Source: a virus | Length of the DNA stretch: 64,000 bases | Reading direction: 5' to 3' (one strand) | Virus record (IMG/VR): IMGVR_UViG_3300033145_000767 | Span: 26,470-90,469 of that record | Part shown: positions 1 through 64,000 of the stretch, piece after piece | Layout: the number at the start of each line of letters is the position of its first letter | How positions within the stretch are numbered: position 1 is the first letter of the stretch | Program-made: the position numbers and the translations under genes | The notes under the pieces: model-generated | What the model saw: the letters and a program-made list of their open reading frames with translations, nothing else | The model's database searches: none | Told to the model about the DNA's origin: nothing

Positions 1-2
1 AT

Positions 3-245
3 ATAGCAACATACAAAGCAAGTTATGTGCTAGAGCCTAAGAAGTTAAAGAAGATTAAAATGCTTGCTAGTAAGAAGGGCGAGAGCAAGTCAAGGGTTAT
101 ATCTTTCTTCTTTGATAGTGATGAAGATATAGCTTTAGTAAGTAAATACTTTAATGTATCAGTACTAAACAATAGAGAGCCACAAGTAGGGCACTCAGAC
201 CTATTAATAGCTATATTAAAGGAATTAGATAAGTATGGTAAATAA
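3..245 (+). CDS. Hypothetical protein, 5' end outside the window
   Basis: The frame is already open at base 3, so the true start lies to the left. The first possible internal start is a GTG at 27 with no ribosome-binding site in view. The visible part of about 80 residues is lysine-rich at first, then a mixed hydrophobic and acidic stretch. I do not recognise a family. Its last 11 bases overlap the homing endonuclease gene at 235, the same arrangement seen at the other endonuclease genes in this window. Confidence 0.6.
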   Translation: MATYKASYVLEPKKLKKIKMLASKKGESKSRVISFFFDSDEDIALVSKYFNVSVLNNREPQVGHSDLLIAILKELDKYGK

Positions 246-813
246 ACTTTGCACTAAATGTAAATTAACAAAAAAGTTAAATGAATTTCCACCGCATAGA
301 AAATATAAAAGTGGAAGAAATTCTTGGTGTAGAAAATGTAAAAATCAATATATGAGGGCATTTAGAAAAAATTATCCTTGGCTTTGTTCTTATAAATCTG
401 CAAAGAATAGGTGCAATAACAAAAATTGTAATGATTATAAAGATTACGGTGGTAGAGGTATTAGATTTTTATTGACCAAGGAACAGATAAAGAAACTTTG
501 GTATAGAGATAAGGGTTATAAACTAACACAGCATAGTATAGACCGTATAGATAATGATGGAGACTATACATTTAATAATTGTAGGTTTATAGAATTAAGT
601 GAAAATTCAATAAAACAAGAACATAATAAAAAAGAAAAAGAGGTATATCAATACAGTTTGCAAGGAAAATCCCTTAACAAATGGAAGAGTATGTCAGAAA
701 TCTCTAATAAATTAAATTACGATATTAGTGGTATATCTAAGGCTTGTTCAGGAAAACAAAAAACATCTTATGGGTTTATATGGAAACTTAAAGAAATGGA
801 GAAATTAAAATGA
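235..813 (+). CDS. Free-standing HNH-like homing endonuclease with NUMOD1 domain
   Basis: This is a mobile DNA endonuclease gene, 192 residues. A small zinc-ribbon-like N-terminus has C6/C9 and C32/C35. The core holds the DRIDNDG-type catalytic block (D103 to Y111) followed by NNCRFIE. A C-terminal NUMOD1-type DNA-binding module (about 138-187) ends in GFIWKL. Four relatives with the same core occur at 12747, 14085, 19370 and 29199. It overlaps the upstream gene by 11 bases and the next gene by ATGA, so it is seamlessly embedded in the operon. Homing activity is inferred from the family; the recognition site is unknown. Confidence 0.85.
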   Translation: MVNKLCTKCKLTKKLNEFPPHRKYKSGRNSWCRKCKNQYMRAFRKNYPWLCSYKSAKNRCNNKNCNDYKDYGGRGIRFLLTKEQIKKLWYRDKGYKLTQHSIDRIDNDGDYTFNNCRFIELSENSIKQEHNKKEKEVYQYSLQGKSLNKWKSMSEISNKLNYDISGISKACSGKQKTSYGFIWKLKEMEKLK

Positions 814-974
814 AAAAACTAATTACAAAAAAATTAAAAAATATTGAATTTGAATATAATGAGGATGATACAGGGCTTGCTTTAAGAGTAACAGCGTATA
901 ATGGGCGAAGTTATTATTTGCACAAAAAAGAAGCTAAGGCTTTAGGTAAGTTTATTAATAAGGAGATAAAATGA
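810..974 (+). CDS. Small hypothetical protein, 54 aa
   Basis: This 54-residue frame starts by ATGA overlap with the endonuclease gene and ends by overlapping the next start. The product is lysine-rich, with a glutamate/aspartate cluster at residues 13-20 and a possible short beta-hairpin. No family is recognised. It is called as a gene because of the perfect operon-style overlaps on both sides. Confidence 0.55.
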   Translation: MKKLITKKLKNIEFEYNEDDTGLALRVTAYNGRSYYLHKKEAKALGKFINKEIK

Positions 975-1105
975 TATATAACATACTATATGTACTTATG
1001 TTGGTAGGTTTTATAGGGTGTTCTTTATACAGCCCTAGCCTTAGAATGAAAGCAATAGGGTTGCTTTTAGCACTTGTAAATGGTTTATTATTTTATAAAG
1101 GTTAG
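971..1105 (+). CDS. Small membrane protein, 44 aa
   Basis: The 44-residue product has two hydrophobic segments (about 4-19 and 27-41) separated by a short polar turn, which suggests a helical hairpin in the inner membrane. The sequence FIGC near residue 17 is only weakly lipobox-like, and I do not call it a lipoprotein. It is coupled to the upstream gene by ATGA overlap. Function unknown. Confidence 0.55.
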   Translation: MIYNILYVLMLVGFIGCSLYSPSLRMKAIGLLLALVNGLLFYKG

Positions 1106-1107
1106 TT

Positions 1108-1680
1108 ATGATAACTAAAGAATTTTTAGTAGAACAATATATAAATCAAAAGAAGTCCACCAATTTAATAGGTAAAGAGATTGGTTCTTCTAGTGGGGAT
1201 GTATATTATTATCTAAAGAAATATGGTATAAAACTTAGGGATAAAAGCACATTAATGATGGGGAATACCAATTCAAAAGATAGGGTAGTTACAGAAAAGA
1301 CTAGAAAATTATTAAGCAAAATACATAAAGGAAAATCGAAATCAGAAGAGCATAAGAAAAAATGTAGCTTAGCACAGATAAAAAGATTTAAGGATAACCC
1401 TGAACATGGGGAACACCTAAGAAAAATTAGATTAGGTATTAAAATGTCTACAGAACAAAAAGAAAAAATTTCTAAAAGTGTACTTAAAAATAATAAAGTA
1501 AAACATCATATATTTGGAAAAGAATATAATGACCTAATAGATTTAACTAGAAGTAAACACATGAGTTTACACCATAGTGCTTACTTTTACATACTAGACA
1601 AACATGGCAAAGAAGGTATATTAGATTACCTTAATTGGTTTGATACAAAACATGGGCTAGGAGAAAATTATGGCGTGTAG
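1108..1680 (+). CDS. NUMOD3/HNH-type homing endonuclease
   Basis: This 190-residue protein differs from the DRIDNDG-type endonucleases here. The N-terminus (about 1-45) resembles a helix-turn-helix. Two NUMOD3-like segments follow, KGKSKSEEHKKK near 75 and GIKMSTEQKEK near 112. A C-terminal HNH-like region has KHHIFG near 131, then DLTRSKHMSLHH near 145-155. This arrangement is typical of phage homing endonucleases that bind DNA with NUMOD3 repeats. The first histidine pair and the later SLHH fit a divergent HNH site, though the central Asn is not obvious. It overlaps the radical SAM gene by 11 bases. Confidence 0.75.
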   Translation: MITKEFLVEQYINQKKSTNLIGKEIGSSSGDVYYYLKKYGIKLRDKSTLMMGNTNSKDRVVTEKTRKLLSKIHKGKSKSEEHKKKCSLAQIKRFKDNPEHGEHLRKIRLGIKMSTEQKEKISKSVLKNNKVKHHIFGKEYNDLIDLTRSKHMSLHHSAYFYILDKHGKEGILDYLNWFDTKHGLGENYGV

Positions 1681-3022
1681 TAAAGGATATACTTCCCCAA
1701 GAATTTCATCGGAGTATAAGGATTGCGGACTTATTTTGACTTTTGACCAATACAATATATGTGGTTTTGGTTTTGGGAAACAATGTGCAGGATGTTTGTA
1801 TTGTTTTAGTAATTCCCAGAAAATAAACCACCCAATGTACCAAGAAAAAGCATTTCAAGTAAGGTCAGTAAACCCTGATAAAGTAGTTGACATGCTTACA
1901 GGAAAAAGTAAGTCTAAATATTATGATAATTTCTTTAAATATAGATTCCCCTTTCATTGGGGGGGTTTAGCAGACCCATTCTGTTACATGGAGGAGAAAG
2001 AAAGAGTTGGTTTAAAAATATTACAAGGTGCAAGTAAAGTACAGTATCCTATAATATTCTCTACAAAAGGCACTTTTATGTGCTATGATAAAGAGTATCT
2101 TAAAGTATTTGAAAGTTATAAGAAAAGTAAAAACTTAGGGTTTAGCTTTAGTATAATTACTAATGAAGAAAGTCTTGCAAGTAAAATAGAAAAAGAAGTG
2201 CCAACTGTAGAAGAAAGACTTAAAGCAATGAAAATTCTTTCTGACATGGGCTTTTGGACAGTTCTTAGGCTAAGACCCTTTATGATTGGTATAACAGATA
2301 TTAACTTAGAAACCCTCTTAGAAAGGGCTAAAAAGGCCGGTGCAAGGGCAGTATCAACAGAGTTTTATTGCCTAGACCTTAGAAGTTTAAGCACCTTAAA
2401 TGAAAGACTTAAAGAAATGAATAAAATAACAGGTCTTGACTATAGAAAATATTATAAAGCTTTATCCCCAAGTAGCAGAGGAACTTACTTGAGATTGAAT
2501 AGGCTGGCAAAAGAGCCCTATATGAAAAGGTTACTAAAGAAATGTAAGGAACTAGATTTAAAGGTTTCTATATCAGACCCAGACTTTAAAGAGTTTAATT
2601 TTTCTGGGTGTTGCTGTGGCTACCCTGAAACTAAAGAAGAATATAATAGTGAAATTTGTAATTGGTCTAAAGGTCAATTAACATATCATTTAACAGAATT
2701 AAGAAAAAAGTATTGGTCTGGTTATAGACCTGCATTATTAACTTGGGACGAGGTTAAAGATACTATAGCTAATGATTGGGCAAGTGATGGGAGATACTTT
2801 AAAGATAGTATAAAATATTGGTCAACAGATTTTAGAAAGAAACAGCAATCACACATAGATGAATTTCTACAGTCATGGAATAGTACTAAGTCAAGTGATA
2901 GCCCATACAGTTATTTTGATGGGTTATTAGTCCCATATAAATTAGACGACAATGGTAATATAGTTTATAAATATGAACCTTCTGATTCTGAGCTTAGATT
3001 GCGTAAGGACGGAATTGTATGA
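1670..3022 (+). CDS. Radical SAM protein related to spore photoproduct lyase / photolyase-like group
   Basis: This is a 450-residue protein with an AGGAG site six bases before ATG 1670. A cysteine cluster C39-x2-C42-x2-C45 followed by F occupies the place of the radical SAM [4Fe-4S] motif, which is normally Cx3Cx2C, so the spacing is one residue short. GGLADPF (about 98-104) followed by E and a helix matches the conserved block after the first strand pair in SPL/photolyase-like radical SAM proteins. A second cysteine group, CCC near 313-315 plus C330, could hold an auxiliary cluster. The reaction is unknown. Neighbours include a DUF2284-like protein and a glycosyltransferase, so DNA repair, cofactor or base-modification chemistry are all possible. 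Confidence 0.75.
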   Translation: MACSKGYTSPRISSEYKDCGLILTFDQYNICGFGFGKQCAGCLYCFSNSQKINHPMYQEKAFQVRSVNPDKVVDMLTGKSKSKYYDNFFKYRFPFHWGGLADPFCYMEEKERVGLKILQGASKVQYPIIFSTKGTFMCYDKEYLKVFESYKKSKNLGFSFSIITNEESLASKIEKEVPTVEERLKAMKILSDMGFWTVLRLRPFMIGITDINLETLLERAKKAGARAVSTEFYCLDLRSLSTLNERLKEMNKITGLDYRKYYKALSPSSRGTYLRLNRLAKEPYMKRLLKKCKELDLKVSISDPDFKEFNFSGCCCGYPETKEEYNSEICNWSKGQLTYHLTELRKKYWSGYRPALLTWDEVKDTIANDWASDGRYFKDSIKYWSTDFRKKQQSHIDEFLQSWNSTKSSDSPYSYFDGLLVPYKLDDNGNIVYKYEPSDSELRLRKDGIV

Positions 3023-3087
3023 ATAAAAAAGAATATATGAAAGAATATAGATTAAATAACATTTATATGTTATACTTGTTTGCATAG
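3019..3087 (+). pseudogene. 22-codon stub resembling the start of an HNH endonuclease
   Basis: The frame begins in ATGA overlap with the radical SAM gene. It reads MNKKEYMKEYRLNN, which resembles the KEYMKEYR-type N-terminus common in phage HNH proteins, then runs into unrelated sequence and a stop. It may be what is left of a deleted homing endonuclease, or a chance reading frame. The evidence is only the short motif and the overlap. Confidence 0.25.
3048..3076 (+). promoter_or_regulatory. Candidate extended -10 promoter
   Basis: TGTTATACT (3068-3076) is an extended -10 element (TGn plus TATACT) in one of the few non-coding gaps on this arm. It resembles the promoters before 6791, 10268, 22126 and 34810. 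The -35 region is poor (TAGATT around 3049). It would drive the genes from 3106 onwards. Confidence 0.35.
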
Positions 3088-3105
3088 GAGGAAAGAGGAG
3101 ATAAT

Positions 3106-3348
3106 ATGAAAAAGTTTATTACCATGTTACTAATGATACTAATGGTTTGGGTAGTTGTTGATAAACAATGCACACATAGCAGAAATTATTTTGTGTTAGA
3201 AAATAAAATAGGGGTTAGAAAAGTTTTCCATAGCCATGCCTCTAAGGATAATGAGGTTATTATTGGGGATAGAGTAAAAATTAAAATACCCACAAAAAGA
3301 TTAAAATGGTATGAAGATTCATATAAGTACTTAGAGGGGGTAATATGA
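3106..3348 (+). CDS. Small exported or membrane-anchored protein, 80 aa
   Basis: The product has a hydrophobic N-terminal segment (about 4-18) that could be a signal peptide or anchor, then a basic soluble tail with a GDRVKIKIP stretch. GGAGGAAAGAGGAG lies upstream of ATG 3106. Its stop overlaps the start of the next gene. No family recognised. Confidence 0.6.
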   Translation: MKKFITMLLMILMVWVVVDKQCTHSRNYFVLENKIGVRKVFHSHASKDNEVIIGDRVKIKIPTKRLKWYEDSYKYLEGVI

Positions 3349-3899
3349 TAAACGAAAAAGAAGTTAGTAACTTATTACTAGAAAAAGTTGGTACTCATAG
3401 TAGTATCTTTATGTTCAAAGCAAAAGTTATATTCGATAAGAAAATAAAAACTTACTGTTGCTTAGAGTATAATGGGAAAAAAGGGTGTCCTAACTATGGT
3501 AAAAAGAAAGGGTGTCCACCAAACAATAGAGATATAGATGAAGTGCTAGATGTAACAGAAGACATTTATGTATTTGGTATGTCTTTTAACTTAAAGATAC
3601 ACGCAGATGAAATGAAAAAGAAACACCCTAAGTGGACACAAAGGCAATGCTATAATGTAATATATTGGCAACCAAAGCAGAGAAAGAAATTTAAGATGTT
3701 TATAGATAACTTTAAAAAGAAGTACCCTGAATTAAGGGTAGACACCTTGCCAGAGGGGCATGGGGTTGATGTAACTAAAATGTTAAAAGATGCAGGTGTA
3801 GGTATATCCTGGGACTACCCTTTGGACACAGTTTGGACAGTTGCAATAGCAGGTAAGAAGGCTAAATATAAAAGAAAAAAGAGGGTTAAAAATGTATAA
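3345..3899 (+). CDS. DUF2284-like cysteine-rich protein
   Basis: This 184-residue protein contains CPNYGKKKGCPPNN (about 48-61), preceded by a C-C pair (YCC near 37-39). That pattern, cysteines followed by the CPP signature, is the hallmark of DUF2284, a family described as predicted metal-binding. A second DUF2284-type gene occurs at 31445. It overlaps the gene on either side. Being next to a radical SAM protein, it could take part in Fe-S or metal delivery, but that is inference. Confidence 0.6.
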   Translation: MINEKEVSNLLLEKVGTHSSIFMFKAKVIFDKKIKTYCCLEYNGKKGCPNYGKKKGCPPNNRDIDEVLDVTEDIYVFGMSFNLKIHADEMKKKHPKWTQRQCYNVIYWQPKQRKKFKMFIDNFKKKYPELRVDTLPEGHGVDVTKMLKDAGVGISWDYPLDTVWTVAIAGKKAKYKRKKRVKNV

Positions 3900-4686
3900 G
3901 GTATACATTCCTACAAAAGGCAGAGCAAATAACTTATACCTAAATAGGTTAGTAGATGTCATTAAGGTAAAACCTATATTAGTTGTAGAACCTCAAGAGT
4001 TAGAGGAGTATAATAAAGCATACAAGAATAAGGTATACTATGAGGTATTAGCTAAAGATAATATGGGGTATAATTACCTTATAAAAAAATTATATAAAAC
4101 TATAAAGCTATTTAACTTTAATGCTTTTATCATTGATGATGATATATGTAATATATACTTAAAAGAAGTGGGGAAGAAAAGGTTAAATCTAGGTATAGAA
4201 AACATAAATTTTGCACTAAACTATATATCCTGTTATACCCCATATGCCCTAACAGGTAGCGTATTTAAACAACACCAATGGGTGTGTGAAACAGATTTTC
4301 AAGACTTTGGCAGACCTTCAGCTTTTGTATATATAAAAGGCAATGAGATAACGGATGAAGTTTTGTCATATTTCAATAGATATGATATACTTAGTTATAG
4401 GCTTAAAGCAGACATTATGTTTGCCACAGCCTGCTTATATAACGGTTTAAAGATAGGTATGTGTGGTAGATATGGGTTTACTACACCCGATATGGCTAAA
4501 AGTAAAGGGGGTTGTTATGATGATTACCAAACAGACCAGCAATCTTTATGTAGTAAAGAAATACACAATATAGTAGGTAGTAATTTTTCATCAGTAATAC
4601 ATAGAAGGGGTAGAACAGAAGTAAAGATAGCATGGAAAAAGCTATATGATGCAAAAGTAAAAACTAAACAGAACAAACTATTTTAG
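3892..4686 (+). CDS. GT-A fold glycosyltransferase, TAGT-like
   Basis: The protein opens with YKVYIPTKGR, followed by LVVEPQE near 35-41 and the triple-acid sequence IIDDDI near 80-85. These are the expected order of nucleotide-sugar and metal-binding motifs in a GT-A enzyme. The IPTKGR plus VEPQE combination is typical of the TET-associated glycosyltransferase (TAGT) group, some of which sugar-modify phage DNA bases. No TET/JBP dioxygenase or hydroxymethylase is visible in this window, so the acceptor could equally be a surface glycan. It overlaps the preceding gene by 8 bases. Confidence 0.6.
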   Translation: MYKVYIPTKGRANNLYLNRLVDVIKVKPILVVEPQELEEYNKAYKNKVYYEVLAKDNMGYNYLIKKLYKTIKLFNFNAFIIDDDICNIYLKEVGKKRLNLGIENINFALNYISCYTPYALTGSVFKQHQWVCETDFQDFGRPSAFVYIKGNEITDEVLSYFNRYDILSYRLKADIMFATACLYNGLKIGMCGRYGFTTPDMAKSKGGCYDDYQTDQQSLCSKEIHNIVGSNFSSVIHRRGRTEVKIAWKKLYDAKVKTKQNKLF

Positions 4687-4695
4687 GAGGGTAAT

Positions 4696-4911
4696 ATGAG
4701 TGAATTAAATTTGGTAGCCACAGAAGATTTACTAAAAGAGTTGGTAAGAAGAACAGACAATATTGTTGTAGTAGGAGAAAAAGTTTTAGATGAGGGCACA
4801 TGCGAGGTTATTCACACAATTAACGGAGACCCCTTGAAGTGTTTAGGTTTAGTTGAACTTATAAAACTGTCAATAATGCCAGAGGCTATTAATACTAACT
4901 ACGAGGGATAA
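4696..4911 (+). CDS. Hypothetical protein, 71 aa
   Basis: A small soluble protein preceded by TAGGAGGGTAAT. It has an N-terminal helix rich in E, L and K (about 8-20), a strand-rich middle (NIVVVGEKVL) and a short C-terminal helix. I cannot place it in a family. The strong ribosome-binding site and tight packing support a real gene. Confidence 0.6.
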   Translation: MSELNLVATEDLLKELVRRTDNIVVVGEKVLDEGTCEVIHTINGDPLKCLGLVELIKLSIMPEAINTNYEG

Positions 4912-4914
4912 ATT

Positions 4915-5133
4915 ATGTTAGGAAAAATATTACGAAAAATAATAGACTTAATAACAATGTTCACAATAAGTATTGCAGGGAGTTTATGTGTTTTAACCAT
5001 GCTTAAGCTAAAGGACTTTACTCTTACAAATATGACTGCTATGATATATCTAGGTGTCTTTATGGGTATGGTGAGCCTTTATGTGCAGGAAGGTATTAGA
5101 GAGGGAGAAAATGAATCCAATAAGGTTCGATAA
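4915..5133 (+). CDS. Small two-helix membrane protein
   Basis: The 72-residue product has two membrane segments (about 11-28 and 42-58) and a charged C-terminal tail. The size and topology would fit a holin, but nothing nearby looks like an endolysin, so I leave the function open. The last 23 bases overlap the next gene. Confidence 0.55.
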   Translation: MLGKILRKIIDLITMFTISIAGSLCVLTMLKLKDFTLTNMTAMIYLGVFMGMVSLYVQEGIREGENESNKVR

Positions 5134-5746
5134 AGAAAAATTTAAAGATGGTTTTTTTACACTAAGGAGTAAAGTAGCATGGGCAAAGGATATTGTCTCT
5201 ATACTTAATGTTAGAAAACTTATTATATATGCTATAGTTATAGGGCTATTCATTGGTTATGGTTACTGGAAGGGGGTAAAAGAAAAACCAGTCCATTTAG
5301 ATTTAAAACAAAAAATTACAGTTCATTTAGATAAGAAAAAAATCAATGCTATGGAACAACCAACTATAGTTAAACAGGAGTTTGAAACTACATTTAACTA
5401 TACTGATTATATCAATGGTAAGAAACATGGTGTAGTTAAAGTAGATAAAATAGAAGAACTTAGAAAGAAATATAAACCATACGGCTTTACTAATAAAGTT
5501 ATAGGTGTAATGGGGTTAGGTGTAAGTGCTAATGATGTGTCTGGGGAATCAGGGGTAGGTTACAGGTATGCTAGATTATGGAAGTTTAGAACTGAAATAG
5601 TGGTTACAGATAAGGGATTTTATCCTATTAGCGTGTCTTATAAACCAGATTGGTTCTTTAGTAACACAAGTATAAATGTAGCTGGTGGAAAAGCGTGGGA
5701 AGACGGTTCAAACAGAGCCTTTTTAGGCGTAAATGTGGAGTTTTAA
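5111..5746 (+). CDS. Single-pass membrane-anchored hypothetical protein
   Basis: The start is placed at ATG 5111, seven bases after GAGGGAG, rather than the upstream in-frame ATG at 5081, which lacks a ribosome-binding site. The 211-residue product has about 35 cytoplasmic residues, a single membrane helix (about 36-54, LIIYAIVIGLFIGYGYW) and a soluble outer part. The glycine-rich C-terminus has alternating strands ending in GVNVEF, like a small beta-barrel or a protein that packs on one. Unknown function, probably at the cell envelope. Confidence 0.6.
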   Translation: MNPIRFDKEKFKDGFFTLRSKVAWAKDIVSILNVRKLIIYAIVIGLFIGYGYWKGVKEKPVHLDLKQKITVHLDKKKINAMEQPTIVKQEFETTFNYTDYINGKKHGVVKVDKIEELRKKYKPYGFTNKVIGVMGLGVSANDVSGESGVGYRYARLWKFRTEIVVTDKGFYPISVSYKPDWFFSNTSINVAGGKAWEDGSNRAFLGVNVEF

Positions 5747-5747
5747 A

Positions 5748-5873
5748 ATGAGGTGTAAACGATGTGGAGATAGTCCTTGTATATATAAACATGGTAAAAT
5801 AAGCAGATGTATTGTTTGTGGATGCACTGTTTTTACTGATGGCGTAAAATTATATGGAAATGAAAAAGTTTAA
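5748..5873 (+). CDS. Zinc-ribbon miniprotein, 41 aa
   Basis: CKRC (3-6) and CIVCGC (21-26) form a four-cysteine zinc ribbon in a 41-residue protein, separated by a short basic hairpin. It begins two bases after the previous stop. It is one of about a dozen very small Cys-rich proteins scattered over this arm. Confidence 0.55.
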   Translation: MRCKRCGDSPCIYKHGKISRCIVCGCTVFTDGVKLYGNEKV

Positions 5874-5961
5874 ATTAAAAGATAGAAAAATAAAAATCGA
5901 GCTTGAAGTTTGTAATCCAGATAATAAATTTTTTAGTGATTTTTTAAAGATGGAGAATTAA
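5854..5961 (+). CDS. Very small hypothetical protein, 35 aa
   Basis: This short basic frame overlaps the preceding gene by 20 bases. A second in-frame ATG at 5860 is equally possible. It is followed directly by the next start. No motif beyond alternating lysines and hydrophobics; it is supported only by gene packing. Confidence 0.35.
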   Translation: MEMKKFKLKDRKIKIELEVCNPDNKFFSDFLKMEN

Positions 5962-5962
5962 A

Positions 5963-6127
5963 ATGACGCCAAAAGAAATTTGTCCGATTTGTTATAATGA
6001 TTCTTTAAATTTCGATATTAAAAACGAGAAAGTTATAATTACTTGTAGTAAATGTTATTATAAACATACTAAATATAAAAGTACATATGTCAGTCTTGTT
6101 AGTAATGAAGGGTGGAAATTAAAATGA
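5963..6127 (+). CDS. Zinc-ribbon miniprotein, 54 aa
   Basis: CPIC (7-10) and CSKC (28-31) make a compact zinc ribbon. The protein then ends in a polar strand and GWKLK. It overlaps the next gene by ATGA. The role is unknown; proteins of this size may bind nucleic acid or a host protein. Confidence 0.55.
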   Translation: MTPKEICPICYNDSLNFDIKNEKVIITCSKCYYKHTKYKSTYVSLVSNEGWKLK

Positions 6128-6267
6128 TAAATAAAGAATTTTTATTAGAAACCATGTTAGACATTTTAGTTAAAGGAAGAGAAATTAATAAGGAAGCCAA
6201 GAGATTAGATATTGACGATATGGAATTGAGGTATTGTTTTTGTACTCAATTAGACTGTTTAGAATAA
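6124..6267 (+). CDS. Very small hypothetical protein, 47 aa
   Basis: An acidic helical protein with three cysteines near its end (CFCTQLDC). It starts in ATGA overlap with the zinc-ribbon gene. No family recognised. Confidence 0.45.
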   Translation: MINKEFLLETMLDILVKGREINKEAKRLDIDDMELRYCFCTQLDCLE

Positions 6268-6296
6268 AATCCACAAGGCAATAGGAGGGTAAAGTG

Positions 6297-6740
6297 ATGG
6301 ATAAACCTAGATTGGTAACAGATAGGGAATATGGAGATTGGGCTAAAAAGAAGATAGAATCGCTGACTAAACAGGTTGAGGAGTTAAAAGAGGTAGTTAA
6401 GAAAACAAACTTCTTAATCAGAGAACCAAATACTACTGTTAATGTTGGTGCTTTAATTCAAGAAAACCAAGAGTTGAAAGATGAAATCCAAATTATTACT
6501 GCACCACAAAATTCAACAGGTAAGGTATATTTAGACCTCCAAGCACGCATTAAAGAACAGGGTAATGTTTTACAAAAGTCAGCAATTTCACAAGCTAAAA
6601 TCCAAGCCAAGTTATCAAGAGTAACTAAAGTAGCCAATTACCCAGAAGAGCCTAATGGTGCTAATATGAATAAAAGTTTAGTCTGGGATTATAAAGAAAG
6701 ATTAGATTCAATAGTCAACATGATAGAGGGTAAGAAATAA
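6297..6740 (+). CDS. Coiled-coil hypothetical protein
   Basis: ATG 6297 is preferred to the adjacent GTG 6294 because AGGAGGG (6283-6289) then has a normal seven-base spacing. The product of 147 residues has heptad-like helices at about 15-40 and 52-65 and a glutamine-rich helix at 82-107. It looks like an all-helical structural or scaffolding-type small protein. No enzymatic motif is seen. Confidence 0.6.
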   Translation: MDKPRLVTDREYGDWAKKKIESLTKQVEELKEVVKKTNFLIREPNTTVNVGALIQENQELKDEIQIITAPQNSTGKVYLDLQARIKEQGNVLQKSAISQAKIQAKLSRVTKVANYPEEPNGANMNKSLVWDYKERLDSIVNMIEGKK

Positions 6741-6745
6741 TAAAC

Positions 6746-6774
6746 TTGCAATTTCAACATTTATGGGATATACT
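6746..6774 (+). promoter_or_regulatory. Candidate promoter before 6791
   Basis: TTGCAA (6746-6751) and TATACT (6769-6774) are separated by 17 bases inside the 50-base gap 6741-6790. The flanking sequence (TTATGG before, TATATGG after) resembles the promoter at 22095, which supports a shared promoter type. Confidence 0.45.
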
Positions 6775-6790
6775 ATATATGGAGGATAAA

Positions 6791-7147
6791 ATGAAAAGAT
6801 TAATGGCGTGTGTGGTTTTGGTTATGGCAGTTATGGTAATATCACTTGGCAGATTAGGAAATAATAGAGAAAGTAATTTTGGGTCGGCAACTGTTGTGCA
6901 TTCTCCTGTAAATCAGGTTAAACCGCTTGATGTTCAAATAATAGAAATACAAGAAGCTATTGATGCTCAAAGTAAAGAATTAAGAGAATTAAAAATTAGA
7001 GTACAAGCTGATTTTATTCGTCAAGGTTATGGCAACAGGACTCTTTATGCGTATATTAAACAGCTAAAACAAGAAAATAGGAATATAAAACAATATTTAG
7101 AGTTAAAAGGTAAAGATGAGTGTAAAGGTGATGGTGATTGCAAATGA
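6791..7147 (+). CDS. Membrane-anchored coiled-coil protein
   Basis: The start is ATG 6791 because GGAGG (6781-6785) lies six bases before it; an upstream in-frame codon has no such site. The 118-residue product has a signal-anchor helix (about 4-20), a polar linker and then a long helix (about 48-103) with heptad character, ending in a short Cys- and Gly-containing tail. The shape recalls inner-membrane spanins, but no outer partner or endolysin is adjacent, so this is only a possibility. Confidence 0.55.
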   Translation: MKRLMACVVLVMAVMVISLGRLGNNRESNFGSATVVHSPVNQVKPLDVQIIEIQEAIDAQSKELRELKIRVQADFIRQGYGNRTLYAYIKQLKQENRNIKQYLELKGKDECKGDGDCK

Positions 7148-7623
7148 GTAAAGAACTAATAGTAATGGCTGGGAACATAGGTACAGGTAAGACCACTTAT
7201 GTTAAGAATTATCAGAAGGAAGGCTATATAGTTATAGCAAGAGATACCTTAAGATATGCAATAGGTGGGGGAACTTATGTATTTAACCTAGACTATGAAC
7301 CTATTGTACATGCAACAGAAAAATATTTACTTAGAAAATTTCTTGATTTAGGTGTAAACATAGTTATAGATGAAACAAATGTTACAGCAAGAAGTAGGAG
7401 AGTTTTGGATGTAGAGGCAAAACAGGGGGGTTACAAAGTAATATGCATAGTAATGCCTAGGCTATCTAAAAAGGATAGTGTTGATAGGCGTATGCAAAAC
7501 CCCCATGATTGCCCAGATAGAACAGTATGGGAAGGTGTATGGGGAAGATTTAATGACAAGTATGAAGAACCTAAGTACTCAGAAGGCTTTGATGAGATTA
7601 ATTTTATAACTGATTGGGCTTAA
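7144..7623 (+). CDS. P-loop kinase, polynucleotide-kinase-like
   Basis: Walker A GNIGTGKTT (about 11-19) is followed by RDTLR near 35 and the DETNVTARSRR block near 79-89, the acceptor and Walker B region of AAA_33 / polynucleotide-kinase-like kinases. The protein has 159 residues and no phosphatase domain. It probably phosphorylates a nucleic acid end, nucleoside or small metabolite. ATG 7144 overlaps the previous stop by ATGA; the upstream TTG in frame is less likely. Confidence 0.8.
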   Translation: MSKELIVMAGNIGTGKTTYVKNYQKEGYIVIARDTLRYAIGGGTYVFNLDYEPIVHATEKYLLRKFLDLGVNIVIDETNVTARSRRVLDVEAKQGGYKVICIVMPRLSKKDSVDRRMQNPHDCPDRTVWEGVWGRFNDKYEEPKYSEGFDEINFITDWA

Positions 7624-7624
7624 T

Positions 7625-7795
7625 ATGCATAAAGTAATTATACTTTTAAAAGAGGGTAAAAAGGTTGAAAGCTCTTTTACCGAATATGATAAAGCTTGTG
7701 AGGCTGTATCTTTATTATGGTACGGTACAGGGGAGGTACACCCTTATATGATTGAAAAAATCTTCTTGGAGGCTGACAATGGAAAGAGAAAATAA
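7625..7795 (+). CDS. Small hypothetical protein, 56 aa
   Basis: The frame begins one base after the kinase stop. The product starts with a hydrophobic strand (MHKVIILLKEG), then a helix around 22-32 and a C-terminal basic tail. It overlaps the next gene by 17 bases. No family recognised. Confidence 0.5.
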   Translation: MHKVIILLKEGKKVESSFTEYDKACEAVSLLWYGTGEVHPYMIEKIFLEADNGKRK

Positions 7796-8042
7796 TTGTG
7801 ATATGAAAGAATTTTGTCAGAATAACTTTGAAAAGCATGGCATGTACACATGCTTTAACCAGATTTATTACTACGATAATTTATGTACTAGAATAGGTAA
7901 AAGAAAAAAGAAAGGCTATCAAAAATGCGAGACAAAAGAGAAGAGGCAATTGAAGCAAAGGAAAGACTTGAAAGAGAGAACAGAAAAAAGAAGGGCAACA
8001 AAGAAAAGAGTAATGAAAAAGTACAGGACAAAGAACCACTAA
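7779..8042 (+). CDS. Cys-containing N-part with lysine-rich tail, 87 aa
   Basis: ATG 7779 follows TTGGAGG with good spacing. The first 45 residues contain four cysteines (C7, C13, C25, C36) and several aromatics and look like a folded domain. The rest is an almost pure Lys/Arg/Glu tail that overlaps the next gene by 118 bases in another frame. Such a long overlap is unusual in this genome, so the tail may be run-through rather than selected. Confidence 0.5.
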   Translation: MERENNCDMKEFCQNNFEKHGMYTCFNQIYYYDNLCTRIGKRKKKGYQKCETKEKRQLKQRKDLKERTEKRRATKKRVMKKYRTKNH

Positions 8043-8233
8043 AATTCTTTGTACAGATTGGGGACTGTAACCCTCATATATACAATATAGTTATAGGGTT
8101 CAACCCTGAAATTGATTATGCTGGTTTAAAATTTGATGAGAATTTATTAAAGGGTATAGTAGAAGATACAAATAAAGCATTAGTACCAGTACTTAAAAGA
8201 TATGTTAAACAACTAAAAAAGGCTAACAAATAA
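7925..8233 (+). CDS. Hypothetical protein with charged N-terminal helix
   Basis: The product of 102 residues has a highly charged helix at about 1-37, then a small alpha/beta region (FFVQIGDCNPHIYNIVIGF) and a C-terminal helix. It overlaps the preceding frame by 118 bases. It ends just before the transporter gene. No family assigned. Confidence 0.5.
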   Translation: MRDKREEAIEAKERLERENRKKKGNKEKSNEKVQDKEPLKFFVQIGDCNPHIYNIVIGFNPEIDYAGLKFDENLLKGIVEDTNKALVPVLKRYVKQLKKANK

Positions 8234-8494
8234 ATGAAAAAAGAATTTAAAATCCCATTTTGGACATTCATGTTCTTTATTATATGCTACTCTAATCAAG
8301 GGTTAGCAGGTTTACCAGAACAATGTTTGTATTATTTAAAGAGGGAATCTTGGGGTTTGTCAGCTACATCTATAGGCCTTATTGGTATAATAACAGGTCT
8401 AGCTTGGTATACAAAGGTCTTGTGGGGCTATCTAAATGATTATACTCCGTTAAGAAAAATAAAAATAAGATTTAGAAAAAAAGGAAAGAAATGA
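8234..8494 (+). CDS. N-terminal part of a BT1-type (folate/biopterin) MFS transporter
   Basis: The 86-residue product covers the first two membrane helices of the BT1/folate-biopterin transporter family. The sequence around LPEQCLYYLK, then SATSIGLIGIITGLAWYTK-LWGYLND, matches the family pattern (yyL..., W.iKpl.G.lsD). It ends in a basic cytoplasmic segment just as the second gene begins (ATGA overlap at 8491). An A7 run at 8476-8482 is in phase for a -1 ribosomal slip that would join both parts into a chain of about 429 residues, close to family size. It is either a two-gene transporter or a frameshift-made one. Confidence 0.7.
   Translation: MKKEFKIPFWTFMFFIICYSNQGLAGLPEQCLYYLKRESWGLSATSIGLIGIITGLAWYTKVLWGYLNDYTPLRKIKIRFRKKGKK
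8476..8482 (+). other. A AAA AAA slippery heptamer, candidate -1 frameshift site
   Basis: Seven A's are arranged as A AAA AAA relative to the codons of the gene starting at 8234. Slipping back one base after codon 8480-8482 continues as AGG AAA GAA ATG into the frame of the gene at 8491 with no stop. Transcriptional slippage on the A7 run would have a similar effect. Downstream structure was not evaluated. Confidence 0.5.
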
Positions 8495-9522
8495 TTATTA
8501 AACTACCTTATAAGTATGAAGTAACTATTGAAATAACAAAAGACAGGTACTTATCTAAGTACTATTTATATATAGCTTATTCATTGATTATAGCTTGTAT
8601 ACTATATATAGTTACATTTGGCTTAAATATTGTAAGCCTTATTGTAACAGGGTTACTAATTAATATTGGAATTGCTTTAGCAGATGTAGCAAATGATAAG
8701 CAGATGTGTTTAATAGAAAGAGAGCATAATTTAAAAGGGAAGGTTCAAGCTATTCAATGGGCATCATTAAGTGTATGTAGCTTAGTTGTATCTTTACTTG
8801 GGGCATACTTAGCTTCCACATTACCAGAACCTTTAAATTATAAACTAGCTTATGGTATTTGTATAATAATACCTATAAGTGCATTAATATATTTGAGAAC
8901 AAAATATTTTGAAGAGCCTGTAAAAGAAGTTAAGAAGTTTACTTTAAGTGTATTTAGATATTTGAAAAATAAAGACTTCTTACTTGGTCTAGCCTTTATA
9001 GTTTTACTTAGGTTTAGCCCATCCTTTGGTACAGGGCTTATGATTAAATGCAGAGAAGAATTATTTATTGGTAAGATGTTCCTAGGTTATGTTGGGGCAT
9101 TGGGTACAGTAGTAGGTATGGTAGGTTATGGCTTATATTATTGGAAAGCACATAAGTTTCCTATTAAAAAAATGTTATATTTTACAATAGTATTTGGGGC
9201 TATAACAAGTCTTTTCTACCTATATCTGCCTAGTAAGTGGTTTTTAGTTGCTTACAGTCTATTATTTGGGGCATTTGAGGGTATATCTTTCTTAGCTGTT
9301 ATGTCCTTCATGGTTAAGATATTACCTACTGGAAGTGAAGCTATGTTTTATGCATTAGTTACATCAGCTAATAACTTATCTAGTAGATTAGGTAGTGCAT
9401 TTGGTGGTATAATATATGATAACTTTGGCTATAATATGAATGTAGTAGTAGCAAGTTTGTGCACTTTTTTATGCATATTCATAATCCCACACTTAAAAAT
9501 AGAGGAGATACCTAATGAGTAA
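8491..9522 (+). CDS. Main part of a BT1-type (folate/biopterin) MFS transporter
   Basis: The 343-residue membrane protein has about nine or ten hydrophobic helices and lacks the first two helices expected of a 12-helix MFS carrier; those are supplied by the gene at 8234. Family-like features include LINIGIALADVANDKQMCLI near 65-85 (family pattern: ..a.sDv..Da...e) and a C-terminal half with LGSAFGG near 310. Substrates of the family are folates, pterins or S-adenosylmethionine; which one applies here is not readable. It would act in the host inner membrane during infection. Confidence 0.7.
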   Translation: MIIKLPYKYEVTIEITKDRYLSKYYLYIAYSLIIACILYIVTFGLNIVSLIVTGLLINIGIALADVANDKQMCLIEREHNLKGKVQAIQWASLSVCSLVVSLLGAYLASTLPEPLNYKLAYGICIIIPISALIYLRTKYFEEPVKEVKKFTLSVFRYLKNKDFLLGLAFIVLLRFSPSFGTGLMIKCREELFIGKMFLGYVGALGTVVGMVGYGLYYWKAHKFPIKKMLYFTIVFGAITSLFYLYLPSKWFLVAYSLLFGAFEGISFLAVMSFMVKILPTGSEAMFYALVTSANNLSSRLGSAFGGIIYDNFGYNMNVVVASLCTFLCIFIIPHLKIEEIPNE

Positions 9523-9568
9523 GTTAAAAGTATTAAACTTATATGCAGATATAGGGGGTAAAAGATGA
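9515..9568 (+). pseudogene. 17-codon vestige of a phage DNA methyltransferase start
   Basis: The frame reads MSKLKVLNLYADIGGKR then TGA. Phage cytosine methyltransferases commonly begin with a very similar stretch, in which VLNLYAGIGGNR is the SAM-binding motif I. Here the central Gly is Asp and the rest of the enzyme is gone. It starts by overlapping the transporter stop and ends in ATGA overlap with the next gene, so a clean internal deletion of a methyltransferase gene is the simplest reading. Confidence 0.5.
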
Positions 9569-9867
9569 AAAAATTGTTAGCCAAACTAAACTTATGGTGG
9601 GCAGTAAAAACTAATAAGAAAGTGAAACAGCAGTATGAAGCAAAGAAAAAAATGGATTTCTTTTATAAGAGGTTAAAATTAGGCTTATGGGTACTTTATC
9701 TTGTTGATAATAAAATGAAAGAGTTAGGGTTTAGTAGAGAGCAAAAGAAACAAATGAGGAGAAGTTACTTTAAAGATGGTATATTATCTTCAACATTTAT
9801 GAATAAACTAATCAATGACACTAACATTATTGAGGAGATAAAGAATTATGAACGAAGAAAGGTATAA
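9565..9867 (+). CDS. Hypothetical protein, 100 aa
   Basis: A basic, mostly helical protein following GGGGGTAAAAG. It has Trp-rich residues near 11-13 (LWWAV) and a middle hydrophobic helix (about 38-47) that may be amphipathic. No family recognised. The last 20 bases overlap the next gene. Confidence 0.55.
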   Translation: MKKLLAKLNLWWAVKTNKKVKQQYEAKKKMDFFYKRLKLGLWVLYLVDNKMKELGFSREQKKQMRRSYFKDGILSSTFMNKLINDTNIIEEIKNYERRKV

Positions 9868-10192
9868 AACACCAGATGATAAGTTGACCTGTAAAGACTG
9901 TAAGGCAGTTATTGAAGATAAAGTGAACTGTTTAGCAAACATAATAATTCTTACAGAAGATGCAGAATCAATAATAACCCTTGAGATGAAACAAGCTTTA
10001 AACATAATAGAGGACTATAGTTATAAAAAATATTACCATTTAAGTGCCTCACAGATAGTATTATTTAGACCAGATATTGCAGTAAAGGCATTTAAAAGAA
10101 TATTTAAAAAACCTATATTCTTTGGGTTTGAGTTTAGCATACTTTGTAAGAGTTGCTATGCATTACATAAGGTTAAACACCCTCTCAAATAG
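9848..10192 (+). CDS. Putative zinc-binding hypothetical protein
   Basis: CKDC (15-18) near the N-terminus and CKSC (about 100-103) near the C-terminus could form one split zinc site around a helical middle. The protein has 114 residues and is the last gene before a promoter-containing gap. Preceded by GAGGAG. Function unknown. Confidence 0.55.
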   Translation: MNEERYKTPDDKLTCKDCKAVIEDKVNCLANIIILTEDAESIITLEMKQALNIIEDYSYKKYYHLSASQIVLFRPDIAVKAFKRIFKKPIFFGFEFSILCKSCYALHKVKHPLK

Positions 10193-10222
10193 TTGTTGAG
10201 TTTTCATCCAATATGCTATAAT
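10193..10222 (+). promoter_or_regulatory. Promoter before the deoxyribose/dNTP gene set
   Basis: TTGTTG (10193-10198) and a perfect TATAAT (10217-10222) are 18 bases apart, and TG at 10214-10215 makes it an extended -10 (TGCTATAAT). The block TAGTTGnTGAGTT upstream is repeated before 34810, and TTGAAG follows here and at 22095. It lies in the 75-base gap 10193-10267. Confidence 0.65.
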
Positions 10223-10267
10223 TGAAGTAGAGGGTAGAAATAGGTAGAAACTTAAAAAGGAGACATG

Positions 10268-10978
10268 ATGATACACATAGAGAGATTTATAGATAATACA
10301 TTTTTAAAGGGGGGCAATAGAGCAAAGTTGCTAGATGATTTTATGAGTACATATAAACATGCCTTTAGGTCATTATGTACCAATGAGGGTAACCTTGAGT
10401 TAGCTAAAGAGGCTAAAGTGTTATTCCCTTCATCCCCAACTAAACTGGCTATTGTTAGAAATTTTCCTTATGGAACATCTAGTAAGCCTGCACCTATAGA
10501 AGATAGGGAAATTGACGAATATGATGTAGTTATACCGCATAAGTTAATAGCAAGAAACAAAGTAGACAAGGTAAAGTTTTTCTTAGACGCCTACTACAGA
10601 ACAGGTAGAACCATTAAGTGGGTAATAGAAGAACCTCTATATGAAGACTATGAAATATCGGAGCTAGTAAATTTTATATACTCTCATTATATGGAGGGAA
10701 GATATAATAATAGAGTTTATATAAAATCAAACTCTGGGTTTGTAGACAGAAAGAGGGCATTTAATACAGTTGTTAAACTATTTCCAAGCCTTGTTAGAAG
10801 GGTTGCACCTAAAGAACACCTTGGGGTAAAGATTTCGGGTTGGGTATCAACACTAAAACAGGCGAGGAGAATTGCACAGCAAGATTGTATTATGGGCTCA
10901 TCTAAAGGTTTAAAAATATTTTATGAACAGCAGAACTTAAAATATGATACTGCAAATAAAAGAATTATAGAGGGGTAG
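10268..10978 (+). CDS. Deoxyribose-phosphate aldolase-like protein (DeoC family)
   Basis: DERA cleaves 2-deoxyribose 5-phosphate to acetaldehyde and glyceraldehyde 3-phosphate. The order of family blocks is clear: IDNTFLK (IDhTlLk), NFPYGTSS (GFPlG), EYDVVIP with the active-site Asp, IKWVIEEPL (lKvIiEt.l), YIKSNSGF with the Schiff-base Lys (K153), and LGVKISGWVSTL with the second Lys (K188). ATG 10268 is preferred over 10265 because AGGAG at 10258-10262 is then five bases away. The next genes also act on deoxyribose or dNTPs. It is divergent, so a changed substrate is possible. Confidence 0.8.
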   Translation: MIHIERFIDNTFLKGGNRAKLLDDFMSTYKHAFRSLCTNEGNLELAKEAKVLFPSSPTKLAIVRNFPYGTSSKPAPIEDREIDEYDVVIPHKLIARNKVDKVKFFLDAYYRTGRTIKWVIEEPLYEDYEISELVNFIYSHYMEGRYNNRVYIKSNSGFVDRKRAFNTVVKLFPSLVRRVAPKEHLGVKISGWVSTLKQARRIAQQDCIMGSSKGLKIFYEQQNLKYDTANKRIIEG

Positions 10979-10979
10979 T

Positions 10980-11135
10980 ATGAAGAAGTATAAACTTTTT
11001 GTAACCTATGGACTAATGGTGGCCAGTAATAACCCTTTGTACCTAAGAGTAGGGTTTCATAATAGGGGGGCAAAGTATGGGTTATACATTGATACCTTAG
11101 TAAGTAGAACATGGGTGTACCTGAAAAGAGGTTAG
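10980..11135 (+). CDS. Small hypothetical protein, 51 aa
   Basis: A basic protein with alternating beta-like strands (LFVTYGL, LYLRVGF, KYGLYIDTL, WVYLKR), perhaps a small beta-sheet domain. It starts one base after the aldolase stop. No family recognised. Confidence 0.5.
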   Translation: MKKYKLFVTYGLMVASNNPLYLRVGFHNRGAKYGLYIDTLVSRTWVYLKRG

Positions 11136-11137
11136 TT

Positions 11138-11356
11138 ATGGTAAGAAAAAATAGTAAAAAGTATAGAATAGCTAAAAGACTAGGGGAAATATACTTAGCC
11201 TTAAAAGAACTCTCTGGAGAATTGCAGGAATTTGCAGAAGACCATGAACTAGGTAGTATAGGTAATATGCTTTTAGATGATATTAAAAAGATAGAGCAAG
11301 CAGACCACGATTTAATTCGGGTTGCTCACAAATTAATAAAAGAGGGGGGAAACTAG
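11138..11356 (+). CDS. Small helical hypothetical protein, 72 aa
   Basis: ATG 11138 follows AAAAGAGG with normal spacing; an in-frame ATG at 11111 lies inside the preceding gene and has no site. The product is a helical hairpin of about 72 residues with a basic first turn and an acidic body. No motif recognised. Confidence 0.55.
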   Translation: MVRKNSKKYRIAKRLGEIYLALKELSGELQEFAEDHELGSIGNMLLDDIKKIEQADHDLIRVAHKLIKEGGN

Positions 11357-11949
11357 TGTTAATTAATAAAATAAACTCTATGAAAAATCTTGATGATTTT
11401 TTATATACTACTTACCTAATTGGTGCTATGGAAGAGAAAGCCGAAGGTGATAGTGGAGAGTCTAAAAGAGAGGTATTTTTTAATGGGTTAGTAAAAAGAA
11501 ATGTATTCCCTATAGACTCAACTAGAACTGAAGTTATGAGAACAGGTTTTACTTCTAAAGAACTTAAAGAAAAAATGGCAGGTTGGACAGCTTCAGGTAA
11601 TAAAGAACTAAGAAAAAAATATGCTAAATGTATCTGGGAAGGAAGAAATATGGTTGATGAAGATTTTAACCTAATATACATTCCAGGCGATTTTCATGCA
11701 GTTAAGATTTCTAATTGGATAACAGCCGTTATAAATGAAGGGGATAGACCTTGTGGTACATTTGGTGAAGCTGGTGTAGCTACAGATATAAAGATACCTA
11801 TTTATATAATAACTGAGCTACCAAAATATAAATTGCCAGGAAGCTTAATACAATGGATGGATATTAATGATGGGGAAGTATTTAAAACTCAAAGAGAGTA
11901 TTTTAACTTTATAGATAAAAAATATGTTTTAAAGGAGAAAAAAAGATGA
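11356..11949 (+). CDS. Nucleoside 2-deoxyribosyltransferase-like protein
   Basis: The 197-residue protein starts with GTG at the stop of the previous gene. TYLIGAMEE near 14-22 corresponds to the first strand of the NDT fold (ylaGp.). A D-x-N-L-I-Y-I-P-GDFH region follows. GTFGEAGVATDIKIPIYIIT (about 135-154) corresponds to the Gt..E...A...gkPv motif with the conserved Glu. Such enzymes exchange or hydrolyse bases on deoxyribonucleosides. Its place beside a DeoC-like aldolase and a dNTP hydrolase suggests deoxynucleoside turnover. Confidence 0.65.
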   Translation: MLINKINSMKNLDDFLYTTYLIGAMEEKAEGDSGESKREVFFNGLVKRNVFPIDSTRTEVMRTGFTSKELKEKMAGWTASGNKELRKKYAKCIWEGRNMVDEDFNLIYIPGDFHAVKISNWITAVINEGDRPCGTFGEAGVATDIKIPIYIITELPKYKLPGSLIQWMDINDGEVFKTQREYFNFIDKKYVLKEKKR

Positions 11950-12407
11950 GCAATGAAAAACCCACTAACCCAAAAGGTATTATTGGTAGTAGTAAACTAC
12001 CTTTTCACCTTTGCCCAACAACCTTTATAGCAGGGGTATCAATGGCTTTTCTTGAAGGTTGCTTAAAGTATGGCAGAAGTAATTTTAGAGCAGCAGGGGC
12101 AAGGTCTAGTATTTATTATGATGCAACAATGAGGCATTTAATATCATGGTTTGAGGGGGAAGATATAGACCCTGATAGCGGGATACATCATTTATATAAA
12201 GCAGGGGCTTGTTTAGCAGTAATAGCTGATGCTATGGAAGCAGATAAATTAAATGATGATAGAATGATTAAGGGAGGTTATGAAGATATAATTAAAAAAT
12301 TTACCCCTTTAATTAAAGAGATAAAAGAAAGGCATAAAGGTAAAAACCCTAAACATTATACTATAAAAGATAACAAAAAGGAGGAACAGGATGAAGTTAA
12401 AAGTTAA
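11946..12407 (+). CDS. dATP/dGTP diphosphohydrolase-like protein (N-terminal domain family)
   Basis: KYGRSNFRAAG (about 39-49) followed by an R-H-L-x-S-W-F-E-G-E-D-x-D-P-D-S-G block and an H-H-L-x-K-A-G-A-C-L helix is the pattern of the phage dATP/dGTP diphosphohydrolase N-terminal family, related to all-alpha MazG-like NTP pyrophosphatases. The expected reaction is dNTP to dNMP plus PPi. It may shape the dNTP pool in concert with 10268 and 11356. It is coupled to both neighbours by overlap. Confidence 0.75.
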   Translation: MSNEKPTNPKGIIGSSKLPFHLCPTTFIAGVSMAFLEGCLKYGRSNFRAAGARSSIYYDATMRHLISWFEGEDIDPDSGIHHLYKAGACLAVIADAMEADKLNDDRMIKGGYEDIIKKFTPLIKEIKERHKGKNPKHYTIKDNKKEEQDEVKS

Positions 12408-12750
12408 AGAAGTACTAAGTATGAAAGAAGTTTTACAGAAACTAATAGGTCAAGATTTAGATACAGTAGTAAGTTATGATGTAGAGGAAATAGTTTCAAG
12501 TATTAATGAAGAATTAGCTACTTATAATAAAACTAAAACTAAACTTATAAAGAAACTAGGTAAAGAAGATAAAGATAAAAAGACTATTGTAGTTGAAAAA
12601 GAAAACATAGAAAAATATAATAAAGAGTTAGTTAAAATATTAGAAAAAGAAGTAGAAATAAAAGGTAACAAAATTAAAGTTTCAAGACTAGAGGGAAGTA
12701 AATTAAATGTTATAGAAGTTGCTAGAATTAAACCTATACTAGAAAGATGA
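12391..12750 (+). CDS. Helical hypothetical protein, 119 aa
   Basis: Preceded by AAAGGAGG, the protein has a long charged helical body (about 10-90) rich in Lys, Glu and Val. The layout resembles small phage proteins of the DUF1617 kind, but I cannot confirm it. It overlaps the endonuclease gene at 12747 by ATGA, so it is the 3'-end partner of that mobile gene. Confidence 0.55.
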   Translation: MKLKVKEVLSMKEVLQKLIGQDLDTVVSYDVEEIVSSINEELATYNKTKTKLIKKLGKEDKDKKTIVVEKENIEKYNKELVKILEKEVEIKGNKIKVSRLEGSKLNVIEVARIKPILER

Positions 12751-13202
12751 AAATGAGCATTAAAAATGAGTACTACAAAAAGTATCCTTGGCTACACTCT
12801 TTAATGTTAGCTAAACAAAGGTGTAACAATAAAAAAAATAATAGGTATAAAACCTATGGTGGTAGGGGTATAAAACTATTTTTAACCAAGGAAGCCATAA
12901 AGAAACTTTGGTTTAGAGATAAAGCATTTAATATGATTAAGCCCTCTATAGACCGTATTAATAATGATGGGAATTATGGGTTTAGTAATTGTAGGTTTAT
13001 TGAAACATCCGATAATGTAATTAAATCTAAAGAAAAAATTATTAATCAATATGATTTACAAGGTAAATTTATTAAATCTTGGAAAAGCCAAATTGAAATA
13101 CAAAATACTTTAGGTTTTTTACAATGCTGTATTTCAGATGTTTGTAGAAAGAAACAAAAAACTGCTTATAGTTTTATTTGGAAGTTTAAAAAAGAGAGGT
13201 AG
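12747..13202 (+). CDS. Free-standing HNH-like homing endonuclease with NUMOD1 domain
   Basis: A 151-residue member of the DRIDNDG-type family: RCNNKKNNRYKTYGGRG, then SIDRINNDGNY and SNCRFIE, then a NUMOD1-type C-terminus with ISDVCRKKQKTAYSFIWKF. It lacks the N-terminal zinc ribbon of the copy at 235. The central 123 bases are about 92 percent identical to the copy at 19370, which suggests recent movement within this lineage. The gene begins in ATGA overlap with the upstream gene. Confidence 0.85.
   Translation: MKMSIKNEYYKKYPWLHSLMLAKQRCNNKKNNRYKTYGGRGIKLFLTKEAIKKLWFRDKAFNMIKPSIDRINNDGNYGFSNCRFIETSDNVIKSKEKIINQYDLQGKFIKSWKSQIEIQNTLGFLQCCISDVCRKKQKTAYSFIWKFKKER
12882..13004 (+). repeat. Endonuclease-core DNA repeat, copy 1
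   Basis: This 123-base stretch aligns without gaps to 19604-19726, with about ten mismatches. It encodes the stretch from LTKE to CRFIE in two homing endonuclease genes. The closeness at DNA level, including silent positions, indicates recent common origin. Confidence 0.8.
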
Positions 13203-13206
13203 TACT

Positions 13207-13671
13207 ATGGAAAAAGTCGTAACTTATAGTGAATTAGTAGACTTATGTAAATCAGAGGGGGGTATAGAACAGCTTAAGGGTTATATACAGGATGTAGCAG
13301 ATATAGTAAATGACTGTACTTTAGATTTTTTAAATGATGTAGCTTTTACTATAGACGAATACCAGAAGATACAGAAAACCTTAACAGGTTGTGTAATGTA
13401 TTTAAACCCTATAGTTAATTATGCTAGTACAGTTAAGAGAAATGAATCCTTAAGAAAGTTTGTATCTCTTAAAGACAACTTTATTCCTGCTACTGTAAAG
13501 GATAAGTTTGTAGCTACATCAGCAACTAATGAAGCAGAGCTTAGTGTAGCTAGTTTTAGGGAAGTAAGAGACATGGCAGAAGCTTATCTTAAATCTTCTG
13601 AAAGTGGTATATATACCTGTAAAGACAGAGTATTAGAGAAGAAGAAAGAATTTAAGGCAAGTAATGAATAG
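13207..13671 (+). CDS. Hypothetical protein, 154 aa
   Basis: ATG 13207 follows GAGAGG with normal spacing. The longer in-frame start at 13138 lies inside the endonuclease gene and is rejected. The protein is mostly helical, with an acidic N-terminal half and a DNFIPATVKDKFV segment in the middle. No motif is recognised. It overlaps the next small frame by 8 bases. Confidence 0.55.
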   Translation: MEKVVTYSELVDLCKSEGGIEQLKGYIQDVADIVNDCTLDFLNDVAFTIDEYQKIQKTLTGCVMYLNPIVNYASTVKRNESLRKFVSLKDNFIPATVKDKFVATSATNEAELSVASFREVRDMAEAYLKSSESGIYTCKDRVLEKKKEFKASNE

Positions 13672-13768
13672 TATATTTATTATAATAGTTATTAATTTGA
13701 ATACGCCATCTGAAGAAGATGAATACTGGCATAATCATTTTATGAAAAACCTGGAGGAAGATGAATGA
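13664..13768 (+). CDS. Very small hypothetical protein, 34 aa
   Basis: A hydrophobic start (IFIIIVIN) is followed by an acidic helix, and the frame ends in ATGA overlap with the next gene. It may be a single-pass micropeptide. Support is limited to gene packing and GGAGGAAGATGA at the junction serving the next start. Confidence 0.4.
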   Translation: MNSIFIIIVINLNTPSEEDEYWHNHFMKNLEEDE

Positions 13769-14085
13769 GTAACACTAAGAGAGGTAAATCAACAGATAAG
13801 TATAAAAAATATAATCATCACCATGAAATACTAAATGAACATAAAATAGTGGATTTTAATAATGGTAAATTTGTAGCTAATATTGAAGCTATACCTTTAT
13901 TAAAAGCACTTAATGAAATAGGTTTAAGAACAAGAACACATCACATTGGAAAAGAAAAAGAGGCTTTTATAAGTATTTTATTAGATAAAGATGTAAGTAT
14001 AGAAATAAAAACTGTATTTGAAAGAGATGCAGATAGAACTAAATACACTGGTAAAAAAGAATTATTAATTTCTTGGAGAAAATAA
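13765..14085 (+). CDS. Hypothetical protein, 106 aa
   Basis: GGAGG lies just upstream of ATG 13765. The product has a basic, His-rich N-terminal part (HHHEILNEHK near 18-27) and a strand-helix-strand body (IEAIPLLKALNEIGLRTRTHHIG). I cannot assign a family. Its stop overlaps the ATG of the endonuclease at 14085. Confidence 0.55.
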   Translation: MSNTKRGKSTDKYKKYNHHHEILNEHKIVDFNNGKFVANIEAIPLLKALNEIGLRTRTHHIGKEKEAFISILLDKDVSIEIKTVFERDADRTKYTGKKELLISWRK

Positions 14086-14687
14086 TGAGTAAAATAATAT
14101 TAGGGTATATAGCAGAAGAAGGTGATGCAAAACGAATGGAAGAATTTCAAATATCGCCTGAAACTAATGAATGTCTAAAACCTATTTATAAGAAAAATAA
14201 AATAATAGTAATAGATAAAATAAAAAAACAATTTCTAAAGAAGTATTTTCTTAAATACCCTTGGATGAAGCATTATTTCAATGCTAGAAGAAGGTGCAAA
14301 GATAAAAAGTTCTATAGCTATAAATATTACGGTAAACTTGGCATTAAATGTCTAATTAATAGGGTTGAAATTGAGGAAAGATGGTATAAAGATAAAGCAT
14401 ATAAAATGAAGAAACCGACTTTAAGTCGTAGTAGCCATGATAAAGATTACACTTTTAAAAATGCTAGGTTTATAGAGAATTCTAATAATATAGCGGAAAG
14501 AAATAAAAGAGTATGCTCAAAAAAAATAGAACAATATGACTTAGAAGGTAATTTTATTAAAGAATGGGAAAGCCAATCTCAAATAGAAAGGTGGTTAGGT
14601 TACGACCAAGGTAATATATCAAATGTATGTAGGGGCAAGTATAAACAGTCATATGGTTTTGTTTGGAGGTTTAAAGATGCCAAATAA
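14085..14687 (+). CDS. Divergent HNH-like homing endonuclease, catalytic block altered
   Basis: The 200-residue protein aligns over its full length with the copies at 235, 12747 and 29199 and keeps the NUMOD1 C-terminus. In the catalytic block, however, SIDRIxNDGNY has become TLSRSSHDKDY and NCRFI has become NARFI, so the conserved first Asp and the Cys are lost. It is probably inactive or altered in metal binding. It carries an extra N-terminal segment of about 45 residues. The start is ATG 14085 at the upstream stop; the longer TTG start is unlikely. Confidence 0.75.
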   Translation: MSKIILGYIAEEGDAKRMEEFQISPETNECLKPIYKKNKIIVIDKIKKQFLKKYFLKYPWMKHYFNARRRCKDKKFYSYKYYGKLGIKCLINRVEIEERWYKDKAYKMKKPTLSRSSHDKDYTFKNARFIENSNNIAERNKRVCSKKIEQYDLEGNFIKEWESQSQIERWLGYDQGNISNVCRGKYKQSYGFVWRFKDAK

Positions 14688-15420
14688 AGTTATTGTGGTG
14701 GATCATGGATACGTTATGTTCACCGCCATACATGTATTTAGAAAGACATATGCTATGCCGGCTACTGACATGTATTTGTCCATGATACTAGGGTATTTAA
14801 GAATACTAGGAGCTACTCTTGATGATACTATAATCATAGCACAGGACAGCTTTAAAGGTTCTTGGCGTAGAAGCATATACCCTGAATATAAAGCCCAGAG
14901 AAAAGGAAACAGGGAGGCCCAAGAGGACAAAGACTGGTGGGATGAGGTATTCGGGGAGTTCAATGACCAAAAGAAAGTACTAGCTAGGGGTTTACCTTGG
15001 AATTGGGTAAGCGTAACACGCATGGAGGCAGACGATATAGCTAGTGTAGCTTGCAGATACTACAAAGATAGGGAAGTAGTACTCGTATCTAGCGATAGTG
15101 ATTGGGGCATGCTCCTACAATATCCGAATGTAAAGATTCTTAGCATTAAAACAAAGAAGTTTAAGGAAGTAAAAGACCCTTTAGCAATCCTCAAAGACAA
15201 AATAGAAAACGGGGACAGAGCAGACAACATCCTAAACAAGCCCAAGAGCGGAAGCGAGTGGGCTGTTAGGAAACAAATCGTGTCGTTGCTGGAATTGCCA
15301 GTTGAGGTAGAAAATGCTATTAAATGGGAATTATCAAACATTAATGTTAAGAGTGCAGATTTATCAGTAATTAGTAGTGGTATGCTTAGAAAGAGATTAA
15401 AAAAAATATATAACATATAA
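14677..15420 (+). CDS. 5'-3' exonuclease / flap endonuclease (FEN/RNase H type)
   Basis: ATG 14677 follows TTTGGAGG. The 247-residue protein shows the metal-binding acids of phage 5' nucleases: VDHGYVMF near 7-14, QDSFKGSWRRSIYPEYKAQR near 60-79, MEADDIAS near 121-128, and VSSDSDWGMLLQ near 142-153. This matches T4 RNase H / T5 FEN-like enzymes, which remove RNA primers and flaps at the fork. It begins the replication gene block. Confidence 0.85.
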   Translation: MPNKVIVVDHGYVMFTAIHVFRKTYAMPATDMYLSMILGYLRILGATLDDTIIIAQDSFKGSWRRSIYPEYKAQRKGNREAQEDKDWWDEVFGEFNDQKKVLARGLPWNWVSVTRMEADDIASVACRYYKDREVVLVSSDSDWGMLLQYPNVKILSIKTKKFKEVKDPLAILKDKIENGDRADNILNKPKSGSEWAVRKQIVSLLELPVEVENAIKWELSNINVKSADLSVISSGMLRKRLKKIYNI

Positions 15421-15432
15421 GGAGGAATAAAA

Positions 15433-15516
15433 ATGGCAGGACGTAAAGGAGATTGTGGTGGAACACCAAGAACAGGAAGAAAAGGGGACGCAAAACCAAG
15501 AAGAGGCAGGAAATAA
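15433..15516 (+). CDS. Tiny basic Gly/Arg-rich protein, 27 aa
   Basis: This is a 27-residue frame with one of the best ribosome-binding sites in the window (AAGGAGGAATAAAA before ATG 15433). The product, MAGRKGDCGGTPRTGRKGD plus a basic end, is rich in Gly, Arg and Lys with one Cys, a composition expected of a nucleic-acid-binding peptide. It sits between the 5' nuclease and the ssDNA-binding-like protein. Too short for homology, but the site argues for translation. Confidence 0.55.
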   Translation: MAGRKGDCGGTPRTGRKGDAKPRRGRK

Positions 15517-15535
15517 ATCATAAAAGGAGAACAAT

Positions 15536-16021
15536 ATGAGTAATGTTATAACAGGTCAACTTAAAGCTAAAGCTAGAACAAATAAAGCTTTCAAGCTAGA
15601 TGATAATAAATGGTATGAAGTATCAGGTAAGACAGAGGAATTTCTTGCCAATATGAATAAGCCTTACCCGCAGGTAGAGGTAACTTATGAACAGAATGGC
15701 TATAAAAGAAAAGTAACTTTTATTAAGCCTGTAGGGGCAGGGGAAGCCCCAGCACAGAATACAACAGTTGTAAATAATACTGTTGTTGATACAGGTAGTA
15801 AATCTAAACCTTCTTATGATTATAAGAAATCTGCAAAAAAGCAAGAAGATAAACCTACTCAAGAATATTGGGATAAAAGAGGTTTGGATATTAAAAAAGG
15901 TAATGCTTTAAATGCTTCAGCTTATGCATTATCAGGAACAGAGCCAGATGTAGAAGCATTAGCAGAGAAAGTTTTGTTTCTAGCAAATAAATTTTATGAG
16001 TATTTAACCTTAGAGGATTAA
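15536..16021 (+). CDS. Putative single-stranded DNA-binding protein
   Basis: The 161-residue product has a strand-rich basic N-terminal domain (about 1-63, GQLKAKARTNKAFKLDDNKW to KVTFIKP). A flexible Asn/Thr/Lys linker (about 70-110) follows, then a short helical C-terminus ending in acidic residues (YLTLED). A basic beta domain with an acidic tail is typical of phage SSB-type proteins, and the position directly before the primase-helicase agrees. No OB-fold family can be named with certainty. Confidence 0.6.
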   Translation: MSNVITGQLKAKARTNKAFKLDDNKWYEVSGKTEEFLANMNKPYPQVEVTYEQNGYKRKVTFIKPVGAGEAPAQNTTVVNNTVVDTGSKSKPSYDYKKSAKKQEDKPTQEYWDKRGLDIKKGNALNASAYALSGTEPDVEALAEKVLFLANKFYEYLTLED

Positions 16022-16034
16022 TCAGGAGATAACA

Positions 16035-17906
16035 ATGGATATAGGTAAAAAGCTATTTGAGTATTTAGAGCTTAAATTGCCTGACTTCAATCAGACCAGA
16101 AATAAAAAGGGTAAGATACTATTTACTTGCCCTAATTATTATGGTCATAAGTTTAAAAAAGGTTCTCCTACCGCTATGTTTACTATGGGCGATAGCAAGA
16201 AAATATGTTGTCTCCAATGTGGCTGGAAGGGGGATGCTTATGATGCTGTTAGAACAGTTGAGGCTGATAAGAAAAATTCTGATAATGCAGGCATACTAAA
16301 GCATCTTATGGATATATTGGATTTAGATGTGTTCTCTGAACTTAATGATTATAAAAAACTTGGATTTTCAATACTACCTGTAGCTAGAAATGGTAAAGAG
16401 GCTATTGAACCTAAGTGGCAACAGATAACCCATTATGAAAAAGTAGATTGGATTAAATGGTTAAACAATGGTTTAAATATAGGTCTTAGGACAGGGGAAG
16501 TATCTGGTGTTACTGTAGTTGATTATGATATAAAAGGGGAAGAGACAGAAGAGCAAAAAGCAATTCTTAAGTCTTTACGGGATTCTGATACGCTTGTACA
16601 GAAAACACCAAGTGGGGGTAAACACTTTATTTTTAAGTTTGATGAAGAAGTACCTCAACAAGTAAACTTAGGTGGGATACACATAGATACAAGAAACACA
16701 AATGGTTATGTATTAGTTGCACCTTCTAAAAGAACAGAAGGGGATTATGCTATTGAAGACTTTGGTAAAGAGATTAAAGACATACCAAAGGAAATTAGAG
16801 AATTTATATTAGCTAATGCTAACAAGTCTAAAAAAGAGAAAGATGTTAAAATAATACTAAAAGATGGGGTAGATTTAGGTATAGACTTAACAGCAATAAA
16901 CCAAGTAAAAGAAGGGGACGGTAGAAATACTATAATCACATCTTTAGGGGGTTTATTAATAAAGAAATTTAATATACAACAGACTGCTGACATTGTAAGT
17001 ATAATCAATCATAATTTTTTTACACCCCCTCTATCTAAAAAAGAGATACTAAATACTTTACATAGTTTGGCTAAGTATCAAGATAGTGATGATTTAACGC
17101 ATGAGCAGACTGTATATGATTATTGTAAAGAAATGCAGAGTGATATTACTGCTAGAGATATGATGGATAGTTTACAGTTGCCAAGAGCAACAGTAGATAA
17201 GTATTTATCTAAGTTTAAGAAAGAACATATATTAATTAGGTGTGGCAGGGGGAGATACAAATTTAGAGAGGTAATAGAATGGTCTAAAGAATCTCCTAAG
17301 ACACTTGAAGAATACCCATATGAAATTAAATATTTTAGTGAATGTAACCATTTTCAAACAGGGGATATTCTACTACTTGGGGGTCAAACAAATATAGGTA
17401 AAACAACAATAGCTTTAAATATGTTAAAACATATGATTGCTCAGAATGTTACACCTTACTATATTTATTTAGAATCTGGTAGTAGGTTTCAAAAGACAAG
17501 CAAGATACTAGATATTTCACACAAGTACTTTCATGCCTATCATGCAGACCCAATGAGTATAGATATTATACCTGATAGCTTTACAATAATAGATTGGTTG
17601 CATATTAGTATGAAGGAATATACTGATACAGTATTTAAACATCTTAGTGATGAAATACAAAGAAAAGGTGGCATACTTGTAGTATTTACTCAGTTAAAAG
17701 AAACTAATGATTGGTTTGCCCCTAATTTAATTAAATCTTTTCCTACCTTTGCTTCTAGGTATTTTCAAGATAAAGATAATAAATCAGGGGGCTACTGGAA
17801 AATAGATAAATTAAAAGAACCTAAAGGTAATTATACAAGTTATGAGATACCTTGTCAATATAACTTTGAAACAAGAGAACTAAATAGGAAGGATTTACTT
17901 TACTAA
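16035..17906 (+). CDS. Primase-polymerase / DnaB-type helicase fusion
   Basis: A 623-residue replication protein. An N-terminal zinc module (FTCPNYYGHKF... CCLQCGW, about 29-65) comes first. A bifunctional prim-pol domain (about 104-260) has VVDYDIK as the metal-binding DxD and TPSGGKHFIFKF as the family histidine motif. A winged-helix-like linker lies around 350-415. A RecA/DnaB-type ATPase follows, with Walker A GGQTNIGKTT (about 448-457), Walker B FTIIDWLH and a VVFTQLK sensor. It should both prime and unwind the fork. Confidence 0.85.
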   Translation: MDIGKKLFEYLELKLPDFNQTRNKKGKILFTCPNYYGHKFKKGSPTAMFTMGDSKKICCLQCGWKGDAYDAVRTVEADKKNSDNAGILKHLMDILDLDVFSELNDYKKLGFSILPVARNGKEAIEPKWQQITHYEKVDWIKWLNNGLNIGLRTGEVSGVTVVDYDIKGEETEEQKAILKSLRDSDTLVQKTPSGGKHFIFKFDEEVPQQVNLGGIHIDTRNTNGYVLVAPSKRTEGDYAIEDFGKEIKDIPKEIREFILANANKSKKEKDVKIILKDGVDLGIDLTAINQVKEGDGRNTIITSLGGLLIKKFNIQQTADIVSIINHNFFTPPLSKKEILNTLHSLAKYQDSDDLTHEQTVYDYCKEMQSDITARDMMDSLQLPRATVDKYLSKFKKEHILIRCGRGRYKFREVIEWSKESPKTLEEYPYEIKYFSECNHFQTGDILLLGGQTNIGKTTIALNMLKHMIAQNVTPYYIYLESGSRFQKTSKILDISHKYFHAYHADPMSIDIIPDSFTIIDWLHISMKEYTDTVFKHLSDEIQRKGGILVVFTQLKETNDWFAPNLIKSFPTFASRYFQDKDNKSGGYWKIDKLKEPKGNYTSYEIPCQYNFETRELNRKDLLY

Positions 17907-18157
17907 TGAATGCTTTTTATAACTTTTGGATAAATCAACTAGGGTATTTGAACATTACTATATTATTAATAGCTGGGTTGATGATAGTTAGTACTAAAAG
18001 AAAAGTTAAGCTTATTGCTTGTTGGTTGTATATACTAAGTAATATTATTATCTTTTTAAGGGGTTATATGACCAATGTAGATTCTTTTATAAGTGCAAGT
18101 CTTATATTTGGTGCATTAACTGTGATAAATATGGTTAGAATATATAAACAAAAGTAG
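17906..18157 (+). CDS. Small membrane protein, three helices
   Basis: The 83-residue protein has hydrophobic segments at about 14-30, 36-52 and 59-77 with basic loops. It shares one base with the helicase stop. No family recognised; the position gives no functional clue. Confidence 0.55.
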   Translation: MNAFYNFWINQLGYLNITILLIAGLMIVSTKRKVKLIACWLYILSNIIIFLRGYMTNVDSFISASLIFGALTVINMVRIYKQK

Positions 18158-18170
18158 AGGGGGTTTACTA

Positions 18171-18359
18171 ATGGATATTAAAAAAGGTTTAAAAGTTTAC
18201 ACAGATGATTTTTGGTATGATTTAGCCCATGGAGGGTATATACACCCTACAAGTATATGTGTAAAAGAAAGTGATGCTATGAAGGTATTAAACGCTTTAG
18301 CTATAATACAAGATTTTGAAGATTCTTGTGAAGAACAAATAGGGGGGTTTATTCAATGA
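18171..18359 (+). CDS. Hypothetical protein, 62 aa
   Basis: A small acidic soluble protein containing GGYIHPTSICVKESDAMKVL and a helix ending in acidic residues. It looks like the many short phage proteins with a GGYI/V-P motif, but I know no function. It overlaps the NUMOD3 endonuclease gene by ATGA. Confidence 0.55.
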   Translation: MDIKKGLKVYTDDFWYDLAHGGYIHPTSICVKESDAMKVLNALAIIQDFEDSCEEQIGGFIQ

Positions 18360-19066
18360 GTCAAAAGAAACACTATAATATAGGTAGAAAAAACCCAAAT
18401 TGGGGAAGTAAAAGTTTTACCCCAAGTACTATACAAAAATTTAAGAAGTTAAGTTGTAAAGAAAATCATTCACGATGGAAAAAAATACCTAAAAAAATAA
18501 TAGAAGGTTTATATTTAAACCAAAAGCGGTCTATTGCAGAGATAGCTAAAATTCTTAAGTGTAGTACAACTGCTATTTACAATAAGTTACTCTATTATAA
18601 AATTAAGAGAAGAACACAATCAGAGGCTATGAAAGAAAAATTCTTGGGTAGAAAACTATCAAAAGAACATAAAGAAAAAATTAGTAAAAGTAGAATTAAG
18701 AAGAAATCAGCAAGAGGTAAGCATAACCCAATGTTTGGTAAAAAGCATAGCACAAAAACTAGAAGTAAAATGAGTATAATAGCAGGCGGCTCTGGCATAC
18801 CTTATGAAGATAAACAGTATACTTACTATTTTTATAGTATTCGTGATAAAATAAGAAAAGGGGATAAAAATATTTGTCAGTTATGTAAAAAAATTAAACT
18901 AAAGAATGGGAATAATTTAGATGTTCACCATATTGACTACAATAAGAATAATAATAAATTTATTAACTTAATTAGTTTATGTAAAAAGTGCCATCTTAAA
19001 ACAAATAGAAATAGAGAACTTTGGAAGGAAGTGTTTTTACCATGTCGCAACACAATAATTCTTTAG
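18356..19066 (+). CDS. NUMOD3/HNH homing endonuclease with helix-turn-helix
   Basis: This 236-residue endonuclease has a helix-turn-helix at about 58-82 (SIAEIAKILKCSTTAIYNK). NUMOD3-type segments FLGRKLSKEHKEKISKS and NPMFGKKHSTKTRSKMS follow at about 95-142. A canonical HNH zinc domain comes next: CQLC (about 179-182), VHHIDYNKNNN, and CKKCH (about 215-219). All catalytic residues appear present. It begins in ATGA overlap with the upstream gene and its end overlaps the nuclease at 19042. Confidence 0.85.
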   Translation: MSQKKHYNIGRKNPNWGSKSFTPSTIQKFKKLSCKENHSRWKKIPKKIIEGLYLNQKRSIAEIAKILKCSTTAIYNKLLYYKIKRRTQSEAMKEKFLGRKLSKEHKEKISKSRIKKKSARGKHNPMFGKKHSTKTRSKMSIIAGGSGIPYEDKQYTYYFYSIRDKIRKGDKNICQLCKKIKLKNGNNLDVHHIDYNKNNNKFINLISLCKKCHLKTNRNRELWKEVFLPCRNTIIL

Positions 19067-19377
19067 AGTTGGCTATAGCAGAAGAACTTAAGTCTAGGGG
19101 TTTAGACATATATGCAAGACCTACAAAGGCTAGTGGGGCTAGTACAGAGTTGGGGGATGTAGAGAATAAATTGCTCATGGTTGAAGCAAAGCAACAGCTT
19201 ACAAAGAAACACCTTACTATAAACAGTAATGTATTCCTAGAAAATGAAGCTTTGTTGCCATACAATTCCAAGAAAATAGCAATTATGGCTTTAGAGAATA
19301 AAACCCTAGGAAAGTTAATTGCCTTACGCATGAATGACTTTTTTGACCTTTTAGAAAGAGCAGAAAAAAATGATTAG
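19042..19377 (+). CDS. PD-(D/E)XK nuclease, VRR-NUC / resolvase-like
   Basis: The 111-residue protein has E12-xx-helix, then ARPTKASGASTELGD39V, and VE48AK50, the D...ExK catalytic core of small PD-(D/E)XK nucleases such as VRR-NUC and archaeal-type Holliday resolvases. It probably processes recombination intermediates. ATG 19042 is chosen over 19021. Its last eight bases overlap the homing endonuclease at 19370. A diverged second copy of its own 3' end lies beyond that endonuclease (19769-19892). Confidence 0.75.
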   Translation: MSQHNNSLELAIAEELKSRGLDIYARPTKASGASTELGDVENKLLMVEAKQQLTKKHLTINSNVFLENEALLPYNSKKIAIMALENKTLGKLIALRMNDFFDLLERAEKND

Positions 19378-19765
19378 CGAGAAGACAAAATACAACAAGC
19401 TATATTATAAGAAAAATAAAGCTAGAGAATTAGAGCGGGCTAAAAAATGGGCAGTAGATAATAGAGATAAAAGAAGAGCAAGCCTTAAAAAATACTATAG
19501 GGAGAACCCATGGATGAATGCTTATAGAGGAGCAAAGGCTAGGTGCAATAACCAAAATAACAATAGATATAACTCTTATGGTAAGAGGGGTATAAAGTTT
19601 TTATTAACCAAGGAAGAACTAAAGAAGTTATGGTTTAGAGATAAAGCATTTAATATGATTAAGCCTTCTATAGACCGTATTAATAATGATGGGAATTATG
19701 AGTTTAATAATTGTAGATTTATTGAATTAAAGGCTAATTTATTAAAAAGGCATAGTAAGATATAG
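19370..19765 (+). CDS. Free-standing HNH-like homing endonuclease, no NUMOD1
   Basis: A 131-residue member of the DRIDNDG-type family with a basic N-terminal helical part (about 1-40), RCNNQNNNRYNSYGKRG, SIDRINNDGNY and NNCRFIE. It stops shortly after the core and has no NUMOD1 module. Its core DNA is about 92 percent identical to that of 12747. It separates the PD-(D/E)XK nuclease gene from a relic of that gene's 3' end. Confidence 0.85.
   Translation: MISEKTKYNKLYYKKNKARELERAKKWAVDNRDKRRASLKKYYRENPWMNAYRGAKARCNNQNNNRYNSYGKRGIKFLLTKEELKKLWFRDKAFNMIKPSIDRINNDGNYEFNNCRFIELKANLLKRHSKI
19604..19726 (+). repeat. Endonuclease-core DNA repeat, copy 2
   Basis: Partner of 12882-13004. The alignment has no gaps and about ten substitutions over 123 bases, several of them silent. 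Confidence 0.8.
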
Positions 19766-19768
19766 GTT

Positions 19769-19892
19769 ATGTATAAAATAGCCTTAAAAGTGCTTTGAGA
19801 ACAAGATTTTAGGTAAACTAATAGTACTTAGATTAGGCGATTTCTTCGATATACTAGAAAAAGCTATAAAAGGTGGTAATAATGATAGGTAA
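19769..19892 (+). pseudogene. Displaced 3' end of the PD-(D/E)XK nuclease gene
   Basis: In one frame 19769-19795 reads MYKIALKVL. After a one-base shift, 19797-19889 reads ENKILGKLIVLRLGDFFDIL then EKAIKGGNNDR. The intact nuclease ends KKIAIMALENK, TLGKLIALRMNDFFDLLERA, EKND. Order, spacing and most residues agree, so this is a second, frameshifted and diverged copy of the same C-terminal coding segment (functional counterpart 19271-19377). It explains the otherwise unusual gap between 19765 and 19882. Confidence 0.8.
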
Positions 19893-20319
19893 AATAGTAT
19901 TTTTATTTGTATTAGCTTATCTTCATGCCTTATGGGAAACAGAGATTGAAGGCAAAGATGGTTGGGCTAAGAATCTTCCTACATGGCGTATATCAAATCC
20001 CTATAAGAAAACATTTAATGGTAAAGATATAACAGGTTATCATACATTTATGGTATTAATATTTACTTTATTCTTCCATAGCTACTTTCTTTATAACTCT
20101 TGGAGCTTTGGTAGAGAATTAATATGCATAGGTACAATGTTAATCTATCTCATAGTAGAAGATTTTTTATGGTTTATTGTAAACCCATACTATGAAACAA
20201 AGAAATTCTTTGAAAAAAAAGTTAGATGGCATAAGAAATGGTTTTTATACTTACCTATAGATTATTGGGCAATGATAATTATTGGTTCATATTTAATTTT
20301 AATAGGGAGTAAAATATGA
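19882..20319 (+). CDS. Four-helix integral membrane protein
   Basis: ATG 19882 follows AAAAGGTGGT. The product of 145 residues has an N-terminal hydrophobic helix, a polar loop with WAKNLPTWRISNPYKK, helices at about 55-72 and 80-102, and a last one at about 122-142. Conserved-looking W, H and E residues (HALWETE, VEDFLWF) might line a site. Similar membrane proteins of unknown function exist in prokaryotes. No function is claimed. Confidence 0.55.
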   Translation: MIGKIVFLFVLAYLHALWETEIEGKDGWAKNLPTWRISNPYKKTFNGKDITGYHTFMVLIFTLFFHSYFLYNSWSFGRELICIGTMLIYLIVEDFLWFIVNPYYETKKFFEKKVRWHKKWFLYLPIDYWAMIIIGSYLILIGSKI

Positions 20320-20561
20320 TAAGAGGCTTTATATTAACAGGGCATCCCTGCCAATACAAATATTATATTAAACTTCAGAAACTTAAGAGTAAAGAGTTTC
20401 CTGAACTGAAAAGTATTAAACAACTTAGGGATAACCCTCAAGCAATATTAATAGAAGTAGGTACTTATTGGTTACACCCCATATATGAAAGGGTACAGAC
20501 ATGGCAAAGAAAAGAAAATCTAAAGAACCAGAAGTGGTTGAACAGGGTAAAGAGAAACTAG
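20316..20561 (+). CDS. Hypothetical protein, 81 aa
   Basis: A basic soluble protein, coupled to the upstream gene by ATGA overlap and overlapping the recombinase gene by 61 bases. It contains several aromatic residues and a Trp/Lys/Asn-rich end that may be translated only because of the overlap. No family recognised. Confidence 0.5.
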   Translation: MIRGFILTGHPCQYKYYIKLQKLKSKEFPELKSIKQLRDNPQAILIEVGTYWLHPIYERVQTWQRKENLKNQKWLNRVKRN

Positions 20562-21481
20562 CTAAGTTAGCAATTAGGGGACTAAATAAAAAATTTGGTT
20601 ATGAAGCTTTAAAACCTGCCTCAGAAGAAAAAGAAAGAGAAAGAATACCTTTTGATTTAGATATTCTAAATGAATTGACAGGTGGGGGTATACCCCTTGG
20701 TATGTTTAGTATTTTATGGGGGAATAAGTCCTGTGGTAAAACTACTCATACTTATGGGCTAATAGCAAGGGCACAGAAAATGGGTAAGTTGTGTGCTTTT
20801 TTTGACTTAGAACATTCTTTTGATACACATTGGGCTAAGAAATTTGGTGTGGATATAGATAAATTATTGATAGGGCATTTTGATACTGCTGAACAAGCTA
20901 TGGATACATTTATAGAATTAGCAGATAAGAAAGCTATAGACTTTGTAGTACTTGATAGTGTTCAATCTTTAAGCCCTGAGGGGGAACAACATAAAAAGAA
21001 GAGTGAAAAGATTAAATCTACAAGTGATGATACAATGGCTCTATTAGCTAGAAAGCTATCACAGTTCTTTAGAATGAGTGGTAATAGGGCATATAAGGCT
21101 AATGTAGGTTTACTTCTTATAGGTCAAGCTAGAGTAGACCTAAGTGGTTTTATACCAATGCAGAAAATAAGTGGTGGTAATGCTTTAGAACATTGGTCTT
21201 CTTTAATTTTACATATAAGAAGGGGTACTAAAGCTAATGCCCCTAGATATAAATTTAATAATGAAGAAGGTAAAAAAAGAGAAATAATTATAGGGTTTGA
21301 TACATGTGTTGTTTTAGATAAAAAGAAACTACCTTTTTGTGCCCCTGAAAAAACAGAAGTTCACTTCCCATTCTTTGAGTCAGCTGGCTGGAATGAACCA
21401 ACAAGGGAACAGATAGAGGAATGCTACGGAGATTGGATAGAATTTGAAAAGGAGGCTGAATCTGATGAAGATAGCGATTAA
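20501..21481 (+). CDS. RecA/UvsX-type recombinase
   Basis: A 326-residue strand-exchange ATPase. Walker A is GNKSCGKTT (about 74-82), followed by an FFDLEHSFD block with the catalytic Glu, Walker B VVLDSVQSL (about 148-156), and a GQARVDLSGF loop. Last comes an acidic tail (EKEAESDEDSD) resembling RecA C-termini. It should coat ssDNA for recombination-dependent replication and repair. The RuvC-like resolvase follows directly. Confidence 0.85.
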   Translation: MAKKRKSKEPEVVEQGKEKLAKLAIRGLNKKFGYEALKPASEEKERERIPFDLDILNELTGGGIPLGMFSILWGNKSCGKTTHTYGLIARAQKMGKLCAFFDLEHSFDTHWAKKFGVDIDKLLIGHFDTAEQAMDTFIELADKKAIDFVVLDSVQSLSPEGEQHKKKSEKIKSTSDDTMALLARKLSQFFRMSGNRAYKANVGLLLIGQARVDLSGFIPMQKISGGNALEHWSSLILHIRRGTKANAPRYKFNNEEGKKREIIIGFDTCVVLDKKKLPFCAPEKTEVHFPFFESAGWNEPTREQIEECYGDWIEFEKEAESDEDSD

Positions 21482-22076
21482 ATCCTTAGAAAAAAAGCTA
21501 GGTAAAAAACTAAAAAGAAATCTTACAGTTCTTGGGATAGATTCAGCAAGTACAGCAGGTATGGCTTTATTAAAAGTAAATAGTAGAAGTATAGATTTTA
21601 CAACCCAGAAACTAAAATTTGGTACACATAAAAAAGGTACACCAATTAATAGTAAATTAGATACTGGGATTAAAGCAATTCAAGAATATATTGCTTTTAA
21701 CATACACAAACCAATGGATTTAATTGTCATTGAAAATGCTTATTTAAACTTAAATAAGTATACTTATGGTTTACTTAGAATGTTATCAGGTATATTTTAC
21801 TGTGAGTTTTCAGAGTATTCTAAGGATATTGTATTTTATTATCCTACTGAACATAGAAAGATTACAGGTTTTGATTCTAAAAAAATGAAGGGGGATGCAT
21901 TAAAGAAATTAGTTGTAACTTGGGTTGAATACCTGGGGTTTGGTAAACTATCGCATGATGAAGCAGATGCAATAATGTTAGCTTTAGCAGGCTTAGTTAT
22001 ACAACCCCCTGTGCAACAAGCACTTGAGAAGAAAAAGAAAGTAAAAGCAAAGAAAAAAAGAATTAAAAAAGCTTAG
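21465..22076 (+). CDS. RuvC-like Holliday junction resolvase
   Basis: ATG 21465 has GGAGG at 21451-21455. The 203-residue protein carries the RNase H-fold acids of RuvC relatives: LTVLGID26SAS, VIENAY near 88-93, and SHDEADAIMLALAG near 164-177. The very basic tail (KKKKVKAKKKRIKKA) suits DNA binding. It overlaps the recombinase gene by 17 bases, so strand exchange and resolution are probably co-expressed. Confidence 0.75.
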   Translation: MKIAIKSLEKKLGKKLKRNLTVLGIDSASTAGMALLKVNSRSIDFTTQKLKFGTHKKGTPINSKLDTGIKAIQEYIAFNIHKPMDLIVIENAYLNLNKYTYGLLRMLSGIFYCEFSEYSKDIVFYYPTEHRKITGFDSKKMKGDALKKLVVTWVEYLGFGKLSHDEADAIMLALAGLVIQPPVQQALEKKKKVKAKKKRIKKA

Positions 22077-22100
22077 TTTTTTCATACTTTATGGTATACT
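22073..22100 (+). promoter_or_regulatory. Promoter before the exported protease gene
   Basis: Extended -10 TGGTATACT (22092-22100) with a weak -35 (TTAGTT at 22073-22078, 16 bases away). TTTTTTCATACTTTATGG before it and TATTGAAG after it resemble the promoter at 10217. It is one of the few real gaps (22077-22125) in this arm. Confidence 0.55.
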
Positions 22101-22125
22101 TATATTGAAGGGTAGGTGTTAATTA

Positions 22126-23085
22126 ATGAAAGATTTACGAAGGTATATTGCTGTAGTTTTGTTACTAACTGTTGTGGGGCTAAACTCTTATGGTATAAAC
22201 AAAAATACTGCACATGCTAATTCAAATGCAAGAGCTACAATTTCATTATCTGGGGGTGTTATTATATTAGCCGATTCTTTTTCTTATTTTATAAAAAATT
22301 ATATTAAAACTAGAGATTCATCTAATAGTGGGATGAAAGAACTAGCCCATAGAGAGCTTGAAAATCATGTAAATATCGCTAGAAATAAAGGAAGTATAAA
22401 AAGCAATAAAATAACAGCCATGATTAATAAAGCTTTTATAATACACAATGAGATTGAAATAGAAAATATAAACAAAAAACCTTCATACAAGTATCTTAAA
22501 TCAGTAACAGTATTTGTAGAGGGGTTACAGCTAGTTTTTAAAACAGAAGACACACCATTTGATGTAAAAAGATGGTCGGGAACAGGTGTAGTAGTTAAGA
22601 TAGATAATAAAAACACCTATATATTAACTAATAAGCATGTAGCTGGTGGTTATAGAGATGGGCATAAAGAAATCTATATTGCAACTGCAAATAGAAAGTA
22701 TACATGTGAAATAGTAAAATTACATAAATCACAGGATTTAGCGTTATTAAAAATAAACGCTGTTTTAAAAGGCAAAGAGGTTGTTAAGGGTTATAATACA
22801 CCTGCTATTACTGAACAGGTATTTACAGTAGGTCATTCTTTAGCCAGACCTTTCATGTATGGTGAAGGTATATTTGCAGGAACAACAATAGAGCATGATG
22901 TTTACCAGTTGCCTACAATCGGAGGTCAATCTGGGAGTGGGGTGTTCAATAAAAATGGTGAATTACTTGGGTTACTATATAGTATATCTGGTACACGAAA
23001 TGGCTTTGGTGTACAATGGGATTTTACTAGGGGTAATGTAGTTAAAAGCGTATATGTTAGAGAATTTTTAGAGGAGAATCTATAA
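22126..23085 (+). CDS. Exported trypsin-like serine protease
   Basis: The 319-residue protein starts with a classic signal peptide: a basic n-region, the hydrophobic core IAVVLLLTVVGL, and a likely cut after AHA near 31. A helical region (about 40-130) precedes a chymotrypsin-fold domain with the triad H171 (LTNKHVAGG), D204 (SQDLALLKI) and S269 (GGQSGSGVFN). The acid and serine context matches Deg/HtrA-like and S1 proteases; no PDZ domain follows. Its own promoter lies upstream. It would act outside the cytoplasm, perhaps on envelope or competing-phage factors; the target is unknown. Confidence 0.8.
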   Translation: MKDLRRYIAVVLLLTVVGLNSYGINKNTAHANSNARATISLSGGVIILADSFSYFIKNYIKTRDSSNSGMKELAHRELENHVNIARNKGSIKSNKITAMINKAFIIHNEIEIENINKKPSYKYLKSVTVFVEGLQLVFKTEDTPFDVKRWSGTGVVVKIDNKNTYILTNKHVAGGYRDGHKEIYIATANRKYTCEIVKLHKSQDLALLKINAVLKGKEVVKGYNTPAITEQVFTVGHSLARPFMYGEGIFAGTTIEHDVYQLPTIGGQSGSGVFNKNGELLGLLYSISGTRNGFGVQWDFTRGNVVKSVYVREFLEENL

Positions 23086-23360
23086 TGAGTGAAATAAATA
23101 AATATAAGAAATGTAAATCAAAGAAGTGTAATAATAAAGTCCATGTTATGCATCCATCAGGGATATGTGCTTTTTGCCCTGTAAAACCATATTGGCAAGA
23201 AGAATTTGAAGATAAAATACAGTTTAGTAATTGGGGTGATTTAGATTTTTTAAGCACTGATTATAACATAGAAAGACTATGTGAAAAATTTATCGGAGAA
23301 GCTAAACAAAAAGTTAAAGTTAAATGTAAAGGTGGAATGATACAGATAGAGAGAATATAA
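23085..23360 (+). CDS. Cys-rich putative zinc protein, 91 aa
   Basis: C10/C15 and CAFC (about 28-31) form a zinc-ribbon-like N-terminus, followed by an acidic aromatic middle and a basic strand at the end. It lies between the exported protease and DNA polymerase genes and shares single bases with both. The role is unknown; an accessory to the polymerase is conceivable. Confidence 0.5.
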   Translation: MSEINKYKKCKSKKCNNKVHVMHPSGICAFCPVKPYWQEEFEDKIQFSNWGDLDFLSTDYNIERLCEKFIGEAKQKVKVKCKGGMIQIERI

Positions 23361-25093
23361 TGGGATTATTTGATGCTATAAAGAAAAAGGAAGCTTTAGC
23401 AAATGGTATACTAAATAACATAGATGAAGTAGATTTTGTTGGGGGTAGAATAACCCTTGATATTGAAACTAATTCTCTTCAAGATAATGCAAAAATACTG
23501 GGGGTTGGTTTAAGAACAAATGACAAAAGTTATTTTGTACCTTTTGAAAGAATAATAGTTGATAAGTTAAGCAAGTTACTTATGAAAGCTGACCCTCTTA
23601 TTCTTCATAATGCTATCTTTGATTTAAACTTATTAAAAATAAATGGGGTAAACTTTACAGAAAATGTATTTTGTACTCAAGTAGCCTCATGGCTAGAAGA
23701 CGAAAATCAATCTCATAAATTAGTAGATTTAACCTTCGTTAAATTTGGGGAAGAGATTACAGAATATAAAGAATTTAGTAACCCTGATTTAATACAATTA
23801 GCTATACATTGTAAAAAGCAAATACCTGCAACAGAAATGTTGTATGATTACTATATGGAAAATCTAGATATACCTATGGATTTGATAAATCTAGAAATGA
23901 AGATTACTCCTATATTGTTACATATGCAGAGGGAAGGGCTATATATAGATGTTGATAAGCTCCTTGACTTAAAAAAAGAATATAAAGTAGAGGTAAAAAA
24001 GCTAGAAAAAGAAGTATTAGCCTTAATGCCTAGTAAAGTAGATATAATGTCCCCAAAGCAACTAAGTAATATGCTCTTTAATATTATGGGGTTTAGACCC
24101 GAGGGGGAGTTAAATAAGGCCGGTTACTATTCAACGGCTAAAGAAGTTCTTAAGAAGTTAGGATTAAAGCATGCAGTAGCAAAGAAGATTTTAGAATTTA
24201 GGGAAAAGATTAAAACTCAAAATACTTATATAGACCCCCTGCTTATTAAAAGATGGGCAGATGGTAAGGTACACACCCATTTTAAGCCTACAGGCACTAG
24301 GGTGGGTAGACTTTCTTCTAAGAACCCTAATGTTCAACAGGTTACAAATAAAGAGCCTAGAATTAGAAAGATATTTAAAGCCCCAAGGGGGTATAAGTTA
24401 TTGATTGCTGATTATAGCCAAATGCATTTAAGGATATTGGCTCACTTTTCACAAGAACCAAAAATGCTTAAAATATTTAATGACCCCAAAGGGGACATTC
24501 ACCAAACTACTGCTGACTTAGTAGGTGTTTCAAGGGATGAAGCAAAGATAGTAAACTTTGGTATACTATATGGATTTTCAGCCGGGAGTTTATCAGAGTT
24601 TTTGAAAGTACCTTATAAAAAAGGTAAGCAAATAATGAAAGAGTATAAAGAAACATATAAGTGTGTGTTTCAGTTTATGGCCCAGGTTATACAGTTCTTT
24701 AAAGCTAATGGTTATGTATATACGCTTCTAGGGAGAAAAAGAAGGTTAATATATGATAGTAGCTTTTCAGAAGGTAAGAAAGGTTATCTAGAAAGGGAAG
24801 CTTTTAACTCAGTAGTTATTGGTAGTGAAGCTGATATAATGAAGACAGGCATGGTTAATGTATATGAATTAACTAAACAATATGGCTTTAGTATGGTTAA
24901 TCAGGTACATGATGAATTAGTGTTACAAATTAAAGAAGAAGATATAACAAAAGAACTGCTATTAAAGGTGCAAGAAGCTTTAGATTATGATTTAGGTTCT
25001 GTTGTAGTTAATAGTGAAATTATAATAGCTGACAACTGGGGAGAGAAAAAGACAGGCGAAAAGTTTGATATAGAAAGCTATGAAGGGATATAA
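23360..25093 (+). CDS. Family A DNA polymerase with 3'-5' exonuclease domain
   Basis: The replicative polymerase, 577 residues. Exo I is D34IE36T and exo II is LILHNAIFD89. Exo III should be YxxxD but reads H150-C-K-K-Q154, so its Tyr and Asp appear replaced. The polymerase motifs are A (ADYSQMHLRI, D351), B (RDEAKIVNFGILYG, about 391-404) and C (QVHDELVL, about 514-521). In motif A, the Glu that acts as steric gate in E. coli Pol I (DYSQIELR) is His here. Motif B keeps Phe at the nucleotide-discriminating position. There is no 5' nuclease domain; gene 14677 supplies that. Confidence 0.9.
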   Translation: MGLFDAIKKKEALANGILNNIDEVDFVGGRITLDIETNSLQDNAKILGVGLRTNDKSYFVPFERIIVDKLSKLLMKADPLILHNAIFDLNLLKINGVNFTENVFCTQVASWLEDENQSHKLVDLTFVKFGEEITEYKEFSNPDLIQLAIHCKKQIPATEMLYDYYMENLDIPMDLINLEMKITPILLHMQREGLYIDVDKLLDLKKEYKVEVKKLEKEVLALMPSKVDIMSPKQLSNMLFNIMGFRPEGELNKAGYYSTAKEVLKKLGLKHAVAKKILEFREKIKTQNTYIDPLLIKRWADGKVHTHFKPTGTRVGRLSSKNPNVQQVTNKEPRIRKIFKAPRGYKLLIADYSQMHLRILAHFSQEPKMLKIFNDPKGDIHQTTADLVGVSRDEAKIVNFGILYGFSAGSLSEFLKVPYKKGKQIMKEYKETYKCVFQFMAQVIQFFKANGYVYTLLGRKRRLIYDSSFSEGKKGYLEREAFNSVVIGSEADIMKTGMVNVYELTKQYGFSMVNQVHDELVLQIKEEDITKELLLKVQEALDYDLGSVVVNSEIIIADNWGEKKTGEKFDIESYEGI

Positions 25094-25134
25094 TGAGTAA
25101 AAAAGGTGAAAAACACTATATGAAAAATGATTAA
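25093..25134 (+). other. 13-codon frame after the polymerase gene
   Basis: MSKKGEKHYMKND starts at the polymerase stop and ends overlapping the next start. It may be a translational-coupling leader or a relic. Nothing supports a function. Confidence 0.2.
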
Positions 25135-25441
25135 GTGGCTACCAATTACAATAATATATTACATAATTCACTCAGTAATCTCTTACAAAGTAAATATTGT
25201 AGGGGGTTGGAAGTGGGGGGCAATATGTTATGCTCTAGGTTTCATACCCCTGTGGTTATGGGTGTGCATGGTGTCAGATAACCTATTAAGAGATGGGTTA
25301 ATATTTGATACAGTATTAGTTGTTACATGTGCTTTAACATATGCTTATTTGGGTTATGGTAGTAAGTTTACAGTACTTCAATGGGTAGGTGTAGCAGTAG
25401 CAGTAATAGGGTTTTTAATCATTCAACTAGGGGGTAAATAA
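25127..25441 (+). CDS. Small four-helix membrane protein, DMT/EamA-like
   Basis: The 104-residue product has four hydrophobic helices, ending in LQWVGVAVAVIGFLIIQLG, which resembles the last helix of small drug/metabolite transporters. Its size equals an EmrE-like half transporter. It directly precedes and overlaps the MgtC-like gene, so the two membrane proteins are probably made together. Confidence 0.6.
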   Translation: MIKWLPITIIYYIIHSVISYKVNIVGGWKWGAICYALGFIPLWLWVCMVSDNLLRDGLIFDTVLVVTCALTYAYLGYGSKFTVLQWVGVAVAVIGFLIIQLGGK

Positions 25442-25851
25442 TGTATACTGAAATGTACGCTAAGCTAGCTTTAGCATTATGCATTGGTTATTTACTTGGC
25501 ATTGATAGGGGAAGGTTTCAGAAACCTGCAGGACTTAGAGACCTTATATTCGTAACACTATCGGGGTGCTTATGCTCACTATTAGGGCTAGAACTACTAA
25601 AAATGGGTATGCCAAATGTAGATATGTCAAGAGTTTTATACGCCCCAATTATAGGGCTAGGGTTTTTAGGTAGTGGGGTTATTATACAATATAAACAAAA
25701 CATAGAAGGTATCACAACAGCTAGTCTTTTATTATTATCAGTAATTCTAGGGCTACTTTGTGGCATAGGCTCATATGAAATAGTCTGTGTAGCAACTTTA
25801 GTATCTTATATAGTTTTAAAAGGAAAGTTTGTGGAAGGGGTGAAAAAGTAA
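25441..25851 (+). CDS. MgtC/SapB family membrane protein
   Basis: The 136-residue protein follows the MgtC pattern: LALALCIGYLLGIDRGR (family G.liG.ER), KPAGLRDLIFVTLSGCL (aGlRT..lv.lg), APIIGLGFLGSGVI (GigFlGaG.i) and IEGITTASLLLLSVILG (v.GlTTAa.iw). The conserved Glu and Thr of GxER and LRT are Asp here (IDR, LRD). In bacteria MgtC lowers F1Fo ATP synthase activity and affects Mg2+ and pH homeostasis. In a phage it might adjust host energy state; that is inference. Confidence 0.8.
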   Translation: MYTEMYAKLALALCIGYLLGIDRGRFQKPAGLRDLIFVTLSGCLCSLLGLELLKMGMPNVDMSRVLYAPIIGLGFLGSGVIIQYKQNIEGITTASLLLLSVILGLLCGIGSYEIVCVATLVSYIVLKGKFVEGVKK

Positions 25852-26399
25852 TGAGATTTTATTTTACTGCGGATTGCCATTTTAATCATGGGAATGTAAT
25901 TAAGTATTGTGGGAGACCATTCTCAGATTATACCGAGATGAACGAAACTATAATCAGGAATTGGAACTCAATAGTTAAGCCTGAAGACACAGTATTTCAT
26001 ATTGGGGATTTCATCTTCTATAGAGGTAAGGAGTGTCCTGAAGGGGAGGATAAGGCAAAGACAATACAGGATAGGCTAAATGGTACAATTATACATATAG
26101 AAGGTAATCACGATAAGAATAATACTGTTAAAGCAATTATACGAAGTTGTGTAATAAAGCTTGGTGGAAAATCTTTATTTCTAGTACATAACCCTAGCTA
26201 TTCAAATAAGAAATACCCTATCAATCTAGTAGGTCATGTGCATGAAAAGTGGCTAGTTAGAGAGAATGGTAATAATTCAGTATGCATAAATGTAGGGGTA
26301 GACCAGCATAACTTTCGACCTATTGACATAAACACTATTTTAAACATATACTATAAGTTTATAAAGGCAAAAGATGAAACACACAAATCTATACTTTAA
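25851..26399 (+). CDS. Calcineurin-like metallophosphoesterase
   Basis: A 182-residue enzyme with the full dimetal motif set: DCHFNHGN (8-15), HIGDF (about 50-54), GNHD (about 80-83), H in FLVHNP and GHVHEKW (about 127-133). It belongs to the small phosphoesterase group (nucleotide or RNA 2',3'-cyclic phosphate type substrates are common). The substrate is unknown here. It is distinct from the SbcD-like protein at 26677. Confidence 0.85.
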   Translation: MRFYFTADCHFNHGNVIKYCGRPFSDYTEMNETIIRNWNSIVKPEDTVFHIGDFIFYRGKECPEGEDKAKTIQDRLNGTIIHIEGNHDKNNTVKAIIRSCVIKLGGKSLFLVHNPSYSNKKYPINLVGHVHEKWLVRENGNNSVCINVGVDQHNFRPIDINTILNIYYKFIKAKDETHKSIL

Positions 26400-26520
26400 T
26401 AAAAAAGTTAGAAAAACTTGGGCTGTCAACCCAGTTGAAAAAGTTAAGAGAAGTAAAAAGAAATACAATAGACAAACAGCTAAGAAAGAGCTAAGGAGAA
26501 TTAAAAATGATAGTCTATAA
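26374..26520 (+). CDS. Small basic phage protein, 48 aa
   Basis: A very basic protein with the pattern W-x-V-N-P-V-E-K-V-K-R-S-K-K-K-Y-N-R. Comparable short basic proteins with an NPV...SKKxYxR core occur in many phages. It overlaps both neighbours. Nucleic-acid binding is likely from composition; the role is unknown. Confidence 0.55.
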   Translation: MKHTNLYFNKKVRKTWAVNPVEKVKRSKKKYNRQTAKKELRRIKNDSL

Positions 26521-26677
26521 TGTAACAATAGAGTATGTGGTGGATGGTGAAAAAATTTATGAAAATAAAACAATGAAAAGAAATGAAGAAATGGATGTAA
26601 TTAATGACCTTTATTATGAATACCCAGAAGAGGATTATGAACAATTTAGAATACTATCTATAGAAAGAATATTATAA
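26507..26677 (+). CDS. Small acidic hypothetical protein, 56 aa
   Basis: An acidic protein with a beta-hairpin-like start (MIVYNVTIEYVVDGEKIYEN) and an acidic helix in the second half. Start and stop overlap neighbouring genes; AAGGAG lies upstream. Not assigned to a family. Confidence 0.5.
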   Translation: MIVYNVTIEYVVDGEKIYENKTMKRNEEMDVINDLYYEYPEEDYEQFRILSIERIL

Positions 26678-27567
26678 TGAAAGTACTTATTTTCTCAGAC
26701 CTTCACATAGATAAAAATAGTAGAGAGGAATGCAGGAGTATCCTTGCTGAAATACTAAAAATTGCAGGGAAACATAATGTAGATGCCCTATGGAACTTAG
26801 GGGATACCTTTAATATGTATAGCCCAGCATCGGAATGCTTAGATATGTATGCATTATTTGTTTTCTCATGGGGAAAAGACATACTAAATGTAGTAGCTTC
26901 CTCACATGAAAGTACTGAATTAGGTAAGAGTGTTCTAAATCATTTTGAAATACTGTCAAAAGACTACTATATTAAACACCATGAGACAGAGTTATATGGT
27001 TATCTATTAGGTCATTATATGTTAAATGAAAGTTCATGTGGTTATAAGGTAAAGAGAAGTGTTAAGGAACTAAAAAAGTACAAAAGAGTATTCTTAGGGC
27101 ATCAGCATACTTCTCAAGAGATGGGAAATGCTATTCACATTGGTAGTTGTAGATATGTAAGCTTTTCAGAATACCTAGATACTAAAAGAGTTTTAATACT
27201 AGATTTAGAAACAGATATACTAGAAGAAATTATTTTAGAGTCCCCTATACCTATGTCTGTAGTTGGGTGTGATAAAGATAGTATAAATAAACTTTGGTGT
27301 GAATTGAAGATTTTAAACCCAAGGAACAAGGTAAAGGTAATATTTAACGACTTAGAAAGCTACAAAAATAGTATAAACTCTATGTCAGGGTGGTCAAACA
27401 AATTTGTAGAATTTAAAATAGAATTGAATTTTCAAATTAAAGGCACAGAAATTAAAGAAAATAATGATGATAGTTTTAGTAATGATTTTATAAAATGGCT
27501 AGATGATAATAACATTGACAAGGAGATTAAAGAGGTATTAAAGAAAGAAGTTGAAAATGTCAGATAA
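26677..27567 (+). CDS. SbcD/Mre11-like nuclease subunit
   Basis: The 296-residue metallophosphoesterase-type protein has DLHID (8-12), NLGDTF (about 40-45), GHYMLN (about 112-117) and GHQH (about 140-143). These match phage T4 gp47 / SbcD-like exonuclease subunits, partner of SbcC at 27760. The motif that is normally GNHD/E reads SSHE here, keeping the His. It would process DNA ends in recombination and host DNA breakdown. Confidence 0.75.
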   Translation: MKVLIFSDLHIDKNSREECRSILAEILKIAGKHNVDALWNLGDTFNMYSPASECLDMYALFVFSWGKDILNVVASSHESTELGKSVLNHFEILSKDYYIKHHETELYGYLLGHYMLNESSCGYKVKRSVKELKKYKRVFLGHQHTSQEMGNAIHIGSCRYVSFSEYLDTKRVLILDLETDILEEIILESPIPMSVVGCDKDSINKLWCELKILNPRNKVKVIFNDLESYKNSINSMSGWSNKFVEFKIELNFQIKGTEIKENNDDSFSNDFIKWLDDNNIDKEIKEVLKKEVENVR

Positions 27568-27763
27568 AATTGTTAGGTGTTCAAACTGTAGAGAGGAAAT
27601 ATATGAATATATAAATCCCTATAAAAATGATGCGTGCGTATCCTCAGATTTTATGGGCATTAATGGTAATAGAAACCCTATAGAAGGGGAAGAAACTTCT
27701 TGCCCTAGGTGTAACTATAACATCTTTAACGATTTAGCAAAAATAGCAGGGGTGAATAGATGA
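27557..27763 (+). CDS. Zinc-ribbon protein between the SbcD and SbcC genes
   Basis: The 68-residue product has CSNC (about 8-11) and CPRC (about 49-52), a typical zinc ribbon. It starts at ATG 27557, overlapping the SbcD-like gene, and overlaps the SbcC-like gene by four bases. Its position inside the nuclease operon suggests an accessory subunit, but no data support more. Confidence 0.55.
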   Translation: MSDKIVRCSNCREEIYEYINPYKNDACVSSDFMGINGNRNPIEGEETSCPRCNYNIFNDLAKIAGVNR

Positions 27764-29202
27764 GAGTAAAAAGATTATACCTTAATAATTTTAAACTATT
27801 TATAGAAGAAAATATAGAGCCTAAAGGTCTTAATATTTTTATAGGGGATAATAGGGATAATGAAAGTTCTAACGCTTCTGGTAAGTCTACACTAGCTTTA
27901 GAGGCTTTAATGTTCGTATTATATGGGTATACTACTGCTAAATTAGCAGATACTATTTCTAAAGGTAAAAATATGGCATCTGTAGAAGTTTTACTAGAGT
28001 TAAAAGGTATTGAGTATAAGATTAGTAGAGAAATACCAAGTAAGCTCTATATGGAAGTTAATGGCGAGGAAAAGCAATTTGCTACAGCTACTATAGCCCA
28101 AAAATATATTAACGCCATCTTTGGGGATGTTGACTTCTTTAAAAAGTTTAGAACTCTTGATATGCAAAGCGGTATAAACCTATTAGACTTAGGTAATACT
28201 TCTTTAAAGAATTTACTTATGCAATTTATACAAGATTACTTTACCAAGATAAGAAAATCTTTACAAGAGAAGAAACAAAACATGGCTAGATTTCACATCA
28301 AGCATAGAATATTCACACATTTTTATTCTGAGAAAAGAATAGCAGTACTTGACAAACAAATTACTAGGCTTAAGGGTGAATTTGGTTCTACTAAGGGAGA
28401 CCCTAATACACAAGCTAGAGAGATATATAGTGAGTTATGTGGAAGTAATACTGCAATTATTAATATAGCACAACATCTTGAAGAGATTAGTAGAAATAAC
28501 TGCCCTACATGCAATAGGAAACTTCCTAAAGAGATAAATAAGAAACTAGTAGATGAACTTAATGAAGAGTTAGATATAGCTACAGATAGGAGCCAAGAAC
28601 TTACAGAACAGTTAGGTAAAACTAATAAAGATATAGGAAATTATAACAAAAGGTTAGAAGAAGTACATAATGATTTAAACCATGTTCGTGAGTTAAAGCA
28701 AAAAATAGAGCATATGAAAATATTAAAAGACTATAAATATACTGATAGGGATGTATCAATCTATACTAGTTCCCTGAGGGTACTTGATAATTTCTCTGCT
28801 CTTTATATAGAAAATTGGTTAGCAAGTTTGAGTGTTATAATCAACGCATTGTTAAAAGAAATAAATATAAGTATCAAATTTGATGCTACCAAAGAATTTA
28901 TGACAATACAAGATGGTACAGAAACAATGAAGTATGACCAGCTTAGCACAGGTCAAAAAAGATTTCTTAACATAATATTTAAGTTATCAATATTAATGCA
29001 TAAAAATTTAGAAGGTATTATAGTAATAGATGAGGGAATAGATGCCTTAGATATTACTAATCTTAAAAGATTAATTAGAGTATTTGAATCTTTACCTTTT
29101 CAAGTATTTTTAATATCTCAACACTCTGACATAAAGAGTTTGAAAGATGTTAAATGTTTTAATATACTTAGGCAAAACAACAAGGCTAAGGTGGTTGCAT
29201 GA
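27760..29202 (+). CDS. SbcC/Rad50-like ATPase
   Basis: The 480-residue SMC-type ATPase has an N-terminal P-loop (FIGDN...SNASGKST, about 27-45) and short coiled coils. A zinc hook CPTC (C248, C251) follows. The ABC signature LSTGQKR (about 395-401) and Walker B GIIVIDEGIDALD (about 421-433) complete it. It is the gp46-type partner of the SbcD-like nuclease. The coiled coils are much shorter than in bacterial SbcC, as usual in phages. Confidence 0.85.
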   Translation: MRVKRLYLNNFKLFIEENIEPKGLNIFIGDNRDNESSNASGKSTLALEALMFVLYGYTTAKLADTISKGKNMASVEVLLELKGIEYKISREIPSKLYMEVNGEEKQFATATIAQKYINAIFGDVDFFKKFRTLDMQSGINLLDLGNTSLKNLLMQFIQDYFTKIRKSLQEKKQNMARFHIKHRIFTHFYSEKRIAVLDKQITRLKGEFGSTKGDPNTQAREIYSELCGSNTAIINIAQHLEEISRNNCPTCNRKLPKEINKKLVDELNEELDIATDRSQELTEQLGKTNKDIGNYNKRLEEVHNDLNHVRELKQKIEHMKILKDYKYTDRDVSIYTSSLRVLDNFSALYIENWLASLSVIINALLKEINISIKFDATKEFMTIQDGTETMKYDQLSTGQKRFLNIIFKLSILMHKNLEGIIVIDEGIDALDITNLKRLIRVFESLPFQVFLISQHSDIKSLKDVKCFNILRQNNKAKVVA

Positions 29203-29642
29203 GTGCGAAAGGTATAAGATTCTATAAAAGAAACCCTTGGTTAAGGCACTATTATAATGCTAAAACTAGATGCGAAAATATTAAATATAAAAATTATAAA
29301 AACTATGGAGGTAGAGGAATAAAGTTTTTATTAACCAAAGAAGAAATAAAGACTATATGGTTTAGGGATAAAGCATGGTTATTAAATAAACCAAGTATAG
29401 ATAGGGTAAACAATGATGAAGATTATACTTATGGTAATTGTAGGTTTATAGAGATAGAAGAAAACAGAATTAAAGATAGTATAAAGGGTGTAAATCAATA
29501 TAATTTAGAGGGTGTTTTTATCTGTAATTGGAAAAGTGCCAGACAGATAGAAAGAATATTAGGTATACCTAATAGTAATATTTCTAGTGTATGTAAGGGA
29601 AAAAGAATATCAGCACATGGGTATACTTGGAGGTTTATATAA
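29199..29642 (+). CDS. Free-standing HNH-like homing endonuclease with NUMOD1 domain
   Basis: A 147-residue member of the DRIDNDG-type family: RCENIKYKNYKNYGGRG, SIDRVNNDEDY (Gly of DG replaced by Glu), GNCRFIE, and a NUMOD1 end with ISSVCKGKRISAHGYTWRF. It begins in ATGA overlap with the SbcC-like gene and its last base is the first of the next gene. Sequence is more diverged than between 12747 and 19370. Confidence 0.8.
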   Translation: MSAKGIRFYKRNPWLRHYYNAKTRCENIKYKNYKNYGGRGIKFLLTKEEIKTIWFRDKAWLLNKPSIDRVNNDEDYTYGNCRFIEIEENRIKDSIKGVNQYNLEGVFICNWKSARQIERILGIPNSNISSVCKGKRISAHGYTWRFI

Positions 29643-30157
29643 TGAGAAAAGAACCTAAATGGAAATATTTTGTAAGAATGGCTCACTTCTTAATGGGTAG
29701 GTTTGGTTTTGATAAGCCCTTAGTTGTGGTACGAGATAATAGAATTGATTGTCCCTGCTGTGTAGATGATTGGAATGACGCAGAAAAGATTAAAATTCAA
29801 TACCACTCAAGAAGACTTGGGCGGGTTCCTTACTGTTATGTACTTAGTTTCTTACTACACGAAATAGGTCATTTAGTTAATGAAATGCCTTATGCTACAG
29901 ATATGGAAGTAATTGAAAGCGAAAGGGAAGCAGAACGATTCTCTAATGAAACCATTAAAGAAGAGTACCCTGAAGTATACAAACAAATGATAAAGGAGAT
30001 GAGAAAAAGAAAAAGCTTAGTAAAAATATTTAGAGAAAAAACCTGTAGAAACCCATACTATTGGGCATACAAAGAATTAAAAGAGTATAAAATAACTACA
30101 TCAAAGGAGGATAAGAAATGGTTAAGAAAAAAAGAGAGCCAATTAAAATCCCTGTAG
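29642..30157 (+). CDS. Putative zinc metallopeptidase (HExxH type)
   Basis: The 171-residue protein contains HEIGHLVNE (about 74-82), the HExxH zinc site, and a downstream ESEREAERF helix whose Glu could be the third ligand. A CPCC pair lies near 39-42. The start is ATG 29642; a longer start lies inside the endonuclease gene. It may be cytoplasmic, since no signal is visible. The following gene is a ClpP-like protease. Confidence 0.6.
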   Translation: MRKEPKWKYFVRMAHFLMGRFGFDKPLVVVRDNRIDCPCCVDDWNDAEKIKIQYHSRRLGRVPYCYVLSFLLHEIGHLVNEMPYATDMEVIESEREAERFSNETIKEEYPEVYKQMIKEMRKRKSLVKIFREKTCRNPYYWAYKELKEYKITTSKEDKKWLRKKESQLKSL

Positions 30158-30753
30158 AAGTTAGAAAAGCAAAAGAAAAAGAAGTAAATCACATCACTTT
30201 AGATTATGGGGATAAGGTATATTCAGCTATACTAAATAAGTATAGACGCGTATTTATGTATGGTAATATATCTACTACCTCAGCAGAAGAGCTTAACAAA
30301 AAATTAATTGCTATGTCTATTGATAGCCCTGAAAAACCTATTACCATAGAAATAAATAGTGGAGGTGGAAGTTGTATAGCAGGTCTTTCTATAATAGACA
30401 CAATTGAAAGTCTATCTTGCCCTGTGTACACAATAATAACAGGTGTTTCAGCCTCTATGGCAACATTTATTAGCATAGCGGGGGATAGAAGGTTCATCAC
30501 AAAAAATGCTTATTGGATGGCACACCCTATCAGCTTAATGAAAGCAGATTATATTGGGTTTTTAAAAGATAGTATGCCTTGGTTGAAGGGGCTAGAAAAA
30601 AGATGCTTATCCATGTATTTAAAGAAAACTAATCTACCTAAAGAAACCATTGAAAAATGCAAGCGTGGGGAAGTGTGGTTAAATGCAAAGCAATGCATTA
30701 AGTATAATGTAGCAGATGAAATTCTTAAAAAACAAGTAATAGTAAGGAGATAA
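30118..30753 (+). CDS. ClpP-like serine protease
   Basis: The 211-residue protein has the ClpP/crotonase fold: INSGGG (about 80-85), GVSAS113MA with the nucleophile, and AYWMAH136P with the catalytic His. The region corresponding to ClpP RDxFMSA reads RGEVWLNA, so the Asp is probably replaced by Glu, as in several phage S14 proteases. It is far from the capsid genes, so a head-maturation role is unlikely (gene 55726 does that). Use of a host Clp ATPase is possible. It overlaps the metallopeptidase gene by 40 bases. Confidence 0.75.
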   Translation: MVKKKREPIKIPVEVRKAKEKEVNHITLDYGDKVYSAILNKYRRVFMYGNISTTSAEELNKKLIAMSIDSPEKPITIEINSGGGSCIAGLSIIDTIESLSCPVYTIITGVSASMATFISIAGDRRFITKNAYWMAHPISLMKADYIGFLKDSMPWLKGLEKRCLSMYLKKTNLPKETIEKCKRGEVWLNAKQCIKYNVADEILKKQVIVRR

Positions 30754-30755
30754 TA

Positions 30756-31448
30756 ATGCGGACAGCCCTCATAACAGGAAGTTCTAAAGGAATAGGTTAC
30801 CAAATAGCTAAAGATTTTTTAGCTAAAGGTTACTATGTTATTACGAACTCAAGAAAAATGCAGTATGATTTACCTGAAAATCAGCTACATTTATGTGGGG
30901 ATTTATCTAGCCATAAAGGATGTATGTCTTTATGTTCTAAAGTTAAAGACTTAGATACTAAGTTAGATAGCATTGTTCTAAGTGTAGGTGTAACAGATAG
31001 AACCCCTTTTGGGAATATTAAATACTCTAACTGGGGTAAAGTTATAGATACAAATTTAAACCTACCTTTTTTCCTAGTTCAGCAGTTGAAAGAATGTATC
31101 AAACGCAATGGTAGTATAATTTTTATTTCATCTGTTCTAGGTAGTCTCCCTAGGTCAAGAAGTATATCCTATGGGGTTTCAAAAGGGGCATTAGAACCTT
31201 TAATTAAATACCTAGCTGTAGAGTTTACATATAATAATATTACTGTCAATGGTGTAGCTCCAGGGTTTATTAACACAGATTGGCATAAAGGTAAAACAAA
31301 AAAAATACTTAATAGTATTAAGTATTCTATACCTATGGGTAGATTTGGTAGCACTAAAGAGATTAGCAGTACTGTAATGTTCTTAGCTAATAATAGGTAT
31401 ATTACAGGGCAGATGATTACTGTAGATGGGGGGTATAGCTTAGCATGA
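30756..31448 (+). CDS. Short-chain dehydrogenase/reductase (FabG-like)
   Basis: A classical SDR of 230 residues: TGSSKGIG (7-14) binds NAD(P), followed by the LSVGV and N-T-N-L motifs. The catalytic part is ISS...YGVSK, and the APGFINTD and C-terminal ITGQMITVDGGYS blocks are typical of FabG-type reductases. The NRK-like residues after strand 2 (NSRK) suggest NADP. It heads a run of overlapping genes up to the LicD fusion, so a sugar or polyol precursor is a reasonable substrate guess. Confidence 0.85.
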   Translation: MRTALITGSSKGIGYQIAKDFLAKGYYVITNSRKMQYDLPENQLHLCGDLSSHKGCMSLCSKVKDLDTKLDSIVLSVGVTDRTPFGNIKYSNWGKVIDTNLNLPFFLVQQLKECIKRNGSIIFISSVLGSLPRSRSISYGVSKGALEPLIKYLAVEFTYNNITVNGVAPGFINTDWHKGKTKKILNSIKYSIPMGRFGSTKEISSTVMFLANNRYITGQMITVDGGYSLA

Positions 31449-31933
31449 TTACCACTAAGGTAATAGAGCCTAAAGTATTAGTTAAGTACCTAAGTAATAA
31501 AGTTAGAGATTGGTGTAAAGGGTGTAAAAGGTATGCACAAAATTTGCCTTGTTGCCCGCCAAGCTTAATGCCTATAAAAAGGTATAAGCGTTTGATTCTA
31601 TCTTATAAAAACGCAATGCTAATAGCTGTTAAATTCGATATTGATAGTGAAATACATTGGAAAGTACAGGGCAGAGAATCAAGCAAACTATTAGTATCTA
31701 TACTAAAGTCTTATGCGAAAGAATTTAAAAACCATATAATCTTTGGGGCAGGGTCTTGCAAAAGCTGTGATATTTGTAGTAACCCCTGTAAAAACCTTAA
31801 AGGTAAAGTAATAGCAGTAGAAGCTATTGGTATCAATGTGGTTAAGTTAATGGCAGAGCAAACAGATATTAAACTATTTTTCCCTGTAGAAAAGAAGGGC
31901 TACTTTTATAGAATAGGGTTATTATTATGGTAA
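31445..31933 (+). CDS. DUF2284 predicted metal-binding protein
   Basis: The 162-residue protein has C-x2-C...LPCCPPS (about 19-41) and a second cysteine set GSCKSCDICSNPCKN (about 101-115), the two conserved clusters of DUF2284. The family biochemistry is not established; two Fe-S or zinc sites are likely. It lies between the SDR and the cytidylyltransferase, and a shorter relative is at 3345. Confidence 0.75.
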   Translation: MITTKVIEPKVLVKYLSNKVRDWCKGCKRYAQNLPCCPPSLMPIKRYKRLILSYKNAMLIAVKFDIDSEIHWKVQGRESSKLLVSILKSYAKEFKNHIIFGAGSCKSCDICSNPCKNLKGKVIAVEAIGINVVKLMAEQTDIKLFFPVEKKGYFYRIGLLLW

Positions 31934-32379
31934 ATGTAACCAATTTATATGTTCCAGGCACTTTTGACCTATTCCATGTAGGGCATATTAGAATGTTTAA
32001 GTATGCATCTAAGTTTGGGAATGTAATTGCAGGGGTCAGTACTGATGAACTAGTACTCTCATATAAGAATTTAGCTCCTATATACCCATTTAAGGAGAGA
32101 TGGGAGACGGTTGATGCATGTAGATATGTTAATAGGGTAATTCCTCAGAGAAAATTTTTTAGTATTCCACAACTAAAGAAATTAAATATATGCTATGTTA
32201 TACTTGGTAGCGATTGGGAAGGTAAAGACTTCCCTGAATTAGACCAAGCCCAAAAAGCTTTAGGTTTTGAGATAATATATAAACCTTATACAGAAGAAAC
32301 AAGTTCATCAAAAATAAAAGAGAGAATTATTCGTAATAGCTTTGATATTATTAAAGCTCAACTAGAAAGAGACCTATAA
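31927..32379 (+). CDS. Cytidylyltransferase (glycerol-3-phosphate / TagD-like)
   Basis: The 150-residue enzyme has the nucleotidyltransferase signature GTFDLFHVGHIRM (12-24), with HxGH, and ETSSSKIKERI near 125-135, equal to the ISST...R motif. This class makes CDP-glycerol, CDP-ethanolamine or CDP-choline. KERW near 56-59 is also family-typical. The next gene is a LicD-type transferase, so a CDP-activated alcohol made here is probably transferred there. The exact alcohol is not readable. Confidence 0.85.
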   Translation: MVNVTNLYVPGTFDLFHVGHIRMFKYASKFGNVIAGVSTDELVLSYKNLAPIYPFKERWETVDACRYVNRVIPQRKFFSIPQLKKLNICYVILGSDWEGKDFPELDQAQKALGFEIIYKPYTEETSSSKIKERIIRNSFDIIKAQLERDL

Positions 32380-34298
32380 TGAGCCACGAAAACTTTAGCT
32401 ACGATAACTATACACCATACTTAAGAGCTTTAACCAAAATAATGGCTACCTTTAAAGCTATTAATATTCCTCTTTGTTTGCATGGAGGAACTTTATTGGG
32501 TAGTGTAAGAGAAGGCGATTTCATCCAAGATGATGATGATATAGATATTTTCTATATTAGTAGAGGGAAAAACAAGTATCAGGTTAAAAAAGAGTTTGAA
32601 GAACTAATATTACCTGCTCTAAAGAAAGCAAGATATGATGTCAAACCAATTTCTTGGACTTTTCATAATGGTAAGAAAGAGATTTTTGGTCAGTACCATG
32701 TAACTAAAAATGGCATAACTTTAGATGTATGGATGGCATGGACTGATGAAAATGATAAATTCTTTTTATCCCCCTATATATCTGGTCAACTAGATAAGAA
32801 AGACATTTACCCTCTTAAAAAAGGTAAGATAAAAAATAACAAGTTTTTAATACCTAATAAGGCAGAAAAGCTTATAGAATTAATATATGGCAGTGAGTGG
32901 AAAATACCTAGTAAGTTTAGGGCAAGTTTAAATCGTTACTTTGTTAAGAAGAATATGCTAAAAATAATTGATGAATTTGGTTGGGCTTATTACTTTATAG
33001 CTAAAGAGCAACAAGTGTATACAGTACACAACATATCTTATATTAGGCTAAAAGATTATACTGATAGTATACTAAAAGATATTGACATAGTATACTTTCC
33101 ATCCCCAGGAATCCAAGCACCAATAGTTACCAAAGTATGCAAGGGTATAAGAGCTAAGTACCCTAAAATAAAAATAATAGGAGCGTATGCAGGGGAAAAT
33201 AGATTCATTTATACTGATGTTGACATAATAGTATCTATATCAGCTAAGTTTGTTCCCGTACTAAGGGATAGATACCCAAATAAGGAAGTTATCTTCTTAC
33301 CTGAATCAATTGACACAAACTACTTTAAACCTAATACTAAAAAGGCTAAGGAGTTTACTGTTGGTTACGCAGGAAGAAAAAACCCTTATATAAAGAGAAC
33401 GCCTTTACTTGAAAAATTAGATTACCCTGTTGTAAAAAAGATGAATCATGGTAAAGATTTCTTTGTAGAAGGCAGCGACCGTACAGAAATGATAAACTTC
33501 TATAATAGTGTCTCATGCTTGGTATTAGTTAGTAGAACTGAATGTATGCCAAGGGTTATACTAGAGGCTATGGCTTGTGGTAAAGCAGTTGTGTGTACTG
33601 ATGTAGGTAGTATTAGAATGTTATTAGACCTTGAATGGGTTGTACCTGTAAACCCAGATGAAGTTGTTATCTCAGAGGTAAATGCTAGATTAAATATATT
33701 AAACAAATACCCTAGTGTATTAAAAGCAGTAGGTAAACGAAATAGAGAATATATACACAAATACTTCTCATGGGAAAAGAATCAACACTTATGGGATTCA
33801 GTAGTAGATTATTTATACCTAGAGGACTATAAAACTATACTAGAGATTGACGACCAGTATTGTGAGTTGTTTAAAGATATTGAACCAGCATTGGTTGAGA
33901 AAGATGTTGTATCTGCTTTAACTATAGAAGTAACTACTAAAGTTATTGAGCCTCCTAAGGTTACTTACCTAGCAGACCCTATAACTTTTAATTCTAAAGG
34001 TATTAAAGACCCAATAGCTCTATCTATGGAATTAAACTATAGAGGAATAGATTTCTGGTTATTGTCAGATTCATGCCTATCTTTAGTTAATCATAAAGAG
34101 TTGAGGGGTAACAAGTTACATATAGGGGTTAGTAGTAAGGCATTAAAAGACAAGATAAAAGAACTCTATGCACATAAAAATTTATTTATTAAAGTAGAAC
34201 CTAAACGAAAAGTAAAATCATATGGGGCCTACAAAGTTCCTGTGCCAGTAGTTTCTTACCTACATGAGCTTTTTGGTAGCGAATGGGACTCTTTCTAA
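32379..34298 (+). CDS. LicD - GT4 glycosyltransferase - degenerate LicD fusion
   Basis: A 639-residue protein in three parts. The N-terminal LicD nucleotidyltransferase domain has HGGTLLGSVRE (35-45) and DDDDIDIF (51-58), closing with LIELIYGSEW near 160-169. A GT4-type glycosyltransferase covers about 225-490, with the Rossmann pattern and ECMPRVILEAMACG holding E-x7-E. The C-terminal segment (about 525-639) ends VPVPVVSYLHELFGSEW, the LicD closing motif, but lacks the acidic DxD part. LicD proteins transfer phosphocholine, phosphoglycerol or similar from CDP donors to glycans. A surface-polymer or virion decoration enzyme is inferred. Confidence 0.8.
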   Translation: MSHENFSYDNYTPYLRALTKIMATFKAINIPLCLHGGTLLGSVREGDFIQDDDDIDIFYISRGKNKYQVKKEFEELILPALKKARYDVKPISWTFHNGKKEIFGQYHVTKNGITLDVWMAWTDENDKFFLSPYISGQLDKKDIYPLKKGKIKNNKFLIPNKAEKLIELIYGSEWKIPSKFRASLNRYFVKKNMLKIIDEFGWAYYFIAKEQQVYTVHNISYIRLKDYTDSILKDIDIVYFPSPGIQAPIVTKVCKGIRAKYPKIKIIGAYAGENRFIYTDVDIIVSISAKFVPVLRDRYPNKEVIFLPESIDTNYFKPNTKKAKEFTVGYAGRKNPYIKRTPLLEKLDYPVVKKMNHGKDFFVEGSDRTEMINFYNSVSCLVLVSRTECMPRVILEAMACGKAVVCTDVGSIRMLLDLEWVVPVNPDEVVISEVNARLNILNKYPSVLKAVGKRNREYIHKYFSWEKNQHLWDSVVDYLYLEDYKTILEIDDQYCELFKDIEPALVEKDVVSALTIEVTTKVIEPPKVTYLADPITFNSKGIKDPIALSMELNYRGIDFWLLSDSCLSLVNHKELRGNKLHIGVSSKALKDKIKELYAHKNLFIKVEPKRKVKSYGAYKVPVPVVSYLHELFGSEWDSF

Positions 34299-34317
34299 CA
34301 ATCTATGGAGGAATACA

Positions 34318-34467
34318 ATGAGTAGTAAAATTAAGAGACAGTTTGCATTGATTAAAGAATATCAGCGTAAAGTAGACTTAGCTAGAAACGCATATGATAC
34401 AGAAGTTGATTATTTAGAAGACCATATTGCCAAATTGTTAAAAATGGTTAAAAAAGAATTGAGGTAA
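34318..34467 (+). CDS. Small helical protein, 49 aa
   Basis: ATG 34318 follows ATGGAGGAATACA, a strong site; an in-frame ATG at 34264 inside the previous gene is rejected. The product is one long amphipathic helix rich in Lys and Glu, probably oligomeric. Function unknown. Confidence 0.6.
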   Translation: MSSKIKRQFALIKEYQRKVDLARNAYDTEVDYLEDHIAKLLKMVKKELR

Positions 34468-34472
34468 ATCAA

Positions 34473-34673
34473 ATGACAGTTCGTAAACTAAGTTGTGGGT
34501 GTGAAGTTTGGAATAGCTACACAAAGAAAGAGTGTAAAAAGCATAAAGAGATGTGCCATTGGGGTAGTTGTACTAAAGTAGCTATAAAGGATAAGTTCTA
34601 TTGTGAAGTACACAAAAAGCTACTGGCTGACTTCAACTACGAAGGTGAAGGGCATTATAAGGGGGGTGTTTAA
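34473..34673 (+). CDS. Cys/His-rich putative zinc protein, 66 aa
   Basis: CGC at 8-10, C21, CHWGSC (about 28-33) and C44-x2-H47 provide at least two metal sites in 66 residues. Its stop codon lies inside a hairpin that may end the transcript. Function unknown. Confidence 0.55.
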   Translation: MTVRKLSCGCEVWNSYTKKECKKHKEMCHWGSCTKVAIKDKFYCEVHKKLLADFNYEGEGHYKGGV

Positions 34674-34680
34674 ACCCCTT
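34659..34680 (+). terminator. Hairpin at the end of gene 34473
   Basis: AAGGGG (34659-34664) pairs with CCCCTT (34675-34680) around a loop that contains the stop codon; an alternative GGGG/CCCC pairing with a shorter loop also exists. Only a short T run follows, so termination may be partial. A second small inverted repeat (TAACC / GGTTA) follows within the gap. Confidence 0.5.
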
Positions 34681-34760
34681 TACAAGCAGTTTAAGGCATA
34701 AATATGCTATATGTAGGGTAACCTATGGGTTAGTATATAAAAAGACCTTATACATAATAG

Positions 34761-34789
34761 TTGGTGAGTTATAACAAATATGGTATACT
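34761..34789 (+). promoter_or_regulatory. Promoter before 34810
   Basis: TTGGTG (34761-34766), 17 bases, TATACT (34784-34789) with TGG just before it (extended -10). The sequence TAGTTGnTGAGTT and AATATGsTATA matches the promoter at 10193-10222 closely. The 136-base gap 34674-34809 holds this promoter and the preceding hairpin; nothing else was seen in it. Confidence 0.65.
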
Positions 34790-34809
34790 TATAATAGAGA
34801 GGATATAAT

Positions 34810-34995
34810 ATGCAAATAGTATCAATTAATACATTAGTTAAAAAGTATAGGTTTAAAATATGTAAATCTATAATGAGAAGTAAGAAAAGAGATGGGGGAG
34901 ATGTAGGGGCTATAAAGATAATAATACAAGTACCTTATAGAATATACAACATTTTTATAGGGGAATTTAACTTATCTAAAACATTTAAAATATAG
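34810..34995 (+). CDS. Hypothetical protein, 61 aa
   Basis: First gene behind the promoter at 34784, with AGAGAGGATATAAT before its ATG. A basic protein with an N-terminal hydrophobic helix (about 1-9) and a second hydrophobic stretch (IKIIIQVPYRIYNIFIG, about 36-52). No family recognised. A promoter-proximal small protein might be an early host-directed factor. Confidence 0.5.
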   Translation: MQIVSINTLVKKYRFKICKSIMRSKKRDGGDVGAIKIIIQVPYRIYNIFIGEFNLSKTFKI

Positions 34996-35006
34996 AAAGG
35001 CTACCT

Positions 35007-35108
35007 ATGAGTAAATTAATAGATAAAGCATGTGCAGTTACCCTTATAGTATTAATATCACTTGCTTTCTGGTGTGTAGCTATAAAAATAATAATGGAGA
35101 TTTTCTAA
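35007..35108 (+). CDS. Single-pass membrane peptide, 33 aa
   Basis: GAAAGG precedes ATG 35007. The peptide is one hydrophobic helix (about 9-31) after a short polar start. It shares one base with the next start. One of three consecutive small membrane frames here. Confidence 0.5.
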   Translation: MSKLIDKACAVTLIVLISLAFWCVAIKIIMEIF

Positions 35109-35305
35109 TGAGTACATTAAAAGAGTGGGTAGTTATAATTTTAATAGTGGGGGGTTTAATAGCTTTAGTGTTTGGTCTTGGTGGACATGCTAAAGAATGT
35201 GGAATTGATATAATTAAAATACTTATAGATTCACCTTTAAGTCTTAAAGTAGCATCTGCTGGTCTTTTTTCTTTTGCAATCGGGATGAGTATATTAGATA
35301 TATAG
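35108..35305 (+). CDS. Small membrane protein, 65 aa
   Basis: ATG 35108 is preferred; an upstream in-frame start overlaps the preceding gene. Two membrane helices (about 6-26 and 47-63) flank a loop with GHAKECGID. Begins STLKEWVVIILI, similar to the next gene's ILKEWLIRVATI, so the two may be related by duplication. Confidence 0.5.
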   Translation: MSTLKEWVVIILIVGGLIALVFGLGGHAKECGIDIIKILIDSPLSLKVASAGLFSFAIGMSILDI

Positions 35306-35316
35306 AGGGAGTAAAT

Positions 35317-35439
35317 ATGAACATACTAAAAGAGTGGTTGATTAGAGTGGCAACTATTGTAGGCATAGTAATGTTTATTCATGTTATGTTCTACTTAGGT
35401 GAAATGGCTTATGTAGCAGGGGGGTTATTCGCACTATGA
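35317..35439 (+). CDS. Small membrane protein, 40 aa
   Basis: A 40-residue hydrophobic protein beginning NILKEWLIR, resembling the start of the gene before it. It is preceded by AGAGGGAG and ends in ATGA overlap with the next gene. Confidence 0.5.
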   Translation: MNILKEWLIRVATIVGIVMFIHVMFYLGEMAYVAGGLFAL

Positions 35440-35606
35440 AAACATTGCATGAATGTGTAAGTAGCTGGTATTGTACTAATTATGTAATTTGCCCTATATG
35501 CAAATGTAGAGCAGGGTATGATGTGATGTATGATAGTGAAACAAAGAAGGTATTTAAGTGCAAATGTAATAAAGGGTTAAAACAAATAAAGGATGAAAAT
35601 GCATAA
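35436..35606 (+). CDS. Zinc-ribbon miniprotein, 56 aa
   Basis: Cysteines C7, C13, CPIC (19-22), C24 and CKC near 42-44 give a zinc-ribbon pattern on a 56-residue chain. It overlaps both neighbours. Function unknown. Confidence 0.5.
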   Translation: MKTLHECVSSWYCTNYVICPICKCRAGYDVMYDSETKKVFKCKCNKGLKQIKDENA

Positions 35607-36357
35607 AATAGCTATATGCTTAACTACTTTTATGAGAAATGAATTATTAATTGATACTGTAGATAGTATCATTAAGTACTTCCCAGAAAATAGTGTACTA
35701 TACATAGCAGACCAAGGGAATAAATCACAAGTTAAAGATAGATACTTTTCTTACCTTACCAGTAAAACTGGTAGGGTTTTTTACTTTAACCTTCCTTATG
35801 ACTGTGGTTTAAGCTATGCTAGAAATTACCTTGTTGATGTGGCTAAGCACGCTGGTATAGATTATTGCCTTATTACAGCAGATAGTTTAAGATTTATAAA
35901 TAAACTTAATCTTGAACCAATAGTAAATGGCATGGAAAAGAATGTAGATGCTCTTGTAGGTTTTGAGATAAAAGATAGAATACCTTGGGAGTGGAATATA
36001 GAACTAGTCCCTGAAAAACATTTCTGGTTATCTAAAATTAGCCCTGATGCTATTATACAGCATGAGGGTTTTATTATTAAGCGAGTAGAGCTATGTAGAA
36101 ACTTCTTCTTAGCTAAGACAGAGGCTTTACTAGATGTTAAATGGGACAATGATTTAAAGCTTGCAGAACATGAAGACTTCTTTTATAGGCTTAAGCTGAA
36201 GGGGTATAAGTGTATATGGACTAATATAGTGTCAGCAGAGTATATAGAAGATAAGCCAGAAGAATATAGAAAGATGCGAGATAGAATGTATAACCACTTT
36301 CAATACATAATGTTAAAGAAATATAATATTAAACAATGGATGAAATATGAGATATAG
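35599..36357 (+). CDS. Family 2-like glycosyltransferase
   Basis: The 252-residue protein (from ATG 35599; ATG 35593 is two codons longer) starts with HKIAICLTTFMRN, the first GT-A strand. It has DCGLSYARNYLVDVA near 73-87, a block typical of GalNAc-transferase-like GT2/GT12 enzymes. ITADSLRF stands where the DxD usually lies, and HEDFFYRLKLKGYKC near 190-204 holds the catalytic acid region. It probably adds a sugar to a surface or virion glycan. It overlaps the next gene by 11 bases. Confidence 0.75.
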   Translation: MHKIAICLTTFMRNELLIDTVDSIIKYFPENSVLYIADQGNKSQVKDRYFSYLTSKTGRVFYFNLPYDCGLSYARNYLVDVAKHAGIDYCLITADSLRFINKLNLEPIVNGMEKNVDALVGFEIKDRIPWEWNIELVPEKHFWLSKISPDAIIQHEGFIIKRVELCRNFFLAKTEALLDVKWDNDLKLAEHEDFFYRLKLKGYKCIWTNIVSAEYIEDKPEEYRKMRDRMYNHFQYIMLKKYNIKQWMKYEI

Positions 36358-37006
36358 TATAACTAAGTTTTTAAGACCGTTCACAGGTACAGGTGCAATA
36401 TTCTTTCCAGTTGGGCATCCCCCATTTGGGACGTGTGAAAATGCTACACCTGATTGTTACCATTATTGTTATGCAGTAGATAAGGAAGACTTAAACTTTG
36501 ATGAAGAATTAAGAATATCTAAAGTGGAAAAACGAGCAATATATAATTACTTTGTAACAACCAATAATAAAAAACTTAAATCAAGAATAATTAGAGAGCT
36601 AGATGGGCTACAAACACCTATACTGCATTGGTTTGGTACAGGTGATTGCCTTAATAAAGATTTACCTAAGATTAGTAAACTTATAGATGTTTTAAGAGGG
36701 GAAAATGTTATACAAATGGGGTTTACTAGAAATAAAAAATTATGGGAACTGCATAAAGATGTATTTGCATTAAGCATTGATTCAAAAAAAGAGGCTACAG
36801 ACCCTAATGCAATGTATTCCATACCAGATTATAAAAAACAAATATCTGTAATGTATTGCCCTTCATATCAAGTTGTAGGAGGTTATTGTGGGGCTCTTAC
36901 TTGCAGAGATAAAGATAAATCAAGAACTAATTTAGAACATTATATAAATTGTAGAACTTGTTTAAGAATGAAAACTGGATGTTTTGATAGGAGGAATAAT
37001 GTATAA
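36347..37006 (+). CDS. Gp88-like cysteine-rich protein, radical-SAM-like
   Basis: The 219-residue protein has CENATPDCYHYCYA (about 30-43) near its start. That spacing is found in the phage Gp88 group, whose cluster resembles a radical SAM site. LHWFGTGDC near 93-101 follows and a C-terminal CRTCLRMKTGC (about 203-213) could bind another metal. The chemistry is unknown. It is one of several Fe-S-type candidates in this arm (1670, 3345, 31445). Confidence 0.6.
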   Translation: MRYSITKFLRPFTGTGAIFFPVGHPPFGTCENATPDCYHYCYAVDKEDLNFDEELRISKVEKRAIYNYFVTTNNKKLKSRIIRELDGLQTPILHWFGTGDCLNKDLPKISKLIDVLRGENVIQMGFTRNKKLWELHKDVFALSIDSKKEATDPNAMYSIPDYKKQISVMYCPSYQVVGGYCGALTCRDKDKSRTNLEHYINCRTCLRMKTGCFDRRNNV

Positions 37007-37154
37007 AGTAACTGTTTATTTTAAAAATGGGGCTACAATAGTTAAATATATATCAGGATATAATTATGCTTGTGTTTATTCAACTAATGTATGGAAAGAA
37101 CTTGATGATGTAATTAAAACAGAATTGAAAGAGGTTAAACATGGAAAAATTTAA
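36999..37154 (+). CDS. Small hypothetical protein, 51 aa
   Basis: GATAGGAGG precedes ATG 36999. The product begins with a strand pair (MYKVTVYFKNGATIVKYI) and ends in a charged helix. It overlaps the genes on both sides. No family recognised. Confidence 0.5.
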   Translation: MYKVTVYFKNGATIVKYISGYNYACVYSTNVWKELDDVIKTELKEVKHGKI

Positions 37155-37341
37155 CAGTAAGGTTAAAAAGAAAGTAGTAGAGAAGATTAAATGTGAAGTC
37201 TGTGGTAAGTTAAGAAGCTGGGAAGGTATGAAGTTATTAGATACTTGTGTTTGTTTAGATAATACAACTATTAAGTTTAAAACCAAAAGGCATAGGACAA
37301 GGCTTTCTAATATGAAACTTATTCGTAGGAGAAAAAAATAA
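37141..37341 (+). CDS. Basic zinc-ribbon protein, 66 aa
   Basis: CEVC (about 18-21) plus C36 and C38 form a possible zinc site, flanked by strongly basic ends (KRHRTRLSNMKLIRRRKK). Composition suggests nucleic-acid binding. Overlaps the preceding gene by 14 bases. Confidence 0.5.
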   Translation: MEKFNSKVKKKVVEKIKCEVCGKLRSWEGMKLLDTCVCLDNTTIKFKTKRHRTRLSNMKLIRRRKK

Positions 37342-37361
37342 CAAGTAAGAAAGGTTAAAAA

Positions 37362-37550
37362 ATGAGTAACTCATGTAAAGATTGTATATGTAGAAAAGAT
37401 AATAAGTGTATGAGATTCCCCCCAAGTATAGGAGAATTTGGTAATACAGTATCCGGTTACCCTACAATTAGGTATGAAAGAGTAATACCTTATAAACCAA
37501 CTGAAATTATTTATTGTTATGCATGTTTTGAATATAGGAGGAAAAAATAA
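37362..37550 (+). CDS. Cys-rich protein, 62 aa
   Basis: CKDCICRKDNKC (about 5-16), then P-P, and CYAC (about 52-55) give a six-cysteine pattern that could hold an Fe-S cluster or zinc. It shares one base with the next gene. Similar short Cys-rich phage proteins are of unknown function. Confidence 0.55.
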   Translation: MSNSCKDCICRKDNKCMRFPPSIGEFGNTVSGYPTIRYERVIPYKPTEIIYCYACFEYRRKK

Positions 37551-37750
37551 TGATATGCCCAGCTTGCAATAAAAAAATAGGGAACTTTCATAAAACCCCT
37601 AACGGCTTTCATAGAGATTGTTTTGCTAAATGGGTAAAAGGTTATAATACTGCTATGACATTTTGTAATAGTGAACTAAAGTTTGCAGGTATAGATTCAA
37701 TAGGTGTACTATATAGAAAAAGATGTAGTATAAAAAAGCAGGGGGTTTAA
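37550..37750 (+). CDS. Zinc-finger-like protein, 66 aa
   Basis: CPAC (3-6) with H21/C24 in FHRDC forms a CxxC...HxxC finger. A helix follows; later cysteines C39 and C60 are isolated. AGGAGG lies before ATG 37550. Function unknown. Confidence 0.55.
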   Translation: MICPACNKKIGNFHKTPNGFHRDCFAKWVKGYNTAMTFCNSELKFAGIDSIGVLYRKRCSIKKQGV

Positions 37751-37752
37751 TA

Positions 37753-37881
37753 ATGTTGACAGCTTTAATGTGTTATTTAGTAGTAATGGGTATAAAGCTA
37801 AAAGCTTCATTTATGGCTACAGCTATGATACTTGATTTTATTGTAATGTTTACTTATGTTATAGGAAAGGGTAAAAAATGA
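37753..37881 (+). CDS. Small membrane protein, 42 aa
   Basis: Two hydrophobic helices (about 1-13 and 18-37) joined by a short Lys-containing turn. Starts two bases after the previous stop and overlaps the next start by ATGA. Confidence 0.5.
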   Translation: MLTALMCYLVVMGIKLKASFMATAMILDFIVMFTYVIGKGKK

Positions 37882-38021
37882 GATTTTTAAAATTTATTAT
37901 GTTTATAGGTATAGTATTAACTATTTTTACTATTACAGGTACTCAAGTACATCAAAATATAACTTATGTTTTAGTATGTTGGTTAGTTTATGATAGATTT
38001 ACAGGGGTGAATAATGGATAA
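37878..38021 (+). CDS. Small membrane protein, 47 aa
   Basis: Two hydrophobic segments (about 5-21 and 28-38) in a 47-residue chain. GAAAGG lies upstream of its ATGA overlap start. Not assigned to a family. Confidence 0.5.
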   Translation: MRFLKFIMFIGIVLTIFTITGTQVHQNITYVLVCWLVYDRFTGVNNG

Positions 38022-38178
38022 CTTATGTATGAGTTGTGGAAAACCCTTATATGAGGGTAAGAGTAGTACAGCAACCCCTGATTTATGTTCTTGTCAACCT
38101 TCAACGCATGAAGGTAAAATAATGCTTGAATACTTAAAAGATATTAAAAGATTAATAGAAGAAGGGTTCTTGAAATGA
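38014..38178 (+). CDS. Zinc-ribbon protein, 54 aa
   Basis: CMSC (5-8) and CSC (25-27) form a small metal site, followed by a charged helix. It overlaps the RecA-like gene by ATGA, suggesting joint translation with that ATPase. Confidence 0.5.
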   Translation: MDNLCMSCGKPLYEGKSSTATPDLCSCQPSTHEGKIMLEYLKDIKRLIEEGFLK

Positions 38179-38792
38179 ACAAAAATAAGAGAGCTACAGG
38201 GTTAATAGAGCTTGATATATGCCTCAATGGGGGACTCCCTATAGGTCGGTTAATTCATATATATGGGGCTTCATCTATAGGGAAATCTACCCTAATCTAC
38301 CAAATGCTTGCTGAATGTGGTAAATACTCCTGCTTAATAGACACGGAGTCCTGTTTTGACAAGAGATATGCTAAGAAACAGGGGGTAGCTCTACACAACC
38401 TATTTATAGCTGAAATGCACAGTTCTACTAATATATTTAGATTCTTAAAGAAAACAATAGAATCAAATGTATTTAGATATATAGTAATAGATAGTATTGC
38501 AGGATTGCCAGTTAAAGACATATATGCTCATATAGCTAGCGAATTACCTGACATTATTAAAGAACTAGAGAAACATGATACTATTCTTATATTTGCAAAC
38601 CAAATAAGAGCTAAAGGTAAAAAGACTAAACCTGCTCATGGCTCAATGATTAATGCTCTATCTAGTGTAGTACTAGAGGTTTGTGATAAACATAAGACCA
38701 AAGAAGGTTATGAATCTACCATTAAAGTAATAAAGAATAAATATGGTATGCCATTAGGTGAAGCTAAATTAAAATTAAGGGGTGTACAATGA
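38175..38792 (+). CDS. Second RecA/RadA-like ATPase
   Basis: The 205-residue protein consists of little more than the RecA ATPase core: LDICLNGGLPIGR, Walker A GASSIGKST (31-39), an LIDTESCFD block with Glu, Walker B IVIDSIAGL (about 95-103), and an FANQIRAKGKK loop. The DNA-binding N- and C-terminal parts of gene 20501 are missing. It may be a recombination mediator (RadB/RecA-paralogue type) or a modulator of the main recombinase. Confidence 0.75.
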   Translation: MNKNKRATGLIELDICLNGGLPIGRLIHIYGASSIGKSTLIYQMLAECGKYSCLIDTESCFDKRYAKKQGVALHNLFIAEMHSSTNIFRFLKKTIESNVFRYIVIDSIAGLPVKDIYAHIASELPDIIKELEKHDTILIFANQIRAKGKKTKPAHGSMINALSSVVLEVCDKHKTKEGYESTIKVIKNKYGMPLGEAKLKLRGVQ

Positions 38793-38995
38793 AAGTAAGC
38801 GAAAAAATAATGGAAATAGCTAGAAAAAGAAGGCATGAGACAGAGGGGATAAATAAAAATCAAGAAGATGTAGAATTTTGCCTTAGAAATAGAACATGTC
38901 CTAAGTGTGGTTCTATTATAAGATTTGTATTTCAACCTGAAGATGGGTATTATCATTATGTTTGCATACATTGTGAATTTAACTGTATAGCCTAA
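38789..38995 (+). CDS. Zinc-ribbon protein, 68 aa
   Basis: An N-terminal basic helix (about 1-25) and a ribbon with CPKC (37-40) and CIHC (about 59-62). It overlaps the RecA-like gene by ATGA. Probably nucleic-acid-associated; unknown role. Confidence 0.55.
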   Translation: MKVSEKIMEIARKRRHETEGINKNQEDVEFCLRNRTCPKCGSIIRFVFQPEDGYYHYVCIHCEFNCIA

Positions 38996-39007
38996 GGGGG
39001 ATAAATA

Positions 39008-39262
39008 ATGAAAGTTGTACATTGTAAAAAAGAATACTATGATGTATATATAGGTCGCCCTAGTAAATGGGGTAATCCCTTTACAATAGGTAAAGATGGT
39101 ACTAGAGAAGAAGTAGTAAGAAAATATCGTAGTTATATTATGAATAAACCTGATTTATTAAAAGACATACATAAATTAAAAGATTGTATACTAGGTTGTT
39201 GGTGTTCACCTAAAGCATGTCATGGGGATGTAATAATAGATTTAATAGGGAGAGGTTTTTAA
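39008..39262 (+). CDS. DUF4326 family protein
   Basis: The 84-residue protein matches DUF4326 throughout: VYIGRPSKWGNPF, IGKDGTREEVVRKYR and the C-terminal LGCWCSPKACHGDVI with clustered Cys and His. The family is widespread in phages and bacteria and its function is not established; the CWC...CHG block may bind metal. AGGGGG lies upstream. Confidence 0.85.
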   Translation: MKVVHCKKEYYDVYIGRPSKWGNPFTIGKDGTREEVVRKYRSYIMNKPDLLKDIHKLKDCILGCWCSPKACHGDVIIDLIGRGF

Positions 39263-39378
39263 TGGAAATTATAATGACAATAATTTGTGGGTTTATATTA
39301 TTAATAATATGTTCTCCTGTAATCATTGCAGGTACTTGTGTAGTAAGAGTTATGTTAGACATACTAACTAGGAGGTAA
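39262..39378 (+). CDS. Small membrane protein, 38 aa
   Basis: A hydrophobic 38-residue frame with one long membrane segment (about 3-28) and a basic end. It shares one base with the DUF4326 stop. Its end contains GGAGG, the site for the next gene. Confidence 0.5.
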   Translation: MEIIMTIICGFILLIICSPVIIAGTCVVRVMLDILTRR

Positions 39379-39381
39379 TTA

Positions 39382-40068
39382 ATGTTTAATCAAATAATTA
39401 TTATAGGTGGGGGCGAAAGTATAAACATAGGGTGTAAAAATGGTTTATATGATAAACTTAAAAATACTCTAACTATAGGCTGTAACTATGCTTACAAAAG
39501 TTTTAACACTACCTTTAATACATTTGTGGACATTGAAACATATGAGAAAAATAGAAAAATATTACAGACTAGATTATGTGCATGCCATTATGCAAACCTA
39601 GATGAACCTTTAAGATTCCCAGAAGCTTATTGGTTACCACATGAAAAAGATTACATAGGGGTTGCAACAACAGGTAAGGTATATAACCCTATGTTGGTAG
39701 GTATATGGTCGCTAAGTTTAGCCCTTTATATGATGAAAGGGGTAGGGGAAATATACCTCCTTGGTTTTGACTGGACTAAAAAGGGTGAAGGTAATACTCA
39801 TTTCTATCAAGGTAAAATAGACCATTCAGGTATTAATAAAACAGATTTCTATGATGCTCAAGACCCAGATAAATGGTTTTCCCCTTTCTTAAAAGAAAAA
39901 GGGGTCAACATATATAATGTCAACCCCGAATCTAATATTAATACTTTTACTAAACTAAACTATGGTGAGTTCTTTAGCAAACTTAAAGATGAGCCTTACT
40001 CACAAGATTATTTAAAAAGGTATATTCAAGCAAAATTAGAGCCTATTAGGATAATACAGACCCAGTAG
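39382..40068 (+). CDS. DUF115 / Cst-sialyltransferase-like Rossmann protein
   Basis: The 228-residue protein begins with IIIIGGGES, a Rossmann-type loop, then TIGCNYAYKSF, a later G-x-W-S-L-S-L-A-L-Y-M helix and IYLLGFDW. This set occurs in the DUF115/MptE-like and CstI-type sialyltransferase group. It may transfer a sugar in surface-glycan synthesis, like the other carbohydrate genes here. It is the last gene of the + arm; its last 23 bases overlap the end of the opposite-strand gene 40046-40873. Confidence 0.6.
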   Translation: MFNQIIIIGGGESINIGCKNGLYDKLKNTLTIGCNYAYKSFNTTFNTFVDIETYEKNRKILQTRLCACHYANLDEPLRFPEAYWLPHEKDYIGVATTGKVYNPMLVGIWSLSLALYMMKGVGEIYLLGFDWTKKGEGNTHFYQGKIDHSGINKTDFYDAQDPDKWFSPFLKEKGVNIYNVNPESNINTFTKLNYGEFFSKLKDEPYSQDYLKRYIQAKLEPIRIIQTQ

Positions 40069-40873
40069 AATCTAAGATTAACCATCTATTATTACCAAGT
40101 CCTCGAATTATAAGTATATCATCTAGTGTCATTAATGCTGATGTACTTACCCCATCAAAAGTATCTGCCCCATTTACATTTACAGTAACATGATTACCAC
40201 TTGATACTGTCTTAACATAAATAGTAAATTCATACCCTATATATGCCGAAACTGCTGGTAATGTTATAGTTATACCATTTGAAGTGGTATTACATACAAT
40301 AGTATTATGTGTCTCGTCTAGTGTTAAAGTTGATGTAGTTTGGTCTATTACTGCAACAGGTAATACTGTACTACCATCATCTATTGCATCTAACCTCTCT
40401 TCTAAGGTATCGAATGTACCTCTAGCATCAATTATCTCCTGATAAGTAGCTAAAACAGTCCTATCTGCTTCTGTAACAGAATCAAAACCTGCTCCATTCC
40501 ACACAACTGTACTCAAATTTGTTCTTACTGGGTCTTTAGCTGTATAAATAGCAATAGTACCAGCTGCTATACCCTCTACATAATAGGTATCAGCCCCTTG
40601 ACCAGCAAAATCTACTAATAATGTTGTACTAAAAGTATAGACAAAGGTGTTTATAAAACCTCCACCTGAATACTGTAACTCTGTACCAACTTGAGATGCA
40701 GATAAGCTGCCGGAGAAAACACCATTCCCGTAAGTCCGTGCATCTACTGTAAGGTTGTTAATTACACTTTCCATAGATGCTGTTCTTACATCTAGTCCTT
40801 CAAAATTACCTAATATCTCCTCTGCCGATACATCTTCCCCTGCTGTAGGTTTCCCTGGATTTGCTAGTGCCAT
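40046..40873 (-). CDS. Virion protein, probable distal tail or fibre component
   Basis: The last gene of the late arm, 275 residues, preceded by a strong site (AAGGAGG). The product is rich in Thr, Ser, Val, Asn and Gly with repeated beta-type stretches. The C-terminal part (about 195-275: TITLPAVSAYIGYEFTIYVK and ADTFDG...LGNNRWLIL) resembles the glycine-rich beta domains at the ends of phage fibre-type proteins. It probably forms an appendage. Nearly 25 bases overlap the convergent gene. Confidence 0.6.
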   Translation of the reverse strand: MALANPGKPTAGEDVSAEEILGNFEGLDVRTASMESVINNLTVDARTYGNGVFSGSLSASQVGTELQYSGGGFINTFVYTFSTTLLVDFAGQGADTYYVEGIAAGTIAIYTAKDPVRTNLSTVVWNGAGFDSVTEADRTVLATYQEIIDARGTFDTLEERLDAIDDGSTVLPVAVIDQTTSTLTLDETHNTIVCNTTSNGITITLPAVSAYIGYEFTIYVKTVSSGNHVTVNVNGADTFDGVSTSALMTLDDILIIRGLGNNRWLILDSTGSVLS

Positions 40874-41126
40874 AACTTTCCTCCTTAATTAATAATCCTT
40901 TTCTTGTGCCAATTCTATCTGTTAAAGACAGAACCTTTTTACCTGCCATAAGTGTTATCTCAATTACCTGCTTAATTACAGGCATGTTTATTAAAAATCT
41001 TAACAATGGGTTAGAAGTAAGCCTATTCTGATAGCTTTTAACAACTGTAACCCTAGACATCCTTCTTACCTTATTTTTTAAGGCATTGGGGTCGTACACT
41101 TTAGTTATATCATATTTAACTATCAT
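40806..41126 (-). CDS. Basic hypothetical protein of the late arm, 106 aa
   Basis: A basic protein with a hydrophobic middle (LLRFLINMPVIKQVIEITLMAG, about 41-62). It starts shortly after the previous gene and its 3' end overlaps the next gene by 68 bases. The Arg/Ser-rich tail in the overlap may be unselected. No family recognised. Confidence 0.45.
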   Translation of the reverse strand: MIVKYDITKVYDPNALKNKVRRMSRVTVVKSYQNRLTSNPLLRFLINMPVIKQVIEITLMAGKKVLSLTDRIGTRKGLLIKEESYGTSKSRETYSRGRCIGRGDIR

Positions 41127-41133
41127 TATTTCC

Positions 41134-41487
41134 TCACTTCCATTGGTATCTTACGCCGTCTTTTTTCCATGTACCTGAACCTGCATCAGGAGCCCATGTA
41201 ATATTTCCTCTGGGATTAAATGTTGTACTAGCTATAATAACATCAGATGCCCCAGTTATAACATATTTTTGTCTTTGACCGTGTGTTTCTGTCATTTTAA
41301 CAGGTTGTTGAACCCTTCTCAGCCTACCGTTAGCAGCCCTAAAAGGTATTTGATATAAAACTGTACCACCCTTTAGCTCCACATTACACCAGTTTTCATC
41401 CGCATTTACAAATATTATTATACCTATTAGCGTTTCTCTATTATAAGATATGCTTTTGTTTATTTTTCTTCTTAAAGGTCTAGCCAT
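41134..41487 (-). CDS. Small late protein, probable tail component
   Basis: A basic N-terminus (ARPLRRKINK) is followed by beta-strand-rich sequence with WCNVELKGGTVLYQIPFR and an Asn/Gly/Trp-rich end. AAGGAG precedes its ATG. Located directly after the tail-hub gene, it may be a hub or baseplate accessory; no family can be named. Confidence 0.5.
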   Translation of the reverse strand: MARPLRRKINKSISYNRETLIGIIIFVNADENWCNVELKGGTVLYQIPFRAANGRLRRVQQPVKMTETHGQRQKYVITGASDVIIASTTFNPRGNITWAPDAGSGTWKKDGVRYQWK

Positions 41488-41496
41488 TATAGCTCC

Positions 41497-44400
41497 TTAA
41501 GTTATTAAAGCACAAATCAATTGGTCTACATCTTCTTCGCCTCTTGTATATGTCCTTCTTATTTGTTTAACATATAACTTATATATTACCCCTGTTACAG
41601 GGTTATAAGCTTCAATAACATCTTGAGTTTGATGAGCCATGTTAGCAACTATTTTTATTTTCGGCTGATACCTAAACCATGAAGCTTTTTCAAGTTCATA
41701 GTTAGCTAAAGTTCTACATTTTAAAGATGTCTCTAAAAAGGGGTTATCTATTTCTTCCTCAATAACACCATATTTTTCTATTAAGTCATCATCTGAAACT
41801 GTTTCAGTAATAGAGTTAGGGGCTGGTTCCCCTATAGGTTGAGCAAGGATTTCATAATAAAAATTACTTATCTGTCCAATAACTGTTAAAGCTATAGCCA
41901 TAACAGGGGCTAACCCGTTGTAAACTGAAATAAAACCAAAACCTCCACCCCAAAGAATAGTCCAGATTAGACATCCAGCTATTAACGCATATAGAAAGGA
42001 TGTTAGGTTAGATACATCTTGATTTATAGAACAATGTAATTGTTTACCTGCCCCAGCAGTTGTTAAATTTTCTCCCCCACCAAAAAACCTATTCCCACAA
42101 GAATCAGTAACAGATAGTCTTGGGTTTATAGCTTGTAAAGTTTTATCTTCTGAAAAATAAAATGTAAGGCTATTATGAGAAGAAAACCAACCTGCTGCTC
42201 CTTGTATAAAGCCCATAAACTCTTCATCAAATTCTGTTTCAAAAGTTTCTTCTGTTTGACCTATTACTGTTACCTGATTTACAAGTGTATCGTCTGACCA
42301 GCTATGGTCATATTCCATAATGTTAAATGCAGGGGCTTTGTTATAAGCTACACTATCAGTACCATCTTCAAAGTAGGTAAAATCTGTTGTTGCATCTATA
42401 TTTACTTCCCTAGCTTTTAATATACCCTCTTCATCAAAATAAGGAAAGTACCCATAAGCCTGATATAACTTATAAAGAATATCCATTATGTATTCTTCTA
42501 TAAACTGTACCTTTGGTATAGTTTCTGTTATTGTAGGTAAATCATAGTCCCCACCTGATAAATCTCCATAAGTTGTTATTATATCTTCAACTATAAAACT
42601 TATTGTTTTATTTTCATAAAAGCTTGAAGTAATTTTTGATTTAAACCAGTTTTTTGCTTTGTCATAAACCTTTATATTATATAGGGTTTGAGCTCCTCTG
42701 GTGTACACAGAAGTACCAGAGCCTATAAGACCCGTAAATGCAGGTGTATTCCCCCCTGCGTTACCTTTTGATATTTTTATTATGTTATTTTCTAGTAAAT
42801 AATCATATTTTAAAGAATTATAGTTTAAAGGATTAAATAAACCTTCTTTATCTGCGAAAGACACAGAAGCATTATTAGCCCCAGTTTCGTCTGACATATC
42901 TATCTCAAAGTTATGTACATACTCAGACATATCTAACTCCCCGCCCAAATCTTCATCCCATTTTAATTCTGAAGTACCTTCAACGCTTCTCTGCCAAAAC
43001 GCCTTTAAACGAGAATCAGAATAAGCTAAAACACAATAAGAATCTTCAGAATTAGTTGTTAAGTAAGTTGCAGTTGAAAAAGATGAATCATCAGATGTTT
43101 TTCTATAGTAAATCCTTTGGTCTGCTGCTTCTGTATAAATAAGTAACTGAGACCTTGTGTTTATTAAAAGAGCAAAAACTACCTTTAAATCATTAGATAT
43201 AATTTTACCTGTACCATAACCTATGTACCCAACTAAAGCTTTTATAAGAGATGAATCTATAACAGGGAAGTTAGCTAAAAATCTTGTATCCCCAGTTTTA
43301 GCATAATGCTCTAAGGCTACCTTTGTAACTGCATTTATAACAGTTAGATAAGAGTTTACACCACTATTACCACTAAAGATATACAACCTATTTGTATCTA
43401 CATTAAAATGCATTTCAATAATATATTGGTACTGATAACCTCCATCTAAAGGGTTAGGCAATAACCCGTATGGGTTACCAATTTCATTGCTCCAGTAAGA
43501 GGAAAAAGTAGCATCAGAAGTAGTTACATTATGTAAGGCTATACCAAAATCATAAGAAGTATTGGTGTCTTCTGCTGCAATATATAATACTCTATTTATA
43601 CTATCATAAGCATTTAACATTAACTTAGAAGCCCCAACTACTTGATATGGTTTATACCTAGCTGTACCTAAACCGCTTTGTGTCCAGTAAGTAGTTAAAT
43701 CTTCCTTATTAAAATAACCTAAGTAAAATCTAGTTGGGTAATCATTACTGCATTGAGCACAAACTAGTATTCTAGTACTCTCTAGAAATATTTGAACAAC
43801 CTCAAAATTAGTAATAGCTACTAAATTATCCTCAAAACTAGTTACTTCCTCTAAGGTAACATTAATTTCCTGCAGATTGGCTGTTAAACTACTACCACAA
43901 GATATGTAGGCTTTACCACTCTTCACATTCAAAGCTTGAATGTTACTAGTGGCTATAGCAGGTGTAGTTCCTGTATTGTAGTTTTTCCAGATTAAAGTAT
44001 CTTCATTATAAACTATAATACCGTTTGCAATTGTTCCTGCAATTATTGTATTATTAGTTGAATCGTATGCTATATGTGTTACGTTTATTATAGAAGCATT
44101 ATCAGTAGAATCATAAGAATCATAAAGACCTGATGCTTCATTATATATAACTATTTCATCCTCAGTACCATAAAATATTCTTCCATTTACAGAATCATAA
44201 TACTGTGATTTATACACATGAGAACCATAATCTAAATTTTGGACTTGGCGTTCTAGAGTATAGTTAATATACCTAAAGGTTGTAATGTCCACTATAGATG
44301 TTTGAACTGCACTTCCTTCCCCAGCCACCAAAGAAGTTATAGCAATAGGTGAACCCCAAGAAGAGCCATTATCTAGTGAAAGAATATAGTAAGCATTATA

Positions 44401-45078
44401 AACTACTGGGTCTGATACTGCATCTGTAACTCTTTCAAAGGTTACCCAAAGTTTATCATTAGTATCATAATATACATAGGGCTTTGCGTGGTCATTAGCT
44501 AAACCTGTTTCTGTATTGAAATTAGTTTCAGCAGACCAAGTAGAAAAATCTGTACAGGTTCTATAGTATATAACACCACTTCTCTCATAAAATAACCAAT
44601 ATGTTGTGTTGATTTTTGTTAAAGAAGGGTTAGTACCATTAATGGTTGTATCAGACATAGATATTTGAATTACCCCATCTTCATCTATAGTGCAAGAGTA
44701 TAACTCTGTATCATTTCTACTAACAACTATACCTAAATTGGTACTACTATTTAATTGTATAATAGCAGGAGCAAACCAATCGTAAGTAGACCCTGTAGTT
44801 ACTGCAATAGGGGCATTCCAAGAGTTTCTTGTTATATCAGAGCTCTTATAGTAAAGCTGATATTTTGAATCTCCTGTACTATACTTTGAAAATACTAAGG
44901 ACATCCTACCATCACTATGCAAAACCTGTTTAATTGTTTTTTCATTAGTACCTGTACTTTGTAGAAATTTACCCTCAAAAGGTATAGAATCATAATTCCG
45001 TTGTACAGTTACAACAGCATTAGGGTTTCTTGCTACATCATCAAATATATTATATTGCCCACTTGGTAGTGTTTGCAT
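41497..45078 (-). CDS. Large tail protein: beta-propeller region plus gp27-like hub region
   Basis: 1193 residues. From about 15 to 700 it has repeated S/T-x-D-x-x-Y/W strand patterns like sialidase/BNR or other beta-propeller blades. From about 706 on (MSEYVHNFEIDMSDETGAN, GLFNPLN, then LYQAYGYFPYFDEEGILKAR) it resembles the tail-hub (gp27/Dit-associated) proteins that close the tail tube. Inside the hub part, at about 1027-1070 (DNA about 41870-42000), lie two strongly hydrophobic helices with GGGFGF between them. Those are unexpected in a soluble virion protein and could insert into the host membrane. The C-terminus ends with YKLYVKQIRRTYTRGE. Confidence 0.7.
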   Translation of the reverse strand: MQTLPSGQYNIFDDVARNPNAVVTVQRNYDSIPFEGKFLQSTGTNEKTIKQVLHSDGRMSLVFSKYSTGDSKYQLYYKSSDITRNSWNAPIAVTTGSTYDWFAPAIIQLNSSTNLGIVVSRNDTELYSCTIDEDGVIQISMSDTTINGTNPSLTKINTTYWLFYERSGVIYYRTCTDFSTWSAETNFNTETGLANDHAKPYVYYDTNDKLWVTFERVTDAVSDPVVYNAYYILSLDNGSSWGSPIAITSLVAGEGSAVQTSIVDITTFRYINYTLERQVQNLDYGSHVYKSQYYDSVNGRIFYGTEDEIVIYNEASGLYDSYDSTDNASIINVTHIAYDSTNNTIIAGTIANGIIVYNEDTLIWKNYNTGTTPAIATSNIQALNVKSGKAYISCGSSLTANLQEINVTLEEVTSFEDNLVAITNFEVVQIFLESTRILVCAQCSNDYPTRFYLGYFNKEDLTTYWTQSGLGTARYKPYQVVGASKLMLNAYDSINRVLYIAAEDTNTSYDFGIALHNVTTSDATFSSYWSNEIGNPYGLLPNPLDGGYQYQYIIEMHFNVDTNRLYIFSGNSGVNSYLTVINAVTKVALEHYAKTGDTRFLANFPVIDSSLIKALVGYIGYGTGKIISNDLKVVFALLINTRSQLLIYTEAADQRIYYRKTSDDSSFSTATYLTTNSEDSYCVLAYSDSRLKAFWQRSVEGTSELKWDEDLGGELDMSEYVHNFEIDMSDETGANNASVSFADKEGLFNPLNYNSLKYDYLLENNIIKISKGNAGGNTPAFTGLIGSGTSVYTRGAQTLYNIKVYDKAKNWFKSKITSSFYENKTISFIVEDIITTYGDLSGGDYDLPTITETIPKVQFIEEYIMDILYKLYQAYGYFPYFDEEGILKAREVNIDATTDFTYFEDGTDSVAYNKAPAFNIMEYDHSWSDDTLVNQVTVIGQTEETFETEFDEEFMGFIQGAAGWFSSHNSLTFYFSEDKTLQAINPRLSVTDSCGNRFFGGGENLTTAGAGKQLHCSINQDVSNLTSFLYALIAGCLIWTILWGGGFGFISVYNGLAPVMAIALTVIGQISNFYYEILAQPIGEPAPNSITETVSDDDLIEKYGVIEEEIDNPFLETSLKCRTLANYELEKASWFRYQPKIKIVANMAHQTQDVIEAYNPVTGVIYKLYVKQIRRTYTRGEEDVDQLICALIT

Positions 45079-45090
45079 TATTCTCTCCTA

Positions 45091-45459
45091 TTAAGAAACT
45101 ATTTCTAAACTCATCCTTACAGAAAATCCATCTGCATCTGTAGTACCTAACCTATTAGCTACAAAATCAGCTACAATAACATTATATGAATTATTATAAA
45201 CATCAGTAAATACATAATAAGCATAGTCAGCTTCATCTAAAGTAGTTAAATCATCTACTTCTGATTTATTCATATTGTCCCATTCCATGTTTAAAAATCT
45301 ATCACTTGACTTCTTCTGCCAATGTTGTTTAACAGTTTTAGTCAAGGTTACTAACTTAGCTATCTTCTTTTCAGCTTTTGGCAAATCAGACCTTGAAGGG
45401 TTGATAGTTGCAGTAAAGCTATCAAGAGTAATATAATAATATCCAGATTCTAATGGCAT
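45091..45459 (-). CDS. Tail protein, distal-tail-like
   Basis: A 122-residue protein between the tape measure and the hub gene. It contains GYYYITLDSFTATINPSRSDLP and a C-terminal strand pair ending SVRMSLEIV. Size, position and beta content fit a small tail adaptor such as a distal tail or tail-tip protein. The homology is not specific enough to name a family. Confidence 0.55.
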   Translation of the reverse strand: MPLESGYYYITLDSFTATINPSRSDLPKAEKKIAKLVTLTKTVKQHWQKKSSDRFLNMEWDNMNKSEVDDLTTLDEADYAYYVFTDVYNNSYNVIVADFVANRLGTTDADGFSVRMSLEIVS

Positions 45460-45472
45460 AATTTAAACCTCC

Positions 45473-47998
45473 TCATACATTTCCTGTTGCTACATCTTCA
45501 TCTTCGAGAGTTCTCATTAAATCTTCTCTCATTAGTTCAGCCATCTTTTTAGCTGATTCCCTAATTGTTTCTTCATCATTTATTGAAGCCCCATCTAATA
45601 TAAAAGTAGGGGATATAGCTATATTTGTTACCTTTGCTACAGTTGTTGACCTTGTTGAAGCCTTAGAAGTTTCAGTACCAAGGGAAGTTTTAAATGCTTG
45701 ACCTGAGGAAGACTGTCCCCCAAAGCCCCCACTTAGTAATAAGCCAAAGCCAGCCATTGAAGCTAGTCCGCCTAAACCCCCCATCTTATCAAATAAACCT
45801 TTGCCTTTTTGAATTAAAGACTGAGGTTGACCTTGTGCTGCGAACTCTCCGGGTTTTGCTATAGGAATGTTCATGCCAGTCTGCATACTAGTTAATCCGG
45901 GAGTTGGTATTGTCAGCCCTGATAAATCTGGTGTAGATAAACCTTGAGTACCAGCCCCAGCCCCAGTTGTCAATGCAGTTTTTATAGCATTAGCATGATA
46001 GTCTGCCCCTACAATTATAGCCCTTTGTATTTTTAAACCATCTAAAGATGAACCAAAGACTAAATCTAAATTTGTTAAGTTAAAAAATGCATTAGTCATT
46101 CCTTCTGCAACATTATCAATAATGGTTTCCTTAATTCTTTCACCTAATATTTTAGTAAAAGAAGATATATCCCCCTCTTTAAACGCTTCACTTAAAGAAG
46201 ATGATACTAAGTTTCTAAATTCTTTTGCCTGTTTAGTAAGTATCTTTAACTCCTCTGCTTGTAGCTTATTTCTTGATTTTAACACCTCATTAGTATCTAT
46301 TGCCATATCTCTTTCTATTTCATAATAATAAAGTGTCTCTTTTGCTATATCTAGATTTGTTGCCCCACCAGCCTTTAACAGCTTTAGGTCTCTAGCAAAT
46401 TCATCATCTGTTCTAATTGTTCTTTTTGGGTCTTTTCCGCCTTTTTCCCCTTTTTTCTCTTCTTCTCTAGTCTTTTTTAATAATTCATAATATGTAGAAA
46501 GAGCTTTAAAATTACCTGTCATTACTAAGGTCAACCCTGCAAAAGCATCTTTCATCCCTATACTTCTGAGGTCATTAATAAATTCTACAAATTCAGAATC
46601 CGTAACCAAATCATCTAATCTATCCATTGAGCTACCAACTTTATCAAACTCTTTAAGGAACTCTTCTACTGAGTGAGCCGACCCTGAATAAGCTACTGAT
46701 ACTGCCAAGGCGAACTTCTCTACATCTGGTTTATTAATTAGACTTATTATAGCCCCGAAAGATGAGTTCATACTTTTAATAGCAGGCAAAGCAACATTAG
46801 TTGTTTTATTAGCTATTGCTGTGGACATTTCTCCATATTTTTGACCTAACTCTTCTACTTGAGCTCCTACATTATCTTCAAAAGCCCCTCTCATATCTTC
46901 TGCTGCATCCTTAACATTTCCTCTGTTTCGTGCAAGAGCTTCTTCCCATTCATCCCATCTCTGAAGAATTGATTTAACTGCTCTAACACCCCTGATACCA
47001 AAGGTTTGTATTAATTTAACATCATCATTTAGAGCTAGTTTTCCTTCCCCAAATCTTTTATTTAAAATACGCATTGTATCTACAAATTCTATTGGTTTTG
47101 TAGGGTCAAAAGCTTTACCTGTAGCTGATTCTAATAAATCAGCATTTTTAGCCATCTTAATTAAAGCATTAGTTAAAGATGTACCAGATTTGCTACCTTT
47201 TAACATACCAGTATTTAAGAAGCCTATTGTAGCTGTTAAATCCTCAAAAGAAAAGTTTATAGAATTAGCGGCGTTTGCAGCGAACCCGAAGGCTGTTGCA
47301 ATCTCAGATAATTCAACCTGCTGAGTTTTAAATGTTGTAGCTAAAACATCAGCTACATGTTGCATCTTTTCAGCAGTACTTAAAGTATTATCCATCTCTT
47401 TACCAAATAGGTTAAAAGCTCCAGCTACTAACTTACCTGTTTGGTTAACATCTGTCATTGTAGCTATAGAAAGGTTCATTACATGCTCAAACCCCGCTAT
47501 AGATTCTTCTACGGATAACCCAGCAGTACCTAACTGGTACATAGCTGTAGCAGTATCTTTTAAAGTAGCAGTTGAACTTGAAGCAAAAGACACTACAGCA
47601 TCTTCTAAATCTTTAAACTGTTCTGCTGTTGCCCCTACAGTTGTAGTTACAGTAGCTACCCTACCCATTTCTTTTTGAAACTCATTAAAAGCCTTACCTG
47701 CATCATCAAAAGTTCTAGTTATTCCTTGTACGATGGAACGAAAAATCATCCATATAGGAGAAACTACAGCAACTCTAGCAAGTGCTTTAGTAAAATCTTT
47801 AACAGAGAAAGATAGACCTAAAAACCCCTTACCTACTTGCTTTTGGTCTTTAACCATTTGTTTACTAGATTTTCCTTGTTTCTGCATTGACTTTTCAAGT
47901 TTATTAAACTTACGGTCTAATTGGTCAGCAGTAGCTCCAGCTTTTACAGCCTCTCTAGCATCATTAATCCATTTTATAATAAATTCTGTTGTTGGCAT
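45473..47998 (-). CDS. Tail tape measure protein (TP901 type)
   Basis: An 841-residue helical protein. The region about 105-330 (GRVATVTTTVGATAEQFKDL, TAMYQLGTAGLSVEESIAG, GKLVAGAFNLFG, ATIGFLNTGMLKGSKSGTSL) is the TP901 tape-measure core. An early hydrophobic segment lies near 70-90. Pro/Gly/Gln-rich and glycine-rich stretches near 700-770 (GGLASMAGFGLLLSGGFGGQ) are typical of tape-measure ends. It sets tail length and may aid DNA entry. It follows the two chaperone-like genes. Confidence 0.85.
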   Translation of the reverse strand: MPTTEFIIKWINDAREAVKAGATADQLDRKFNKLEKSMQKQGKSSKQMVKDQKQVGKGFLGLSFSVKDFTKALARVAVVSPIWMIFRSIVQGITRTFDDAGKAFNEFQKEMGRVATVTTTVGATAEQFKDLEDAVVSFASSSTATLKDTATAMYQLGTAGLSVEESIAGFEHVMNLSIATMTDVNQTGKLVAGAFNLFGKEMDNTLSTAEKMQHVADVLATTFKTQQVELSEIATAFGFAANAANSINFSFEDLTATIGFLNTGMLKGSKSGTSLTNALIKMAKNADLLESATGKAFDPTKPIEFVDTMRILNKRFGEGKLALNDDVKLIQTFGIRGVRAVKSILQRWDEWEEALARNRGNVKDAAEDMRGAFEDNVGAQVEELGQKYGEMSTAIANKTTNVALPAIKSMNSSFGAIISLINKPDVEKFALAVSVAYSGSAHSVEEFLKEFDKVGSSMDRLDDLVTDSEFVEFINDLRSIGMKDAFAGLTLVMTGNFKALSTYYELLKKTREEEKKGEKGGKDPKRTIRTDDEFARDLKLLKAGGATNLDIAKETLYYYEIERDMAIDTNEVLKSRNKLQAEELKILTKQAKEFRNLVSSSLSEAFKEGDISSFTKILGERIKETIIDNVAEGMTNAFFNLTNLDLVFGSSLDGLKIQRAIIVGADYHANAIKTALTTGAGAGTQGLSTPDLSGLTIPTPGLTSMQTGMNIPIAKPGEFAAQGQPQSLIQKGKGLFDKMGGLGGLASMAGFGLLLSGGFGGQSSSGQAFKTSLGTETSKASTRSTTVAKVTNIAISPTFILDGASINDEETIRESAKKMAELMREDLMRTLEDEDVATGNV

Positions 47999-48376
47999 TT
48001 AGTCCACCTTCTCTTTACTTTTAAATACTATTTTTAACCCTGGAATTGTAACCTTCCCAGTTTTATCCTTAGGCTGTTTAACATTCTCTTCTTTAGCCTT
48101 AGCTTTTTCCTTCTTTTCTTCCTTAAGTTTATAGTGCATAAAAGCATCTATATATAAGTCGTTTTCATATGCCCATTCGGGCATTGAACCATCCTCTAAA
48201 TAAAAATTTAAGTTATTGTAGTAAGCTAACCAATTTATAAAGCTTAGTTGTATGTTAGTAAAGGTTGTTTTGTTATTAAATAACTCTATACCCCCAAGCA
48301 TTTTACTTGCAGAAAAAATTGTCTGCCAATGTTTTGATTTAGCTAGCTTTCTAAGCTTACGAGTTAAATCTGTCAT
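47999..48376 (-). CDS. Probable tail assembly chaperone, second gene
   Basis: A 125-residue, mostly helical protein with a Lys/Glu-rich tail, located immediately before the tape measure as expected for the second of two tail assembly chaperones. It overlaps the preceding gene by 20 bases in the +1 frame. No slippery heptamer suited to a classical -1 shift was seen, so it is probably translated from its own start. Confidence 0.5.
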   Translation of the reverse strand: MTDLTRKLRKLAKSKHWQTIFSASKMLGGIELFNNKTTFTNIQLSFINWLAYYNNLNFYLEDGSMPEWAYENDLYIDAFMHYKLKEEKKEKAKAKEENVKQPKDKTGKVTIPGLKIVFKSKEKVD

Positions 48377-49001
48377 GGCTATCCACCAATGCTATTAAGG
48401 TTAATGCCTCATTTGCCTCTTCTTCTTTTACATCAGATAAGAACTCCTCATAGTTTGTAAAAGCTTTTATCCAGCGTATTGATTTTTCATTGCCCTCTAA
48501 ATCACTCTCTACTATTTTCTTCTGTAAAGATAGATAAGAAGCATATCTATACATTTTGGATATAAATTGTGTCTCAAAGGAAGTAAGTAAGGCATCTGTT
48601 TTTTTAAAGCTTAAAACTTTTTGTTTGTCTCTAATAATTAAAATCTCTACTTCTAACTCTTCAATTAAATCTTTTCTTCCATCCTTGCTTATTAACTTAC
48701 CTAGCTCTTTCATTTTTTTCCAATATTTGCGTTCAAGTGTCTTAAACTTTTCTGTCATTTTCTCTATATCAACGCCCTTCTCTTTCCAAGAGGTTATAAG
48801 TTCTTTTTCAGTTCTAACATCAGGGTTTGATATTAACCTAGTTTTAACTCCACTTAAATATTCTGTCATATCTTCTTTTTGTGAAAAAGACAAGCCAGTT
48901 ATTCTCATATCACTATTACACTCAAGTACTATATAACTGTTTTTTAAATACTCATGCAATTTCTCTAAACCTAAAAAATCTTTATTTAAAATTTCGTTCA
49001 T
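48357..49001 (-). CDS. Probable tail assembly chaperone, first gene
   Basis: A 214-residue helical protein, very rich in Lys, Glu and Leu, located between the tail tube and tape measure genes. Position and helical character fit the first tail assembly chaperone, though the sequence gives no diagnostic motif. AGGGGAAGG lies before its ATG. Confidence 0.5.
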   Translation of the reverse strand: MNEILNKDFLGLEKLHEYLKNSYIVLECNSDMRITGLSFSQKEDMTEYLSGVKTRLISNPDVRTEKELITSWKEKGVDIEKMTEKFKTLERKYWKKMKELGKLISKDGRKDLIEELEVEILIIRDKQKVLSFKKTDALLTSFETQFISKMYRYASYLSLQKKIVESDLEGNEKSIRWIKAFTNYEEFLSDVKEEEANEALTLIALVDSHDRFNS

Positions 49002-49023
49002 TACCTTCCCCTTTCAATAAAAA

Positions 49024-49050
49024 AACCCTTAAAAAGTAGACAAACTACTT
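49024..49050 (-). terminator. Terminator-like hairpin after gene 49045
   Basis: On the - strand AAGTAG (49050-49045) pairs with CTACTT (49039-49034), loop TTTGT, followed by TTT, AAGGG and a run of seven T's. The first arm contains the stop codon of the small gene 49045-49263. It may end or attenuate transcripts coming from the capsid/tail-tube region. Confidence 0.5.
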
Positions 49051-49263
49051 CGTAGGGGTCTTAAACTGTATCAATAAGCCTTCGTTAAAAGTTTTAATTG
49101 TTTTTTCAAATTCTCTGAAATTAGCATAAATAAACTCTTTGATAAGACCTTTTACTAGCTTCTTATCATTATGGTTATCTATAACTTTCATTACTTCAGT
49201 AACTAAAGCCTTTGCTCTTTCCTCTTGTGTTTTACTTAAAAATCTTTCCGTAATATTTAACAT
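49045..49263 (-). CDS. Small helical late protein, 72 aa
   Basis: A 72-residue protein with two helices (about 10-30 and 37-62) and a short C-terminal strand. It lies between the tail tube gene and the chaperone-like genes. It could be a tail chaperone part; no motif decides. Confidence 0.5.
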   Translation of the reverse strand: MLNITERFLSKTQEERAKALVTEVMKVIDNHNDKKLVKGLIKEFIYANFREFEKTIKTFNEGLLIQFKTPTK

Positions 49264-49302
49264 AGCCTTCCCTTTCTTTTCTTCTCTTCCCGTCCAATGG
49301 TA

Positions 49303-49334
49303 GAGGGTGGGAAAGACAAGCTCCCCCTACCCTC
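49303..49334 (-). promoter_or_regulatory. Strong hairpin after the tail tube gene
   Basis: GAGGGT-GGGAAA (49303 onward) pairs with TCCCCC-ACCCTC across a seven-base loop, giving about 12 pairs with one bulge. It is in the gap 49264-49351 directly after the tail tube gene. There is no U run behind it on either strand, so it looks more like an RNA-stabilising or processing hairpin than a terminator. Confidence 0.5.
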
Positions 49335-49351
49335 AAAATCGTTATAAGCTA

Positions 49352-50539
49352 TTAAATATCTGATGTATCAATAGTCATATTGTCTGCCTCAAGAACCATG
49401 CCCTGAGTAATATAATCATCTACTGGTCTTCCACCAGTTAATGACATAGCTGTACAATTAAGACATTTATATGTAAGTTTATGATTTGTTTTAGCCTTCT
49501 CACCATAAATTCTAACATAAAATGTTACATCATCAGCAAACTCTCTTGCATCAAGTATACCATAATCAACTCCTGCGTCTCTCATAGCCTCTTCCAGAGT
49601 AAATACCTCAAGATTCCTTCCTAGAGTAATTCTTACAGTTTTTTCTCTAGCTCCGAATTTTACTTTGTCTGTATTACCAAGTTCCCCAATATCAAACCTA
49701 TCTAAAGTGGCATCAATAGTGCAACTCTGAATACGATATAAATATGTACTTGTTGCTACATATATACTTGCATTTTCACAAGGATAAGCTCCAACATCAG
49801 AATCATTATCAGTCCATACTGTAGGTGTAGTAGCTGCTGAATAATAAGCTGTAACTATATCACCTGTTGTATTGCCTGTTACTGTTAATTCTTTTGCTCC
49901 ATCACTATAAGTATAATCATCAGTCTCTACTAAATAAGTTGTATCTGTACCATCATATCTAGTAACTTTTAACATATACTTACCAGCATCATCTGGATTT
50001 TCTACAGGGGCGTAAGAACTTAAATCTATAACCTTAGTAGCTTCACCAGAAGCAACTGTACTTCTATTCTGAATAAAATACTTATTTCCTGCATATAAAA
50101 TCTTGTAATCTTCTCCAACTAAATCGAAACTTCTTTCAATATCTGCCTCTGGGTCGCTAAGATTTATTGAAAAACCAGCAACACGCAGTTTAGGCATCCA
50201 TATAGTACCACGAAAAGTATCGTTATCATCAGTTAAGAATACAGCAGTATCACTAATAGATGTTTTAAAATCATTTAGAGTTACGGAAGTTATGGCATCT
50301 CCTACATTGCCTAATCGTCTATAAATATCAATGTTTCCATACTCAAATTGTCTTAAGGTATATCTTGCTGAAGGACTACCTTTTTTATTATCTACTTTAC
50401 CGTCTCTACCGACTTCGTTTCGTTTTGTACGGTTTAAAGTAATATCCTCAGAAATATCTTGTATTCTATCTAACTGAGCCTTAGTACTATTCCCATTAAT
50501 AGGGTAAATTATGGGTTTTGCTAAAGACGAATGTATCAT
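49352..50539 (-). CDS. Major tail tube protein
   Basis: A 395-residue, beta-rich protein between the tail completion genes and the tape measure genes, the standard position of the tail tube. The N-terminal part (about 25-165) and C-terminal part (about 280-395) read as one tube domain. The middle (about 170-280, Thr- and Asp-rich, DYTYSDGAKELTVTGNTTGD) looks like an inserted surface domain. AAAGGAG precedes ATG 50539. It is followed by a strong RNA hairpin, fitting high expression. Confidence 0.7.
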   Translation of the reverse strand: MIHSSLAKPIIYPINGNSTKAQLDRIQDISEDITLNRTKRNEVGRDGKVDNKKGSPSARYTLRQFEYGNIDIYRRLGNVGDAITSVTLNDFKTSISDTAVFLTDDNDTFRGTIWMPKLRVAGFSINLSDPEADIERSFDLVGEDYKILYAGNKYFIQNRSTVASGEATKVIDLSSYAPVENPDDAGKYMLKVTRYDGTDTTYLVETDDYTYSDGAKELTVTGNTTGDIVTAYYSAATTPTVWTDNDSDVGAYPCENASIYVATSTYLYRIQSCTIDATLDRFDIGELGNTDKVKFGAREKTVRITLGRNLEVFTLEEAMRDAGVDYGILDAREFADDVTFYVRIYGEKAKTNHKLTYKCLNCTAMSLTGGRPVDDYITQGMVLEADNMTIDTSDI

Positions 50540-50573
50540 AGTGTTTCTCCTTTTCTATTTATTTTTTTATTGG

Positions 50574-50786
50574 TTAATTTACTTTGCCTTCTATCTTGGC
50601 GATTCTTTCCGAGTTCTTTCCAATTTTATCTTTTAACTCATCTTGACCTTCTAATAAAGCCTCAACATTTTCCTTTAAATGTAATAGATGGTTATCCTTT
50701 ATAGTTATGGTTTTTACAATGTTGTAAAAAATACCTCCAACTAAGACTAAGAATCCAGCTATTTGAACTAAATCTCTCATATTCAT
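50574..50786 (-). CDS. Membrane-anchored coiled-coil protein, holin/XhlA-like shape
   Basis: A 70-residue protein with an N-terminal membrane helix (about 8-28) and a C-terminal heptad-rich helix (about 36-68). The layout is the reverse of XhlA proteins but comparable in size. It sits oddly among tail completion and tail tube genes. A holin or an accessory anchored to the host membrane is possible. Confidence 0.5.
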   Translation of the reverse strand: MNMRDLVQIAGFLVLVGGIFYNIVKTITIKDNHLLHLKENVEALLEGQDELKDKIGKNSERIAKIEGKVN

Positions 50787-50800
50787 ACCTTTACACCTCT

Positions 50801-51274
50801 TTAATTAGTCTGTACTTTGACTGTAAAAGATAATTTATGCCTAAATCTATCTCTAGCGTCTAAACCTTCAACGCCTTCTAACTCTTTTGCATTTTCAGTA
50901 AATTTTAAAATTCTTATAACCCCTGAATCTACCTTATTAGATACTACCCCACTAGTTATAGTATATGCATAGTAAGTTAAGGTATCTTGAAGTTTCTCTA
51001 CGAGCCATTTAGCTAAATCTAATCTTTGACCATCACTTTTAGCAAAGGTACGAATTATAATCATTTCCTCATCCTCTAGTGTAGATGCCCCTACCTCTCT
51101 TCTTTTTAGGTTAGAGGTTACTAGTTGAACAACTATAACAGGTAACTCTCCATCCTCTACAGCAGTAAAAGTTTTTCCAACTGATATACCTGACCAACTG
51201 TCTACTATTAATTGTGCCTTTATATAATCTATTAAACTGGCTTCTATATTTCTATATTCTCTATATACGCCCAT
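50801..51274 (-). CDS. Tail terminator / completion-like protein
   Basis: A 157-residue protein directly upstream of the tail tube gene region. It has an N-terminal helix (EASLIDYIKAQL) and beta strands (LPVIVVQLVTSNLKR, EMIIIRTFAKSD), followed by a helix and a final strand. This order fits tail terminator proteins (lambda gpU / HK97 gp10-region type). Assignment is by fold pattern and position. Confidence 0.6.
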   Translation of the reverse strand: MGVYREYRNIEASLIDYIKAQLIVDSWSGISVGKTFTAVEDGELPVIVVQLVTSNLKRREVGASTLEDEEMIIIRTFAKSDGQRLDLAKWLVEKLQDTLTYYAYTITSGVVSNKVDSGVIRILKFTENAKELEGVEGLDARDRFRHKLSFTVKVQTN

Positions 51275-51286
51275 TGTACTCTCCTA

Positions 51287-51838
51287 TTAAAATCCTGTGG
51301 CTAATCCTTGTTCTATTCTTGTTAATGCTGTCCAAAAATTAGTTCTAAGCCCTTCCATGGTAATATCAATATAGTTAGTTGGTTCAATAAATTTTTTAGC
51401 TTTAAAAGTATAATTACCTGAACCCTTTAACCAAGTGCCTCCTGATGCCCCTACAACGGGTCTACCTCCACCGTCTGAAAATTCACCATAAGGTACACTT
51501 TTACCCATATAAGGTAAGAACCTTTGACCACTTCGTGTAAAACCGCTATTTAAAACCTGCCAGTACTCTGCTTCTGTATTTAGTAACTCTATGTTTCCTA
51601 CACCTATTTCAAAATAAGCTGCACCAAAACCCCCTACAGATTCTATTGTTAATGCATCCTCTAACTTAGTAGTACTAGCCCTTTTCTTTTTGTTTGCTAT
51701 AATGCTTCTCATACTGTTTAAAGCCCATTCAGCTAAGTCCATCATAACAGCTTGTGTTTCAAAATGAGAAGACCTTTTAATTAATTTAGCCCAAGCTTTA
51801 GGTCTTGCCCCTCGTATTATTAAGGTATTTCTTATCAT
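51287..51838 (-). CDS. HK97 gp10-like head-tail protein
   Basis: A 183-residue protein with an N-terminal helix pair containing MMDLAEWALNSMRSIIANKK and a later beta-type part with YWQVLNSGFTRSGQRF and a Gly-rich loop. These features resemble the HK97 gp10-like neck/minor tail family, and the location between the connector and tail terminator genes agrees. Confidence 0.6.
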   Translation of the reverse strand: MIRNTLIIRGARPKAWAKLIKRSSHFETQAVMMDLAEWALNSMRSIIANKKKRASTTKLEDALTIESVGGFGAAYFEIGVGNIELLNTEAEYWQVLNSGFTRSGQRFLPYMGKSVPYGEFSDGGGRPVVGASGGTWLKGSGNYTFKAKKFIEPTNYIDITMEGLRTNFWTALTRIEQGLATGF

Positions 51839-52215
51839 TAGGCTCTTTCTAATATAACTACAAGGTATTTACCTTTAATGGTAATTGAAGAACGCTTACC
51901 ATTAGCTCCTTTATAAACTAAGTACTGTTCATCCTTATAGTATAAATTACTAGCCCTTTCAAGCAAAGACTTGTGTTTTTTATCACAGATTAATTCAATT
52001 GCCCCTTTTTCTTTTAGCCCTACCATCTCCCATACTAATGTAGATGCTTTTACTTCTCTAACAATACCTTCAATATACTTAGGGTTAAAGGTTATAGAAG
52101 TTGTTTTAGTCTTTTCATAGGGGTCGTCTACAGTTTCTTTTTCAACAACAACTTTTAATTTAACCATTTCATCCCTGCTATGGTTATAATCTAGAGGTGA
52201 AGGTCTGTTTTTCAT
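51838..52215 (-). CDS. Head closure (stopper)-like protein
   Basis: A 125-residue beta-rich protein with LKVVVEKETVDDPYEKTKT and IELICDKKH, then YLVYKG and a final strand VVILERA. The order connector adaptor, this gene, gp10-like, terminator is the usual neck gene order, so a head closure role is the best guess. It overlaps the preceding gene by four bases. Confidence 0.6.
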   Translation of the reverse strand: MKNRPSPLDYNHSRDEMVKLKVVVEKETVDDPYEKTKTTSITFNPKYIEGIVREVKASTLVWEMVGLKEKGAIELICDKKHKSLLERASNLYYKDEQYLVYKGANGKRSSITIKGKYLVVILERA

Positions 52216-52799
52216 TCTAAATCTCCATTATAAGCTATCCAAGAAAAACTACCCAGACTTGAGTTGTACCCAGAAATTAATTTTCTAATTTTCTGTTCTG
52301 GTGTAAGTTCTACTTGGAACTGCATTGCAAATTCTTTTGTCTTATATGTTTTTAAACTACCGTCCACTAATATTGAGGCTATTAAAGCTATAAGCCTTCT
52401 TTCTGATACTGACGGTTGTGGTACAATAACATCACTATCATTAGCATCCCAATCATTTACTTTTAATGTAGACAGCCATACAAAAGCTCTAGTAATATAC
52501 GCATCTACTTCATTTGTAGAGTACTTTCTATAAGCATCATAAGAAATTCTAATTTCATCTGTTAAAGTAAGTACAGCATTTTCAAAAACTATATTATTTG
52601 TATCGGAATCAAAGGTATAGTTACTCTCTGAATTCTCTACTTCGTTTACATAAACATCAATAGTGGTCGAAACAGGGTTTTCCTCAGAAAGTGTAAAGGT
52701 TCTTCCTGCTAATGTTGCTGTTTCATATGTAGCATAATCATTTATACCTTCTTGTATATCTTCGATTAACTGTCTAACTAATAGTCTTGTCTTAGTCAT
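52212..52799 (-). CDS. Head-tail adaptor-like protein
   Basis: The start is the ATG at 52799 after GAGAGG; a TTG nine bases further upstream is less likely. The 195-residue protein has a beta part (about 20-90, YVNEVENSESNYTFDSDTN) and a helical part with DAYITRAFVWLSTLKVNDW. It follows the capsid region and precedes the closure gene, as head-tail adaptors (gp6-like) do. Family not certain. Confidence 0.55.
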   Translation of the reverse strand: MTKTRLLVRQLIEDIQEGINDYATYETATLAGRTFTLSEENPVSTTIDVYVNEVENSESNYTFDSDTNNIVFENAVLTLTDEIRISYDAYRKYSTNEVDAYITRAFVWLSTLKVNDWDANDSDVIVPQPSVSERRLIALIASILVDGSLKTYKTKEFAMQFQVELTPEQKIRKLISGYNSSLGSFSWIAYNGDLE

Positions 52800-52800
52800 T

Positions 52801-53232
52801 TTATACAACCTCTCTTGCTAATAGTATTTCTTTGCCTCTTCCACCCTTAAAGGTAAACCCCCTATACAAAAATACAGCTTTTAAAGGGTTATCTTTTTTT
52901 ATTTTAGTGTACCAATTTTGCTTACCATGTTTATCTAAAAAGCTTTGTAGCATTTGTAAAGCTATAGAAGGGTTATCAGAAACTATTTTTATATACTTTC
53001 TATATGCTTTATCTGCTAATCCCCATGTAAAAATAAAACCGTCTTCTTCATAATTACCTAGTACTATTTCGCCTCTCTTTATTTTTCTAAAGTAGCTACT
53101 TAATATTTTAGGGTCAGTTATAAATACTCGTTTGTTGTTTACGGTTATATACCATTCTTTATACTCATCTTCTACTTCTGAAAGAAAGCCTAATATTTTA
53201 GTCATATCTTTACATTTTAATTTGTAAACCAT
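52801..53232 (-). CDS. Late hypothetical protein, 143 aa
   Basis: ATG 53232 follows GAAGGGAAAG; a longer frame up to 53412 is antisense-free but runs back into the capsid gene and is rejected. The soluble protein has ITVNNKRVFITDPKILS, a helix KAYRKYIKIV and LQMLQSFLDKHGKQNWYTKIKK, and ends in strands. The strand-helix order is somewhat acetyltransferase-like, but no acetyl-CoA motif is seen. It lies behind the capsid gene and may be a minor head component. Confidence 0.5.
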   Translation of the reverse strand: MVYKLKCKDMTKILGFLSEVEDEYKEWYITVNNKRVFITDPKILSSYFRKIKRGEIVLGNYEEDGFIFTWGLADKAYRKYIKIVSDNPSIALQMLQSFLDKHGKQNWYTKIKKDNPLKAVFLYRGFTFKGGRGKEILLAREVV

Positions 53233-53254
53233 TATCTTTCCCTTCAAGTTTTGG

Positions 53255-53278
53255 AAGGGGAGAATAAATTCCCCCCTT
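53255..53278 (-). promoter_or_regulatory. Strong hairpin after the major capsid gene
   Basis: On the - strand AAGGGG (53278-53273) pairs with CCCCTT (53260-53255), extended by further GAA/TTC pairing around an AT loop. It is in the gap 53233-53290 just after the capsid gene. No U run follows. It parallels the hairpin after the tail tube gene. Confidence 0.5.
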
Positions 53279-53290
53279 ATAAAATCAATT

Positions 53291-54262
53291 CTAAGCTTCA
53301 GCAGTCCAAGTACTACCACGATAAAAACCAGCAAACGCTTTTGTATTAATTGCAACAGCAGCGATTGATTCAAACCCACAAACACCAACAGCAGGTTTAC
53401 GGTTAGAACCAACAGGCATAATCGCAGGAGATACTATAATAGCTCTCTGCTGTATAACCTCCCCACCAACTAATTCAACTCTATCAAGCAATTTTCTACT
53501 GAAAGCTAAAGGTTTTCCTGCTTCAGTATTAAGAGCTACAAGAAGAGCTTTGTTAGTGTTAAGAATAGCTTTACTAGAACCATCAATTGAAACATTACCA
53601 ACAACTCTAACTATCTGAATGTTCAAGTCAGCAAGAGCCTGTTTCAAAGAATGATACTTGTTCTCATCATAGTCCCATAATATAATATCATGGTCAATCT
53701 GAGACCCAACAACTAGAACGAAGTTATCGCCATAGTCTTTTACATATTCACGCATCTGAATCAAATTACTATAAGTAAACTTAGTTGTACCAGAAGCAAG
53801 AACTACCCTATTGCCAGAAGCAACAGCTGCATCCGTAATCAACATAACTTTCTTAATTTCATCAGCGTTTAATGCTCTATTAACAGTCTTTTTCTTCCTA
53901 GCAATAACATCATACTTGGCTGTCAAAAGGTCTGTAAAAGAAACATAGTATTCTTTCGTTAAAACATCTACGAAAGGTACAGAAGCTACTGCATTAGGCG
54001 TTACCTGAGTTGAAGTAACATTATCATTAGTGTCAATATGATAAACTTCTTTTGCATCTTCATCAGTATCGAAACTATATGTGTTCTCTCCAGCTTCAGT
54101 CGTATCTACGCTACACAGTAATTCTACTACTCTCGGATAAGGGCGTAGTGGGTCAAGTGGTTCTCCCCAAATCTTTGCAAGTTCAAGAAACATATTGCTT
54201 GATTCTACAGCTGCCTTCATCTGAGATTTTGCTTTCTCAATCATACCTCTATTTTTTTCCAT
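53291..54262 (-). CDS. Major capsid protein
   Basis: The 323-residue protein sits after the protease/scaffold gene, the usual capsid position. It has an N-terminal helical arm, VDTTEAGENTYSFDTDEDAK, a central helix-rich core (EIKKVMLITDAAVASGNRVVL) and SNLIQMREYVKDYGDNFVLVVG. The C-terminal part PLAFSRKLLDRVELVGGEVIQQ then RAIIVSPA resembles HK97-fold capsid proteins. AAGGAG precedes ATG 54262. A strong RNA hairpin follows. Confidence 0.75.
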   Translation of the reverse strand: MEKNRGMIEKAKSQMKAAVESSNMFLELAKIWGEPLDPLRPYPRVVELLCSVDTTEAGENTYSFDTDEDAKEVYHIDTNDNVTSTQVTPNAVASVPFVDVLTKEYYVSFTDLLTAKYDVIARKKKTVNRALNADEIKKVMLITDAAVASGNRVVLASGTTKFTYSNLIQMREYVKDYGDNFVLVVGSQIDHDIILWDYDENKYHSLKQALADLNIQIVRVVGNVSIDGSSKAILNTNKALLVALNTEAGKPLAFSRKLLDRVELVGGEVIQQRAIIVSPAIMPVGSNRKPAVGVCGFESIAAVAINTKAFAGFYRGSTWTAEA

Positions 54263-54301
54263 TTTCTTATTCTCCTTAATTAAGTTATAGTTTACGAGGC
54301 T

Positions 54302-55057
54302 TTACTTACTTTCCCAACATAAATTATCTATGGCAGTCCTTAAATCGCCATATGTGGATTTTTCAGCTTTAGCTACCTCTACGCTATCGTCATTGCCTAC
54401 AACCAAATCAGCTTTTTCTTCTTTATCTGCAATAGAGGAGGCACTTTCTAGCTCCACTACTTTTCGTTTAAGCTGAAGGTTCTCGAATTTAGTATCATCA
54501 GCTAAATCTGCTTCCGCTATATCTTTGGAGGCATCACCAAGTGATATTCTTCGAGCCGTAATTTTTTCGGCATATTTTTTTGCTTCTACTACTTCTGCTT
54601 CAATTTCTTTTGCATGAGCAACTTTTAAATCTTCAAGTTCTTTAGTATGAGCAGTTTGCAAATCCTGTACATATTCATAGGTATAAGTTACTACATTATC
54701 TACTTTCTCTTCTGTAGTTACTTTTACTCCATCATCATATACAACTTCTTCTTTAATCTCTGCTTTTACTTCAACCTTTTCTGAGGCTCCTGATTCGTCA
54801 GAATCCATTGTTCTAACAGTCTCTACTTCTTCAGTAGTAGTAATAACTGTTTTGGCTTCTTCCTTACCATCTTCCTCTTTAACTTCAATAGCTTCTTTTT
54901 TAATCCCATCAGCTTCAGCTATTTTTGGGGCTTCTATTTCTTCTTTTACTTCCTCTTCTTTAGATTCCTTAACAACCTTTATAACTTCTGCTATTGATTT
55001 TTCATCAATTACCTCTTCTATTTTTTCATCAAGAGGTTTTTTAATTTTCTCTGACAT
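54302..55057 (-). CDS. Nested scaffold protein from an internal start
   Basis: Inside the protease-scaffold frame, AAAGGAGG (on the - strand, 55063-55070) lies five bases before ATG 55057, in frame at residue 224. This is one of the strongest ribosome-binding sites on the arm and is placed exactly at the protease/scaffold border. The product would be 251 residues of scaffold only, the same plan as lambda C/Nu3. Free scaffold could then be made in excess over the protease fusion. Confidence 0.7.
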   Translation of the reverse strand: MSEKIKKPLDEKIEEVIDEKSIAEVIKVVKESKEEEVKEEIEAPKIAEADGIKKEAIEVKEEDGKEEAKTVITTTEEVETVRTMDSDESGASEKVEVKAEIKEEVVYDDGVKVTTEEKVDNVVTYTYEYVQDLQTAHTKELEDLKVAHAKEIEAEVVEAKKYAEKITARRISLGDASKDIAEADLADDTKFENLQLKRKVVELESASSIADKEEKADLVVGNDDSVEVAKAEKSTYGDLRTAIDNLCWESK

Positions 55058-55726
55058 ATTATCCTCCTTTAGTAACTCTGCATAAACTAAGTCTTCTCTT
55101 AATACCTTATTATCTTCTTGTATGTCAACTTTACTCGCTAAAGCTTTTGCAGAGGCTAAAAGTTTTAAAACCTGAGCTTTAGGACAAGCAGGGTCTTCTT
55201 CTATTAAAAGACCACAACCTGCAAAGTGAATTGTATTCATTTTAAATGTTCCATCACTAAGGGCTTCAACTACTAAATCTCCATTATCATCAAACCTATG
55301 AATTTCAAAAGAGACAAATAATTGACCTTTTTCAAATTTAGCTTTAACTTCATCAAATTCCTCACTAAACATGGATTTAAAGAACGCTCCATATACAACT
55401 ATATTATTCCCTTCTATCTTTCCATCAAGCATGTAACCACATATGTAGTTACTTCCTTTATGGTCGAAGTTAATCTGTTTACCAACTATTGAAGGTAAAC
55501 CATCTTCAACAGCTTCCCTAGGTAATCTAACTCTATTCCTGTTAGGTTTTTCTAATTCTGCGTAAATAGTTTTAAATACTGCTAAATCAGGAGAAGGAAG
55601 GGATAACCCTCGTTTCTTTGCTATCTCCTTTAATTCATCACTAGCTGTGATAAAAGTGGTCTTTGAATCTTTAGTCCACTCCAGCATTGCTTTTGCTATT
55701 AGTATTCTATCATTTAATAGTCCCAT
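54302..55726 (-). CDS. Prohead protease fused to scaffold
   Basis: 474 residues. About 1-200 is a capsid maturation protease of the Ser/His type: FDH89KGSNYICGYMLDG, then GQLFVS139FEI and FAGCGLLIEEDPAC, the strand order of HK97-like prohead proteases. From about 220 to 450 follows a very acidic, Glu/Lys/Val-rich coiled-coil scaffold. The chain ends with a short helix (GDLRTAIDNLCWESK) that may bind capsid. An internal start makes the scaffold separately (see 54302-55057). It overlaps the portal gene by 13 bases. Confidence 0.8.
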   Translation of the reverse strand: MGLLNDRILIAKAMLEWTKDSKTTFITASDELKEIAKKRGLSLPSPDLAVFKTIYAELEKPNRNRVRLPREAVEDGLPSIVGKQINFDHKGSNYICGYMLDGKIEGNNIVVYGAFFKSMFSEEFDEVKAKFEKGQLFVSFEIHRFDDNGDLVVEALSDGTFKMNTIHFAGCGLLIEEDPACPKAQVLKLLASAKALASKVDIQEDNKVLREDLVYAELLKEDNMSEKIKKPLDEKIEEVIDEKSIAEVIKVVKESKEEEVKEEIEAPKIAEADGIKKEAIEVKEEDGKEEAKTVITTTEEVETVRTMDSDESGASEKVEVKAEIKEEVVYDDGVKVTTEEKVDNVVTYTYEYVQDLQTAHTKELEDLKVAHAKEIEAEVVEAKKYAEKITARRISLGDASKDIAEADLADDTKFENLQLKRKVVELESASSIADKEEKADLVVGNDDSVEVAKAEKSTYGDLRTAIDNLCWESK

Positions 55727-57306
55727 ATATATCTAACTCCTTGCCCTGTTTCTTCCGTTACAAGTTTATCTATTATTTTCCATGCTGTATTCACAGCTAT
55801 ATCTTGCATAAGTGTAACTTCATATATATTCCAATATATCTCTAACCAAAGGTCTTGATATTTCTTTGATAAGTATTTTTCAACTGGCTCTGGCATCCAC
55901 TCTTCATCTCTAGTAGCATTTGTGTATTTTTGTGATTCTGTACCAGACTTGCCATCTTTTTCATTTTTCTCTTCTACTTCTTTATCCTCAGAAGAAGTTG
56001 AATCAACTTCTTGGTCTGCTGTTATCTTATGAGGTGATAATAATTCAGTAACACCGTCTTCATCCTCTTTTTCTCTTCTCTCTATTTCAACAGTTGGGTC
56101 TAACCTTAAAGCCTGTTGCATTGTTGCAATTGATACAAAACCTCTATCATAACCAGACCGTAAAAAGTCAAGTAAAGAATCTACATCTAATCTTATAGGG
56201 CTACTTACTATTCTAATAGATTCTAGGTCTTTAAAATATTTTCTATGCCCAGTTCTATTTTTAAGTATAATCTGTCTTACAACATCATTTAACATGGATT
56301 TAAAACCCGCTACACCAGAATTTACCTCTGTTATAAAAGGTTTAGGGTTCATAACACTTTCTCTCCTGCTTGTAGTTACAGCACTTACTACTTCAATAAA
56401 CCCAAGCCCGGCTAAAATACTTTTGTCTGCTTCTGCATACAACTCTTTATTTAGGATGTTCTTCATATCTGGTATGATATGGTTTAAATCAACATCAAAA
56501 GGTGTTGTGAACATTGGAGCAAACTTCTGTTTAGCATCATAGTTATTTAAAAAGGTCTTAAAGTTAGTTTCTAAAGTTGTCATATCATTATCATCATACG
56601 TTACGCCTTCTTTAACTAAACCCTCTGAGCCTTTTTTTAACATTATTAGATAAGGTAATAGTTTGTCTAAAACTTTTTCTCCCTGAGTTTTTAGAGTGTT
56701 TACCCCATAAAAATTCCTATATACACCCTGTCTTATAAGATAAGGTGTTGGGTATGCTTCATACCATCTAGAAAAAGGCTTTTGAATTATAAAATCGCCC
56801 TGTACTTTATGTAAGTACTTTGCATCATAATAATACTCAAAATTACCTATGCTTCTTGCATTTTTAGGTGTAGGTTTAATATATAAACTAGACCCATCTA
56901 AAAACCATATAGCATCAGGTATAGAAAATCCTTTTACTGTTGCCCAATGTATTTTCATAACGCATAAAGATGAGCCTTTCCATCTTTCTTTTAAGTACTC
57001 TTTAGATAGCTGATTAACACCCACAGGTACTTTACCCATATACGCAACATTTAATGTTTGCAACCAATCGTTTAAAAGTGATTGTAGAGTATCATTTTTG
57101 GTCTCTATTTTATAGTTTACTTCTGAGGCACTATTCACAGCAAAGTCTGTTAAAGAATTTATAACCCCACTTGAATCACTTTGTAGCATTGATTTAACTG
57201 CTAAACATCTTTTGTGATAGTCTTGTGGTACAATAATAGTTCCGTCATCCTGCAAAAACTTAAGTATTGAATACCAAGACATGTAATTACTATTTAGGTC
57301 TCCCAC
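55714..57306 (-). CDS. Portal protein
   Basis: 530 residues from a GTG at 57306 with AAGGAG upstream. It lies between the large terminase and the protease/scaffold gene, the conserved portal position. A mixed clip/wing part has AIWFLDGSSLYIKPTPK, and a long helical part has VLDKLLPYLIMLKKG. DYNDAKQKFAPM-type sequences and a helix with LDVDSLLDFLRSGYDRGFVS near 385 (portal crown/stem-like) follow. The C-terminal region is acidic (EVEEKNEKDG). No alternative fits the context. Confidence 0.75.
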   Translation of the reverse strand: MGDLNSNYMSWYSILKFLQDDGTIIVPQDYHKRCLAVKSMLQSDSSGVINSLTDFAVNSASEVNYKIETKNDTLQSLLNDWLQTLNVAYMGKVPVGVNQLSKEYLKERWKGSSLCVMKIHWATVKGFSIPDAIWFLDGSSLYIKPTPKNARSIGNFEYYYDAKYLHKVQGDFIIQKPFSRWYEAYPTPYLIRQGVYRNFYGVNTLKTQGEKVLDKLLPYLIMLKKGSEGLVKEGVTYDDNDMTTLETNFKTFLNNYDAKQKFAPMFTTPFDVDLNHIIPDMKNILNKELYAEADKSILAGLGFIEVVSAVTTSRRESVMNPKPFITEVNSGVAGFKSMLNDVVRQIILKNRTGHRKYFKDLESIRIVSSPIRLDVDSLLDFLRSGYDRGFVSIATMQQALRLDPTVEIERREKEDEDGVTELLSPHKITADQEVDSTSSEDKEVEEKNEKDGKSGTESQKYTNATRDEEWMPEPVEKYLSKKYQDLWLEIYWNIYEVTLMQDIAVNTAWKIIDKLVTEETGQGVRYIWDY

Positions 57307-57317
57307 AGTTTTTCTCC

Positions 57318-58922
57318 TTAGCTAAAATTACCTAGTGATAATTTTTTAATCTTTTTTACAGGATTTATTGACGCTAGTGTAACATGCCATTGTGCTATAG
57401 CGAAACATTGAAACGCTTGAACCAAGTGGTCTTCACTAGTTGAATCAAAATGAACCCTATTACCTTTAACCAACTGTAAAAAGCTTGAAAATTGGTCTTC
57501 AAACTTATGAGAATTACTGGGTATTTTTATTAACCCATCATAAAATAAGCTTCTTAATCTTTGTATAGAAAACACAGATGTTTTTTCTACAGCTTCTATT
57601 GGTTTACCACTTTTGTCAAAGACAAACTTGCCTTCATCATCTTTTTCAAAACCTATTGTTACATTTTCATTAAAAGAACACCATATAATATTATCTTTAT
57701 TATTTTTTTCTACTAGTTGACGATAAACTGGAGCCCCCATGATTGTACAATCTATACAGCAATAATCACCTTTAACTGTTTTAAATATCCAATCTATCAG
57801 TTCTGCAAGCTGTTTATCATCTAATCTATACGCCGTAATATTATAGGCAAAGTTGTAACTCTTGTTATTGTATTCATTTATAACAATTATCTCGGTAGCA
57901 GCTGTTGAGCCTATATCAGCGGATACAAAGACCTTTGAAGCATTTTTTGCGTGGTCAAGAATAAGTCTACTCTTGTATTCATTAAAAGTCTTATCAGTAA
58001 TTTCAAACTCTTTTACTATTTTGTCTTCACGGTAACAAAGACTTCTAATACGCTTCATATCGAAAGCCCCGAAAGCTCCGTCAACAGTTTGTGCTGCGAC
58101 ATTAATAAGGTAGTTAGCTGAGTTTTCTCCACCGTACTCTTCGATTCTTTCTTGCTTTATTTCTTCATTCCAATATGGCGAAACGAATTGAGGTATTCTA
58201 ACAACGGTTTTCCTATACTTTTTAGCTTTTAAGAATTTTGATAACGGAGTATTTTCAGATATTAAAGGTATACCAGCTAGTACTTCTACGCAGCCCTTTT
58301 CTCCACGAGCATCAATTTTCTTTTCATACGCCTCATTTGTAGTAGCTTGAATCTCATCTTGAAAGTTAAAGTGTGTATGATGAGACCACCACTGCTTACC
58401 AACATTTCTTCCTGCTATATTTTCATTTACGCTTTGTAATTGATTACCATTCCTAGTTCTTATATCATAAACTGGGGAACGATTTATATTCTTTTTAAAC
58501 TGTCTAAAAAATAAATGAGTGTCAAAGAACTCACATAAATCATCAGCCATTTTCTTAACATGTAGTAAATCATAACATGATAAGGTCATTTCGTACCCAT
58601 TATATAATACTAACTTGGTAAGGGCATTTCTAACTAACCCTATGTATGTTTTTCCTATTTTTCTAGCACTAACTAATACTAGTGTACCTGCTTTTTCTCT
58701 CTTCTTAAAATTTTCATAGTCTGATAGTCTCTCATCATCCTCTAAGCAAACATCAAACTGTACAAAAGGTATTTGATAGTTTCTTATTTTAATACCTTTA
58801 TCAAGCTCTAAGTTATCCCAAGAATCCATGTCGGTTGCAGGGGAAGTACATTCTATAAAACAAATTGGGTTGAATAAGCATTCAGCAAATTCAAGCTCTT
58901 CTTTAGTAAGTACTTTTATCAT
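57318..58922 (-). CDS. terL: Terminase large subunit
   Basis: 534 residues with both activities visible. The packaging ATPase has Walker A SARKIGKT (85-92) and Walker B FNFQDE (185-190, Asp189 Glu190). The C-terminal RNase H-like nuclease has VSAD336IGST and a second acid at CCID391CT. It pumps DNA into the prohead and cuts concatemers. No small terminase gene is recognisable in the window, so it may lie beyond the right edge. Confidence 0.9.
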   Translation of the reverse strand: MIKVLTKEELEFAECLFNPICFIECTSPATDMDSWDNLELDKGIKIRNYQIPFVQFDVCLEDDERLSDYENFKKREKAGTLVLVSARKIGKTYIGLVRNALTKLVLYNGYEMTLSCYDLLHVKKMADDLCEFFDTHLFFRQFKKNINRSPVYDIRTRNGNQLQSVNENIAGRNVGKQWWSHHTHFNFQDEIQATTNEAYEKKIDARGEKGCVEVLAGIPLISENTPLSKFLKAKKYRKTVVRIPQFVSPYWNEEIKQERIEEYGGENSANYLINVAAQTVDGAFGAFDMKRIRSLCYREDKIVKEFEITDKTFNEYKSRLILDHAKNASKVFVSADIGSTAATEIIVINEYNNKSYNFAYNITAYRLDDKQLAELIDWIFKTVKGDYCCIDCTIMGAPVYRQLVEKNNKDNIIWCSFNENVTIGFEKDDEGKFVFDKSGKPIEAVEKTSVFSIQRLRSLFYDGLIKIPSNSHKFEDQFSSFLQLVKGNRVHFDSTSEDHLVQAFQCFAIAQWHVTLASINPVKKIKKLSLGNFS

Positions 58923-59266
58923 TATTCCTCACTAGGGTCTACAAATATTTTAAAATATCCTTTTTTAACATTAGCTGCAGAAAAAGTTATTTTTAATAGT
59001 GCCCAATACTCTCCTTGTATATCAAGGTTTGTGCTTGTTAAAGGGCAAGACACCTTACCATTAGCTTCGAGAGCTTTATCAAAAGAACTATCTTCTACTG
59101 TTATTGTATAAGTAGTAGTATCCTTTGCACTCTTAACTGTTAATTGTAAAGTTGAGCCTGTTAAGTCTACATTCCCCCCTTGTGAATTTTTTAAATGTAG
59201 GTTTAAGGTTAAATACTCTTTTTGTATAATATATGCTGTTGGGGCATTGTCATATTTTGTAGCCAT
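58922..59266 (-). CDS. Ig-like beta protein, BppU-N-type
   Basis: The 114-residue product is almost entirely beta strands: TLNLHLKNSQGGNVDLTGST, LQLTVKSAKDTT, GEYWALLKITF and a final strand FKIFVDPSEE. This resembles small Ig-like domains found at the N-terminus of baseplate upper proteins and other tail adaptors. Position between the fibre gene and terminase suggests it links or decorates fibres. Confidence 0.55.
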   Translation of the reverse strand: MATKYDNAPTAYIIQKEYLTLNLHLKNSQGGNVDLTGSTLQLTVKSAKDTTTYTITVEDSSFDKALEANGKVSCPLTSTNLDIQGEYWALLKITFSAANVKKGYFKIFVDPSEE

Positions 59267-60648
59267 TAGTCTACCTCTACTGTTATGTAAATTGGGTCTG
59301 TATCTATATCTAATTGAACATAATTATGAACTTCTGTTCCTACTGCTAAATGCCCTTCATATTGAGTGCCATTAGCTCCGTAAAATGTGCCATCTCTTAC
59401 ATCTGCTTCAACAGGGGCTTCAAAAGTACCTGTCTTAGTGGTATTATCAAATACTACATCTTTTTCTACATCATCAATAGAAGGTAAATCTAAAGAACCT
59501 TCATATTCTGTACCATTTGTACCATATTGAGAATTAAGTCTTACATCAGCTTCAGCTGGAGATTTAAATGTTCCTTCTTTAGTAGTGTTATCAAATTGAA
59601 CTCCCCTTTCAACATCATTTATAGAAGGAAGGTCTAATGTTCCATTAACACCGTCACCTCTATCTGTGCCATCTCTTACATCAGATACATCTGCATAAGT
59701 AGGAGTAAGCCCTTGAAAAATTCCTAAGTCTATAGCATAATTAAGCGAATCGTTAAAATTTCCTATTTTTGTAAGCTTATCATTTAAATTTGAGCCAGTT
59801 CTTGTAAAGTTATCAAGAACTCTATTAGTGTACTGTGGGTCTAGTTCCCAATATTCCCTAAAGTCTGGTGGGTCTTGAGTTGATAATACATTATTTTGAT
59901 AATAATTATTTCTGTCTGTATATGGGTTTCCACTTACAAGATATTGAGCTTGTGCATTATTTGTATATATACATCCTATTTCAAAACCATACCTATTAGC
60001 ATCAGAACCATAAGCAGATGCACCATCTATAATGCAGTTTGTCATATAACTGCCATAATTACCTGCATCAAAACCGTTTACTCCATTTTTTGATACACAA
60101 AAAGTAGATATAGTACGAAAATAATTTGTTCCATTGTTTTTAGAAAAACAATACCAAGTGCTACAAATATAAAATCCTACAGTGCAATCTTCTGCATGAC
60201 AGTTATGATAGTATGCCGTAGAAAAACCTCTATTACAGTTAATAGCTTTACAATTAATTGTAAATGTATAACCCGATTGTATAAATCCATGACAACTATT
60301 ATCTACCCCATCAAAAATTAAATTCTCATAATGAACATACCCTTGAGTACCATGCCATATTGTTAACCCACCGCCTGTACTTTGTATAGTAGCTTGTCCT
60401 CTATCTCCTGTAACTGTAGAATAACCCCTAATGTGAGCAAATTTATATACACCGGCGTTAGTTCCCATATTAGTCCAAACAAGACCAGCAGTTTGATAAA
60501 TACCATCAGCTTTTATCCAGAGAGTATCTCCCTTAACCCATGTAGTATTAGCTACTACATCAGCATTAGCTTGAGCCAAAGTCCAAGGGTCTCCCTCTGA
60601 ACCAACACCAGTACCGCCCGCTAATGCACTTACATAATATTCTGCCAT
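59266..60648 (-). CDS. Right-handed beta-helix tail fibre/spike protein
   Basis: 460 residues. About 1-280 has beta-helix rungs with Asn/Gly/Cys ladders (NLIFDGVDNS, TINCKAINCNRGF, NCHAEDCTVGF) and an opening typical of pectate-lyase-like spikes (AEYYVSALAGGTGVGSEGDP). From 322 on three copies of a roughly 46-residue unit (ADVRDGT...LDLPSIxDVE...FDNTTKxGTFxxP) form a repetitive shaft. The last 20 residues are a beta strand tail. Glycan recognition is likely; depolymerase activity is not proven by any residue pattern. Confidence 0.75.
   Translation of the reverse strand: MAEYYVSALAGGTGVGSEGDPWTLAQANADVVANTTWVKGDTLWIKADGIYQTAGLVWTNMGTNAGVYKFAHIRGYSTVTGDRGQATIQSTGGGLTIWHGTQGYVHYENLIFDGVDNSCHGFIQSGYTFTINCKAINCNRGFSTAYYHNCHAEDCTVGFYICSTWYCFSKNNGTNYFRTISTFCVSKNGVNGFDAGNYGSYMTNCIIDGASAYGSDANRYGFEIGCIYTNNAQAQYLVSGNPYTDRNNYYQNNVLSTQDPPDFREYWELDPQYTNRVLDNFTRTGSNLNDKLTKIGNFNDSLNYAIDLGIFQGLTPTYADVSDVRDGTDRGDGVNGTLDLPSINDVERGVQFDNTTKEGTFKSPAEADVRLNSQYGTNGTEYEGSLDLPSIDDVEKDVVFDNTTKTGTFEAPVEADVRDGTFYGANGTQYEGHLAVGTEVHNYVQLDIDTDPIYITVEVD
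59350..59685 (-). repeat. Three tandem repeats in the fibre gene
   Basis: Units begin at residues 322, 368 and 416 of the fibre protein (SDVRDGTDRG, ADVRLNSQYG, ADVRDGTFYG). Shared elements are D-V-R, N-G-T, L-D-L-P-S-I-x-D-V-E and F-D-N-T-T-K-x-G-T-F. Tandem amplification of a fibre shaft element is the likely origin. Confidence 0.8.
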
Positions 60649-60816
60649 AATTAACCTCGGTTACATCTAAGTATTATTTTTTTTTAATTCATCCATAATT
60701 TATCCTTAATTTTGTTTTTCTTTAAAATACCCAGCCATCTTCTTAAATTTCTTCTATAGACATTCTTTCTCCTTTTATAATTTTCGTGAAAGATATTGAT
60801 GATTTCCTTTCTTTTT
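60649..60816 (-). other. Late intergenic region with three micro-frames
   Basis: Read on the - strand, this 168-base gap follows the long fibre gene. It has AAAGGAGAAAG before a six-codon frame (MSIEEI), then MAGYFKEKQN and MDELKKNNT in quick succession, all very short. They look like relics or leader peptides. No terminator with a T run and no promoter with both boxes was found. Confidence 0.35.
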
Positions 60817-63800
60817 TTATATTTGATATGTTAATGAAAACCATAGCTGAGAATTATCTACAAAATTAGCATTTGTAATTGCTGAAGTTACTCCTCCTTC
60901 TGTGCATCCTTGTAAAGAAATTCGAGTAACGCCTGCTTCTACTAAACAGCCATTTTGATTTGCAAAAGATACATTGGACAGCCATATACTTGCAGCACTT
61001 TGTAAATTCCCACTTGCAGTAGTAAATGGTAAACCTTCAATAAAAGCAGCACCTATATCTGTTCCTTTAGATGATAATAAAATTCTACCTTCTACAGTAA
61101 CAACTCTTCCGATTTTAGTATATCTCCCTAATGTATGAGTTCCAATATATGTTATCCCTGTAGTACCACCCCCAAAAGAAACACTAGGAGTAAAAGTTCC
61201 CTCTTCATAACCATCTAATGTATTTACATCTGCACTCGGATTTTGAGTTGCAGGGAATTTAATCTGCCCTGTTGGTAAATCTAATAATCCATTTATATCA
61301 ACACTTACATCGGCGGTTAAATCAAGATGTCCGTCATCCTCTGAACCAATATATAATCCGGCATCTCTAAAATAAATATCATGGTCTGTTAACACTATTA
61401 ATCCTGTATCATCAATTTTTATTCTATCATCAAGTGACCCACTATGCTTCTGAGTTTTAAATATAAAATAAGCAGAATCGTCATAACCATTTCTAAATAT
61501 ATCCAAAAAAGCAACAGAATCATCATTATTATAACATCTCAATGAAGATATTTCTTGGTCTGCTGTCTTGTGTGCATAAAATCTAAGAAATGCAGTTGAA
61601 CCATCAGTAGGTGCAATTATTTTAAGTTCAGCATTTCCAGATGAGTTTTCGATATTTAATATTGGTGAATTAACATCAATACTAACATCAGCAGTGAGGT
61701 CTAAATGTCCATCATCTAAAGAAGCAAGGTGAATAGCTGCATCTCTAAACTGTATTGGTATATTTGTAAGTAATGATATTTTTCCATCACTTCCTAAAAC
61801 TACATCATCTAACCAAGCATGTAATTCTGTATGTTCTGCCGCTTCAAAATGATAATATTCATCTGTTGTTCCACCCTGTAATCCAGTTAATATATTATGA
61901 TTATCTGTTGATAAAGCCACTCTTGATATAGTTTCACTTCTCCAATCAATATAATTATCACCTTCATCTGTGGTTCTAATTCTAGCGTTAATATCGTTTG
62001 TATAGCCACTATTAGCCTGATAAATTAGTGATGCTATTGGTCTGGATTCTGGAAACAATATATCATTCATAACCAAAGATAAAATTTCAGTTTTTGCACC
62101 AGTTCTAGCTTGACCAATCGTTGAATAAATAGCTTGACCCATTATCGCTATAACCGGATTGTCTTTTTCAGTAGTCGCAAATATATGATATAAACAATAA
62201 TCATTATTTCCAACTCCTGTTAATTGCCATGCCCCACCAGTATATTGGTTGTACGCAATATTTGTTCCGCTAGTTCCATCAAGAGTTCTTGCAGAAAAAC
62301 CACTTTCTATATGTTTAAGCCAACGCTCTGAATTTTCCAACATGTAATATATAGGAAGACCAGTTGTTGAATTAATAGCTGATATAGATTCATAAATATC
62401 TTCATCTGAAACACCACCGGTATCAACACCAAATTGTACATCGACTGTTATACCACTACCATTAACACTCATAGTGTTTAATCCTAAACCACTAAGATAT
62501 ATTAACCCCTCTTTAAAATGTAAATAAGCATGGGTTGATGGCGACATTGAATAACCGTGTCTTTCCTCTCCAACATAAATTCCTTCACCTGCATCTGCAT
62601 TCCAATATATGATAGAAACCAATGCTTTTGTTCTAATATATGTATCTATATTTGCTGATGTTGGGTTTGCGGTAGCTGTTAAAGTAGAACCATCATAATA
62701 TATAGCATGAATTCCTTCACTACCATCAATAACTACTGTATCTCCAGTAGATGTATACTTTACTCCAGAAATGAAATAGCTAAAATTTGTAGCCACCGGT
62801 TGAATCGATAATGTTAAACTTCCATCCGTAAATGTTAAAGTAGAATCAGTTCTATTTTCAAATCCATTTTGATTCCATTCTGCTCTAATAGGATGAATGG
62901 GATTAGTTGTAGTTCCAGCCCCAATTTCAGCTAAAGCGGTTTCTACTTCTGTTCCTGTATAATATACACCTGCATCGGTAATAGGTAAATGTGATGCATT
63001 TATTTGATTAGCTCCTGTTCCCCAATCCATTAAAGTAGTATCTATACCCTCTATTTTTATTTGTAAATTATTTCCACTTAAAGCAAAATGATTACTGTCA
63101 TAATTAAAAGTTATTTCTTGTGTAGATAAAGTTAAAGGAGCTGCTGCAACCGTAGTTGCAACATGTTCATTATCTATTGCAGTTTCAAGGGCAACTTCTG
63201 TAATCTTTGTAGTTGCTCTAATCGAATCGCCATTAGAACTTGGTACTGATAAAGCTGTTAATTTATGTGTACCCATATTTATATCAGCAGCCAGTGTTCC
63301 AAGTTGAGTATCACCATTTTGTGTATGTTTTAAAGAAATAGCACTGCCAACATCGGTATCAGCTTTAACTGTGGCTAATGCAGCAGCATTGATTTCAATA
63401 GTATCTAACTTAATTCCATCTATTGAAATATCTCTACCATCTATTTTAAATTCTACGTCTACAGCTAAATTAGTTTTTAATGTTCCATTATCAAATATTG
63501 AAACACTAGACATTTCTATATATGTTTGAAAATAATAATTATAAGTATTATATATTGCCCAATTTTCAATACCTTTATCCGCATAATAATGACCACCATC
63601 AGCATATGTATCTGCGTTATTATCATTTCCAATAAAATATTTATCACTATCTATAGTTCTTAATACAACAGCATATGTTGTTCCAGTCACAACGGATGCA
63701 GGTGTGTTAAAAGTTATAGAAGTATTAGTCCATGTTGTATTACTTGGAATTTCAGAGGCTTGCATAGTATAAGTTGCTAATACATTCGCTGTTGGAACAC

Positions 63801-64000
63801 CCGCTGAAGTAGACCTTATTTCAACAATTAAGGGGTCTGTAGAACCATCTTTATATAATTTTAATACAACTCTTGTTAAGTCACCAGTTTGCCCTGCTAT
63901 AAAAGTTTGTGCAGAATCATAAGCAGAATTAGCATAAACATTCCAGTTCTCACTCGCAGTTAATTGTTCTTGGTCTAATATTTCTCCTGAACCTTTTAAA
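60817..64000 (-). CDS. Large tail fibre/appendage protein, N-terminus outside the window
   Basis: The frame is open through 64000, so at least 1060 residues are present and the start lies to the right; the Met at 63765 is internal. The visible N-part (QTFIAGQTGDLTRVVLKLYK, then YAVVLRT) resembles a jelly-roll choice-of-anchor/CBM-like domain. A long Thr/Ala/Ile-rich fibre region follows. The motif FRDA...DDGHLDLTADVSxDxN occurs twice near residues 745 and 870. The C-terminal part (about 900-1060, TYIGTHTLGRYTKIGRVVTV) is a beta end domain common on phage fibres. Host binding is inferred. Confidence 0.7.
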   Translation of the reverse strand, partial: LKGSGEILDQEQLTASENWNVYANSAYDSAQTFIAGQTGDLTRVVLKLYKDGSTDPLIVEIRSTSAGVPTANVLATYTMQASEIPSNTTWTNTSITFNTPASVVTGTTYAVVLRTIDSDKYFIGNDNNADTYADGGHYYADKGIENWAIYNTYNYYFQTYIEMSSVSIFDNGTLKTNLAVDVEFKIDGRDISIDGIKLDTIEINAAALATVKADTDVGSAISLKHTQNGDTQLGTLAADINMGTHKLTALSVPSSNGDSIRATTKITEVALETAIDNEHVATTVAAAPLTLSTQEITFNYDSNHFALSGNNLQIKIEGIDTTLMDWGTGANQINASHLPITDAGVYYTGTEVETALAEIGAGTTTNPIHPIRAEWNQNGFENRTDSTLTFTDGSLTLSIQPVATNFSYFISGVKYTSTGDTVVIDGSEGIHAIYYDGSTLTATANPTSANIDTYIRTKALVSIIYWNADAGEGIYVGEERHGYSMSPSTHAYLHFKEGLIYLSGLGLNTMSVNGSGITVDVQFGVDTGGVSDEDIYESISAINSTTGLPIYYMLENSERWLKHIESGFSARTLDGTSGTNIAYNQYTGGAWQLTGVGNNDYCLYHIFATTEKDNPVIAIMGQAIYSTIGQARTGAKTEILSLVMNDILFPESRPIASLIYQANSGYTNDINARIRTTDEGDNYIDWRSETISRVALSTDNHNILTGLQGGTTDEYYHFEAAEHTELHAWLDDVVLGSDGKISLLTNIPIQFRDAAIHLASLDDGHLDLTADVSIDVNSPILNIENSSGNAELKIIAPTDGSTAFLRFYAHKTADQEISSLRCYNNDDSVAFLDIFRNGYDDSAYFIFKTQKHSGSLDDRIKIDDTGLIVLTDHDIYFRDAGLYIGSEDDGHLDLTADVSVDINGLLDLPTGQIKFPATQNPSADVNTLDGYEEGTFTPSVSFGGGTTGITYIGTHTLGRYTKIGRVVTVEGRILLSSKGTDIGAAFIEGLPFTTASGNLQSAASIWLSNVSFANQNGCLVEAGVTRISLQGCTEGGVTSAITNANFVDNSQLWFSLTYQI
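61288..61374 (-). repeat. DDGHLDLTADVS repeat, second copy
   Basis: Encodes FRDAGLYIGSEDDGHLDLTADV and SVDIN in the long fibre protein. It matches the copy at 61661-61753 in protein and largely in DNA. Confidence 0.7.
61661..61753 (-). repeat. DDGHLDLTADVS repeat, first copy
   Basis: Encodes FRDAAIHLASLDDGHLDLTADV and SIDVN. Such repeats, each opening with a strand and ending before a trimer-like region, are seen in modular fibre proteins. Confidence 0.7.

What the first reader, a model, noticed from the sequence alone, without database searches (positions are those of the whole stretch)
19042..19892. Homing endonuclease separates a nuclease gene from a second copy of its own 3' end
The PD-(D/E)XK nuclease (19042-19377) ends KIAIMALENK, TLGKLIALRMNDFFDLLERA, EKND. 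Beyond the HNH gene (19370-19765), bases 19769-19892 encode KIALKVL, then after a one-base shift ENKILGKLIVLRLGDFFDIL, EKAIKGG. The most direct explanation is that the endonuclease arrived with a complete replacement 3' end for its target gene and left the recipient's old 3' end behind to decay. This would be a 3'-end-replacing mode of gene invasion that does not harm the host gene. That it is one event of homing, not tandem duplication, is inference.
Basis: partly seen in the sequence, partly recalled or inferred. Interest (0 to 1): 0.82.

Follow-up and report, generated by a model that had tools for sequence, protein, structure and literature searches.

The report
Invading nuclease brings replacement gene end
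In this bacterial virus a selfish DNA-cutting gene appears to have inserted into another gene while supplying a new ending for it, leaving the old ending behind as a fossil; a second, independent virus pair found here shows the same arrangement directly, and it matters because it lets a selfish gene land inside a useful gene without breaking it.

Summary
Bases 19775-19892 are a displaced second copy of the nuclease gene's 3' end (28 residues, 64% identity, E about 1e-7), with one frameshift and no 5' part. It starts 9 nt after the HNH stop codon.

The two 3' ends differ mostly at synonymous sites (17 synonymous and 10 non-synonymous codon changes, 5 identical, over 32 codons). They therefore diverged as working genes, not as a copy that decayed in place. 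The relic's stop overlaps the next gene's start, as expected of the native end. Six relatives carry one uninterrupted nuclease gene, but at 50% identity or less they cannot say which end is native here.

A survey of about 100 HNH loci gave one independent second case, L042 (tail-terminator gene / HNH / relic). It has a close relative, L125, lacking the HNH. L125's 3' end matches the relic (125/150) and not L042's in-frame end (94/150); informative sites 41 to 10, P=1.5e-5.

The same architecture is known in fungal mitochondria; I found no phage report in the papers searched. Verdict: new variant of a known kind. Homing itself is inferred, not tested.

The parts
19042..19272 (+). Native 5' body of the PD-(D/E)XK (Holliday-junction-resolvase-like) nuclease gene, codons 1-77
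   Evidence: PHROG 2002 E=1e-7; PDDEXK_15 in 5 of 7 family members; homologous single gene upstream of RecA in six relatives. That this part is native rather than foreign is inferred.
19273..19377 (+). In-frame 3' end of the nuclease gene, inferred to be the foreign replacement end that came with the HNH gene
   Evidence: Stop overlaps the HNH start by 8 nt; diverged from the relic mainly at synonymous sites; direction of replacement by analogy with L042/L125
19370..19765 (+). Free-standing HNH endonuclease gene, 131 aa
   Evidence: PHROG 3377 HNH endonuclease E=4.3e-15; four paralogues in the same phage; homologues of the same short length in L022, L030, L038
19775..19892 (+). Relic: displaced copy of the nuclease 3' end, frameshifted by one extra base near 19796, no start region
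   Evidence: E=4.4e-7 in the whole record; E=6e-8 to 9e-8; stop overlaps next gene start at 19882 by 11 nt
19882..20319 (+). Next gene (membrane-protein-like), whose start codon overlaps the relic's stop: the native junction
   Evidence: Sequence and ORF list
18356..19066 (+). Second, unrelated HNH gene (NUMOD3-HNH) that overlaps the 5' end of the nuclease gene by 25 nt; context, not needed for the 3' event
   Evidence: PF07460 NUMOD3 E=2.1e-8 and PHROG 8446 E=4e-17

Best explanation
A free-standing HNH homing endonuclease invaded the nuclease gene of an ancestor of this phage at about codon 78 (near 19272). The incoming segment (about 19273-19774) held a complete, diverged 3' end for the gene plus the HNH gene, so the host gene was re-closed in frame at once and the resident 3' end was pushed downstream, where it is decaying. 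Shown here: the anatomy, the homology, the synonymous-biased divergence, and the same anatomy with a matching uninvaded relative in L042/L125. Inferred: that a double-strand break by the HNH enzyme near the junction started the event, that the donor was a related phage with the HNH gene behind its own copy of the gene, and how the two ends of the break were repaired.
For: Relic is homologous and unique. 5 identical, 17 synonymous and 10 non-synonymous codons of 32, position differences 11/7/22 (third-position excess P=0.004): the ends diverged as coding genes. Relic keeps the overlap with the next gene while the in-frame end overlaps the HNH start. Six relatives have a single uninterrupted gene with no HNH behind it. 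Independent case L042: gene / HNH / relic, and HNH-less relative L125 whose 3' end matches the relic 125/150 versus 94/150 for the in-frame end, informative sites 41:10, P=1.5e-5.
Against: No close uninvaded relative of this phage was found, and the distant relatives match the two ends about equally, so the direction of replacement at this locus rests on the gene overlaps and on the sister case. Cleavage was not tested. Only two cases were found among about 100 HNH loci, and none in the T4 and ICP1 stretches read.
Confidence: 0.78

Rival explanations
1. Tandem duplication of the gene or its 3' end inside this phage lineage, with later insertion of the HNH gene between the copies and decay of the second copy.
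For: Gives two copies of the 3' end flanking the HNH gene without any foreign donor.
Against: Divergence is concentrated at synonymous sites, which a non-coding fragment would not show unless both copies stayed functional for long; no 5' part of a second copy remains; in L042 the in-frame end, not the relic, is the odd one against the relative.
Confidence: 0.08
2. Reverse direction: the in-frame end is native and the HNH gene brought a foreign gene-end fragment on its far side.
For: Distant relatives do not discriminate between the two ends.
Against: The relic overlaps the next gene and the in-frame end overlaps the HNH gene; L042/L125 shows the opposite direction.
Confidence: 0.1
3. The downstream piece is a functional exon, reached by splicing, translational bypass or frameshifting.
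For: Its reading frame after the frameshift is open to a normal stop.
Against: No Rfam intron match; the upstream gene is already complete; the relic has a stop and an extra base at its start.
Confidence: 0.03
4. Chance similarity or assembly artefact.
For: The DNA-level alignment alone is weak, and the record comes from a metagenome.
Against: Protein-level E about 1e-7 and a unique hit in 90.5 kb; the same anatomy occurs in an unrelated metagenome.
Confidence: 0.01

Closest known systems
Fungal mitochondrial mobile ORFs that replace the C-terminus of atp6, atp9, cox2 and nad3 (Allomyces macrogynus; Glomus sp.; PMC3630166)
   Same: In-frame foreign 3' end, endonuclease gene, displaced native 3' end, in that order; the two ends strongly diverged at DNA level (64-81% identity in Glomus); displaced end matches the uninvaded relative
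   Different: Phage, not mitochondrion; HNH endonuclease rather than LAGLIDADG or GIY-YIG; much shorter replaced segment (about 35 and 50 codons)
Free-standing homing endonucleases of T4-like phages (Seg and Mob; review PMC2988022)
   Same: Free-standing endonuclease gene next to a conserved phage gene, expected spread by break repair with co-conversion of flanks
   Different: In the passages read, cleavage and insertion sites lie in or next to neighbouring genes and the flanks are converted without a leftover duplicate gene end; here the insertion lies inside a gene and leaves a relic
HEG-islands (PMC10448857)
   Same: A conserved gene bracketed on both sides by homing endonuclease genes
   Different: No leftover partial copy of the bracketed gene was described in the passages read; here the breakpoint lies inside the gene and is recorded by the relic
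Group I intron-encoded homing endonucleases
   Same: Insertion inside a coding gene without loss of the gene product
   Different: No intron found; the gene is rescued by a spare 3' end instead of splicing

Membership tests
C-terminus-replacing mobile ORF (fungal mitochondrial type) | Gene 3' end present twice, on both sides of an endonuclease gene | tested here: met
C-terminus-replacing mobile ORF (fungal mitochondrial type) | Displaced end, not the in-frame end, matches an uninvaded close relative | tested here: inconclusive
   No close relative of the window phage; met in the sister case L042/L125
C-terminus-replacing mobile ORF (fungal mitochondrial type) | Endonuclease shown to cut the uninvaded allele | not testable with these tools
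   Needs a cleavage assay
Free-standing phage HNH homing endonuclease | HNH family profile match in a free-standing ORF | tested here: met
   PHROG 3377 E=4.3e-15; no Pfam HNH match up to E=0.1
Free-standing phage HNH homing endonuclease | Presence/absence polymorphism at the same site among relatives | tested here: met
   Absent behind the nuclease gene in L003 and L005-L009; relatives are distant
Group I intron homing endonuclease | Group I intron around the endonuclease gene | tested here: not met
   No Rfam intron match at E up to 1 in 17500-20600
HEG-island | Conserved gene flanked on both sides by endonuclease genes | tested here: met
   HNH genes 18356-19066 and 19370-19765 flank the nuclease
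PD-(D/E)XK Holliday junction resolvase | Family profile match with the nuclease core | tested here: met
   PHROG 2002 E=1e-7; PDDEXK_15 in 5 of 7 relatives; PDB match to 1ob8 only E=0.068; resolvase activity untested

The most novel reading that the evidence does not exclude
Phages hold a recurrent class of homing endonuclease cassettes that travel with a synonymously diverged replacement 3' end of their target gene. The cassette can then land inside a coding gene without an intron or intein, the divergence between the two ends hinders recombination that would remove the cassette, and each event makes a chimaeric host gene.
Probability: 0.5. Interest if true: 0.75.

Novelty: new variant of a known kind. 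Interest (0 to 1): 0.63.

Why it matters
Homing endonucleases usually avoid harming a host gene by sitting in introns, inteins or between genes. Carrying a spare gene end is a further way, known from a few fungal mitochondrial genes. Showing it in phages, with an uninvaded relative in one case, makes the mechanism accessible to fast genetics. It also offers an explanation for some chimaeric phage genes and for orphan gene-end fragments next to endonuclease genes.

Tried and rejected
Intron: no Rfam match. Close relatives by nucleotide, and the nuclease or HNH protein in annotated phages or plasmids: none. Nuclease in GTDB genomes: none. Helicase as bait: none. Deciding native versus foreign end from the distant relatives: not possible. 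Other duplicated gene ends beside the other HNH genes of this phage: none.

Candidate repeats in the surveys that proved ordinary: L073, two full-length paralogues flanking an antisense HNH; L076, tandem HNH paralogues; L118, apparent paralogues; L052, repeated segments not next to the HNH; L069, low-complexity matches (all).

I first suspected that the window HNH was truncated, since its paralogues carry a C-terminal module; homologues of the same length (L022, L030, L038) indicate a short class.

Full report
Observation. The window lies in a 90,469-base virus record (G000). The nuclease ORF 19042-19377 is followed, with an 8-nt overlap, by an HNH ORF 19370-19765. Nine bases after the HNH stop, at 19775, begins a second copy of the nuclease's 3' end. 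A search of the whole record with the nuclease finds itself and this fragment only (E=4.4e-7); self-comparisons give E=6e-8 to 9e-8 and 64% over 28 residues. The fragment has one extra base after KIALKVL, so it is not a working reading frame. At DNA level the copies share only 56 of 96 positions, little better than shuffled DNA. This is informative rather than a weakness: the shared signal is in the protein.

What the genes are. The nuclease belongs to a phage PD-(D/E)XK family (PDDEXK_15 in 5 of 7 members; PHROG 2002 Holliday junction resolvase E=1e-7). The HNH protein is PHROG 3377 (E=4.3e-15) and has four paralogues in the same phage. The nuclease is also abutted on its 5' side by a different, NUMOD3-bearing HNH gene (18356-19066). 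No intron was found.

Relatives. No close relative turned up in the collections that could be searched. A RecA search and then profile searches gave six phages (L003, L005-L009) in which the same nuclease gene sits upstream of a RecA gene, single and uninterrupted, with no endonuclease gene directly behind it. The gene is therefore an ordinary resident of this position, and the endonuclease is the newcomer. These relatives are only 37-50% identical and match the window's two 3' ends about equally, so they cannot say which end is native.

Local evidence on the event. Three facts favour a foreign end that came with the endonuclease. First, with the extra base set aside, 32 codons show 5 identical, 17 synonymously changed and 10 non-synonymously changed; differences by codon position are 11/7/22 (third-position excess P=0.004). 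A fragment decaying in place would not prefer synonymous changes, so the two ends diverged while both were coding. Second, the relic's stop (19890-19892) overlaps the next gene's start (19882) by 11 nt, the tight junction usual in this genome, whereas the in-frame end's stop overlaps the HNH start: the relic is in the native place and the in-frame end is tied to the HNH gene. Third, there is no room for a 5' part of a second gene copy.

An independent case with the decisive comparison. A profile of the HNH family gave 22 loci, and a common phage HNH region gave 80 more. Nearly all were tested for protein-level copies of upstream genes downstream of the HNH; two had too little flank. One clear further case appeared: L042. 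Its tail-terminator-like gene (1878-2318; relatives annotated as tail terminator) is followed by a small reverse-strand ORF, an HNH gene of another subfamily (2599-3378) and, immediately after, a copy of the tail gene's last 50 codons (from about 3386), open in frame. A close relative from the same metagenome, L125, has the tail gene and no endonuclease gene in the stretch read. Over the last 150 bases L125 matches the relic at 125 positions and L042's in-frame end at only 94; the 5' body matches at 230 of 291. Of informative sites, 41 side with the relic and 10 with the in-frame end (P=1.5e-5). The alternative that L125 once had the insert and lost it by recombination between the ends cannot be formally excluded, but it would have to restore the native end almost to its first base. 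No similar relic was found in the T4 stretches around its homing endonuclease genes or in 100 kb of ICP1. Apparent cases in L073 and L076 are ordinary paralogues.

Mechanism. Most likely the HNH enzyme cut a resident allele near codon 78. Repair from a donor allele that carried the enzyme gene behind its own gene's 3' end copied donor end plus enzyme gene into the break, and the resident end was left on the far side. The gene is closed in frame at once, and the cut site is split. The synonymous divergence of the donor end should also hinder excision by recombination. Cleavage, the donor and the exact repair path are inference.

Relation to what is known. The same architecture, with the same pattern of evidence, is described for fungal mitochondrial mobile ORFs: foreign C-terminus in frame, endonuclease, displaced native C-terminus that matches the uninvaded relative (Allomyces macrogynus atp6; Glomus sp. 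atp6, atp9, cox2, nad3; PMC3630166). Passages of the T4 mobile-DNA review (PMC2988022), of a Skunavirus HNH survey (PMC12724721) and of the HEG-island paper (PMC10448857), found by term search, do not describe it, and literature searches found no phage report. That library lacks most subscription journals, so absence there is weak evidence of novelty. I therefore file it as a phage variant of a known kind. The two HNH genes around the nuclease also fit the HEG-island pattern.

Confidence. Observation: settled. Replacement-end event at this locus: 0.78, limited by the lack of a close uninvaded relative. Replacement-end event in L042: higher, because the comparison was made. Homing activity: untested.

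Correction to my notebook: entry 3 gives the next gene's start as 19891; the ATG is at 19882.

Noticed in passing
L042 1878-3532 and L125 843-1283: Independent second case of gene / HNH / displaced native gene end, with an HNH-less relative from the same metagenome. Here a small reverse-strand ORF (2315-2497, helix-turn-helix-like by eye) lies inside the inserted segment too.
   Followed up: yes
window 18356-19066: A second, different HNH gene (NUMOD3 type) overlaps the 5' end of the same nuclease gene, so the nuclease is bracketed by endonuclease genes; no relic of a nuclease 5' end was seen upstream.
   Followed up: partly
window 235-813, 12747-13202, 14073-14687, 29190-29639: Four paralogues of the 19370 HNH gene; 12747-13202 shares a long, nearly identical DNA core with it, suggesting recent duplication or conversion within the phage.
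   Followed up: partly
G000 1-113 and 90357-90469: The two ends of the record overlap (identical over at least about 110 bases at protein level), so the 90.4-kb genome is probably complete and circular in assembly.
   Followed up: no
L008 1759-1959 and 1959-2561: Around the same nuclease locus L008 carries an HNH fragment and an HNH-like gene behind the helicase gene that its close relative L009 lacks: endonuclease gene turnover in this neighbourhood.
   Followed up: no
window 22126-23085: ORF that reads like a trypsin-type serine protease with a signal-peptide-like start, between the RecA and DNA polymerase genes; unusual for a phage (impression from the sequence, not tested).
   Followed up: no

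What the first reader, a model, noticed from the sequence alone, without database searches (positions are those of the whole stretch)
30756..34298. Cytidylyltransferase plus LicD-GT4-LicD fusion: a putative phosphodiester surface-decoration module
Overlapping genes encode an SDR, a DUF2284 protein, a TagD-like CTP transferase and a 639-residue protein. The latter joins an active-looking LicD domain (DDDD), a GT4 glycosyltransferase (E-x7-E) and a second, degenerate LicD-like end (VPVPVVSYLHELFGSEW, no acidic pair). Together they could activate an alcohol as CDP derivative and place it on a glycan which the same protein extends. In a phage this could mask or alter host surface receptors, block superinfection, or decorate virions. 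The three-part architecture seems unusual.
Basis: partly seen in the sequence, partly recalled or inferred. Interest (0 to 1): 0.78.

Follow-up and report, generated by a model that had tools for sequence, protein, structure and literature searches.

The report
Phage gene cassette for phosphate-linked glycans
A bacterial virus carries a compact set of linked genes, found again in about a dozen uncultivated viruses, that looks built to make an activated alcohol-phosphate and attach it to a sugar chain, much as human fukutin-related protein does.

Summary
In detail: SDR, DUF2284, TagD-like cytidylyltransferase (CyT) and a 639-aa LicD-GT4-LicD-like protein overlap end to end at 30756-34298. The LicD domain is modelled confidently; its best solved match is FKRP, the CDP-ribitol ribitol-phosphate transferase (Z 16.4), with the DxDxD ligands kept. 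The C-terminal part is a degenerate LicD: profile comparison gives 95.9% probability, and it lacks the metal ligands. AlphaFold could not confirm that.

The main new finding is that the genes form a recurrent cassette. Of 11 IMG/VR loci found with DUF2284 alone, all 11 have SDR and CyT beside it and 10 have LicD (2 of the 11 supplied the query). LicD is fused to CyT, SDR, GTs or a second LicD elsewhere. Several carriers share little else with this phage. The genes are under purifying selection.

Best reading: SDR and CyT (with DUF2284 in an unknown role) make a CDP-alcohol, LicD transfers the alcohol-phosphate to a glycan, and GT4 extends it. Substrate and decorated target (virion, host surface or DNA) are untested. 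The CyT lacks the arginine of the RTxGISTT motif, so 'TagD' is not a safe label. I found no description of this cassette in the papers searched.

The parts
30756..31448 (+). SDR oxidoreductase, first gene of the cassette
   Evidence: PF13561 3.1e-44; TGSSKGIG and Y139/K143 read from the sequence and alignment; SDR next to DUF2284 in 11 of 11 DUF2284-selected loci
31445..31933 (+). DUF2284, Cys-rich; probably Fe-S or other metal binding
   Evidence: PF10050 7.7e-21; C24, C27, C37, C105, C108, C111, C115 invariant in 12 of 12 cassette sequences aligned
31927..32379 (+). TagD-like cytidylyltransferase (CyT)
   Evidence: PF01467 2.3e-15; PDB matches ECT 3elb 4.4e-20, GCT 1coz 2.2e-16, 5x3d 1.4e-11
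32379..32948 (+). LicD nucleotidyltransferase-fold domain of the 639-aa protein (residues about 1-190)
   Evidence: PF04991; pLDDT mostly about 90 for residues 11-180; FKRP best solved match
32532..32546 (+). codons D52-D56, DxDxD metal ligands
   Evidence: aligned to the FKRP DxDxD; D52, D54, D56 invariant in 12 aligned rows
32994..33818 (+). GT4 (GT-B) glycosyltransferase domain, residues about 206-480, E-x7-E
   Evidence: PF13692 2.5e-11, PF00534 4.4e-11
34032..34295 (+). degenerate LicD-like C-end, residues about 552-639, no DxDxD
   Evidence: hhalign of window+L035 C-ends against 48 LicD domains: probability 95.9%, shuffles at most 20.2 against 54.8
35593..36357 (+). GT2 glycosyltransferase, possible further member
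   Evidence: PF00535 9.9e-6; homologues beside or fused to LicD in L028, L035, L036, L026, L030 and near the cassette in L046
39382..40068 (+). sialyltransferase-like (PHROG 4603) protein, tentative
   Evidence: phrog_4603 4.5e-6; homologues in the cassette- or LicD-bearing loci L034, L035, L045

Best explanation
A phage cassette that adds an alcohol through a phosphodiester to a glycan. Inferred steps: (1) CyT joins CMP to a small phosphorylated polyol, ketose or other alcohol (or a phosphonate); (2) the SDR reduces a carbonyl before or after activation, as in known CDP-alditol pathways, with DUF2284 in an undefined metal- or electron-related role; (3) the N-terminal LicD domain transfers the alcohol-phosphate from the CDP-donor to a sugar, using metal ions held by D52/D54/D56 and probably D116, like FKRP; (4) the fused GT4 adds sugar before or after; (5) the C-terminal degenerate LicD no longer catalyses and binds the phosphorylated acceptor or aids assembly. 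Shown: homology, motifs, gene linkage, fusions, selection. Not shown: any activity, the substrate, the target. I favour the virion as target (about 0.45) over the host surface (about 0.3) and DNA (about 0.1).
For: Cassette linkage: among 11 DUF2284-selected loci SDR 11/11, CyT 11/11, LicD 10/11; without the two loci that supplied the query (L037, L038), 9/9, 9/9, 8/9. One more cassette, L046. LicD-CyT, LicD-SDR, LicD-GT and LicD-LicD fusions. FKRP as best fold match with ligands in register (residues in PMC6965139, passages). Degenerate C-end is LicD and recurs in L035. dN/dS 0.10-0.17 for the four genes between L016 and L039, major head protein 0.115. [quoted passage not shown] L016, L039, L041, L043 share only cassette genes with this phage, L034 cassette genes plus a PHROG 4603-like gene. 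Head or connector proteins lie in the loci L016, L034, L043 and L045.
Against: The CyT lacks the RTxGISTT arginine reported essential in TagD (Y121 instead, invariant in the 10 aligned; motif from PMC8262930, passages), so a different substrate, or adenylyl transfer, is possible. In L044 no LicD was found. DUF2284 has no role in any CDP-alditol pathway I could name. In this window the cassette lies in the + strand half, not among the structural genes. AlphaFold gave no usable model for GT4 or the C-end. No assay data.
Confidence: 0.6

Rival explanations
1. Ordinary capture of host glycan genes ('tagD' and licD as auxiliary metabolic genes) that supplement host teichoic acid or capsule synthesis, with no phage-specific pathway.
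For: Phage CyT is common: 104 INPHARED records; papers call it GCT and link it to teichoic acid, while two state that its phage role is unclear (PMC9146016, PMC6918029; PMC11515562 proposes cryoprotection).
Against: The linked DUF2284 form was not found in 84,980 genomes by the narrow peptide patterns used, nor at E<=1e-3 in 50,697 phage records with the window protein (one weak hit with the L037 protein); fusions of LicD with CyT, SDR and GT point to a dedicated phage pathway.
Confidence: 0.2
2. The cassette modifies the host cell surface (receptor masking, superinfection exclusion).
For: LicD and GT4 act on surface glycans in bacteria (family knowledge; Mf1 glycolipid transferase, PMC11982090, passages); NF045866 matches the LicD part.
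Against: The module proteins show no strongly hydrophobic segment (highest 19-residue mean 1.43) and no flippase or lipid-carrier enzyme was seen among the window proteins scanned; not every ORF was scanned.
Confidence: 0.3
3. The cassette hypermodifies phage DNA through a phosphodiester.
For: The phage has a TET-associated-type glycosyltransferase (PF20691, 28.1 bits against a cut-off of 27.5; PHROG 842 1e-15) at 3892-4686, itself beside a second DUF2284.
Against: No pyrimidine hydroxymethylase was met in the proteins scanned (not all ORFs); in L016 the neighbours are GT9- and sulfotransferase-like genes, which fit a glycan.
Confidence: 0.1
4. The C-end is not a LicD relative but an unrelated binding domain, and the two-LicD reading is chance.
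For: No Pfam or PDB sequence match; a LicD HMM alone scored it 4.5 bits, reached by 17 of 1982 scored shuffles; AlphaFold failed.
Against: Profile pair against LicD far above all controls; the best matches of the C-end alone among locus ORFs are LicD genes and the L035 C-end.
Confidence: 0.08

Closest known systems
FKRP / fukutin (human CDP-ribitol ribitol-5-phosphate transferases)
   Same: NTase-fold catalytic domain with DxDxD ligands; fused to a GT-like domain (GT-like stem in FKRP); best solved match of the phage LicD domain
   Different: In FKRP the GT-like stem is thought inactive and is N-terminal; here GT4 keeps E-x7-E and it is the second LicD that is degenerate
Mf1 of Mycoplasma fermentans and bacterial LicD phosphocholine transferases
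   Same: LicD family; NF045866 8.1e-10; cluster of Asp in the active-site motif
   Different: Far below the equivalog cut-off (39.2 of 225 bits); fused to GT4; no choline pathway seen next to it
TagD/GCT, ECT and the Fom1 cytidylyltransferase domain
   Same: HxGH fold family, 1coz/3elb/5x3d matches (that 5x3d is Fom1 is recalled)
   Different: Arginine of RTxGISTT replaced by Tyr; below the TIGR01518 cut-off
[quoted passage not shown]
   Same: A reductase and a cytidylyltransferase encoded together make a CDP-alditol (PMC10918830, passages)
   Different: There the cytidylyltransferase is PF01128 and the SDR PF01370; no DUF2284 is mentioned in the passages read
Giant-virus LicD-glycosyltransferase proteins (Indivirus, Fadolivirus)
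   Same: LicD domain fused to a GT in a virus by their names; among the top BFVD fold matches
   Different: Eukaryotic viruses, other GT type (GT92 by name in Indivirus)
Streptomyces phage GT-GT-CyT clusters (Stanwilliamsviridae)
   Same: TagD-like CyT overlapping a glycosyltransferase gene
   Different: No LicD, SDR or DUF2284 annotated in the two regions viewed; the L004 and L005 CyT rows have R-T-G-x-S-T-T where this one has Y-T-x-x-x-S

Membership tests
LicD (PF04991) phosphoalcohol transferases | Pfam model over cut-off | tested here: met
   24.1 bits (cut-off 22.6), residues 27-222
LicD (PF04991) phosphoalcohol transferases | Acidic metal ligands DxDxD in register with a solved member | tested here: met
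   Alignment to 6kaj, invariant in 12 aligned rows
LicD (PF04991) phosphoalcohol transferases | NTase fold | tested here: met
   FKRP Z 16.4, rmsd 3.0, 158 aligned; Foldseek E 1.1e-8; on a predicted model
LicD (PF04991) phosphoalcohol transferases | Transfer from a CDP-alcohol | not testable with these tools
   needs an assay
LicD membership of the C-terminal domain | Sequence profile relationship | tested here: met
   hhalign 95.9%, controls far lower; weak when tested alone with HMMER
LicD membership of the C-terminal domain | Metal ligands | tested here: not met
   NKLHIGV in place of DDDID
LicD membership of the C-terminal domain | NTase fold | tested here: inconclusive
   mean pLDDT 31.7
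GCT/TagD (TIGR01518) | HxGH | tested here: met
   H17-V-G-H20
GCT/TagD (TIGR01518) | RTxGISTT with essential Arg | tested here: not met
   Y121-T-E-E-T-S-S-S
GCT/TagD (TIGR01518) | equivalog cut-off | tested here: not met
   71.2 of 165.4 bits
GT4 glycosyltransferase | Pfam GT1-type C-terminal domain and E-x7-E | tested here: met
   PF13692 44.5 bits, cut-off 27; residues 388-396
GT4 glycosyltransferase | GT-B fold | tested here: inconclusive
   model confidence low over most of residues 310-480
DUF2284 (PF10050) | Pfam model over cut-off, Cys clusters | tested here: met
   75 bits, cut-off 25; 7 invariant Cys
Mf1 equivalog (NF045866) | equivalog cut-off | tested here: not met
   39.2 of 225 bits

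The most novel reading that the evidence does not exclude
A bacteriophage counterpart of the fukutin/FKRP pathway: a self-contained, horizontally moving cassette in which a metal protein of unknown function (DUF2284) and an SDR supply a CDP-linked alcohol (or phosphonate) not used by any described glycan pathway, and multi-LicD/GT fusions write it as phosphodiesters onto virion glycans. Many phage 'tagD' genes would then be parts of virion-decoration systems and not of host teichoic acid synthesis.
Probability: 0.28. Interest if true: 0.85.

Novelty: new variant of a known kind. Interest (0 to 1): 0.68.

Why it matters
It ties four gene families into one testable phage pathway, gives DUF2284 (two papers in the library, neither on its function in the passages read) a firm genetic context, and offers an explanation for phage 'tagD' genes whose role authors call unclear. 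If the product is on virions, it would be a phosphodiester glycan on a tailed phage, with consequences for adsorption and stability; the enzymes could also serve as tools for making phosphodiester glycans.

Tried and rejected
Close relatives of the 639-aa protein: none in viral contigs or genome contigs with exact peptides; INPHARED gives one GT-only match; plasmids give 82 records, GT4-region matches in the 30 listed; the LicD part alone none. Terminase and DNA of the window: no relatives, so the phage lineage and host stay unknown. CyT alone: no close relative by exact peptides.

Folding the C-end gave nothing usable. Two early full-length alignments (A9, A10) were dropped because GT rows fell on the LicD region; in a third (A11) the L035 C-end aligned to the N-terminal LicD domain and not to the C-end, so it was left out of the alignment that was folded (A12). 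A scan for more C-ends with the two-row alignment found none. A LicD HMM on the C-end alone was only weakly above shuffles.

DUF2284 in cells: the single plasmid match (L126) and one faecal scaffold (L125) lie beside corrinoid methyltransferase-type genes (URO-D in both; RACo in L126; B12-binding in L125), a different setting; this did not reveal the phage role. Literature searches whose listings showed no phage SDR-DUF2284-CyT-LicD cassette; DUF2284: (2 papers). A search for a CDP-ribitol SDR found none.
Full report
WHAT IS THERE. The window is part of a 90,469-base linear virus record (window = 26470-90469). It is a tailed phage: a tape-measure protein is on the minus strand and DNA polymerase, primase and recombinase genes are on the plus strand. 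I also read portal- and terminase-like genes from the ORF list, without a family match. GC is about 32% and GC skew flips near 40 kb. On the plus strand four genes overlap end to end: SDR 30756-31448, DUF2284 31445-31933, CyT 31927-32379, and the 639-aa LicD-GT4-LicD-like gene 32379-34298.

THE LICD DOMAIN. Pfam LicD is over its cut-off (24.1 bits, cut-off 22.6). AlphaFold with an alignment of 12 rows gave mostly pLDDT of about 90 for residues 11-180. The 13 best Foldseek matches in the PDB are all FKRP (E 1.1e-8 to 1.4e-7); VIA Z is 16.4 at rmsd 3.0 over 158 residues, with other NTases at 12.3 and below. The DxDxD ligands align. In FKRP, Asp360, Asp362, Asp364 and Asp416 are needed for activity (PMC6965139, passages). 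D116 in TLDVW is the likely fourth; that is inference. In the viral library the first and fourth matches are giant-virus proteins named as LicD-glycosyltransferase fusions.

THE C-END. By itself it matches nothing convincing in Pfam or PDB sequences. Compared with all ORFs of the loci held, its best non-self matches are the LicD genes of L041/L042 (E 0.0041) and the C-end of a 915-aa protein of L035 (E 0.0045). That protein reads LicD (7-171), GT2 (181-438), then a GT-B-like stretch (my reading, no Pfam match), then the C-end. A two-row profile of both C-ends against 48 LicD domains (window excluded) gave probability 95.9%, score 54.8. Each C-end alone gave 63.0% (window) and 87.6% (L035). 200 column shuffles reached at most 20.2, the reversed profile 14.5, and SDR, CyT and DUF2284 profiles 13.4-15.9. 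The DDDID stretch is replaced by NKLHIGV.

THE CASSETTE. A scan of IMG/VR with a three-row DUF2284 alignment (window, L014, L016) gave 11 loci. With my own HMMs (domain E<=1e-4, all six-frame open frames of at least 60 aa), SDR is present in 11 of 11, CyT in 11 of 11 and LicD in 10 of 11, on the same strand. Two loci (L037, L038) are the query's own contigs; without them it is 9/9, 9/9 and 8/9. The HMMs themselves were built from window, L014, L016 and a few other loci, so they favour such sequences. L041 and L042 differ at 4 positions over 2,210 bases, so they are close to one virus. L046, found through CyT, adds another cassette with a GT2-LicD protein and a LicD-LicD-GT2 protein. Among 20 LicD-selected loci 13 carry CyT; L027, L029 and L033 have the same coordinates and may be one virus. 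Among the best 80 of 558 CyT loci, many of them short contigs, 10 carry LicD and 3 carry DUF2284.

FUSIONS. LicD and CyT share one open frame in L026, L030, L057, L068 and L069; LicD and SDR in L043; LicD and LicD in L014 (same contig as L038) and L046; LicD and a GT2 in L012/L028, L035, L026, L030, L014 and L046. In L009 CyT and LicD overlap as separate genes. Such fusions are the strongest evidence that these activities belong to one pathway.

MOBILITY AND SELECTION. L014, L036 and L046 share 10, 11 and 6 proteins with the window record, so they are kin. L016, L039, L041 and L043 share only cassette genes, and L034 cassette genes plus one PHROG 4603-like protein. Head proteins lie in L016 and L045 and connector proteins in L034 and L043, within the same fetched stretch as the cassette or LicD genes; three other proteins tested in L016 and L041 gave no family. 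Between L016 and L039, dN/dS is 0.163 (SDR), 0.128 (DUF2284), 0.165 (CyT) and 0.101 (LicD), against 0.115 for the major head protein.

CYT IDENTITY. Best PDB sequence matches are ethanolamine-phosphate cytidylyltransferase, TagD and 5x3d (that 5x3d is the cytidylyltransferase domain of Fom1, acting on a phosphonate, is recalled). Known GCTs carry HxGH and RTxGISTT, with Arg113 of TagD essential (PMC8262930, passages). HxGH is kept; the Arg is Tyr121, invariant in the ten sequences aligned. The Streptomyces-phage rows L004 and L005 instead read R-T-G-x-S-T-T. So phage 'tagD' is at least two groups, and the substrate here is open.

HOW IT MAY WORK. An SDR and a cytidylyltransferase together make CDP-6-D-glucitol in Campylobacter (activation first, then reduction), and the same paper cites reduction-then-activation for CDP-ribitol (PMC10918830, passages). 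That is the nearest precedent for SDR plus CyT. LicD would then transfer the alcohol-phosphate and GT4 extend the glycan. In FKRP a GT-like stem of one subunit binds the phosphorylated acceptor; by analogy the degenerate LicD may bind the acceptor here. DUF2284 has seven invariant Cys in 12 aligned cassette sequences, which suggests metal or Fe-S binding; its role is unknown.

TARGET. The module proteins have no strongly hydrophobic segment (highest 19-residue mean 1.43), and L016 adds GT9- and sulfotransferase-like genes. This leans to a cytoplasmic protein-bound glycan, such as a virion decoration, but is not proof. A TET-associated-type glycosyltransferase elsewhere in the phage keeps DNA modification possible.

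NOVELTY. Phage CyT ('GCT') is known, with unclear function (PMC9146016; PMC6918029) or a proposed cryoprotective role (PMC11515562); these papers were read as passages. The searches listed no phage SDR-DUF2284-CyT-LicD cassette. The library lacks most subscription journals, so this is not proof of absence. The DUF2284 form was not found in genome contigs with the patterns used, which are narrow.

VERDICT. Observation confirmed; interpretation partly supported and widened. It is a new variant of LicD-type phosphodiester decoration, with a DUF of unknown role as a fixed member.

Noticed in passing
window 3345-4686: A second, divergent DUF2284 gene (PF10050 6e-8) directly followed by a TET-associated-type glycosyltransferase (PF20691; PHROG 842): possible DNA glycosylation.
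   Followed up: partly
window 8234-9522; L014:5083-6285; L036:3540-4766: Phage-encoded MFS (BT1-like) transporter; in L014 and L036 its stop overlaps the start of a LicD-bearing gene; in the window it reads as two overlapping ORFs.
   Followed up: partly
L011:10846-12542: A NeuB-like synthase (read from the sequence) followed by LicD in a phage contig.
   Followed up: no
L026:7113-9698 and L030, L057, L068: Proteins of about 850-900 aa with LicD and CyT in one frame, in L026 and L030 with GT2 at both ends; in L026 the gene lies directly before tail terminator and major tail genes.
   Followed up: partly
L125, L126: Cellular-type DUF2284 lies beside corrinoid methyltransferase-type genes (URO-D, B12-binding, RACo), a clue to its biochemistry.
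   Followed up: partly
L006 (MT835584): A record labelled bacteriophage that looks like actinobacterial chromosome (dTDP-sugar and sugar-phosphate transferase-type genes read from the ORFs).
   Followed up: no
window 1670-3022 and 36347-37006: A radical SAM-like protein and a GP88-like protein (both below their Pfam cut-offs) of unknown role.
   Followed up: no
window 235-813, 19370-19765, 29199-29642: Several similar-looking small proteins that read like HNH-type homing endonucleases, one shortly upstream of the cassette.
   Followed up: no
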